From: a virus
Length of the DNA stretch: 32,484 nt
Reading direction: 5' to 3' (one strand)
Virus record (IMG/VR): IMGVR_UViG_3300025896_000109
Coordinates: 1-32,484 of that record
The translations under genes and the position numbers were made by a program. Below, in pieces: positions 1 through 32,484 of this stretch. The notes beneath the pieces are model-generated. The model did no database searches and was not told where the DNA came from. It saw only the letters and a list, made by a program, of their open reading frames with translations. The first letter of the stretch is position 1; each line of letters begins with the position of its first letter.

Positions 1-136
1 TTATTTTTGTTTTTTTTTTTATAATGTATATATTTACTTTGAAAACTACTTTTTTGAAAAGTGTGGATTGTTTATAGTAAAAGTAAAACTTTTTTTAATT
101 TTTTTCTATAATGTGAAACCAAGGCATATGTAGATG
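1..136. repeat. Left copy of terminal redundancy
   Basis: These bases recur at the right end (32350-32484). The stretch from 11 to 136 is identical to 32359-32484 (126 nt). Further left, this copy has 11 T after the G at position 9 while the right copy has 10. This is the signature of a circular contig written with an overlap, or of short direct terminal repeats. The region is non-coding, very AT-rich, and lies between the divergent gene at 31943-32350 and the rightward gene at 245, so it is the main candidate for divergent promoters and possibly a replication origin. Confidence 0.93.
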
Positions 137-180
137 AATATATACTATGTGATTTTTAATTTTTATTTTGTTTTTATTTT

Positions 181-210
181 AAACCCTTAACTTTTTGTTA
201 GGGGTTTTTT
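181..210 (+). terminator. Rho-independent terminator, rightward
   Basis: An 11-bp stem (181-191 with 197-207, one T-G wobble) closes a five-T loop and runs into a T-run that fits only the plus strand. No plus-strand gene lies upstream: across the circular junction the neighbouring gene points left. The hairpin therefore either ends a short untranslated RNA from the 1-180 region or attenuates the GIY-YIG gene that starts 35 nt downstream. Confidence 0.75.
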
Positions 211-244
211 GTTAAACTTCTTTATATAAAAATAATATAATTGT

Positions 245-589
245 ATGCTTGGTATTAAATGTCCTGTTGGTTATGTGTATGCTTTATACTATAAAAATAA
301 ACCATTTTATATAGGACAAACTAAAAAAACTCTTAAAGAAAGATTAAAGTATCATAAATACTTTATATTTAATACTAATAAAAATAGTGATTTATGTTCT
401 TTTGTTAGGTCTATATCTAACGAAGATAATTTTTATGAACTTATATCAATAAGGCCAATTAAAATTGTTTCATATAATGAACTAAAATACCAAGAAACAC
501 AAATCATAAAATACTGCATTGATAGAGGGTTAAAAATCTATAATTCCTGTGTTATTACCATTTCTTATAAATCAACTAAATTAAAATAA
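245..589 (+). CDS. GIY-YIG endonuclease, probably homing type
   Basis: A 114-residue protein with the GIY-YIG nuclease core. The first strand pair is GYVYAL at about residues 9-14 and FYIGQT at about 21-26; these are followed by ERLKYH with the catalytic-type Arg and by Glu-rich helices near residues 79-86 (NELKYQETQII). GIY-YIG proteins make single or double strand breaks, and in phages they usually act as free-standing homing endonucleases. No C-terminal DNA-binding repeat is visible, so target choice is unknown. It is one of only two rightward genes and lies just after a terminator, with no obvious promoter of its own in the 34-nt gap. It is probably a selfish insertion next to the replication gene. 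Confidence 0.8.
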   Translation: MLGIKCPVGYVYALYYKNKPFYIGQTKKTLKERLKYHKYFIFNTNKNSDLCSFVRSISNEDNFYELISIRPIKIVSYNELKYQETQIIKYCIDRGLKIYNSCVITISYKSTKLK

Positions 590-633
590 AAACTTCCTAA
601 AAGTTTGAAGAGGTGGTGGGTAAGTTAAATCTT

Positions 634-667
634 CTATCTATATCTATATCTGATATATCTATATATC
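634..667. repeat. TATCTA-type AT-rich tandem repeat
   Basis: Imperfect short repeats built from TATCTA and TATATC units occupy this stretch of the 192-nt gap between the GIY-YIG and polymerase-like genes. Such an easily melted, iterated block upstream of a replication gene is compatible with an origin, but nothing in the sequence proves it. Confidence 0.5.
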
Positions 668-690
668 ATTATTATTGTTCCTCGCTTTTG

Positions 691-727
691 ATGAAAAAAA
701 GTGAATAACATGAAAAAAAGTGAGTAA
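691..727 (+). repeat. Two 19-nt direct repeats, each a MKKSE micro-ORF
   Basis: Bases 691-708 read ATG AAA AAA AGT GAA TAA, and 710-727 read ATG AAA AAA AGT GAG TAA. Both encode Met-Lys-Lys-Ser-Glu-stop; they differ only at the synonymous Glu codon and in the base after the stop. They lie 55 nt ahead of the polymerase-like gene on the same strand. They may be iterons for an initiator protein, or leader peptides that tune translation or transcription of that gene. The direct repeat is certain; the function is inference. Confidence 0.6.
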
Positions 728-781
728 TTTGTTTGAAGGGGGAAGATACTATTTAATATATATAATATAGATAAAAAACAA

Positions 782-1762
782 ATGATAGTAATGAACCTTA
801 AAATAAACAAATTAGTTAAAGATACCATAAACTCTCTTGGTAATAAAACTAAAAAAACCTCTGGTCTTAAAATATATTCTGCCTTAATAATAATGTCAAA
901 AAGAAAAAACAAACATGGTTACTTTCCTGTTCCTTCTACTTATCTTGAATCCATAAATTGTAGATATAAAACTATAATGGATGTCTTTATCAATGCTGGT
1001 ATAATTGAATACTTTAAAGGTGTTTATCAAGATCCTAATGATTTGTTCTCACAAAAATATACTAAATACTATAATACTAATAAAGGCATCTGTATGAAAT
1101 ATAGATTTCTAATTGATACTTCTGTTGGTGAGGATGTTTATGTTGATATGAATACTAATAAAAAATCTAAATGGTATAACATCCTTGAAGGTTCTCTTCT
1201 TGAACTTGGTTACAATCCTGATATAAAAAGAGATACTTTTGGTAGAAGAGTTCACCATAACCTTATACCTGTATATAAAGAAGAACTTAAAGATAAAGGA
1301 TATGCCCTTATTGATGCTCAGGCCTCTCAACCTAAACTACTCTTAAATATAATGAAACAAAAAGGATTTGTTGATAATAACTATGAAAAAGCATTTGAAG
1401 GTGATTTCTATAACTTCCTTGTTGAAAAACTAAATCTTGAAGATAGAAAAATGGCTAAGGATCTTTTTATGTATTGGTTAAATAGTGCTGGTTATGTTCC
1501 TGACTATAAAATCCATATTCTCTTTCCTATTGCTTCTAACTTTATTAAAGGTCTTAAATCTAAAAACTATAAAGATAGTTCTTCTTTCCTTCAAAGAGTT
1601 GAGGCTAAAATATGGATTGATGACTTACTCGAAAATCTACCTACTGACTTTGGTATTCCTATTCATGATTGTTTGATTGTAAAAGATAAACAAGTAAATA
1701 AAATACTTAACTATTGTAAGTCTAAATACCCTGATATAGATTTTCAACTTTCTTACTTGTAA
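782..1762 (+). CDS. Putative family-A-like polymerase (palm domain) replication protein
   Basis: A 326-residue protein whose C-terminal half shows the order of motifs of the DNA polymerase A / T7 RNA polymerase superfamily. A motif-A-like stretch, LIDAQASQPKLLL, has Asp178 and Ser182-Gln183. A motif-B-like helix (DRKMAKDLFMYW) has Arg222 and Lys226. A helix FLQRVEAKIW has Gln271 and Glu274. Motif C is IPIHDCLIV with His295-Asp296. The segment TFGRRVHHN (152-160) resembles the basic strand before motif A. The N-terminal third looks like a winged-helix (PVPSTYLESI). It has no exonuclease domain and is far shorter than normal Pol I (about 600-900 residues). It is the only replication-enzyme candidate here. 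Met4 (791) is an alternative start. Its last 41 nt overlap the convergent gene at 1722. Confidence 0.6.
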   Translation: MIVMNLKINKLVKDTINSLGNKTKKTSGLKIYSALIIMSKRKNKHGYFPVPSTYLESINCRYKTIMDVFINAGIIEYFKGVYQDPNDLFSQKYTKYYNTNKGICMKYRFLIDTSVGEDVYVDMNTNKKSKWYNILEGSLLELGYNPDIKRDTFGRRVHHNLIPVYKEELKDKGYALIDAQASQPKLLLNIMKQKGFVDNNYEKAFEGDFYNFLVEKLNLEDRKMAKDLFMYWLNSAGYVPDYKIHILFPIASNFIKGLKSKNYKDSSSFLQRVEAKIWIDDLLENLPTDFGIPIHDCLIVKDKQVNKILNYCKSKYPDIDFQLSYL

Positions 1763-2156
1763 TATACTCCTTCAACCTAAAAAACATTATGTCAAGTTGT
1801 TCTACTTCACAATAATAATCTGGTATATCACTACCAAATACTTTTACATACTCATCAACTAATCTAAAACTATCAATATAAGACATTTTAAGGTGGTTTA
1901 TTTCAATCCTTTTTAATAAAAGGTATATTGACCTCACATCAACTATTATCTCTTCTTTACTAATCTTTTTATTCCAGGAATTATGTGGTTTATATTCTTT
2001 ACCACTTTTTTTATTAGGATAAATTCTTTTACTATTACATGCATTACAATATGATGAATATGCTTTTTGACCACATCTCTTTTTAAAATAACCTAAGAAA
2101 TAGAATCTACTTATTGGTAATTCTAATTCACACATTTTACATTTCTTCTTTAGCAT
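1722..2156 (-). CDS. Zinc-ribbon protein with conserved helical C-terminus (paralogue 1 of 3)
   Basis: About 144 residues from the Met at 2156. A longer upstream start is possible, but its first 29 residues are unlike the paralogues and overlap the holin-like gene. The N-terminus holds CKMC and, about 30 residues on, CNAC, spaced like a treble-clef or zinc-ribbon of the endonuclease VII type. The C-terminal part is helical: SIYLLLKRIEIN, then a tail containing FRLVDEYVKVFG. The same architecture occurs at 30526-30921 and 29229-29636. The catalytic residues of endonuclease VII are not evident, so DNA or RNA binding is a guess. It is the last leftward gene and overlaps the 3' end of the polymerase-like gene tail to tail. 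Confidence 0.65.
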   Translation of the reverse strand: MLKKKCKMCELELPISRFYFLGYFKKRCGQKAYSSYCNACNSKRIYPNKKSGKEYKPHNSWNKKISKEEIIVDVRSIYLLLKRIEINHLKMSYIDSFRLVDEYVKVFGSDIPDYYCEVEQLDIMFFRLKEYITSKKVENLYQGI

Positions 2157-2173
2157 AGAATATATATTAAATT

Positions 2174-2359
2174 TTACTCTGTTGGTTCTCCAAATAATAA
2201 TGAATCTTTTGCTCTTAATAAAGTAAGAGAAAATGCAAACCACCCTGATAAATCAGAGGCAGTTTGTTTTCCTTGGTATATTAGAACTCCACAAAAAACT
2301 AATACACATACTCCTAATAATGTTGTTGTTAAACCTTTAGTCAATAATCTTTCTTTCAT
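2174..2359 (-). CDS. Small membrane protein, holin candidate
   Basis: A 61-residue protein with a basic N-terminus (MKERLLTKG), a strong hydrophobic segment at about residues 9-29 (LTTTLLGVCVLVFCGVLIY) and a second amphipathic or hydrophobic stretch (LSGWFAFSLTLL). Its size, topology and position at the distal end of the structural region, after the fibre genes, suit a holin. No endolysin is recognisable beside it, so the call rests on topology and location only. It overlaps the preceding 42-residue ORF by 23 nt, as expected for translational coupling. Confidence 0.5.
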   Translation of the reverse strand: MKERLLTKGLTTTLLGVCVLVFCGVLIYQGKQTASDLSGWFAFSLTLLRAKDSLLFGEPTE

Positions 2360-2465
2360 ATTTACTTTTTCTTTTATCTTTCCTTGAATACTTCTTCTTA
2401 TTCTTAAAAACCTTTGTTTTTGTTTCTTGCCAAATCTCCTGTAAAGTTAAAACTATTGTCTTCAT
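2337..2465 (-). CDS. Short, very basic protein
   Basis: A 42-residue ORF starting MKTIVLTLQEIWQE and ending in a Lys/Arg-rich tail (FKNKKKYSRKDKRK). Its ATG overlaps the stop of the preceding reading frame as TAATG, and its 3' end overlaps the start of the holin-like gene, so it fits the tiled leftward operon. Short phage proteins with a KKYSRKxK tail occur in many unrelated phages without known function. Nucleic-acid binding would fit the charge but is inference. Confidence 0.55.
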   Translation of the reverse strand: MKTIVLTLQEIWQETKTKVFKNKKKYSRKDKRKSKYERKIID

Positions 2466-2509
2466 TATATTTTATGGTATTTTTCTTTTGCATCTAAATA
2501 TGCTTGCCT
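2465..2509 (-). pseudogene. Remnant of an AP2-type HNH C-terminus, out of frame with the GIY-YIG gene
   Basis: In the frame adjacent to the GIY-YIG gene, this stretch reads RQAYLDAKEKYHKI then stop. It closely matches the C-terminal end of the HNH-AP2 protein at 29620-30081 (RQAYLDAKKIYHNI), also at nucleotide level (both contain GCATCTAAATATGCTTG on the plus strand). The frame has a stop just upstream, so it can be reached only through a frameshift near 2510. Its stop overlaps the ATG of the next ORF (TAATG), which suggests that it was once the true end of the upstream gene. Confidence 0.6.
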
Positions 2510-2709
2510 TCAATTTCACTATTTGCTGCACTATTTCTATCATCAAATGTTCTAATTATTGATTTTTTTAGATTTATTTTATCAACCTTCCAGGTTTTCA
2601 TTGAACCCATATATCTATCATTCTCTGGATTACCCAAAAAACTTCTAACACCAATATAAAACTCATTTGTTTTTTCATCTATTAGTATGTATGTATAATG
2701 ACTTTCCAT
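2494..2709 (-). CDS. GIY-YIG nuclease-like protein, truncated or frameshifted
   Basis: 71 residues. YTYILIDEKTNEFYIGVRS at residues 5-23 is the GIY-YIG strand pair, and DRYMGS matches the Y-MGS loop typical of intron-type and free-standing GIY-YIG homing nucleases. The usual Glu-bearing helix may be FDDRNSAANSE. The ORF stops abruptly after IEGKHI, exactly where an AP2-like tail continues in another frame. It is therefore probably a decayed homing endonuclease, or an intact gene with a one-base sequence error. It sits between the KTSC-type gene and the lysis-like genes. Confidence 0.6.
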   Translation of the reverse strand: MESHYTYILIDEKTNEFYIGVRSFLGNPENDRYMGSMKTWKVDKINLKKSIIRTFDDRNSAANSEIEGKHI

Positions 2710-2712
2710 ATT

Positions 2713-3033
2713 CTATCTTAAATTACCTCCTTTTCTATATGTAAATCTATCTAAAAGTTGGTCTATACCACTACCAACAGAAGGTTTTCCAATATACCAA
2801 GAACCATATTCATTTTCACCATTAGTTCTTGCTTTTGAAGCAGGCTCAATAAGTAATAAAAATGTATTATAATCAACATCAAAATAAGTATATATTGAAC
2901 CATCATTAAACTTTATTACCAATTCATTACTCTCATCATTAAACATCACTTTATCTACATTAGAACTAACTGCTGTATTCCTCCACTTCTTTAATTTAAT
3001 TGGTCCTCTACTAATACTTTTATATCTTATCAT
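2713..3033 (-). CDS. KTSC-domain-like protein
   Basis: A 106-residue protein. From about residue 23, SSNVDKVMFNDESNELVIKF is followed by NDGSIYTYFDVDYNTFLLLI. This fits the KTSC pattern: a short sheet in which a Ser starts the first strand, then an F-x-x-G-x-x-Y-x-Y signature and an Ala/Ser-rich helix. KTSC domains occur alone in many phages and in some enzymes, with no proven activity. Here the gene follows the fibre genes and a membrane-anchored coiled-coil protein, so a role late in infection is likely but unproven. Confidence 0.65.
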   Translation of the reverse strand: MIRYKSISRGPIKLKKWRNTAVSSNVDKVMFNDESNELVIKFNDGSIYTYFDVDYNTFLLLIEPASKARTNGENEYGSWYIGKPSVGSGIDQLLDRFTYRKGGNLR

Positions 3034-3036
3034 AAT

Positions 3037-3288
3037 TTATATGTCTTTTTTTTGTGCTAATCTAACATTTAAGTTCTTAATCTCTTGTGTTAAATCTCTA
3101 ACTGCCTCATATAACAAATCAAACTTATCTGTTAAATGTAAATGATTATTCTCAACTAAACTAATTCTAATAGTATTCTTCTCACTATTATCTTTAACTT
3201 TGTCTAATTCACTCATTGTTCTATTTAGAAAATAACTTATTATCCCAATGATTATCCCTGCTGCTATTACTATTGCTGTTGTCTCCAT
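3037..3288 (-). CDS. Membrane-anchored coiled-coil protein
   Basis: 83 residues with one N-terminal transmembrane helix (about residues 4-22, TTAIVIAAGIIIGIISYFL). A heptad-like region follows to the end (LDKVKDNSEKN, FDLLYEAVRDLTQEIKNLNV). N-terminal anchor plus soluble coiled coil is the layout of several phage lysis accessory and spanin-like proteins, and of some superinfection proteins. Its place between the fibre genes and the holin-like gene favours a lysis role. No lipobox or cysteine is present, so it is not an o-spanin. Confidence 0.5.
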   Translation of the reverse strand: METTAIVIAAGIIIGIISYFLNRTMSELDKVKDNSEKNTIRISLVENNHLHLTDKFDLLYEAVRDLTQEIKNLNVRLAQKKDI

Positions 3289-3289
3289 A

Positions 3290-3745
3290 TTACAAAATTA
3301 TCCATTCTCCATTTCTTCTAACATAACTATTATCATCTTGTGGTGCTTCATCAATCTTATTTGATATAGTTATGTTTAGATCAGCAATTGTACTATTCAA
3401 AGCAGCAATAGCATTATTTAATTGTGTTAAAGTAGCCTTTGAATCTAACTGACCTTGTAATCCTGTTACATTACTAACTGAGTGAGTATGAACTAAAGGT
3501 GCTTTATCATCTAAAGAAGTAAATAATGTTGATATATCTACACCAATTGGTTCAACTACATCATTTAATTCTTGATTTGTTACATAGTTAGATAATGTTG
3601 CTGTTAAATAACTTTCAGTTACTTGTGATAACATAAATGTATTAACCTCATCAAAGTTATCATTAACATATTGAAAAGCCGTTCTTAAAACAGTTCCTGT
3701 TCCATCATTAGGACTTAAACCTATATTTATATTACTAAATGTCAT
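3290..3745 (-). CDS. Short tail-fibre-like protein
   Basis: A 151-residue protein. It begins with a motif shared with the large fibre at 4161-6989: INIGLSPNDGTGTVLRTAF here against INTGATANDGTGDKLRDAF there, each followed by VNxNF. The middle is a coiled coil (TGLQGQLDSKATLTQLNNAI), and the end DEAPQDDNSYVRRNGEWIIL matches the GEAPIDGQQYVRKDGEWSVV segment of the large fibre. It thus looks like a virion-binding N-terminal adaptor plus trimeric stalk with no receptor-binding tip. It could be a short fibre, a spacer subunit, or the stump left when a tip was lost. Confidence 0.7.
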   Translation of the reverse strand: MTFSNINIGLSPNDGTGTVLRTAFQYVNDNFDEVNTFMLSQVTESYLTATLSNYVTNQELNDVVEPIGVDISTLFTSLDDKAPLVHTHSVSNVTGLQGQLDSKATLTQLNNAIAALNSTIADLNITISNKIDEAPQDDNSYVRRNGEWIIL

Positions 3746-3763
3746 ATCTTATTTTTTATTTTT

Positions 3764-4159
3764 TTATAATCTTATATTTTGTTGTCTGTAACTAAAATTA
3801 GTTATTCCTAAATCTAAAATCTTCTGGTTACACTCTGCTCTTAATCTATCTCTTTCATCAATTGCTGCTTGTGGTATTGGTATTAAATCAATACTCAACT
3901 TCTCAATATGTTTTCTTAAAAGATCAGATATAAGTGTAGTATAGAATAAATCTATTTCAAGAGCTTGTGGTATTCTGACATCATTTATTTCTGTTTGAGT
4001 TGCTTGCTCATAAAATATTTGAGTATCAAAATCCCAATATGGGTTAACAAAGCTTTCAGTCAATAAAGCGTCAATCTCAATTTCATTTTCTTGTAATTCT
4101 GTTTCTATACTTGTAGTGTATATAACTTTTCCTGTGTTACTATCTATTATTGTTTTCAT
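3764..4159 (-). CDS. Hypothetical protein between two fibre genes
   Basis: 131 residues. The first half is strand-like and acidic (MKTIIDSNTGKVIYTT, then NPYWDFDTQIF). The second half is helical (DLLRKHIEKLSIDLIPIPQ, AAIDERDRLRAECNQKI). Its place directly after the large fibre gene and its size suit a fibre-assembly chaperone or a small fibre-associated protein, but no diagnostic motif is visible. It starts 1 nt after the large fibre's stop. Confidence 0.5.
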   Translation of the reverse strand: MKTIIDSNTGKVIYTTSIETELQENEIEIDALLTESFVNPYWDFDTQIFYEQATQTEINDVRIPQALEIDLFYTTLISDLLRKHIEKLSIDLIPIPQAAIDERDRLRAECNQKILDLGITNFSYRQQNIRL

Positions 4160-4160
4160 A

Positions 4161-6989
4161 TTAACTTAATTTCATTTTTTCTACTGTTGCTCTTTTATTT
4201 ATAAAGGTTGTTCCAACTGCATCATTGGCTACTGTAAATATAAAATATATATTACCTGTTGGTGCTATTGTTATTACTGTTGATGCTGCAAAAATTGCGT
4301 CAATAAATTGGTTATTTAATTGTGTAAATGTTGGTACTGTTGTTATTAAATCCATAGATGTTCCTTTAACAACAAACTTTCTATTAAACCCACCATTTCT
4401 ATTTGAACCAGTGTTATAAAATGAGATTTGTGTAGCACCAGCTAAACTATTACTTGTATTGTAATATAGTTTCATCGGAATAGCATTGGCAGTATTTTTA
4501 TTGTAATCAAGAGTTATAAATAAATCACAAACTGTATCTAAAGTATTCGCTGATACAACCATACTTGTTAAAATTGTTTCAGCAACTGTCCCTGTTACAG
4601 TACTACCAGTATTAGAAACAATTAATCTTCTTGTTAAATCCAATGCATCAAAAACCGCATTTTGAGAAGGTGCTTTATCAATAACACCATTTACTATTGC
4701 ATCTTCAACTATTGTCTTATTCTTCCAAAGGTTAGTTGCTGATTCATAAGCTGGTATTTGATTGTTTGTAGGACTTGTAATTTCTACATCTGTAAGTTCA
4801 TCTAAAGATAAAACTGGTATAACATTCAAAGGAACTGGAACTATACTTCTTACTGGAGCAGTTCCACCAAATTGAAAATCATAAGTTGGGTTTGAACCAC
4901 TACCTACTTTTGTTCCATAGAACTTTAATACTATTCTATCTGTTGAGACAAATATACCATCATTCCATAAACCACTTGCATTAAACTCTGTATAAATAGC
5001 AGATGTAATTTGTGGTGTATTACTTGATTGTAAAATTAGTGTTTCAGTTCCACCAGCATCTCTTTTATAAACTGTAAAATAAAACTCTGCTTGTCCAGAA
5101 CCTGCTGTTTTTCTAATGTTACCAATAGTTGTCATATTGAATATACCAGGATTTCCAATAATTTGATTAGGTTCTGTTATCAATCCAGCAATCAATTGGT
5201 CTGTTCCTGTAATAGCCCCTGTTGATACATCTACTGCTGTAGTATTGTAACTTGGGTCTGTAATAGAAGAAACTAATTTGTTATATCCACCAATACTACT
5301 TGTTGCAGTTGTAGGATAAAGTGTAAGTGTGCTTGGTAAATCTTCTAAAGATATAAAATGACTTGTACCATTATCTCCATCATTTATTAAGTCTGATGTT
5401 TTTGTTGGTAAATCTACTGTTGTTGCTAATGTATAAGTTGCATCAACTTTATCTGGCAAATCAAATTGTACTGAAGAAGTAGCATTAGTAGCTGCTCCTT
5501 TTGATAAAATCTTAAATCCAGGTTCAGCATTTTCTTTTGTAAATGTAAAATCTGTAGGAGTAATTGTCATTGATTGGCCTGAACCACCAGTAATACTAAT
5601 TCCACTTGTATTAGCATTTATACCAGTTATTTCATCTGCATCTAATATAACTAAACCAGGATTACCACCTGGGTTTATTCTTATTGTATTTGTAGTTGTG
5701 TTACCATTATCTGTTACTATTTGTAAATTACCATAATCTTCAGCTGAAACCCAAACAGCAGCACCTTCAGTTGCATCTTGACATTGATATATTTGACCAC
5801 CTAAAGTAAGCCAATAAGAACCACTTGTAAAACCTTTTGTTACATCATCATTTTCTAATGGTATTGCTCTTGCATATTGTTTAAGTTCAACAATGTTCCC
5901 ACTAAGATTTGTTAAGTAAGCCTCTCCTGCTTCCCATTTCCACTCATAACCAACAGCACAGGTTAAAGCAATTCCTTTATCACCACCTGCATCTACTAAA
6001 CCTTCACTAATTTTAGAACCATTAGCAAAGAATATATCAGCATCAGCAGACATTGTTCCACCTGCTAATGGTAAATAACTTCCTGTTCCTACAATAGAAG
6101 ATTTATCAATTCTAACAATTGTTCCATCTGCTTTTCTACCTAATATATCTGTTGTGTCATTATCTAAAGTTGGTTGAACTCCTATACTAACCGTACCACT
6201 ATTTGTTATCTTAAACTTGCTTGTTTCATTACCAAATGTACCTGTACTTGTTACAAAATTAAATGATGCCCCTTGCCATCCAATGAAAAATAAATCATTG
6301 TTAGAGATTAAACCATTATTGTTTCTTAAATATGGTATAGAATAACCAGCATTTGCGTGAAATAAACTCACATAGTTATCATATAAACCTCCTGAACCAC
6401 CAAGATAAAGTGCAGACACTGCAGCATTACCTACATTATCAGTATTTCTTACATAGTAACCAACTGATTGGTTTGTAGATTTGTTTATATAAAAACCATT
6501 ATTAGAAGCACTTGCAGGTTGTAATCTTAAACCTAAATAACCATCAGGTGTTACATTTTCTAATAATTGTGAAAATGTTACTCCACTAACAACTGACCAT
6601 TCACCATCTTTTCTAACATATTGTTGTCCATCAATAGGTGCTTCACCAATTTTTGTAAAAATTTGTTGTTGTAAATCATTCACCAAAGAATATAATTCAT
6701 TGATTGAACTATTCTGTGAGTTCAAAGTTTGGTTGATTGTAAAAATTGTTGAGTTTATTGAGTTTATATCATCCTGTAATGTTGGTATTAAACTAACTTG
6801 ATAACTTAAATCATCTAATATAGTTTGTAATCCACTAATTTGACTTATAGGTATGATTGAACTATCTGTTAAAACTATATCTAATATGCCTTGTATATCT
6901 AAAAAGTTTTGATTCACAATGATAAAAGCATCTCTTAACTTATCTCCAGTTCCATCATTAGCTGTTGCTCCTGTGTTTATTACTATCAT
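4161..6989 (-). CDS. Large tail fibre / receptor-binding protein
   Basis: A 942-residue protein. The N-terminal adaptor (residues 1-30) has the NDGTGDKLRDAF signature also found in the short fibre. It is followed by a coiled coil (about 50-110) and the GEAPIDGQQYVRKDGEWSVV segment near 115-135. Then comes a long low-complexity, Gly/Thr/Ser/Asn-rich beta region, which includes YWLTLGGQIYQCQDATEG. The C-terminal 150 residues (from about SNTGSTVTGTVAETIL) look like a compact beta domain, probably the host-recognition tip. Composition and position suit a distal adhesin. There is no obvious intramolecular chaperone or enzyme motif. Confidence 0.8.
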   Translation of the reverse strand: MIVINTGATANDGTGDKLRDAFIIVNQNFLDIQGILDIVLTDSSIIPISQISGLQTILDDLSYQVSLIPTLQDDINSINSTIFTINQTLNSQNSSINELYSLVNDLQQQIFTKIGEAPIDGQQYVRKDGEWSVVSGVTFSQLLENVTPDGYLGLRLQPASASNNGFYINKSTNQSVGYYVRNTDNVGNAAVSALYLGGSGGLYDNYVSLFHANAGYSIPYLRNNNGLISNNDLFFIGWQGASFNFVTSTGTFGNETSKFKITNSGTVSIGVQPTLDNDTTDILGRKADGTIVRIDKSSIVGTGSYLPLAGGTMSADADIFFANGSKISEGLVDAGGDKGIALTCAVGYEWKWEAGEAYLTNLSGNIVELKQYARAIPLENDDVTKGFTSGSYWLTLGGQIYQCQDATEGAAVWVSAEDYGNLQIVTDNGNTTTNTIRINPGGNPGLVILDADEITGINANTSGISITGGSGQSMTITPTDFTFTKENAEPGFKILSKGAATNATSSVQFDLPDKVDATYTLATTVDLPTKTSDLINDGDNGTSHFISLEDLPSTLTLYPTTATSSIGGYNKLVSSITDPSYNTTAVDVSTGAITGTDQLIAGLITEPNQIIGNPGIFNMTTIGNIRKTAGSGQAEFYFTVYKRDAGGTETLILQSSNTPQITSAIYTEFNASGLWNDGIFVSTDRIVLKFYGTKVGSGSNPTYDFQFGGTAPVRSIVPVPLNVIPVLSLDELTDVEITSPTNNQIPAYESATNLWKNKTIVEDAIVNGVIDKAPSQNAVFDALDLTRRLIVSNTGSTVTGTVAETILTSMVVSANTLDTVCDLFITLDYNKNTANAIPMKLYYNTSNSLAGATQISFYNTGSNRNGGFNRKFVVKGTSMDLITTVPTFTQLNNQFIDAIFAASTVITIAPTGNIYFIFTVANDAVGTTFINKRATVEKMKLS

Positions 6990-7095
6990 CCTTTAATTCT
7001 TTTTTTTCTTTTTCCTTCTCTATTTTAACTTCTTCATAAAGTTTAGATAGTTTTATTATATCTTTATCTTTAATCTTATATTCTCCTCTTATCAT
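6958..7095 (-). CDS. Small charged protein between connector and fibre genes
   Basis: A 45-residue ORF beginning MIRGEYKIKDKDIIKLSKLY and ending in a Lys/Glu-rich helix. Its ATG overlaps the connector gene's stop (TAATG) and its 3' end overlaps the first 32 nt of the large fibre gene, so it is tiled into the operon in both directions. Unknown function. The charged helical tail could bind a partner protein. Confidence 0.5.
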   Translation of the reverse strand: MIRGEYKIKDKDIIKLSKLYEEVKIEKEKEKKELKDDSNKHRSNS

Positions 7096-7598
7096 TATCT
7101 ACAATTATTTCCTTTCTTGATAAACCATCCTCCATAAGTTCTGTGTTTAACTCCACAAGGTTTATCATATTCTGGTATAGTATTTACTTTAATCCAATTC
7201 AAAAATTGTTCTTCATATAAAGTATATAACTTTCTACTTGCCTGAACTAAATAATCTACTTCTTCTTTAGTAACACTATCAGCATTATCTGTCTTACCTT
7301 TTGTGATACCATTATTAGTAACCATATAAGCACCTTGTGTTAAATATATCTCTGCTGAACCATGAATAATCATCTCACTAACATAATCATTGAATAATTC
7401 TAAATATAATCCTGCTAATGAGTTTGTTTCAAAATCAGAAACTATCTTGTTATATAAGTCTGCTCCTAATAAAGGTTTTATTAAAAGATTTTGGCAAGCC
7501 TTAATTGCTTGTAAGTATCTATCAACATCTACATTACCACCTATAATAGTATTTCTTGTTAGTTCATCTTGTTTGATTAAAATTGTCTGTAATCCCAT
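7095..7598 (-). CDS. Head-tail connector protein (DUF6712-like)
   Basis: A 167-residue, largely helical protein. It shows features I associate with the connector family common in Bacteroidota phages: an early NTIIGGNVDVDRYLQAIKACQ segment, then IKPLLGADLYNKI, a second helix pair, and the late NWIKVNTIPEY motif. Connectors of this kind (compare HK97 gp6) form a ring under the portal. The gene follows the portal gene by 10 nt, which supports the call. The ending GVKHRTYGGWFIKKGN is typical of the group by memory, not by search. Confidence 0.65.
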   Translation of the reverse strand: MGLQTILIKQDELTRNTIIGGNVDVDRYLQAIKACQNLLIKPLLGADLYNKIVSDFETNSLAGLYLELFNDYVSEMIIHGSAEIYLTQGAYMVTNNGITKGKTDNADSVTKEEVDYLVQASRKLYTLYEEQFLNWIKVNTIPEYDKPCGVKHRTYGGWFIKKGNNCR

Positions 7599-7608
7599 TA
7601 TATTTCTA

Positions 7609-9024
7609 TTATATTTTTTTACCTATTCCTGGCAATTCATCTACAACATCTTGGTTGTTATCATAGTGTGTTTCAATACCTAATTCTAAAACTTTCTCTA
7701 CCTTTGCTTTATTTGAACTTGTAGCAAATACTCTGTTAAAAGGTATTCCATGTTCATCAGCAAATGATAACATACCTGTTTTTGTTCCTCTTGCTGATAT
7801 AATATATACTACTTTTCCACTTGCTAAGGCTCTCTCTAAAGCAAGAACTCCTTTTTCAGTAGTCAATGTGTCATCATAATCAAAACTAACCTTCTCAGCA
7901 GCCATTTTTAGTGTCTGTGGTTCTACTATTGGTTGTTCTATTATTGGTTGTGTTGTAACTCTTAATTCTTCATAATCAACAAATACTAATTTAACATTAG
8001 GATTTGTCTTCTTAAATGCTTTCTCTAAACCTGTTGTTAAAATCTTTCTCATAGGATTGATTTGACTTCTATATAAAATCTTTAATGATTGAACCATTTG
8101 TTCTGCTGCTGAGTTAAAACCTGTTGGCATTGGTAATCCAAATAAAGACTTATCATTTACTTTATGACTTAACATAATCTTCTCTAAACATTCTGCACTT
8201 AAAAACTGAAACTGTGAGTAAGCATCTGTTATCTCAATACTCTCCACAGTGGTTCTGTTCTCATAATTATCATTAAATGATACTACTGTATTACCAGCAG
8301 CATTTGAACCAGTAACCTTTCTTAAAATTACTTGTTCTGCTTCTTCCTTTGCTTCTTCTGAATCTGTTGTTCCTTGATTGATGTTGATAATCTTTCCTGC
8401 TGAAAAGTTATTCTTAATATGTTTATTATAATAGTTAGATAACTCTTCCTCTGTTTGACAATACTGAATACCTGACTGCCAATCTGGTAGGGCATAAACT
8501 GGTTGAGCAGATTGTCTTTTAATATAAAGTATCTCTGTCTCTAATCCATTACCATAACCAAATGCTGGAAACTCTTGTGGTTTATATCTTGTTCTAAATC
8601 TCCAATCAAAAGAATACCAATAAGATGTTATATCATCTGTAATGTCTGCTTCTTTATTTACTGCCAATGATTTTGTTGGTATATAATAAAGTTTATTTAC
8701 ACCACCACCAAAATTATATATCACTTGAAAAGCGCAGGCACCTTGCATCTTAAAGTCTGTAACTGCATTTCTTAAATCTTCTTCACCTAAAATAGTAGTA
8801 ACATCAACTGAACCACTTTCATCAATTAAACCTTCTCCTAAAATATAATTTGTAAAGTTATCAATAATAGATTGATTAGTTGGTGATCCTAAATATGCTT
8901 CTTCTACTACATAAAAGTATTCATTATTTACACCATTTGTAATCCATTTATTACTTGATATAAGCAAAGATTGTACATCAACCTTTACATATTTATTCAT
9001 TTCTATAAAATGTATTTTCTTCAT
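7609..9024 (-). CDS. Portal protein with C-terminal HAD phosphatase domain
   Basis: 471 residues. Residues 1 to about 355 fit a phage portal: ASP-type contacts early, then a stem and clip region ending in the portal-like stretch FNSAAEQMVQSLKILY, followed by INPMRKILTTGLEKAF. Residues 378-471 form a small haloacid-dehalogenase-like domain with all four motifs: DYDDT (382-386), IISAR with Ser410, SSNK with Lys439, and YDNNQD with Asp455 and Asp459. The two parts are joined by a Pro/Gln-rich linker (QPIIEQPIVEPQ). HAD enzymes hydrolyse phosphoesters through the first Asp. The linker, the complete motif set and the absence of a stop argue for a real fusion. Substrate unknown. It precedes the connector gene. 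Confidence 0.78.
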   Translation of the reverse strand: MKKIHFIEMNKYVKVDVQSLLISSNKWITNGVNNEYFYVVEEAYLGSPTNQSIIDNFTNYILGEGLIDESGSVDVTTILGEEDLRNAVTDFKMQGACAFQVIYNFGGGVNKLYYIPTKSLAVNKEADITDDITSYWYSFDWRFRTRYKPQEFPAFGYGNGLETEILYIKRQSAQPVYALPDWQSGIQYCQTEEELSNYYNKHIKNNFSAGKIININQGTTDSEEAKEEAEQVILRKVTGSNAAGNTVVSFNDNYENRTTVESIEITDAYSQFQFLSAECLEKIMLSHKVNDKSLFGLPMPTGFNSAAEQMVQSLKILYRSQINPMRKILTTGLEKAFKKTNPNVKLVFVDYEELRVTTQPIIEQPIVEPQTLKMAAEKVSFDYDDTLTTEKGVLALERALASGKVVYIISARGTKTGMLSFADEHGIPFNRVFATSSNKAKVEKVLELGIETHYDNNQDVVDELPGIGKKI

Positions 9025-9030
9025 ATTAAA

Positions 9031-9444
9031 TTATATTTTTATTATATTATTATCAACAACTTTATGTAAGATATAATCTTCTAAATCTGTTTGTGTTGTT
9101 GCCATAATTTTACCTCTCCACATAAGTTTATCTGTTAAATCAGTTACTCTTACTTCAAATGTTTCATTATCAATAAACTGATGGTAGAACTCTAATACCA
9201 TTATGCCATCTTCTTGTAATGCTGGTAGTTCATATATTGTTTCTACTTGTTTAATCTCACTCCACATAACTAATTTTACTTCACTTGTAAAAAATCTATA
9301 AGGAACTCTTAAAAAGTATGTTGTGTCTGGGTTTATAGTCATATCAGCAGTGTATAAGTTGCTATCTACTGTGATTATATTATTATCAACTGTTAAATAG
9401 TCTCCTCCTGTTGCACCACTTATCTCAATTATCTTTAATGACAT
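9031..9444 (-). CDS. Hypothetical virion-associated beta protein
   Basis: A 137-residue protein made mostly of short beta strands (DYLTVDNNIITVDSN, TTYFLRVPYRFF, IMVLEFYHQF, DKLMWRGKIMATT). It lies between the tail-tube-like gene and the portal gene with 6 nt to the portal. This suits a small structural protein such as a capsid decoration or neck protein, but I recognise no family. It follows a terminator (9490-9523), so it probably needs its own promoter or readthrough. Confidence 0.55.
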   Translation of the reverse strand: MSLKIIEISGATGGDYLTVDNNIITVDSNLYTADMTINPDTTYFLRVPYRFFTSEVKLVMWSEIKQVETIYELPALQEDGIMVLEFYHQFIDNETFEVRVTDLTDKLMWRGKIMATTQTDLEDYILHKVVDNNIIKI

Positions 9445-9489
9445 ATACTCTGTTATTTTCTATAAAAACACCTGAGTTCTGTTTTGTAA

Positions 9490-9523
9490 ATAAATAAAAA
9501 AAGAGAACCTTGTGAGTTCTCTT
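9490..9523 (-). terminator. Rho-independent terminator after the tail-tube-like gene
   Basis: A perfect 8-bp stem (AAGAGAAC at 9501-9508 with GTTCTCTT at 9516-9523) has a 7-nt loop. On the minus strand it is followed by a seven-T run and further T-rich sequence. It sits 24 nt beyond the stop of 9547-10092. It should uncouple abundant capsid and tube transcripts from the less needed portal, connector and fibre genes. Confidence 0.85.
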
Positions 9524-9546
9524 CTTATAAATAATTTTAAGGTTTA

Positions 9547-10092
9547 TTATCCTGGTATTTGTGATGCTGTTGCATTTAATGCTTTCATATTATTTGAAGC
9601 AGAACCTGTAAGATACCAAATTGGTTCTTTTTCCATTCCTACTGCAGTTAAAGTATATCCATTTAATGAATCCATTGTTCCTTGAACCTCACTTTTACCT
9701 GAGATCTCACAACCATGGTTTTTACCCATTAAGAATACATCTCCTGAGTTTGCTTCAACAAAGATTTGAGGTCTTCCCCAAGCCATCATTTTAATTTGAA
9801 ACTCCATCTCTGCTGATAATTTTGTTAGAACAAAGTTTAATGTTTGATTAAAAAATGTTGTCCCATTATCTCTTGATGATGTTATATCTTGTGTAAATGT
9901 ATTACCTGAGTTTTTCAATTCATATTTATAAACAACATCTAAATCACCTATGTCTGTAAGTAAGTGTCCTGCATCTGTTGATGATGTAGTAAAGTTATAT
10001 TCATCAAAATTAGCAACATAAATTGCTTTTAATCCTGATACTGCATCTTTACATGCTAATAGACCTTTACCTTTTGTAATGTCACATGCCAT
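9547..10092 (-). CDS. Probable major tail tube protein
   Basis: A 181-residue protein beginning MACDITKGKGLLACKDAVSG and rich in beta strands, ending SASNNMKALNATASQIPG. Its size, start motif and beta content match tail tube proteins of Bacteroidota siphophages as I recall them. It lies directly downstream of the major capsid gene and is followed by a strong terminator, as for a highly expressed virion protein. A head decoration protein is the alternative. It has a 96-nt leader after the capsid stop, containing a long hairpin. Confidence 0.6.
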   Translation of the reverse strand: MACDITKGKGLLACKDAVSGLKAIYVANFDEYNFTTSSTDAGHLLTDIGDLDVVYKYELKNSGNTFTQDITSSRDNGTTFFNQTLNFVLTKLSAEMEFQIKMMAWGRPQIFVEANSGDVFLMGKNHGCEISGKSEVQGTMDSLNGYTLTAVGMEKEPIWYLTGSASNNMKALNATASQIPG

Positions 10093-10120
10093 ATGTTTTA
10101 GTTTTTTTTTTCTTAATATA

Positions 10121-10170
10121 ATATGAAGGGCCTTTATTCTAACCTTGAGTTTTTTACAGACCCTTTATAT
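10121..10170 (-). other. Long hairpin between capsid and tail-tube genes
   Basis: On the minus strand AAGGGTC (from 10159-10165) can pair with GGCCCTT (from 10126-10132), with a flanking ATA/TAT extension after one mismatch. The loop is about 26 nt. No U-run follows, so it is unlikely to be an intrinsic terminator. It may set the ratio or stability of the capsid and tube messages. Confidence 0.4.
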
Positions 10171-10188
10171 TACACTATATTTAATTTA

Positions 10189-11085
10189 TTATACTCTTGA
10201 GTAAACAATTTGATTTCCAAATGAATAACCTACACCAGCAGAGAATACAATTTTAGTTCTGATGTTACCTGATAAATCTGATTCATCCATATCTTTGATA
10301 GATACATTGTTTAAGTCTGCTTCTAATCCAGTTAAGAAACCTAAGTTTTTAGTTCTGTAAGCCAAGATAGTATTTGATGGAAGACCTGCAATAGATACAA
10401 CTGGCAAACCAATATAATCTAAAGTTTTGTCTCCAACTGGTGTACCAACCATATAGTTACCAACTTGTGATAATTTATAGTTTCTTGCTACATTAGGTGA
10501 AACTGCAATAATAATATCACTTTCTCCAACTACTTCTTCTGGGATTGCAAGATAAACTTTAGAAAGTTCTGCTTGAACATTTGCTACTGTTGATGCTGTT
10601 CCAACAATGTCAATTACATCTCCATCTGCCACAAATTGAGCCAATAGACCTGCAAATGAACCTGTTACACCAGTACCTTGCCAGATTTGAGTGTCTACTA
10701 AAGCACCCATGTTGTTTACCATTGCTAACAAGATTGCATCTGCAATAGTTGCTGGAATCTCATTTGCTGCTCCAAATAAACCTGCTTGTTGAGCTTGGAA
10801 TGTTTGGTGGAACTCATCTTTACAAAGTTCATGTTTAATTTCATATTTTTTTGTTGCTACTTCTTTATCAGTATAAGTAACAGTTCCTGTTGGATCAAAT
10901 CCACAAGAATAAGCAGCTAATCCAGCTGAGTAACCAAGTTTAGGTAAGTAACCTGAACCAATAACATTTGGTAATACAGTGATAGCACCTTGAGAGATTG
11001 TATCAGCTTTCTTAAATGCTTGAACAAAGATTTCTCCTGCCAATGCACCATTAAATGCTGAGTTGATAGTTTGTGTTGTTGCCAT
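10189..11085 (-). CDS. Major capsid protein (HK97-fold type)
   Basis: A 298-residue protein directly after the protease-scaffold gene (2 nt apart). It starts with a short arm (MATTQTINSAFNGALAGEIF), continues with a long mixed alpha/beta body including KHELCKDEFHQTFQAQQAGL, and ends in an extended beta region (GVGYSFGNQIVYSRV). The length and Ala/Gly/Val-rich composition fit an HK97-fold shell subunit of Bacteroidota siphophages. Position after a protease with an attached scaffold, and before the tube gene, strongly supports the call. Its codon usage appears less biased than that of the early genes, in keeping with high expression. Confidence 0.85.
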   Translation of the reverse strand: MATTQTINSAFNGALAGEIFVQAFKKADTISQGAITVLPNVIGSGYLPKLGYSAGLAAYSCGFDPTGTVTYTDKEVATKKYEIKHELCKDEFHQTFQAQQAGLFGAANEIPATIADAILLAMVNNMGALVDTQIWQGTGVTGSFAGLLAQFVADGDVIDIVGTASTVANVQAELSKVYLAIPEEVVGESDIIIAVSPNVARNYKLSQVGNYMVGTPVGDKTLDYIGLPVVSIAGLPSNTILAYRTKNLGFLTGLEADLNNVSIKDMDESDLSGNIRTKIVFSAGVGYSFGNQIVYSRV

Positions 11086-11087
11086 TA

Positions 11088-12269
11088 TTATTTATTATTT
11101 TTTTTTGTTATTCTACTTAATGCTTCTAATGTGCTATCTGTAGATACTTCTTTTGTTTTCATTGTAATTGGTGATTGACCTTTTACTTCTGCTTTTAATT
11201 TTGTTGATGCAGCCATTGATTTCAACTCTACATTCTCCATTAAAACAGCCTCTTGTTGAACTGTAAGTTTTTCAAGATCTGCTTGTAGTTGAGCTACTAA
11301 TGCTTTCAATGCTTCTACATCTACATCCTCAACTGGTTTAGCCACTTCATCAACAATTGCTGTTGTAGTTTCCTCAACATTAGTTGCAACTTCTGGTGCC
11401 ACATCTTCTGCTAATACTGGTGCTTCCTCTAATTGATCTGTTGTTTCTTCAGCAACATCACTAATTTCTACAATTGTTCCAGTAGCATCAGTTGAATAAA
11501 CCTTTCCTTCTGCTGAAAACTCTGTATCAACAACAGGTTGTAAATTGGCATCATATACAATGTTACCAATCTCAAAGGCATCAGCTGTAAGTGTTCCTAA
11601 TTCAGTTGTATCTAATGATGCAAGTGTAACTTCACCTTCACTGAAAAGTTTGATAAGTTTTTTTAACATACTCATATTTTCCTCTTTATTATTTTCTCTG
11701 CTATTTAATTCAACCTCTTGTGTTAAGCAGTCTTCACAAGTTTTTTTCATATTTATCTTCTCAAACTGAACAAATGAATCTATACTAAATCCTTTTGCTT
11801 TACCAGTCTCAACATATTCACCCCAAGACTTATCTGATAATTTCATACCTACAACCCAGTCACCATTTTCTACTGGTAATCCTATATTATTTCCCTTATC
11901 ATTTTCTTTATTCATTACAATCCAACTCTCTACTACTGTGCTATCACTTAATTTCAAATCTTCTTCGTGGTTGAATGTTGAGTTTCTTTGGTAACCTTTC
12001 TTCATAAAATCTTGTGAGAACCTTTCTATAGTCTCTGCATCAAACATAAGTTGGAAAGGTGTTCCATCTTCAAACTCTCTATAAATCTTTTGTTCTGGTC
12101 TTAAAACAATACCATAAAGTATTTGTTTCTTTTTATCAGATGCTAACTTAATCTCTACTTTATTACTCATTGCAATAAAATCAAAACCATTAGCTGGATC
12201 ATCTACAATAGATATACCATATAAGTCACCATCTGTTTCATTATCATATTTAACCTTAAATACTTCCAT
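11088..12269 (-). CDS. Prohead protease (XkdF-like) fused to scaffold
   Basis: 393 residues. Residues 1 to about 170 resemble the XkdF-type prohead peptidase. VDDPAN (22-27) and GIVLRPEQKIYR (53-64) lead to FNHEED with candidate catalytic His101, then VESW (113-116) and the KGFSID strand with candidate nucleophile Ser162. After about residue 190 comes an acidic, Glu/Val/Thr-rich linker and a coiled coil (VEALKALVAQLQADLEKLTV), typical of a scaffolding region that is removed during maturation. Protease and scaffold in one chain, followed at once by the capsid gene, is a common layout. A CEDCLTQE segment near 176-183 adds two cysteines of unknown role. Confidence 0.82.
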   Translation of the reverse strand: MEVFKVKYDNETDGDLYGISIVDDPANGFDFIAMSNKVEIKLASDKKKQILYGIVLRPEQKIYREFEDGTPFQLMFDAETIERFSQDFMKKGYQRNSTFNHEEDLKLSDSTVVESWIVMNKENDKGNNIGLPVENGDWVVGMKLSDKSWGEYVETGKAKGFSIDSFVQFEKINMKKTCEDCLTQEVELNSRENNKEENMSMLKKLIKLFSEGEVTLASLDTTELGTLTADAFEIGNIVYDANLQPVVDTEFSAEGKVYSTDATGTIVEISDVAEETTDQLEEAPVLAEDVAPEVATNVEETTTAIVDEVAKPVEDVDVEALKALVAQLQADLEKLTVQQEAVLMENVELKSMAASTKLKAEVKGQSPITMKTKEVSTDSTLEALSRITKKNNK

Positions 12270-12312
12270 ACTTTATAAACACTTTATTTTTTTTTGTAAA
12301 TAATTCAATCTT

Positions 12313-14514
12313 TTACAAGAAGGTACTATTCTGTATTCTGTTTCTATCTAACTCTTGTTGTGTTGATACATCATTACCTACAACATATGCTCTAAGTGGT
12401 TGTTGTTGTCTATCAGCAATAGTTCCTGCTAATTGATTAGTTGATGACTGACCCACTATATTAAATTGAGCTGGTGGTGCTGCTGCTGCACCTCCACCAC
12501 CTCCAGAACCTCCTGAACTTCCACCACCCATTGATGATAATGCTTGTGCAGCAGCAGCAATAGTTGTTGCTATACCTATACCCATTTGAGTATAGTTAGT
12601 AGGTATCTTAGCTGCTAAATACGCTGCCCCATATGGTCCCAAAGTTGCTGCATAAGCTTTGTCTGCTGCATTTGCATACATTGTATTCATAATAATCTTA
12701 GCAATTGTTGCTGATTTTTCAGCAATGATTAAAGTTTTTTGTAAGTCACTACCTTTTTTAGCAAATCCAGCAGCAATGTTAAATGCTGCTATTGTAGCAT
12801 CAAGTTCAGCATTTCTTAACCCTATTTTAGCATCAGTTACAATTTGTTGTCTTTCAAGTTCTTCCTGTTGTTTTGCTTTATCTTTCTCTTCACCATCAGC
12901 CTGAATCTGTTGCATTTTTTTAATATGCTGTCTTGTCAATTCCTCTATTGATAAATTGTTTGCCTCTAATACAGCCTTCTTTTCATTATACTCTCTTAAT
13001 TCTCTTTCTGCTGGTGTTTCAGCATCCTCTTTTAATTGGTTTAATATATCAATTGCTTGTTGTGCTGATGCCATATCATCAGCAAGTTGTTTATCTGCTA
13101 TTGCTTTCTTTTGAGCAGCATCAGCATCAGCAATCTTTTTATTAAATGCTTTCTTCTCTTTTAATGTAAGATTATTATCATTGTTTATTAAATAGTGTTG
13201 TCTATCAAAACTATCCTTTGTTGCAGTTAAATAGTCTTGAATACCTTTTAGATATAAATCATGTTCTTTTTTATTTCTATCTGCTATTCTATCTCTACTT
13301 TTTTCAGCATCATCAGCATCCCAGTTTGCCTTTTTTATTTGTCTTTCTCTATCAAGATTTTGAACTGCATCATTACCTTCTTTTATTTGTTCAAGTATTT
13401 TGTCATTAGTCTCCTTTCTTTTAGCCATGTTTTCTTCAGAGTATTTTTTAGAAAAAGCACGCTCACTTGCTAAATAGTTACTCATTGAAAAGCCTGAGTT
13501 TTCATACTTGGCTTTAATTTCCTCCTTCTTTTTTAAATCAGCCTCAAACATGGCCTGCTCTTTATTTAACTTATCTTGTAAAGCATTTGTTTCTTTTTTT
13601 CTTGACTTTATAGTTTCCTCAATACCATTAAGTTCTATTTGTCTCATTTCTTTGTCACTTGCACCCCTCTTTCTTGCATTAGCCAAAGCCACTTGTGTTG
13701 CAAGGTCAATTGCTTCTCTTTCATCTTCAGCAAATGCTTTAGTTAGTTCTAATTGATTATTAAAATCTTTTTGTGCTTGTTCTGCATCTTTTGTGCTTTG
13801 AGCATAGTCATCCATTGCACTTACTAAAGAAATTATAAGAACTACTATTGCACCAATACCAGTTGCCAATAAAGCAACTCTTAATGCTCTTGATGCAACT
13901 ACTGTTGTATTAGTAGCAACTGTTAAACCTTCTGTTGCTGCTGTTTGAACAGTTGTTGCTGCTGTTTGAGCCACAGTTGCTGTTGTAGTTCCATTGATAA
14001 TAAAGTTTTGAACCTTTTGAGCCACACTTGTAGCAAGTATTGCCACTTTACTTTCACCTTGTAATAGATTTTGTATCTCTGTTAAACCATTTAGAACAGC
14101 CATTGCTGATTGAACCTTTAATAAAGATTGTTGTAATTCTTCACTCTCATCACCAAATAATCCAGCAGCACCTTGTGCAATAGAAAATCCAGCAGCAATT
14201 CCAGTTGCAGTACTAACAAGAGCATCAAGGTTCTTTGTATCAGATGATAATGTGTTTATTCTACTATTCAAATCACCAATAGTATCTTTAAGTTCTCCTG
14301 CTCTTTGAGTTGCTTTTGTAAACTCTTCCCCTGTAAACTTACCTGATAACAAATCTCTTTGTAATTGTTTAAGTTCTTGTCTTAAATTGGCTGATGTTTT
14401 TGTAGCATTCTTTATTGAGTTATCAACTTTATCAAATGTCTTATCTATATTATCTAAACCAGTTTTTGTATTGTCATCTAATTCAATTGATATAACCTTT
14501 TTTAAATCACTCAT
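12313..14514 (-). CDS. Tail tape measure protein
   Basis: 733 residues. The N-terminal coiled coil (DNTKTGLDNIDKTFDKVDNS), long Ala/Thr-rich helices and a hydrophobic segment (VALLATGIGAIVVLIISLV, roughly residues 215-235) are followed by a very long charged coiled coil (about 240-560). There is a second hydrophobic, Ala-rich zone near 600-650, then a Gly/Ser/Ala linker and a short tail. This is the standard tape-measure layout, which sets tail length; at about 1.5 angstrom per residue the tail would be near 110 nm. No lysozyme or peptidase domain is visible. Its ATG overlaps the stop of a 49-residue ORF (ATGA), and a frameshifting chaperone lies just upstream. Confidence 0.88.
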   Translation of the reverse strand: MSDLKKVISIELDDNTKTGLDNIDKTFDKVDNSIKNATKTSANLRQELKQLQRDLLSGKFTGEEFTKATQRAGELKDTIGDLNSRINTLSSDTKNLDALVSTATGIAAGFSIAQGAAGLFGDESEELQQSLLKVQSAMAVLNGLTEIQNLLQGESKVAILATSVAQKVQNFIINGTTTATVAQTAATTVQTAATEGLTVATNTTVVASRALRVALLATGIGAIVVLIISLVSAMDDYAQSTKDAEQAQKDFNNQLELTKAFAEDEREAIDLATQVALANARKRGASDKEMRQIELNGIEETIKSRKKETNALQDKLNKEQAMFEADLKKKEEIKAKYENSGFSMSNYLASERAFSKKYSEENMAKRKETNDKILEQIKEGNDAVQNLDRERQIKKANWDADDAEKSRDRIADRNKKEHDLYLKGIQDYLTATKDSFDRQHYLINNDNNLTLKEKKAFNKKIADADAAQKKAIADKQLADDMASAQQAIDILNQLKEDAETPAERELREYNEKKAVLEANNLSIEELTRQHIKKMQQIQADGEEKDKAKQQEELERQQIVTDAKIGLRNAELDATIAAFNIAAGFAKKGSDLQKTLIIAEKSATIAKIIMNTMYANAADKAYAATLGPYGAAYLAAKIPTNYTQMGIGIATTIAAAAQALSSMGGGSSGGSGGGGGAAAAPPAQFNIVGQSSTNQLAGTIADRQQQPLRAYVVGNDVSTQQELDRNRIQNSTFL

Positions 14515-14660
14515 AATATATTTTTTATTTTTCTTCTTATCTTATTAAAAACATTTCTAAAAGTAATTGTTTCATACTTTCCCTTAGCCATTTCTACTAT
14601 TTTACCTTGTTTATTATAATCATATAATTGTAATAATCTTAGTGTCTCACTTATTATCAT
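14511..14660 (-). CDS. Small protein between tail-assembly chaperone and tape measure
   Basis: A 49-residue ORF, MIISETLRLLQLYDYNKQGK followed by a basic C-terminus (FNKIRRKIKNIL). Its ATG overlaps the TGA that ends the -1 frame of the chaperone (ATGA at 14657-14660), and its TGA overlaps the ATG of the tape measure. The perfect tiling on both sides is the main evidence that it is translated. Function unknown; a third chaperone or tape-measure partner would fit. Confidence 0.6.
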   Translation of the reverse strand: MIISETLRLLQLYDYNKQGKIVEMAKGKYETITFRNVFNKIRRKIKNIL

Positions 14661-15387
14661 CTTTTTAATCTTATTTTTTCTAATTCTTGTTTTTTGATAT
14701 AAAAGTTTATATACATTAAAAACTCTATTGCTGGTGATTGTAATACTTTGTTTATCTTTATATAATCTTCACCTGCTGCTCTAAATACTAAGTTATACCA
14801 TCCAAACTCTTCACTAAATTGACTTTCTGCTGTATAGTTAGTGTTTTGTCTTTCTTCACTGTTTCTATCATCAGTGTCTGAGTATAAATACTGGAACTTA
14901 GCAATAGTTTCTTGTTTAAAAGATAAAAAAAAACCATTGCTCCTAAATAAACTTCAAGTGGTGCTTTTCTCAACTTTTCTGTTGTGCCTTCATATGGCTT
15001 AATTGAGTAGTTTCCTTTATTAAAAAAACCAAACCAATTAAACTTTTTAACAATTGGTCTATATAAAATAGATAATAGTCTGTGTATATCTTTCTGTTCT
15101 CTTTGATAATTGTCTATATCAATCCACTCTGCTGCTGTAATTGTATCTAAATTAGGTATAAATCCATACTCAACCCCATCTAATTCAAATCTTTGAATAA
15201 ACTTGGCATCTGTTTTAAGTATATTACCTAAATTATTCATAAATAAATCAACCTCTGTTATACTTAGGTGACCTAAATTGAAGTATCTTAACATTTCCTT
15301 TTTTATGAAATCTTCATCTTTACCATTTAATGATGTTATCATTAAGTAATCTTCTATTGTTAAATCTAATAAACTTTCTATCTTCAT
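14657..15387 (-). CDS. Tail-assembly chaperone, -1 frameshift fusion product
   Basis: Translation begins at 15387, reads to the T-run at 14926-14932, then slips back one base. After GAMVFF it continues LSFKQETIAKFQYLYSDT and runs about 90 residues to a TGA at 14657, through the plausible segment FGWYNLVFRAAGEDYIKI. The upstream frame ends separately at 14788. The position directly before the tape measure, the T-TTT-TTT heptamer in the correct frame, and the fact that the -1 stop overlaps the next ATG all match lambda G/GT-type programmed frameshifting. A one-base error in the nine-T run is the alternative; it would make the fusion simply the whole gene. Confidence 0.72.
14788..15387 (-). CDS. 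Tail-assembly chaperone, zero-frame product
   Basis: A 199-residue protein beginning MKIESLLDLTIEDYLMITSL. It is helical, with NLDTITAAEWIDIDNYQREQ in the middle, which resembles the N-terminal domains of tail chaperones. It lies between a tail hub-like gene (2 nt away) and the tape-measure gene. The 45 residues after the slippery site (from YLLNKK to DGIT) lie over a second open frame, so the zero-frame tail may be little conserved. In siphophages the short and long forms coat the tape measure during tail assembly and are absent from the virion. Confidence 0.72.
   Translation of the reverse strand: MKIESLLDLTIEDYLMITSLNGKDEDFIKKEMLRYFNLGHLSITEVDLFMNNLGNILKTDAKFIQRFELDGVEYGFIPNLDTITAAEWIDIDNYQREQKDIHRLLSILYRPIVKKFNWFGFFNKGNYSIKPYEGTTEKLRKAPLEVYLGAMVFFYLLNKKLLLSSSIYTQTLMIETVKKDKTLTIQQKVNLVKSLDGIT
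14926..14932 (-). promoter_or_regulatory. Candidate -1 ribosomal slippery heptamer (T TTT TTT)
   Basis: On the minus strand the zero frame reads GTT TTT TTT TAT, so T-TTT-TTT is in the exact phase needed for a -1 slip of both tRNAs. It lies within a nine-T run (14925-14933). Slippage opens a reading frame of about 90 codons that overlaps the next gene's ATG. Confidence 0.68.
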
Positions 15388-15388
15388 C

Positions 15389-17533
15389 TTAAATTGTTTG
15401 TTGTTTTTTTATATCAGTGAATAGATTAAAGGTAGTTTTACCTGTTACTAAATCTATTGTATAATCATTTATTTTATATTTATTCTGTCCTATAATCAAT
15501 CTATCATTTAATGATAATTCTTGAATATATCTTGGTGGTAAATAACCTTCAAACTTAAACTTTCTTTGTTTAATTGAATAGATTGTTGTAATCCAATTAC
15601 TCCAGAAGTTTCTATATAATGATTGTGTTACATATTTTAAATGCCAAGGGTCTTCTTCTTCACCCCAGTTTATAGTTTGTGTAACATCATCAAACACTTG
15701 ATTATCTGTATTACCAATGTTGTATATTAGGTTTAGTGTTTGAACTGATGATATATTAAATTTTATTTTAAGTGGTCTTGCTGATATATCAACAACCCCA
15801 TTATTAAAAAATAAAATTGGTTTTGAATCATTTCTTGATACTGTGATTTGGTCTTGGTTTAAAGAATAACTTTCACCAATACATATCTCAGTAAGTTCTC
15901 CTTCATTTACATTTGGCGGTTGTATAGTCATTCTCTCAAATAACATATTCTCAAATGGCAATTCAACTTTTAAATCATTATCTTCTGCAATCTGTGGATA
16001 AAAACTTTTTAAGTCACCATAACCAATTATTTTATTTACTGGATCATTTATTGTCTCTCTAAATCTTTTACCTAAAACATTTTCAGTTTTCTGGTAAAGA
16101 AATTCTATCTTTTTATATATTGATGGTCTATCTATATTCACATTAGTAGTATCTACATACTTGGTTATATCTAATATGTTTGCCTTAATAAAAGGATTAT
16201 TAAAATCATAAAAATTATCTAATGTATCAATATAAAATGTAGTAGTTGTTATAGGTCTTATAACAAGTTTAAACATTTTCATTATTCCTTGTAAAAAATC
16301 TATAACTTTCATCTTTGGTAGGCTATTCTCAACTGTTACATATTGTACATCTGCACCACTTATTCTAACTGTATCATAAGGCCCACTACCAAAGTTATTA
16401 GAAAATATAAGTAATGAACTGGTAAATATATAATCAACAGTTGATAATACCTTAAACCTAAATGAATAATTCTTTGGAACATTTGATTGTGGTATAGGTA
16501 AAGTAAAGAATAGATTTTGTGGTGATGATGGAACTTGTCTTGTTTCAGTATGAACTAAATTACCATCACCATCAAAGATTTCATATATAAAATCAGCACC
16601 TGCTATACTTGCACCAGTTCTACTTGTTAAACCAAATAAATATACAGATATATTAAACCTGTTGTCTGGATCATATAAATAAGCGTTATCAGTAAAAGAA
16701 AATGTATTATCAGTTTTAGAAACATTAGAATAATATAAACTTGGATCATTTTCAGTAAATGTATCTAATAAAATTAGTTGTTTATTTGCTGTTACTTTAG
16801 TAGTGTTATTCATCCACATAAATAATTTATCAAAAAATGTTTCATTAAATAAATTACTTTTAAATGTTATTCCATATCTAACTTGTATTGCCTCAATTAT
16901 TCTAATAATTTTCAATGCTGGTCTTAATTCAGTATCTAAAATTGGATAACTACTTTTTGATATATCTTTGGTATTATTAGTTCCATACTGCCATGCTCTA
17001 TCTGTATATGCTATTAAAGGTGTTATTACATTACCTCCTTTGAATGATGGGTTATTTAATGAATCTAAAAGGCTTGTTTGACTATAAACATAATCAAATT
17101 GTGATAAACTATCAAAAGTTTTTACTTTAACATCATCAACTGTAATATAATCTAATTGGTCTATTGTGTCATCACCAAATAATTTTGATAGTTGCACTGC
17201 TTTTGAATAAAATGTTATCTTGTAGTTATCAGGTCTATTTTGTTTTACAACAACACCTTCTAATTGAAACTGGCCAAACTTAAAAGGTAATGTATCTATT
17301 TCAATAAATCCATCTATTCTTATATTAGCATTAAAACTACCATCAACATCAACATCATAATAGTGTTTCAAAATCCTATTATTATTTGGAGTTGCTGGCA
17401 CAGTAAAACTATTAGTAAAGTCTGTAAAAACATTACTCAACTTTTCAATGTCATTTAACTTCTGTGTTACTGAGATTTTTTCATCATCAAATAAATCTAA
17501 CTTATCTTCTCCTATATAAACTTGTACCTTCAT
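15389..17533 (-). CDS. Distal tail / hub-like protein
   Basis: 714 residues. The N-terminus VQVYIGEDKLDLFDDEKISV, then FTDFTNSFTVPATPNNNRIL, is a pattern I know from large tail proteins of Bacteroidota siphophages encoded near the tape measure, probably hub or distal tail components. The middle is beta-rich; an FLQGIMKMFKLVIRPITTT segment near residue 425 and the final TIDLVTGKTTFNLFTDI resemble hub-type folds. No enzymatic motif is seen. It is separated by only 1 nt from the genes on both sides, so it belongs to one tail operon. Confidence 0.65.
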   Translation of the reverse strand: MKVQVYIGEDKLDLFDDEKISVTQKLNDIEKLSNVFTDFTNSFTVPATPNNNRILKHYYDVDVDGSFNANIRIDGFIEIDTLPFKFGQFQLEGVVVKQNRPDNYKITFYSKAVQLSKLFGDDTIDQLDYITVDDVKVKTFDSLSQFDYVYSQTSLLDSLNNPSFKGGNVITPLIAYTDRAWQYGTNNTKDISKSSYPILDTELRPALKIIRIIEAIQVRYGITFKSNLFNETFFDKLFMWMNNTTKVTANKQLILLDTFTENDPSLYYSNVSKTDNTFSFTDNAYLYDPDNRFNISVYLFGLTSRTGASIAGADFIYEIFDGDGNLVHTETRQVPSSPQNLFFTLPIPQSNVPKNYSFRFKVLSTVDYIFTSSLLIFSNNFGSGPYDTVRISGADVQYVTVENSLPKMKVIDFLQGIMKMFKLVIRPITTTTFYIDTLDNFYDFNNPFIKANILDITKYVDTTNVNIDRPSIYKKIEFLYQKTENVLGKRFRETINDPVNKIIGYGDLKSFYPQIAEDNDLKVELPFENMLFERMTIQPPNVNEGELTEICIGESYSLNQDQITVSRNDSKPILFFNNGVVDISARPLKIKFNISSVQTLNLIYNIGNTDNQVFDDVTQTINWGEEEDPWHLKYVTQSLYRNFWSNWITTIYSIKQRKFKFEGYLPPRYIQELSLNDRLIIGQNKYKINDYTIDLVTGKTTFNLFTDIKKQQTI

Positions 17534-17534
17534 C

Positions 17535-20500
17535 TTATAGTATGTTTTTAATCACCTGGTGGCTCATTTTTACCTTCATGGTATATTGTATCAACTTATC
17601 ATTTAATTGTGTCTTAAAATCAATCCTTGTGTCTTCTTTAACAATAGGAATAATTGAACCATCCTCTTTAATAATCCATGCTTCTTCTGTTAAAGTCAAT
17701 TCTTCAAATGCTTCATTCATATATTCTGGCATCCAATTTGTATTTAATACCCAACTTTCATAACCATTTAGATTATATTGTTTATTTGTATGTCTTGTTA
17801 TATCATAACTACCATTATAATCTAATATACTTCTTTCATAGTCAACTGCTTTTACATCTAATGATTTTACTGCTTTTCTTGAAAAGGCAATACTCTCTAA
17901 AACACCAAACTTATTCTTATAAACTATCGTATATAAGTCATATTTACAATCATCATATATTTCAAATCTTTTTGTTATAGTATATACTCTTCCAGCCCCA
18001 GCATCATAAGTAAAGTTGTAATCAACATAACTTGTTAAAGTTATTGGTCTTGAACCACCAGGTATTCTATAATAAGGATCAACCTCAAAACTTTGAATAT
18101 ACTTTTTATTATCTGATAATATATTTGTAGCATCCCAGGTAGGACTATATGAGTTACCAAACTCATCTGTCATAGTTATACCTATTAAAAAGTTAGTTTG
18201 AAAATATATTCTCTGTGGTTGGTTTCTATGTATATATCTTTTATAACCATTGATAAAAACATTTGGTGAACCTTGTTGTTCATAGTTATATAAATAACCA
18301 TCCAAAGCATGTAAATAATACATAGCAGTTGATTGTGTTGCAGCTCCATCAAATATAGTCTCATCAACTAATACCCACTTACTCATATTGTCTGGTAATA
18401 ATTGTGATGAGAAATATGAACTATCATTAAATGTAGTTACATTTGCTTCTAATTTTTCTCTAACTAAATTGTTTATATTCACATAAATGTTTGATTGTCC
18501 TGTAAATAGTTTATCTTTTGTAATGTCATAGTTTATTGATTGTGATGGTCCTGTGAATATACTTCCTTCATAAACTCTAATCTTGTAATTTACACTACTA
18601 AAAGATGCTGAGTTACTAACTATTAAATAAGGACTTCTTACTGCAATTTCTTGAACTAATTCTTCTAATGTTAAACTTTCATTTGTATATGTAATCTCTA
18701 CATAATCTGTTGTGTCATAAACATCATTTAGAACTATCTCTTGATTATCAAATGTATATTCCATTCTAACTGCTGAAGGTGTATATAGATCTATATCTGC
18801 TACTAAAACTTCATTACCATCTTTATCTATTCTTGTTATGTTACCATTATTTGTAAAACCTGGCCATGTTGCTTCACTACCTATTACTAACATATCATTA
18901 TTGCTATAGTTAGTAACTGTCTTTATATTACCTATTGTATATAATTGTGAGTTAAATGTGCTATCAAATGAACCATCAGTATTTAATCTTATTATAGAAT
19001 AGTATTCATCTGTTGATGTTACATATATAGAAGAACCATCATTTGTATATAAAATTATTTTATTATCACTTTGTATCTCTATTTTTGTATTTATGGCTTC
19101 AATAGTTATATCATTTGTATTATATGTTGTATCTAATGATCCATTAGTATTATATCTTTTTATATTAGAAGCAGTAATTATATAGTTATCTAATGCAACC
19201 AATAATCTACCATCATTTTGTAAAACCATAAGATTTGATGGAAACAATGAACTTGTTGCAGAAAAACTATATGTATTATCAAATGAACCATCTGTGTTTA
19301 ATCTATAAACTCCAGGTGATTTTGAGAATGTACCACCTTTTGCTCTAATAGATGAAGTTGCTGAGATTGAGAATAAGATTTTATTATCTGGTTGTTTAAT
19401 AACTGAGTTAAAACCAACTATTGTTGCTTCAATATACCCATTATTCTCCCAACCATATGATGTATCATATGAGTATGTTAAACCAATTAAATTATATTTA
19501 AAAATTACACCTCCATCATAAGAATAGAAGTTATTATTATCAATTGGTAATACAGAAATTACAGGTGTGCCTCCATTAAATGTTTCATATATAAAGTCTA
19601 AATCTTCTGAACCATCTTGATTTAACCTAACAAGTATATCATCATTACATACAAATAACTTTCCATCAGGTTGTATTTTTATACTTATTGGTGATGATAC
19701 ATATGAACCACTTGCATCAAATGTATTTTCTAATGTTCCATCAGGATTTATTCTAATCAATGTAGAACTTGTGCCACTAAAATAAGATATATTATATATA
19801 ATTGCTTTATCATCTGGTTGTATTATACATAGACCAGTAGGTTCATCAGTTGGTGTTGTATCTGTAAAATCTACTGATGCAGTCATACTTACAGTTGAAC
19901 TAATAATAGAATATGTAATACCATAATCTAAATTATATTCTACTAAATTGTCATATGTATTATAAACATTTTGAGAAAATGTTGGTGAGATTGGTATAAC
20001 AAATTGTGATGATACTGCAGGTACTCCTATGTTTGAATAACTATTAAATGAACCACCTAAAATAAATCTATCTCCTAAGTTTGATATAGTCTTCAATGTT
20101 GGTGCTCCAACACTAAGAGTAAATACACCTGTTGTATCTTCACCATCTGGTGATAAAATACCAGTTTCATCAAGAACTGCTATATTCTGTGTTGTTGTTC
20201 CTTGCACTGTACCAAAGTTACCAACTACAACTAAGTTACCATTGTCATTTAATAACATATCAAATCCACCAGTTGTATATATTGAATTTCCATTATCTAA
20301 ACCTTGACTAATAACATTAAATGTTAAATCAGGAACCCAATTGTTAAATGTATTTTTATATAGTCTTATGATTTTATTACAAGCAACTCCACCACCATAT
20401 CTTTCAAACTTACCTGTTACATATATTCTATCTGATGGATCTACAAGAACCTTCAGAACATTCTCACTAAGTATCCCACCTGGTGAATTATCTAAATCAG

Positions 20501-21335
20501 TAGGAACTTTTGAGACTGCTCCTGTTGATGTAAGTATTATTATATTACCACAAGCTGTATTATTATACATATAAAAATCTCCACCTATTACTATATCACC
20601 ATTTGATTGTAAATCTATTGTTCTTGGATATGAATTATTTAAAACAAAACCTTGGTTAACACCATTAAAAGAAACGTCTTTAACACCAGTAATACCAAGT
20701 CTAATAATACCTTTTGCTGGTGATGAGTTGAATGTCGTGAATACACCAGCTACAAGTAATTTACCATCTGGTTGTAATTTAATTGCCATAACTGGTCTAT
20801 CAAAACCAATTCCAGGCATATAACCACCATCTAAAGTACCGTTAGCGTTTAATCTAACTAATCTACCTTTACCACTTGTAGTATTTGAACTACCTAAATA
20901 TATTTTATCATTAGAATCAATTTCTAATGTAGGTAAATCAACTGAAAAGTCTGGTGGTGTAAATGATGTGTCTAAAGTAAAGTCAGTATTTAATCTACAT
21001 ATTTTTCTACTTGATAAAGTTACACCTTGATAAGATGTAAATCCACCAACACAAATATACTTACCTGTGCTTTGTCTTTTAATAACATTTACTACTCCAT
21101 TAAAGCCATTACCAATAGAGGCATTATCACTTGTATTAGGTGTTAAATCACTATTTAACATAGTAATATATCCATTGGCATTAGTATAATCTGTTGATTC
21201 TTTAAATACTTTATCCCAGCCATCAAATCCATTAAAAGATAATGGAACTCCATTATTACTAATTTGATAACCAAATACATCACCATCTCTTGGTGTATCA
21301 ATAAAGTTTATATCTAATGTCAATTTTCTACTCAT
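17535..21335 (-). CDS. Giant tail protein with delta-60 (beta-propeller-type) repeats
   Basis: A 1266-residue protein. From about residue 65 to 870 there are many copies of a repeat of about 50-60 residues with the signature RLNxDGSxDxTF and (Q)xDGKxxxxG: for example IIRLNTDGSFDSTF, VYRLNTDGSFDNTY, RLVRLNANGTLDGGYMPG and IKLQPDGKLLVAG. These match the delta-60 repeat of bacterial cell-surface proteins, predicted to form propeller-like beta domains. The last 370 residues are different: a domain with INNLVREKLEANVTTF and a beta tail ending MKVKMSHQVIKNIL, probably the virion-anchoring part. It is the largest gene here. A host-contact or glycan-contact role at the tail tip is likely. Confidence 0.75.
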   Translation of the reverse strand: MSRKLTLDINFIDTPRDGDVFGYQISNNGVPLSFNGFDGWDKVFKESTDYTNANGYITMLNSDLTPNTSDNASIGNGFNGVVNVIKRQSTGKYICVGGFTSYQGVTLSSRKICRLNTDFTLDTSFTPPDFSVDLPTLEIDSNDKIYLGSSNTTSGKGRLVRLNANGTLDGGYMPGIGFDRPVMAIKLQPDGKLLVAGVFTTFNSSPAKGIIRLGITGVKDVSFNGVNQGFVLNNSYPRTIDLQSNGDIVIGGDFYMYNNTACGNIIILTSTGAVSKVPTDLDNSPGGILSENVLKVLVDPSDRIYVTGKFERYGGGVACNKIIRLYKNTFNNWVPDLTFNVISQGLDNGNSIYTTGGFDMLLNDNGNLVVVGNFGTVQGTTTQNIAVLDETGILSPDGEDTTGVFTLSVGAPTLKTISNLGDRFILGGSFNSYSNIGVPAVSSQFVIPISPTFSQNVYNTYDNLVEYNLDYGITYSIISSTVSMTASVDFTDTTPTDEPTGLCIIQPDDKAIIYNISYFSGTSSTLIRINPDGTLENTFDASGSYVSSPISIKIQPDGKLFVCNDDILVRLNQDGSEDLDFIYETFNGGTPVISVLPIDNNNFYSYDGGVIFKYNLIGLTYSYDTSYGWENNGYIEATIVGFNSVIKQPDNKILFSISATSSIRAKGGTFSKSPGVYRLNTDGSFDNTYSFSATSSLFPSNLMVLQNDGRLLVALDNYIITASNIKRYNTNGSLDTTYNTNDITIEAINTKIEIQSDNKIILYTNDGSSIYVTSTDEYYSIIRLNTDGSFDSTFNSQLYTIGNIKTVTNYSNNDMLVIGSEATWPGFTNNGNITRIDKDGNEVLVADIDLYTPSAVRMEYTFDNQEIVLNDVYDTTDYVEITYTNESLTLEELVQEIAVRSPYLIVSNSASFSSVNYKIRVYEGSIFTGPSQSINYDITKDKLFTGQSNIYVNINNLVREKLEANVTTFNDSSYFSSQLLPDNMSKWVLVDETIFDGAATQSTAMYYLHALDGYLYNYEQQGSPNVFINGYKRYIHRNQPQRIYFQTNFLIGITMTDEFGNSYSPTWDATNILSDNKKYIQSFEVDPYYRIPGGSRPITLTSYVDYNFTYDAGAGRVYTITKRFEIYDDCKYDLYTIVYKNKFGVLESIAFSRKAVKSLDVKAVDYERSILDYNGSYDITRHTNKQYNLNGYESWVLNTNWMPEYMNEAFEELTLTEEAWIIKEDGSIIPIVKEDTRIDFKTQLNDKLIQYTMKVKMSHQVIKNIL

Positions 21336-21820
21336 TACTTATTCTTATCTTTTTTATTTTGTTCTTCTACAAAGTTATCCCAAATCTCTTCTGCTGTTAA
21401 ATTAGCAAGTCCTTCTAATTTAGGATCTATATTTGGTTCTATAAAGTTTTTTGGTTTAATACCTTTTATCATTATACTTCTTGCTATGGCAAACTTTAAT
21501 CCTGATCTACTTAAAAACTCACCATTCTTTCCTCTTGGTGCAATTCCTTTCTTTACAATCCATTTATCTAAAACTGATGGTGGTATCATTTTCTTAAAAG
21601 AATAAGGTGAGCCCCAACTAACTTGTGTTCCATTTACTCCTTTATCTTGATACTCACCATATTCTTTCATCAATATATTTACTTCATAACTATTCTCTGT
21701 TAGAACTATATCTGCTTGAATAGAATTTCTCAATTCACCTGAACTATTAGGTGCTGCTGCTTTTATATCTTCAACCATTGCATTTATATATGATTGAATA
21801 CTCTGTGAAATTGTAATCAT
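21335..21820 (-). CDS. Neck / tail-completion protein (HK97 gp10-like)
   Basis: 161 residues. The pattern AMVEDIKAAAPNSSGELRNS followed by strands, EYQDKGVNGTQ, and IKGIKPKNFIEP fits the HK97 gp10 family, in which a helix with a xSGxLRxSI turn precedes a sheet and a RPFxxP-type loop. Members join head and tail or cap the tail. It shares one base with the large tail gene and follows the terminator-like gene by 4 nt. Confidence rests on the motif and gene order. Confidence 0.7.
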   Translation of the reverse strand: MITISQSIQSYINAMVEDIKAAAPNSSGELRNSIQADIVLTENSYEVNILMKEYGEYQDKGVNGTQVSWGSPYSFKKMIPPSVLDKWIVKKGIAPRGKNGEFLSRSGLKFAIARSIMIKGIKPKNFIEPNIDPKLEGLANLTAEEIWDNFVEEQNKKDKNK

Positions 21821-21824
21821 CTAA

Positions 21825-22277
21825 TTAGCAATAATTTTGTGTGTTAGGAACTGATAACTTTAATGTGATGAACCACCCATCCAAACTATTATATCCACTC
21901 ATCTCTACTTTGTTAGCATCTGTTACTGATACTAATTCTATCAAATCATCATTATTCTGTAATCTTAAATAATTTACTAAGTCATTTATAATTGCTGATG
22001 TAATGTTTAAGTTATCAATATAGTTATCATTACCATTATATTTATCTCCTGGTTCTTTACTTATGTCTCTTTGGTCTAATACTGCTACCTCAAATGTAAA
22101 AAATGTTACCTTACTATTAGAAAAGTCTGCGCTGGTAGGGTTTACTACTGCAAGTGGGTATATGTTTTTCTTATATAAATCTTTATCTCCATCTCTTGCC
22201 TCTATAACAGTATTTACATTTACATTGTTTAATAATCTTTGTTTAAGTAAATCTATTGTTAAATAAAATTGGTTCAT
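21825..22277 (-). CDS. Tail terminator-like protein
   Basis: A 150-residue alpha/beta protein. Its order is N-terminal helix, IYPLAVVNPTSADFSNSKV, a strand TFFTFEVAVLDQRD, a helix NLNITSAIINDLVNYLRL, then two strands ending NTQNYC. This resembles minor tail or tail terminator proteins (lambda U or HK97 gp11 fold), which in siphophages sit next to the gp10-like gene as here. The start at 22277 lies just downstream of a repeated palindromic element (22296-22328), so this gene may open a separately controlled late block. Confidence 0.6.
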   Translation of the reverse strand: MNQFYLTIDLLKQRLLNNVNVNTVIEARDGDKDLYKKNIYPLAVVNPTSADFSNSKVTFFTFEVAVLDQRDISKEPGDKYNGNDNYIDNLNITSAIINDLVNYLRLQNNDDLIELVSVTDANKVEMSGYNSLDGWFITLKLSVPNTQNYC

Positions 22278-22295
22278 TTAATTATTCTATTTTTA

Positions 22296-22328
22296 TTAGT
22301 AAAACTCTATTAAGTGTTACACATAGTA
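22296..22328 (-). promoter_or_regulatory. Repeated palindromic upstream element, copy A
   Basis: Reading the minus strand: TACTAT, GTGTAACAC, TTAATAG, AGTTTTACTAA, then an A-rich leader to the ATG at 22277. Copy B (26982-27015) ahead of the methyltransferase gene is nearly identical. The core GTGT-A-ACAC is palindromic. It is therefore probably a promoter or operator for the tail operon. The wider area can also fold (TTAAGGTGTT with AACACTTAA), so an attenuator is possible. Confidence 0.6.
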
Positions 22329-22372
22329 AAAACACCTTAATGTTCTTTTGTTTTTTATTCTATTATATCTAA

Positions 22373-22549
22373 TTATTCCTCGCTTTTGAGTAATAATTGC
22401 AATTTTAGATCTCTTATCTCTGCATTCAACCTTTCAATTATTCTTTTAAGTTTAATAACCTGGTCTTGTGGTTTAATGTTTAACATTGTTGTGTAATCTG
22501 ATTTTGATGCTCCTATGATTTCTATGATTATTTTTATAGTGTTATTCAT
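22373..22549 (-). CDS. Small coiled-coil protein after the large terminase
   Basis: A 58-residue ORF starting MNNTIKIIIEIIGASKSDYT. It contains a clear heptad helix (QVIKLKRIIERLNAEIRDLK) and ends LLLKSEE. It begins 1 nt after the TerL stop and fills most of the gap before the tail block. Function unknown; size and coiled coil would suit a dimeric accessory protein. Confidence 0.6.
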   Translation of the reverse strand: MNNTIKIIIEIIGASKSDYTTMLNIKPQDQVIKLKRIIERLNAEIRDLKLQLLLKSEE

Positions 22550-22550
22550 T

Positions 22551-23765
22551 TTATCTAATTCTATATTTTTGTATTTGTGGTTTCTTCAACCTATGTGTAA
22601 TAATATATCTTGCTGCATCTAATAAGTGATTATACATATCTATTGGCTTTTCATTTTTCTCAGACCAAATATAGTTATTAAGTTCTTTAATCAAATTACT
22701 ACTATTAGGATCTATTATCATTCTATAATCTTTCATTAGTAATATACCTTCTTTAACAGAACCTGCTCCTTTAACACAAGGTTTTATATTGACACCAGTT
22801 CTTTTAACTTCTTCAATAAGTCTTCCTTCTGCTGAATCAGCAATAATAAGTCTTCTACCTATAACATCTCTAAATATATTAGATAATTCTGTTGTGGTTA
22901 AACCAGTCTTGTATAATTCTTCTTTTAACCAAATCATTTTATTCTTATTATCAATACTAACTTTAATAAGTGTATTTGGATCTTGAGACCAACCAAAATC
23001 TGCTCCTGCTTCCCAATCACTATCTTCATTAAACTCACCTAACTCCCAATTATTAAATATAACACCTTCTGCTTTATCTAACCAACCACCTAATATAATA
23101 TGATTGTATTTAACAACATTATTAGTCTTTGTGTTTTCTAATTCTTTTAGAAATGATAAATCTAAATTATCTTTATTATCTAAATATGTTGTGTGAATAT
23201 AAGTAGTATCATCTTTTGTTATATTAGAACCAGGTTCAACACCTTTTGATTGGAAAAATCTCTCATATATCCAATGTGCTTTTGTAGATGGGTTTAATAA
23301 AAGAATAACTCTATTCTGTTTTCCTTTCTGTCTTACTGATAAGTTTATCTTATCAAATGTTTCTTCACTCATCAACTCTTCTGCTTCATCTAAAATCCAT
23401 GTGGTTACACCTTGTAATGATTTAAGATTTGCTGATTGGTCACCACTTGATGTTCTAATACCTCTAAATAGAATAGTTGAACCTGTTGTCTTTGATGTAA
23501 TACTATCTTTTGTTATATCAAACTTATCTAAATGACCCATAAGTTCTATTTTAGATGTAATCTCTGGTATAATAGATATATGTGCTGACTTCATAGTATA
23601 TCTTGTAAATAGAATAGTATGTCCTCTTTCAAATAGTAAAGTTAAAGCACACCAATAAGCAACAGAAAAAGATTTAGATGAACCTCTTCCTCCTGTCAAT
23701 ACATAGAACCTTGTTGGTGATGTAAATAGTTTTTTATATTTATCATTAAGTATTACTTTACTCAT
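22551..23765 (-). CDS. terL: Terminase large subunit
   Basis: 404 residues. The N-terminal ATPase has the Walker A-like GGRGSSKS (25-32) and Walker B WILDEAEEL (123-131). The C-terminal nuclease has ADFGWSQDPNT (first Asp), IIADSAEGRLIEEVKR (second Asp) and a late HLLDAARYIITHRL helix with the third Asp. Length and motif set are complete for a functional DNA-packaging motor. The small subunit lies upstream. A fragment of a different large terminase lies at 24176-24493, so this copy may be a replacement. Confidence 0.93.
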   Translation of the reverse strand: MSKVILNDKYKKLFTSPTRFYVLTGGRGSSKSFSVAYWCALTLLFERGHTILFTRYTMKSAHISIIPEITSKIELMGHLDKFDITKDSITSKTTGSTILFRGIRTSSGDQSANLKSLQGVTTWILDEAEELMSEETFDKINLSVRQKGKQNRVILLLNPSTKAHWIYERFFQSKGVEPGSNITKDDTTYIHTTYLDNKDNLDLSFLKELENTKTNNVVKYNHIILGGWLDKAEGVIFNNWELGEFNEDSDWEAGADFGWSQDPNTLIKVSIDNKNKMIWLKEELYKTGLTTTELSNIFRDVIGRRLIIADSAEGRLIEEVKRTGVNIKPCVKGAGSVKEGILLMKDYRMIIDPNSSNLIKELNNYIWSEKNEKPIDMYNHLLDAARYIITHRLKKPQIQKYRIR

Positions 23766-23818
23766 AAATCATTTTAAGTTGTTTTAAGACACTATTTTTT
23801 TATAGATAAGTAAAGTTA

Positions 23819-24103
23819 TTACTCATTGTCTTTTGTTGTCTTAAAGTCTATTAAATCCTTTAATTCAATGTCATTTACATTTAGTGTTGTAGTCTGTTCT
23901 ATTGTAGCAAGTGGTTTTCCAAATCTATAGTTAAAATATAAAGTCATTGCTCTTGCATCACCTGCTTTAATTCTTTTTAGTAATTCATTAGCAACTAATT
24001 CTTTATCAATGATTTTATCTAATAATTCTATTACAGATTTTTCTTCATCTCTTTTCTTTCTACCAGCACCAACTCTTACACCACCTCTTTTCTTTTCTTC
24101 CAT
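23819..24103 (-). CDS. terS: Terminase small subunit-like protein
   Basis: A 94-residue protein. It opens with GGVRVGAGRKKRDEEK, the Gly/Arg-rich start typical of many small terminases, then two helices (ELLDKIIDKELVANELLKRI) and AMTLYFNYRFGKPLATIE, a familiar small-terminase ending. Small terminase recognises the packaging site and loads the large subunit. It lies 53 nt upstream of the large subunit gene on the same strand. No complete helix-turn-helix can be defined by eye. Confidence 0.75.
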   Translation of the reverse strand: MEEKKRGGVRVGAGRKKRDEEKSVIELLDKIIDKELVANELLKRIKAGDARAMTLYFNYRFGKPLATIEQTTTLNVNDIELKDLIDFKTTKDNE

Positions 24104-24175
24104 TATGTTTATGATTTTTTATTGTTTATTCATTTATATATATTTATTAGTATATATCATGATTCTGCATGTTTT

Positions 24176-24291
24176 CTATTTTAGTAGCTTTCTATACTCT
24201 TCAAAACTATTTACTCTTGCTTCAGCAATCTTAAAGTAGTCTTCATCTAATTCCATACCTACAAATCTAAATCCTTCTAAACAAGCAGATA
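24176..24291 (-). repeat. Second copy of the methyltransferase 3' end
   Basis: About 110 nt here match 25190-25305 with roughly ten differences. Both encode ISACLEGFRFVGMELDEDY followed by FKIAEAR and FEEYRKLLK. The similarity ends abruptly near 24290, where this copy is joined to terminase-like sequence. Confidence 0.85.
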
Positions 24292-24493
24292 TTACAGTTG
24301 CTCTTAATGTAGGAAATGTTTTTCTTACAATAGATATTGTTTTATTTGGATTAGTTAATGACCATACAATTATTAATTGACATAGAGACCAGGTTTTAGA
24401 TGACCTTGAAGAACCTTGGTTAATAATAAATCTTTTATCACTTTGTAAAGCATTATGGTTTTTTTGATATACTATTGTTGCATCTAAATTCAT
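24176..24493 (-). pseudogene. Chimeric fossil: foreign TerL N-terminus joined to methyltransferase C-terminus
   Basis: A 105-residue ORF. Residues 1 to about 66 read as the N-terminus of a large terminase: FIINQGSSRSSKTWS holds a Walker A-like motif, and ISIVRKTFPTLRATV matches the next strand and helix. This differs from the intact TerL of this phage (YVLTGGRGSSKSFS) and so comes from another lineage. From ISACLEGF to the end it is the methyltransferase C-terminus, nearly identical to 25190-25305. The product lacks both the nuclease and the methyl-donor site. It is best read as a recombination scar from replacement of a packaging module. The frame is still open and could be expressed as a short protein. 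Confidence 0.8.
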
Positions 24494-25048
24494 TTAATAC
24501 ATTGATGATTTTATATGGTTCTTACCAGAATTGTTATGTTCTAAATGTCTAAACATTAAATCTTTTGGTAAAAACTTATGACAAAAGTAAGAATTATTAA
24601 ATGAAGCTGTGTTACCATCAAAACTAACTTTCTTATCTACTATCAATAATTGTAAATCTTTATCTAAAAAGAAGTTACCTATCTCTTGATAGTTTAGAAT
24701 AGGTAGTCCTAATACCATTGCAAATGGTTTATCTAATTTATATAATCTATCTAATACTTTTAATTTACTTGAGAATGGTGGATTAGATATAATATAATCA
24801 TATTGTTCAGGTTCATATTCAAAGAAGTCTTTACCTTGCCATATGTGAGAATAGATTACATTATGACCTGAACTTTTTAATTGTATAACAAACTCACTTG
24901 TCTCAGTATCAAATGGACACCATATAGTTGAGTTGGGTTTAATAAACTCTAATATAACATCAACTAAAATCTTTGGTGTATAATACTCATCTTTTAGGTT
25001 AAATGATTTTTTATTTAACCATTTACTCATATCACTATCTTTACTCAT
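24494..25048 (-). CDS. DNA adenine methyltransferase-like protein
   Basis: A 184-residue protein. The catalytic motif is NPPF within YDYIISNPPFSSKLKVLDRL (about residue 95), as in N6-adenine methyltransferases. The AdoMet-binding region is a weak TIWCPFDTETSEFVIQLKSS near 41-60, and EYYTPKILVDVI precedes it, as in phage Dam-like enzymes. It lies between the larger methyltransferase and the chimeric fossil. Modification of phage DNA to resist host restriction is the likely purpose. The target is unknown. The start could instead be Met7 (25030). Confidence 0.72.
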   Translation of the reverse strand: MSKDSDMSKWLNKKSFNLKDEYYTPKILVDVILEFIKPNSTIWCPFDTETSEFVIQLKSSGHNVIYSHIWQGKDFFEYEPEQYDYIISNPPFSSKLKVLDRLYKLDKPFAMVLGLPILNYQEIGNFFLDKDLQLLIVDKKVSFDGNTASFNNSYFCHKFLPKDLMFRHLEHNNSGKNHIKSSMY

Positions 25049-25103
25049 TCATTTATATATTTATATTTATTATTTATATTATACCACTAAGTTTTACTCT
25101 CCC

Positions 25104-25190
25104 TTAAAAGTTTTCATTTATATTATTCATATCAACAATAATAGCATCTAAATAGTTTTCTTTCCATTCTATATTATTTACTATATTCAT
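25104..25190 (-). CDS. Possible 28-residue ORF after the methyltransferase
   Basis: The ATG overlaps the methyltransferase stop (TAATG) and encodes MNIVNNIEWKENYLDAII with a short acidic end. Tiling with the previous gene is the only support. It may be a remnant of a larger gene. Confidence 0.3.
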   Translation of the reverse strand: MNIVNNIEWKENYLDAIIVDMNNINENF

Positions 25191-26962
25191 TACTTCTTTA
25201 ATAATTTTCTATACTCTTCAAAGTTATTTATCCTTGCTTCTGCAATCTTAAAGTAATCTTCATCTAATTCCATACCTACAAATCTAAATCCTTCTAAACA
25301 AGCAGATATACCAGTTGAACCTGAACCCATAAAAGGGTCTAAAATAATTCCTCCTGGTGGTGTTATCAATCTACAAAGATAAGTCATTAGATTGATTGGT
25401 TTTAAAGTTGGGTGTGTGTTCTTCATAGGTGTTGGTCTTTTCTTAAAAGCAACTGATCTTGTATCTTGTCCTTCATCTCTACCTTCTATAATCTTATCTT
25501 CAAAATTATCTAAGCCTAAGTTTCTCTCCTTTTTTGAAACTTTTGCTACATAAAAGAACCTACTTTGTTCTGTATTCTCTGTGGTATTGATTATGGTGTT
25601 CTCTATTATTGTCTCTCCATTCTCTAAGTCTTCTTCCAGAACATAGTTTACAATAGGCACCAATACCTCTTGATTTGTTTCTATAGAACTCACTAATGCA
25701 TTTTGATTGTTTACAATCTGAACATTCAATATATTCTCTTCCATCAATAGATGTGACTGTTTTTCTTCTATCATCAGCGTGAAGTGCCCAATGTTCATCT
25801 TTGTGTAAACATTCAAGATTGAGAATGTCATTATTGAGTGGGTTTTCATCTTTGTGATGGATATGGTGTTCAACAGGTATTTTACCATAGTGTTGTTCCC
25901 ATACAACTCTGGCTTCTGCAATATATTTTCTCTTGCCTGTCTCAATGCATCTGACACTTCTATACATTCTTCCATTTTGTATTCTTGTGTATTTAAGGAT
26001 TTTGTATTCCATATTATTATATTTTTTTCTTTATATATAAAAAAATCTTCTCTACCTCCATAGTTTTTTGCATTAAAAAAGAACCTACTTGCTCCACCTT
26101 TATCATTATATTCACCAGCTCCTGTATTAGTAAATCCCACTTCACTAAATAAACTACCTTCTTTTTTTGTTGATGGATTTATTCTTTTCTTACTTTGACT
26201 TATACCACTTTGTTCATCTAACATTTCAGCAGCAGTCTCGTCAAATAAAATGTTTGCTGGAAAACGACCACCTTGATTTGGTTCATTATGTATTCCACCA
26301 AATCCATTACCACCACCATATATTTTACTATCAACACCACCATCATTTCTATATAAATTATCTTCTGTTCCTATTCTACATCCATCAACATTTATTCCAC
26401 CTGTTCCCCATTTAATAACATTATCTACAATAGTTTTCTCACTTAAAGGTTTTCTTGCTAAACAGATTGGCTCATTTGCTGGTTTCAGCGCAGTTCCCCA
26501 CCCTTCATATTGTGAGTTGCCTTTTGTTATGTCTAATTTTTCTTTACCTTCTGGTCTTGTCCCACCTTCGTGTATAGCAGTTCCAATAAGTGGTCTATCT
26601 CCAACAATTTCTCTTTCATTACCATTCTTCTTATCAAATGATTTTCCTATGTTTAATGACTTCGGAAATCCTGAGGCATATATCCACATAATCTGGTCTC
26701 TAATCTCAAAACCAGCATCTTCCATATTTACAACCATTCTATGATACGTGCGGGTACCACCAAATGATAAGACATGACCACCTGGTTTAAGAACTCTAAA
26801 TGCTTCTTGCCAGAACTCAATAGAAGGAACTTCATAATCCCATTTTTTATTCATAAATGACAATCCATAAGGTGGGTCAGTTACAATTGAATCTATACTA
26901 TTTTCAGGTAATTTTTTTAAGGACAAGATGTTGTCTCCCTGCATTAGTTTAATTTGTTTCAT
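25190..26962 (-). CDS. DNA methyltransferase (DPPY type) interrupted by an HNH insertion
   Basis: 590 residues in one open frame. The catalytic motif TDPPYG is at 28-33 and the AdoMet motif DPFMGSGSTG near 542-551. That order, catalytic first, is the beta class of N4-cytosine/N6-adenine enzymes. A central target-recognition region (about 100-290) contains GGINVDGCRIG and GRFPANILFD. Residues about 291-466 are foreign: the coding strand there also encodes an HNH protein in another frame, and the segment is bounded by two copies of AAGTAGGTTCTTTT exactly 525 nt apart. Without it the enzyme would be 415 residues and would read SRFFYVAKVSKKERN, as in usual members. Whether the inserted form is active is unknown. 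The start lies behind repeated element B. Confidence 0.82.
   Translation of the reverse strand: MKQIKLMQGDNILSLKKLPENSIDSIVTDPPYGLSFMNKKWDYEVPSIEFWQEAFRVLKPGGHVLSFGGTRTYHRMVVNMEDAGFEIRDQIMWIYASGFPKSLNIGKSFDKKNGNEREIVGDRPLIGTAIHEGGTRPEGKEKLDITKGNSQYEGWGTALKPANEPICLARKPLSEKTIVDNVIKWGTGGINVDGCRIGTEDNLYRNDGGVDSKIYGGGNGFGGIHNEPNQGGRFPANILFDETAAEMLDEQSGISQSKKRINPSTKKEGSLFSEVGFTNTGAGEYNDKGGASRFFFNAKNYGGREDFFIYKEKNIIIWNTKSLNTQEYKMEECIEVSDALRQARENILQKPELYGNNTMVKYLLNTISITKMKTHSIMTFSILNVYTKMNIGHFTLMIEEKQSHLLMEENILNVQIVNNQNALVSSIETNQEVLVPIVNYVLEEDLENGETIIENTIINTTENTEQSRFFYVAKVSKKERNLGLDNFEDKIIEGRDEGQDTRSVAFKKRPTPMKNTHPTLKPINLMTYLCRLITPPGGIILDPFMGSGSTGISACLEGFRFVGMELDEDYFKIAEARINNFEEYRKLLKK
25552..26090 (-). 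mobile_element. HNH gene insertion flanked by 14-nt direct repeats
   Basis: The 14-mer AAAAGAACCTACTT occurs at 25552-25565 and 26077-26090. The interval between the copies is 525 nt, a multiple of three. The segment is nearly filled by an HNH gene whose stop codon lies inside the right-hand (3') repeat of the coding strand. Too little sequence remains outside the ORF for a classical group I intron, so an intron-less homing-endonuclease insertion with partial target duplication fits best. Confidence 0.72.
25560..26012 (-). CDS. HNH homing endonuclease with C-terminal zinc finger, nested in a methyltransferase gene
   Basis: 150 residues. The HNH core is EHHIHHKDENPLNNDILNLE (about residues 48-67) followed by CLHKDEHWALHAD. 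A C-terminal four-cysteine motif (ECSDCKQSK with YCKLCSGRR, about 95-127) resembles zinc modules that help such enzymes bind DNA. The N-terminal part (YRSVRCIETGKRKYIAEARV) looks like the usual strand-rich lead-in. It lies wholly inside the methyltransferase gene, same strand, different frame. It most likely spreads by cutting the uninterrupted methyltransferase gene. Confidence 0.82.
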   Translation of the reverse strand: MEYKILKYTRIQNGRMYRSVRCIETGKRKYIAEARVVWEQHYGKIPVEHHIHHKDENPLNNDILNLECLHKDEHWALHADDRRKTVTSIDGREYIECSDCKQSKCISEFYRNKSRGIGAYCKLCSGRRLREWRDNNREHHNQYHREYRTK

Positions 26963-26981
26963 ATTTAATATAATTTTTATT

Positions 26982-27015
26982 TTAGTAAAACTCTATGAGT
27001 GTTACACTTATAGTA
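26982..27015 (-). promoter_or_regulatory. Repeated palindromic upstream element, copy B
   Basis: Within this stretch, 26993-27013 is a 21-nt inverted repeat on the minus strand: CTATAAGTGT, a central A, then ACACTCATAG (nine of ten pairs). It is followed by AGTTTTACTAAAATAAAAAT, almost as in copy A at 22296-22328, and by the methyltransferase ATG at 26962. Nothing similar was seen elsewhere in the window. An operator or a phage-specific promoter is likely. Confidence 0.62.
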
Positions 27016-27033
27016 TATATAAACTATATAATC

Positions 27034-27393
27034 TTATGGTTGTATAAATACATTTATTCTTTCAATCATTTTACCTATCAATCCAGGACAATTACATCTA
27101 CTTAACTTTGAATTAAATAATTCATTATATAATTTGAAAAGGGCATTTACATCATCATTCTCTATAGATGATTTAGCATTTATCCTTGCCATCAAATCTC
27201 TTTCTTCTTGTGTGACATCTCTACTTGCTTTCAACCAAGGAAATAATCTATTAAGTCTTGATTGGCGTTCCTCACATTTTTGACACTTATCAATTCCAAG
27301 TGTATCTGTTACTTTAGCAATTAAATCTCCAAGCCCACCTATACCTAAATCTTGTTCAGGTGTTTCTTCTTTTTTTATCTTTCTCTTTGCCAT
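27034..27393 (-). CDS. Conserved hypothetical protein with paired cysteines
   Basis: A 119-residue protein. The N-terminal tail is Lys-rich, then GLGDLIAKVTDTLGIDKCQK leads to CEERQSRLNRLFPW. Proteins with this GLGDxIxKVT...CxxRxxxLNxLFP pattern are common in Bacteroidota phages, near terminase or replication genes, and have no known function. Cysteines at CQKC and CNC could bind a metal. It is followed by the palindromic element and the methyltransferase gene, so it may end the early block. Confidence 0.6.
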   Translation of the reverse strand: MAKRKIKKEETPEQDLGIGGLGDLIAKVTDTLGIDKCQKCEERQSRLNRLFPWLKASRDVTQEERDLMARINAKSSIENDDVNALFKLYNELFNSKLSRCNCPGLIGKMIERINVFIQP

Positions 27394-27429
27394 TTTATTT
27401 ACTATTTATTTTTTAATTTTTTATATCTT

Positions 27430-27582
27430 CTAATCAAAGTTCCTCCATTCAATGCTTCTGGATGTTTTACAATATGCTCTTTGATATTCTCTTTTAATAG
27501 TATTATATATCTTTGGTTTAGTTCCAACACCTATATAAAATGGTTCATCATTCATTATATGTCTGTATAGATAGTATCTCAT
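27430..27582 (-). pseudogene. Truncated GIY-YIG nuclease remnant
   Basis: A 50-residue ORF, MRYYLYRHIMNDEPFYIGVG followed by a short segment with YQRAYCKTSRSIEW. It matches the N-terminal part of a well-known phage GIY-YIG form (YYLYRHI...FYIGIGT...RAY...W). It stops at WRNFD, before the Glu-bearing helix needed for metal binding, and no continuation is visible in the other frames of the 36 nt before the next gene. It begins 1 nt after the metallophosphoesterase stop. An inactive relic is most likely. Confidence 0.65.
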
Positions 27583-27583
27583 A

Positions 27584-28249
27584 TTATTTATCATTCATTT
27601 TTACAAGGTATGCTTCTTTACCATCTATTATTACACCACAAGATATAATTGGTTTTTTACCAGCAAATCCATATGCCATAGCATAACTATGTCTATCAAT
27701 GCCTGTACCAACTTGTATTCCAAATACATCATTATTTATATATTGAACATATCCTTCTGAATGTCTATGGCCAGAACAAACAGATTTACATTCTTGTCTT
27801 GCTTTTGCAACAGCACTACCTCCCTCACCATGAAAATACAAAACATTATCCAATTCATATTCCATTACAAAGTCCCAATTATCTACTTTTAGAACTTCTT
27901 GATAAGACTTCATCCATTTCTTACTTAATCCTGAACTAAAAACTTTTCTACTAACTATTCTATCATGATTTCCTATAATAACTATTGCTTCTGGAAAAGC
28001 CTTATACCATTTCTTTATTTTATCTATTGCTAAATCTAATTCATCTCCTGCTGATTTTCCATCTGGGTCTTGTTCATGATATGATGAATAATGGTTATCA
28101 ATTATATCACCAATCATTATAACTTTATTACATTTCCATTTCTTATATTGACTTACACAAAATTCTAAATAACCTTCTTTTTCAAATGGTAAGTGTAAAT
28201 CACCAATCACCAATACTCTACTTTCTTGTTTTTTTAATAAGTTAAACAT
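27584..28249 (-). CDS. Calcineurin-like metallophosphoesterase
   Basis: A 221-residue protein with the full metallophosphoesterase motif series: GDLH (16-19), GDIID (47-51), GNHD (93-96), FHGEGG with His140, and GHRH (160-163). These residues bind two metals and hydrolyse phosphoesters. In phages, relatives have been seen as DNA or RNA end-processing enzymes, nucleotidases or cyclic-nucleotide hydrolases; nothing here decides the substrate. It follows the sigma-like factor and a micro-membrane protein, in an early-to-middle block. Confidence 0.85.
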   Translation of the reverse strand: MFNLLKKQESRVLVIGDLHLPFEKEGYLEFCVSQYKKWKCNKVIMIGDIIDNHYSSYHEQDPDGKSAGDELDLAIDKIKKWYKAFPEAIVIIGNHDRIVSRKVFSSGLSKKWMKSYQEVLKVDNWDFVMEYELDNVLYFHGEGGSAVAKARQECKSVCSGHRHSEGYVQYINNDVFGIQVGTGIDRHSYAMAYGFAGKKPIISCGVIIDGKEAYLVKMNDK

Positions 28250-28257
28250 ATTTGTTT

Positions 28258-28341
28258 TTATTTTTTATTCAATAAGATTATCAAAACAATTACTCCTAAA
28301 ATGAATAATAGTGTTAAATCTTCTTTATCTTCCTTGCTCAT
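28258..28341 (-). CDS. 27-residue single-span membrane microprotein
   Basis: MSKEDKEDLTLLFILGVIVL is followed by IILLNKK: a charged head, a hydrophobic helix of about 16 residues and a basic end. The ATG lies within the last 17 nt of the sigma-like gene, and the stop is 8 nt before the metallophosphoesterase start, consistent with coupling. The clean transmembrane design argues for a real gene. Its role is unknown; interference with host membrane processes or lysis timing is possible. Confidence 0.5.
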   Translation of the reverse strand: MSKEDKEDLTLLFILGVIVLIILLNKK

Positions 28342-28867
28342 GTCTTGTTTTTATTTTATCTTTAATTTTGTTTATTCTCATATTTATAGTCATATGAGAT
28401 ATACCAATCTTCTTAGCAATCTCTCTCTGTGATAATCCCCATATAAAATGTAATTGGTATAATTTCTTGTCATAACTCTCTAATTGTAGTATAGTTTCTG
28501 TTATAACATTTATCTTCTCTTGATCTTCCAAGTTTTTCTTTATCAGTTCTTGTAAATCTTCTGGTTGTGTAGTATCTTCTAATAGTTCTGTTAAGTTTGT
28601 TGCACGCGTAATTGTGGAGAAAAAAGTTTCTCCACAATCACTATCAACATAATCTATCTTTCTATTCTTTTCTTTCTTTATATAGTTTAAGAATCTATTT
28701 TTAAGGCTCATAAATATATAACTATCATTTACTCTGTCATCAGTTATATTCTTTTCAATCATATTTAGTAATAGTTCCTGTAAGACTTCTTCAGCAATCT
28801 CTCTGTTACTACATATAATTTTACTCATATTAGACCACCTTTTATAATCTTTTTCAGTGACTATCAT
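28325..28867 (-). CDS. Sigma-70-family-like transcription factor
   Basis: A 180-residue protein. The N-terminal half resembles sigma region 2 (NREIAEEVLQELLLNMIEKN, then YIFMSLKNRFLNYIKKEKNR). The C-terminal part is a region-4 helix-turn-helix (LYQLHFIWGLSQREIAKKIG, then ISHMTINMRINKIKDKIK). This is the layout of short ECF-like sigma factors, which some Bacteroidota phages carry. It could redirect host RNA polymerase to phage promoters such as those near the repeated palindromic elements. It shares a base with the preceding gene's stop. Confidence 0.78.
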   Translation of the reverse strand: MIVTEKDYKRWSNMSKIICSNREIAEEVLQELLLNMIEKNITDDRVNDSYIFMSLKNRFLNYIKKEKNRKIDYVDSDCGETFFSTITRATNLTELLEDTTQPEDLQELIKKNLEDQEKINVITETILQLESYDKKLYQLHFIWGLSQREIAKKIGISHMTINMRINKIKDKIKTRHEQGR

Positions 28868-29229
28868 TAAAATTGATATAGATTTTTATATTGTGTTGTA
28901 AAGTTTCTCACATTAGTTGCTGCCTCAAATCTTTCTTCCTGTAAACTTCTTTCTAAAATATATTCTATAACATCACTGTAATAATCATTCACACTTTCTA
29001 TATTATCATATATATCATAAACAATTCCCATTTCTAAATAGTATTGTTCTACTATAACACTTATTCTCTTTTCTGTAATAATCTTATCACTTATTAGTTG
29101 CATCAATATATCATTTATATACTTCATATTATTCCATACAGCATGATCTAAAAAACTGGTTGTTTTAATAAAGTGTGGTATGATTACCATATTGTTTATC
29201 ATCTCTTGTCTTAAATTGGCTATATCCAT
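28867..29229 (-). CDS. Hypothetical helical protein upstream of the sigma-like factor
   Basis: 120 residues, predominantly helical, with acidic and aromatic surfaces (MDIANLRQEMINNMVIIPHF, DIYDNIESVNDYYSDVIEYI, RFEAATNVRNFTTQYKNLYQ). Its stop overlaps the sigma-like gene's ATG and its start overlaps the zinc-ribbon gene's stop, so the three are translated as a unit. The EERFEAATNVRN tail recalls UvrB/C-type helical motifs in phage proteins but is too short to assign. A partner or regulator of the sigma-like protein would fit the coupling. Confidence 0.55.
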   Translation of the reverse strand: MDIANLRQEMINNMVIIPHFIKTTSFLDHAVWNNMKYINDILMQLISDKIITEKRISVIVEQYYLEMGIVYDIYDNIESVNDYYSDVIEYILERSLQEERFEAATNVRNFTTQYKNLYQF

Positions 29230-29636
29230 TACAATTTTAATTTTTTCTTTACCTTTAAAAGGTTACTTAACATAAGGTTTAGTTCATCTTCTATTTCCAT
29301 ATGTGTTAAATCTATATATCCAAATGTTTGTGTAAAGTAATGTGCTAACTTATATGCTCCTAACATATCAATGTATCCTCTGCTCATTTTAAGGCTATTT
29401 AAGAAGGTTAAACAATCTTTTGATAGTGTGAGTTGTTTTTTTATTTTTAGTTCAACTCTGGTCTTATTATCAGTTGGTTTATAATCACCTCTTAATACTT
29501 TTACTCCTTGACAAACTTTACATCTCTTTAACCAAAAATGAAAAGGCATTGTTTCCTTAGTCTTACCTTTATTTTTAGTTTTAGAAAAATATATTTCTTC
29601 TCTTTCTACACCACATTCTTTACATTTCAATAACAT
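29229..29636 (-). CDS. Zinc-ribbon protein with conserved helical C-terminus (paralogue 2 of 3)
   Basis: 135 residues. CKEC at 5-8 and CKVC near 39-42 form the metal site. The C-terminal half has LTLSKDCLTFLNSLKMSRGY and IDMLGAYKLAHYFTQTFGYI, which align with the helical domains of the genes at 1722 and 30526 although more diverged. It overlaps the HNH-AP2 gene by 17 nt and abuts the helical gene at 28867. Function unknown; a nucleic-acid-binding adaptor is a reasonable inference. Confidence 0.65.
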   Translation of the reverse strand: MLLKCKECGVEREEIYFSKTKNKGKTKETMPFHFWLKRCKVCQGVKVLRGDYKPTDNKTRVELKIKKQLTLSKDCLTFLNSLKMSRGYIDMLGAYKLAHYFTQTFGYIDLTHMEIEDELNLMLSNLLKVKKKLKL

Positions 29637-30081
29637 CTATATTATGATATATTTTCTTAGCATCTAAATATGCTTGTCTTGCTTCTTCTTCTGTATTAAA
29701 ATAACCAATGTTTATTAGTTTATAATTTAATCTAATTTGTGCCTTAAACTTATTTCTTTCCTTAGCAAAGGTATAACCTTTGGCTTTTGTATTAAAACAA
29801 TTTTGTTGTTTAGTAACTTCTCTTAAATTACATATTCTATTATCATCCTTTATACCATTGATATGATCTATACAATCAACTATTTTACCATATTTCATAT
29901 AGTAAGCAAACTGATGACCTTTTAATTGATAGTATTTTCCATTTATTTCAATGTTTATAAATATATAACCATCCATTTTACCTGTTATTTCTTTGTTATA
30001 GATGCCATATATCTTACCACTTACTTCATTATAAGTAAATCCTCTTTCAATTGCTAATTTAATTTTGTCTTCTCTGGTTAT
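29620..30081 (-). CDS. HNH endonuclease with AP2 domain; start codon apparently lost (ATA)
   Basis: From the first ATG (29976) the protein has 118 residues, with the HNH core IVDCIDHINGIKDDNRICNL and the AP2-like C-terminus FKAQIRLNYKLINIGYFNTE, then EEARQAYLDAKKIY. Homologous sequence continues upstream in frame without a stop: ITREDKIKLAIERGFTYNEV, then SGKIYGIYNKEITGK, which is the usual start of this family. It runs to an ATA at 30079-30081 directly after the stop of the upstream gene, where TAAATG would be expected. So either ATA is used, or the start has mutated and only the short form is made. The full length would be 153 residues. Confidence 0.75.
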   Translation of the reverse strand: MTREDKIKLAIERGFTYNEVSGKIYGIYNKEITGKMDGYIFINIEINGKYYQLKGHQFAYYMKYGKIVDCIDHINGIKDDNRICNLREVTKQQNCFNTKAKGYTFAKERNKFKAQIRLNYKLINIGYFNTEEEARQAYLDAKKIYHNIDVIEM

Positions 30082-30246
30082 TTATCTATCTAATAGGTAT
30101 TTTATAGCATCAGCATAACTGACTTTTAATTTTTTATTTCCTTCTTCTAATCTTTTAGTTACCATCATTTTAATAACTTCATCTAATTTATCTTTAACTT
30201 CAATTGGTAGCATTACCAATTTATTCTTGTCAGTGTTATATTTCAT
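30082..30246 (-). CDS. Small ribbon-helix-helix-like protein
   Basis: A 54-residue ORF: an N-terminal strand with KLVMLPIEVKDKLDEVIKMM, then a helix and KLKVSYADAIKYLLDR. The order strand (xVxLPxEVxDKL), helix, then SYADAIxYLL is that of MetJ/Arc-type DNA-binding proteins. It could regulate the leftward genes. It lies after a terminator (30294-30327), so a promoter is expected in the 50-nt AT-rich gap. Its stop abuts the ATA codon of the HNH-AP2 frame. Confidence 0.6.
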   Translation of the reverse strand: MKYNTDKNKLVMLPIEVKDKLDEVIKMMVTKRLEEGNKKLKVSYADAIKYLLDR

Positions 30247-30293
30247 TTTGTAATCTGTTTTTTGTATATATAGATTTTACTATATTCTGGTTG

Positions 30294-30327
30294 TATAAAA
30301 AAAACCAGTTACTCTAATAACTGGTTT
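30294..30327 (-). terminator. Rho-independent terminator overlapping a gene end
   Basis: A perfect 9-10 bp stem (AACCAGTTA at 30303-30311 with TAACTGGTT at 30318-30326) has a 6-nt loop and, on the minus strand, is followed by a T-run at 30297-30302. It contains the stop codon of 30309-30536. It should end the early transcript from the right-hand end. Confidence 0.87.
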
Positions 30328-30536
30328 AATTTTAATTCTCTTTGGTGTCTTTTACATTCTTTATCAAATAAACCTATATCATCTATAAATAAATCTTCTC
30401 TAAAAAACTCATTGTCTTTGTAAAAAATGACTACTCTAATATATAATGTTCTGTTTGGTCTAACATCACCTTGATGCTCTCTTACAACTTCTGTTGTCAT
30501 ATGATAACCTAATTTAGTATATTTACTATCTCTCAT
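30309..30536 (-). CDS. Hypothetical early protein
   Basis: 75 residues with several beta strands (KLGYHMTTEVVREHQGDV, TLYIRVVIFYKDNEFFREDL) and a helical, basic end (ECKRHQRELKLNQLLE). It overlaps the upstream zinc-ribbon gene by 11 nt, so the two are coupled, and it ends inside a terminator. No family recognised. Confidence 0.55.
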   Translation of the reverse strand: MRDSKYTKLGYHMTTEVVREHQGDVRPNRTLYIRVVIFYKDNEFFREDLFIDDIGLFDKECKRHQRELKLNQLLE

Positions 30537-30921
30537 TACATTCTTTTAATTTTTGATAGTAGTAGATCATTTCATACTCTCTATCTAATCTTGTAATCTT
30601 TTCACCATACTTTTCTATATAAAGGTTTAATAATCTAACACAATCATACTCATCAACATTTCCTTTATTCAACTCTATTCTCTTTAATAGTAAATATATG
30701 TCTCTATTCAAATCTTCTCTTTCTTTTCTAATATGACCAAAGAACTTTATTACTTTTCCTGTTATATCTACTGGTATAACTTTTTTTGTGTAAGTGTTTT
30801 TACCTTCACTTAAACATACTTTACATTTTCCTACATTAAAGTATATTGTTCCATTTTTCTCTGTGTATCTAAAATCATATTCTGTTTTGATTTCATTACA
30901 TGTATGACATTTTATTTCCAT
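30526..30921 (-). CDS. Zinc-ribbon protein with conserved helical C-terminus (paralogue 3 of 3)
   Basis: 131 residues. CHTC at 5-8 and CKVC near 33-36 form the metal site. A short beta segment (VIPVDITGKVIKFFGHIRKE) leads to the helical domain DIYLLLKRIELN with RLLNLYIEKYG. DIYLLLKRIELN here and SIYLLLKRIEIN in the gene at 1722 are almost identical, which shows recent common origin. It lies in the early block, upstream of the terminator, while its closest relative is at the far end of the late operon. Function unknown. Confidence 0.7.
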   Translation of the reverse strand: MEIKCHTCNEIKTEYDFRYTEKNGTIYFNVGKCKVCLSEGKNTYTKKVIPVDITGKVIKFFGHIRKEREDLNRDIYLLLKRIELNKGNVDEYDCVRLLNLYIEKYGEKITRLDREYEMIYYYQKLKECNER

Positions 30922-30940
30922 TTTCTTTTTGTTTTGTTTT

Positions 30941-31075
30941 TTATGATGTATATTCTATAAGTAATAATTGTATCTCATCTCTTATCTCTCTAACTTTTTG
31001 TTTGTCATCAAAGAACCTTAATAGGTCAAAGTTCAGTTCAATAATTCTTTCTTTAATTTCTTCTTTTGTTTTCAT
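30941..31075 (-). CDS. Small helical early protein (MKTKEEIKE family)
   Basis: A 44-residue ORF beginning MKTKEEIKERIIELNFDLLR and ending in a helix (KVREIRDEIQLLLIEYTS). Its start MKTKEEIKERIIELNF is shared with the 25-residue ORF at 31306-31383 (MRTKEEIKENIIEKNF), and both are preceded by the same 26-nt leader with a 13-nt palindrome. It is therefore probably a product of a local duplication. Function unknown. Confidence 0.5.
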   Translation of the reverse strand: MKTKEEIKERIIELNFDLLRFFDDKQKVREIRDEIQLLLIEYTS

Positions 31076-31085
31076 AGTCTTTTGT

Positions 31086-31111
31086 TTTTTATTGGTGATA
31101 GAATCTATCAT
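31086..31111 (-). repeat. Duplicated leader with palindrome GATAGAATCTATC, copy 1
   Basis: This 26-nt stretch is identical to 31395-31420. It contains a perfect 6+1+6 palindrome (31097-31109). Both copies can be read as DRFYHQ-stop on the minus strand. In copy 2 that is the true C-terminus of the gene at 31398-31583; in copy 1 it follows a stop and is a remnant. Both lie just before an ORF starting M(K/R)TKEEIKE. Confidence 0.75.
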
Positions 31112-31127
31112 CCCAATTGGGTTAGTT

Positions 31128-31292
31128 TTATATTTTATTCATTTTTTGTAATTCTTGCCATATTAAGTCATCAATTTTATTATATTCTTCATATGTAAGT
31201 GGTTTAGTTATTCTAACACCCCATTTTAATTCAAAGTATTCATATCCGTTTTCTATATTTACTTTGTGTGTTTGTATCTTCATATCTTTCAT
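31128..31292 (-). CDS. Small early protein
   Basis: A 54-residue ORF, MKDMKIQTHKVNIENGYEYF, then ELKWGVRITKPLTYEEYNKI and IDDLIWQELQKMNKI. The mix of strand and helix and the varied, non-repetitive composition argue for a true gene. Met4 (31283) is an alternative start. It lies between the two duplicated leaders. No family recognised. Confidence 0.5.
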   Translation of the reverse strand: MKDMKIQTHKVNIENGYEYFELKWGVRITKPLTYEEYNKIDDLIWQELQKMNKI

Positions 31293-31305
31293 TTTAGTAT
31301 TTTAT

Positions 31306-31383
31306 TTATTTTTTTGTCTCTTTGGTGTATTCTACAAAGTTTTTTTCTATAATGTTTTCTTTAATTTCTTCTTTTGTTCTCAT
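31306..31383 (-). CDS. 25-residue ORF, shortened paralogue of 30941-31075
   Basis: It reads MRTKEEIKENIIEKNFVEYT then KETKK. The first 16 residues match the 44-residue ORF at 30941-31075, then the sequences diverge and this one ends early. It may be a truncated duplicate or a short functional early peptide. Its leader carries copy 2 of the palindromic repeat. Confidence 0.4.
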   Translation of the reverse strand: MRTKEEIKENIIEKNFVEYTKETKK

Positions 31384-31394
31384 AGTGTGGTCTT

Positions 31395-31420
31395 TTTTTA
31401 TTGGTGATAGAATCTATCAT
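31395..31420 (-). repeat. Duplicated leader with palindrome GATAGAATCTATC, copy 2
   Basis: Identical to 31086-31111; the palindrome is at 31406-31418. It overlaps the last codons and stop of the gene at 31398-31583 and precedes the 25-residue ORF. Confidence 0.75.
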
Positions 31421-31583
31421 ATTTTAATTCATAATACTCATCTTCATTAAAATTCTCTGTGTGTAACTTAGCAAGTGTATTTTCCATTTCATAGTCATAA
31501 GCTTTGTCTTCATTTCTTGTTATATCATTGTTGATATATACTTTCTGTTGGTTCTTGTAAACCCATTCTCTTTGTATGTTCAT
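31398..31583 (-). CDS. Small acidic early protein
   Basis: 61 residues: MNIQREWVYKNQQKVYINND, then an acidic helix-rich part (AYDYEMENTLAKLHTENFNE) and the end YELKYDRFYHQ. No family recognised. The final DRFYHQ-stop is the sequence that was duplicated to 31086-31111. It is one of a run of tiny early genes that probably act on the host. Confidence 0.5.
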   Translation of the reverse strand: MNIQREWVYKNQQKVYINNDITRNEDKAYDYEMENTLAKLHTENFNEDEYYELKYDRFYHQ

Positions 31584-31593
31584 CTTTGTTTAT

Positions 31594-31815
31594 TTATTTT
31601 TTATATACTTCTGTAAAGTATGTTCTTGCAATACTTCTTGATTTTCTTTTGTTAAAAGATATATACTCTGTATCTAATTCTAAGGAATTCCAATCAATTA
31701 TTTCAGTATTGTTTGTTACTTCTCTCATTATTGCTTCTTTTGTAATTCTTGCATTTGATAACATCAATTTGCTAATTGCATTTTCTAATGTTGATTGTTG
31801 TTGTGTTGTTGTCAT
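31594..31815 (-). CDS. Hypothetical early protein
   Basis: 73 residues with a Gln/Thr-rich start (MTTTQQQSTLENAISKLMLS), then helices (NARITKEAIMREVTNNTEII) and a basic end (SRSIARTYFTEVYKK). It is the first gene after the 127-nt AT-rich gap and so probably one of the earliest expressed. No family recognised. Confidence 0.5.
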   Translation of the reverse strand: MTTTQQQSTLENAISKLMLSNARITKEAIMREVTNNTEIIDWNSLELDTEYISFNKRKSRSIARTYFTEVYKK

Positions 31816-31942
31816 GTCTTCTTTGTTTTCTTTTTTGTTATATTATTATATATACTATATATATAAATAAGTTGTCTCTCCCTTTACTCTTTTTTGCAAT
31901 TATTTTCAATTATTTTGTTATTTATAATCATTCTAAATAAGG
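31816..31942 (-). promoter_or_regulatory. AT-rich promoter-like gap before the early gene cluster
   Basis: This 127-nt stretch holds no convincing gene. It contains a TATATATA-C-TATATATA palindrome (about 31848-31864) and a GGGAGAG tract on the minus strand. It is the likely start point for the leftward early transcript, but I cannot match it to the Bacteroidota consensus (TTG with TAnnTTTG). Confidence 0.4.
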
Positions 31943-32350
31943 TTACTTTTTGATCCATTCAAATCCTAAACAATCTACTTCTACTTCAACAAGGTTTAGT
32001 TCATTCATCATATCATCTATTCCTTTTACTACTGCTTGTAAACTTTCTATTCTACTTATTATACTTAACTTTAATTCTACTAAATCTTTCTTCTTGTTAC
32101 TAATATAGTATCCTTTACTATTAGCAATGATTGGTGCTATACCATTTGTTCTACAATAGTTAGTTAGTTTTCTTAATCTTGCTGCTGTGAATGTTGATTT
32201 CATTCCAATAGATTCTTTATTCTCATTAAACCATTTTACAATTCTATCACTAACTAATGGTTGTTCTTCCGAACCTTTCTTTAATGCTTTCAATAACATA
32301 GGTAAAACTATGTCTTTCTCTTCTGTTGTTAGTTTCTCTGTGTGTATCAT
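31943..32350 (-). CDS. Winged-helix-like DNA-binding protein
   Basis: 135 residues. The middle, SDRIVKWFNENKESIGMKST followed by RLRKLTNYCRTNGIAP and NSKGYYIS, is the pattern of a phage winged helix: a helix pair, a recognition helix with RLRKLTNY, then a wing ending GYY. A C-terminal coiled coil follows (LKLSIISRIESLQAVVKGID). Such proteins usually regulate or help initiate replication. It is the first leftward gene beside the divergent non-coding region, opposite the polymerase-like gene, so a role at the origin or in early control is likely. Confidence 0.62.
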   Translation of the reverse strand: MIHTEKLTTEEKDIVLPMLLKALKKGSEEQPLVSDRIVKWFNENKESIGMKSTFTAARLRKLTNYCRTNGIAPIIANSKGYYISNKKKDLVELKLSIISRIESLQAVVKGIDDMMNELNLVEVEVDCLGFEWIKK

Positions 32351-32484
32351 TATTTTTGTTTTTTTTTTATAATGTATATATTTACTTTGAAAACTACTTT
32401 TTTGAAAAGTGTGGATTGTTTATAGTAAAAGTAAAACTTTTTTTAATTTTTTTCTATAATGTGAAACCAAGGCATATGTAGATG
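32350..32484. repeat. Right copy of terminal redundancy
   Basis: This repeats bases 1-136. The match is exact from 32359 to the end (126 nt), and the T-run is one base shorter than in the left copy. It follows directly on the start codon of the winged-helix gene. Confidence 0.93.

Follow-up and report, generated by a model that had tools for sequence, protein, structure and literature searches.

How can a phage DNA methylase gene hold an endonuclease gene in its middle while its own reading frame stays open? Mobile endonucleases normally spare the host gene by splicing out. In the window (the whole stretch of DNA analyzed here, 32,484 nucleotides of the IMG/VR virus record IMGVR_UViG_3300025896_000109), host sparing seems to be achieved by writing the endonuclease across the reading frame of the host gene. 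The reading favored here, to which I give a probability of about 0.8, is that the inserted segment is a site-specific HNH_3 homing endonuclease gene in the methylase gene, kept as a tolerated and unspliced loop.

An out-of-frame HNH gene within a methylase gene

The methylase ORF of the window is 590 amino acids in length with the insertion and 415 without it. The catalytic motif and the SAM-binding motif are intact on either side of the insertion, which occupies a part of the methylase that varies in length.

25190..26962, minus strand: host N6/N4 DNA methyltransferase ORF (PF01555, E=4.6e-29)
26867..26878, minus strand: methylase catalytic motif DPPY, intact, ahead of the insertion
25310..25339, minus strand: methylase DPFMGSGSTG motif (SAM binding), intact, past the insertion

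A PF01555 match was also found in related interrupted methylase genes. The nested gene has the following parts.

26013..26066, minus strand: AT-rich leader directly upstream of the HNH start, almost the same in another IMG/VR contig (L091)
25560..26012, minus strand: nested out-of-frame HNH_3 gene, 150 amino acids, ATG start (PF13392, E=5.3e-14)
25779..25865, minus strand: HNH catalytic stretch, whose His, Asn, and His positions do not vary across 13 aligned nested HNHs
25641..25724, minus strand: four-cysteine zinc-finger-like region (C97, C100, C121, C124), invariant in the 13 nested HNHs

The PF13392 score of the HNH protein is 52 bits against a curated cut-off of 24.8, which places it in HNH_3. 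The host frame is the HNH frame +1 (the offset of 950 is 2 modulo 3). The methylase frame and the HNH frame differ and, as the original prediction stated, are both open over the insertion. The TAG stop codon of the HNH gene shares nucleotides with host Ser-Arg codons (AG TAG G). The leader, which reads EDFFIYKEKNII in the host frame, is a possible internal expression signal; no clear Shine-Dalgarno sequence was found near the HNH start. The fold of the HNH protein is predicted with confidence (mean pLDDT 88). A Foldseek search with this model gave only a weak match to I-HmuI (E=0.14), which is also the best solved-structure match by sequence, again a weak one (E=0.02). I-HmuI is an HNH homing endonuclease residing in a splicing group I intron, whereas no intron was found in the window methylase gene.

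By eye, three other ORFs of the window resemble endonuclease genes: 245-589 (plus strand) and 27430-27594 (minus strand) are GIY-YIG-like, and 29620-29976 (minus strand) is HNH-like.

Flanking repeats and the restored junction

The insertion is flanked by two copies of a short repeat, each encoding the SRFF residues of the host.

26077..26090, minus strand: upstream repeat copy, host SRFF of GGASRFFFNAK
25552..25565, minus strand: downstream repeat copy, host SRFF of SRFFYVAK, holding the HNH stop codon
25566..26090, minus strand: the 525-nt insertion, regarded as the HNH region together with a single repeat copy

It was confirmed that AAAAGAACCTACTT (14 nt) occurs exactly twice in the window, at the two ends and 525 nt apart, as had been claimed from the sequence. 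The match can be extended to 25 nt at 84% identity. Deletion of the 525 nt gives the predicted 415-residue enzyme with the junction GGASRFFYVAKVSKKERN, and the same residues are found in a natural uninterrupted relative (L011). The 525-nt insertion is missing from relatives with GGASRFFYxAKVSK. Such uninterrupted (empty-site) relatives, which had been proposed as a check, are common. In both repeat copies, SRFF is written with locally rare codons, namely AGG (5.8% of Arg codons) and TTC (9.8% of Phe codons), and the chance that the second SRFF copy repeats the same coding is ~0.002. Thus, one repeat copy probably arose from the other.

The insertion site is hereafter called site A (GGASRFF / RF[FL]YxAK) and is shared by the window, L091, L153, and L154. 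In nucleotides, the latter three do not have the exact 14-nt repeat; they share only a similar protein motif. A doubled SRFF-like motif also occurs in HNH-less methylases (L172 at site A, and mycobacteriophages). Thus, a repeat at the protein level does not by itself prove duplication upon insertion.

May the repeats serve as a switch, in which recombination between the 14-nt copies removes the HNH gene and restores the 415-residue enzyme? The copies are exact, and they are placed so that loss of one unit gives a natural sequence. However, the three other site A insertions lack the exact repeat, and no revertant of the window phage was found, so that a switch of this kind seems highly improbable. 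The original prediction had offered an insertion loop or a locus that reverts by recombination; the ~175-residue loop is the most likely outcome, and the reversion was not borne out. Rather than an excision device, the flanking repeat is most plausibly a footprint left on entry at the duplicated SRFF motif.

The methylase ORF of L086 and L087 (4001-5779) has the SRFFYQAKVSKAERN motif twice with no intervening HNH gene, suggesting an internal duplication in the methylase region.

Intron and intein searches

Searches of the window region and of five related loci with Rfam detected no intron or other known RNA family. Only ~75 nt of the insert lie outside the HNH ORF, which is too short for a known intron core. 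A group I intron was thus rejected, in agreement with the original claim that the gene entered a coding sequence with no intron core. An intein was also rejected. Neither the N-terminal nor the C-terminal splicing domain was found in the window methylase, and no intein model matched the methylases of the window, L091, L153, L154, and L015. As a positive control, the same searches detected intein domains in the terminase (TerL) loci L006, L007, and L107. Two findings had been named in advance as contradicting the prediction, a group I intron model fitting the segment and homologues carrying the 175-residue region without an HNH gene; neither was encountered.

It might still be argued that an unrecognised group I intron or intein is spliced out of the RNA or the protein and restores the methylase, since removal of exactly one repeat unit yields a natural methylase sequence, and since related HNHs also lie out of frame within TerL inteins. 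Against this stand the small space outside the HNH ORF, the lack of matches in the Rfam and intein searches just described, and the fact that an intron does not need an open host frame. I therefore regard such hidden splicing as barely credible.

The TerL inteins, as in Tetrasphaera phage TJE1 and Acinetobacter phage Highwayman, resemble the window locus in that an HNH_3 gene sits within an open host frame, in the +1 phase. TerL loci including L006, L007, and L107 have related HNH_3 genes out of frame in this same phase. However, their hosts carry intein splicing domains, while the window methylase has none. Pfam confirmed the intein domains in the three tested TerL loci, and the idea that the TerL cases belong to the same non-spliced kind was dropped.

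In L099 (1878-4637), the methylase gene has a nested HNH gene and, judged by eye, what may be a separate intein close to its N-terminal half; a search with NCBIfam gave no intein model for L099.

Other alleles at site A and proposed homing

L010 is 99.9% identical to the window across 5,355 nt and is a second record of the same phage. Since L010 shares the nested structure, the latter cannot be explained as an assembly error of a single contig. L091 has an HNH gene at the same place as the window, with 81% amino acid identity and 88% nucleotide identity, while its two methylase halves share only 60% and 57% identity with those of the window. The methylase frame of L091 is also open, forming a 654-residue ORF. 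L153 and L154 have more distant insertions; for this pair, the HNH identity is 70% and the identities of the methylase halves are 42% and 59%. Thus, in both pairs the element is more alike than the host genes. A search of phages with the joined empty site of L091 gave no close match.

The distribution of the insert and the differing divergence of element and host are consistent with homing. Translation of the HNH protein would begin at an internal start of its own, out of frame with the methylase, and the protein would cut insert-free methylase genes at the conserved GGASRFFYxAK motif. Repair templated on the invaded gene would then copy the insert in. Host splicing would not take place, and the methylase frame would read through the insert as a loop of ~175 residues. 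Because that frame traverses the insert unspliced, both halves of the methylase remain encoded after invasion, and the methylase may be active with the loop. The matched empty and invaded alleles make dual-frame selection and homing without splicing directly testable.

A small ORF of the window (24176-24493, minus strand) begins as a terminase N-terminus and ends as the methylase C-terminal tail, and 121 nt of it are 90.9% identical to 25197-25317. It looks like a recombination product, and L010 has the same ORF.

The host frame is kept open

Is the open host frame a matter of chance? In a recoding test, the HNH protein was fixed and codons were drawn from the usage of the window phage. The host frame was expected to have 8.7 stop codons, and none of 20,000 draws was open. 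When the codon usage of each host gene was taken instead, no open frame arose in 5,000 draws for either the window or L091. For other methylase insertions, 0 to 18% of such draws were open, the odds being lower in AT-rich hosts. Free-standing relatives of the HNH have 4.2 stops per 100 codons. The open host frame in the window is far beyond chance.

I extended the analysis to other loci fetched with HNH queries. A count of open frames among loci already picked as open would be circular and was replaced; the HNHs were selected solely by their position between methylase halves, regardless of openness. There were 23 such HNHs (16 distinct ones without repeat records). In all 23, the +1 frame has no stop codon, and the other frame has 3-27. 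Recoding yields ~2-8 stops in the +1 frame and ~3-28 in the +2 frame. Thus, the +1 frame is the easier frame to clear.

These results bear on whether the HNH gene has simply inactivated the methylase, with the open host frame due to chance or to a recent event. Phage methylases are often dispensable, and the repeat in the window has a recent look. Nevertheless, no recoding stayed open in 20,000, two copies 12% apart in nucleotides (the window and L091) are both open, and every HNH between methylase halves is open in one phase. I consider inactivation very unlikely. Selection keeps the host frame free of stop codons.

The two HNH genes of the window and L091 have 56 nucleotide differences, distributed nearly evenly over codon positions 1, 2, and 3 (20, 13, and 23). 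At 70-85% amino acid identity, the third position accounts for 45% of the differences among methylase-nested HNHs versus 61% among free-standing ones. The contrast has P=4e-6 for three near-independent pairs and P=0.003 for the window/L091 pair alone, values that are indicative, as sites were treated as independent, non-independent control pairs were pooled, and independent pairs are few. Only 6% of the changes synonymous for the HNH create a host stop codon. Thus, stop avoidance alone seems insufficient for the depressed third-position change. Selection probably also limits the amino acids of the host frame; alternatively, part of the depression could come from relaxed selection on the HNH.

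Has the 175-residue host-frame peptide then gained a role of its own, such as DNA target recognition, and become more than tolerated? The insert of the window and that of L091 are 77% identical in the host frame, close to the 81% of the HNH; this, together with third-position change depressed beyond the apparent need of stop avoidance and the location in a length-variable part of the methylase, speaks for such a role. However, HNH constraint itself may explain part of this, and the insert is missing from most relatives. In the predicted structure of the 590-residue methylase, the core is confident and the insert is at very low confidence. The latter also counts against a role, but says little because only one other aligned sequence has the insert. 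Taken together, a gained function is unlikely, and the tolerated loop remains the preferred reading.

Relation to the ShiLan domain and other insertion sites

The architecture, absent from the original prediction, has been published recently under the name ShiLan domain: in methylases of mycobacteriophages, an HNH lies out of frame and the host frame is open, with neither an intron nor an intein (PMC11855218, Arsenault, Gosselin and Gogarten 2025). The start of the ShiLan insert resembles the downstream flank (PMC11855218), and there is strong evidence that the domain moved between divergent methylases (PMC9957025, Gosselin et al.). The window locus is alike in each respect: the nested HNH is in a different frame, the methylase frame is open, intron and intein are undetected, the flank downstream of the insert is similar to the start of the insert, and the element is patchily distributed and less diverged than its host gene. 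The phase (host frame = HNH frame +1) is also the same in Mantra (L259), a ShiLan-type phage of PMC11855218. In contrast, the sites differ, GGASRFF / SRFFYxAK in the window versus the ARKPL motif of the ShiLan type. The HNH has an ATG start and 150 residues in the window, and a GTG start and 195 residues in the ShiLan type, and the lineages differ. The window phage is AT-rich, while the ShiLan type is from mycobacteriophages. In Mantra, two EP[VI]VVARKP copies enclose the HNH at the ARKPL site.

Thus, the window locus is of the ShiLan kind and not a new category; it matches in all tested features of the kind, and the site and the lineage are new. It is not the ShiLan domain proper, which is defined by the ARKPL site and the ShiLan HNH lineage. 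With the window, a kind described from actinobacteriophages is now seen in unrelated phages as well, at a new insertion site and with a new lineage of HNH. The present analysis adds a wider sampling and statistical evidence of selection for an open host frame.

The 23 HNHs between methylase halves occupy site A and two further insertion sites, site B between AKxSKxER and HPTVKP and site C ahead of the ARKPL motif. On a tree of 78 HNHs, one change is needed for site A (support 0), one for site B (67, weak), and two for site C. The Mantra HNH groups with L172a and L004 at site C (97), not with the window. For sites A and B, the clustering on the tree is stronger than in every shuffle; for site C, a single shuffle was not exceeded. 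Thus, the HNH lineage largely follows the insertion site, with the deep nodes being poorly resolved.

An out-of-frame HNH in an open host frame may be a general strategy with several origins in HNH_3 elements, found at three or more phage methylase sites (at least three, with largely site-specific lineages) and in TerL inteins. The phase would be nearly constant because this is the frame most readily cleared by synonymous changes, and the host-frame peptide would itself be under selection. I hold the odds of this broader proposal to be about even.

Two loci each have two out-of-frame HNH genes at different sites in one methylase ORF, L172 (2900-3232 and 3908-4330) and L191 (3434-3667 and 3932-4336). 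In the methylase of mycobacteriophage SG4 (L261), alternative frame 1 over residues 125-336 contains a nested HNH-like ORF in the opposite phase.
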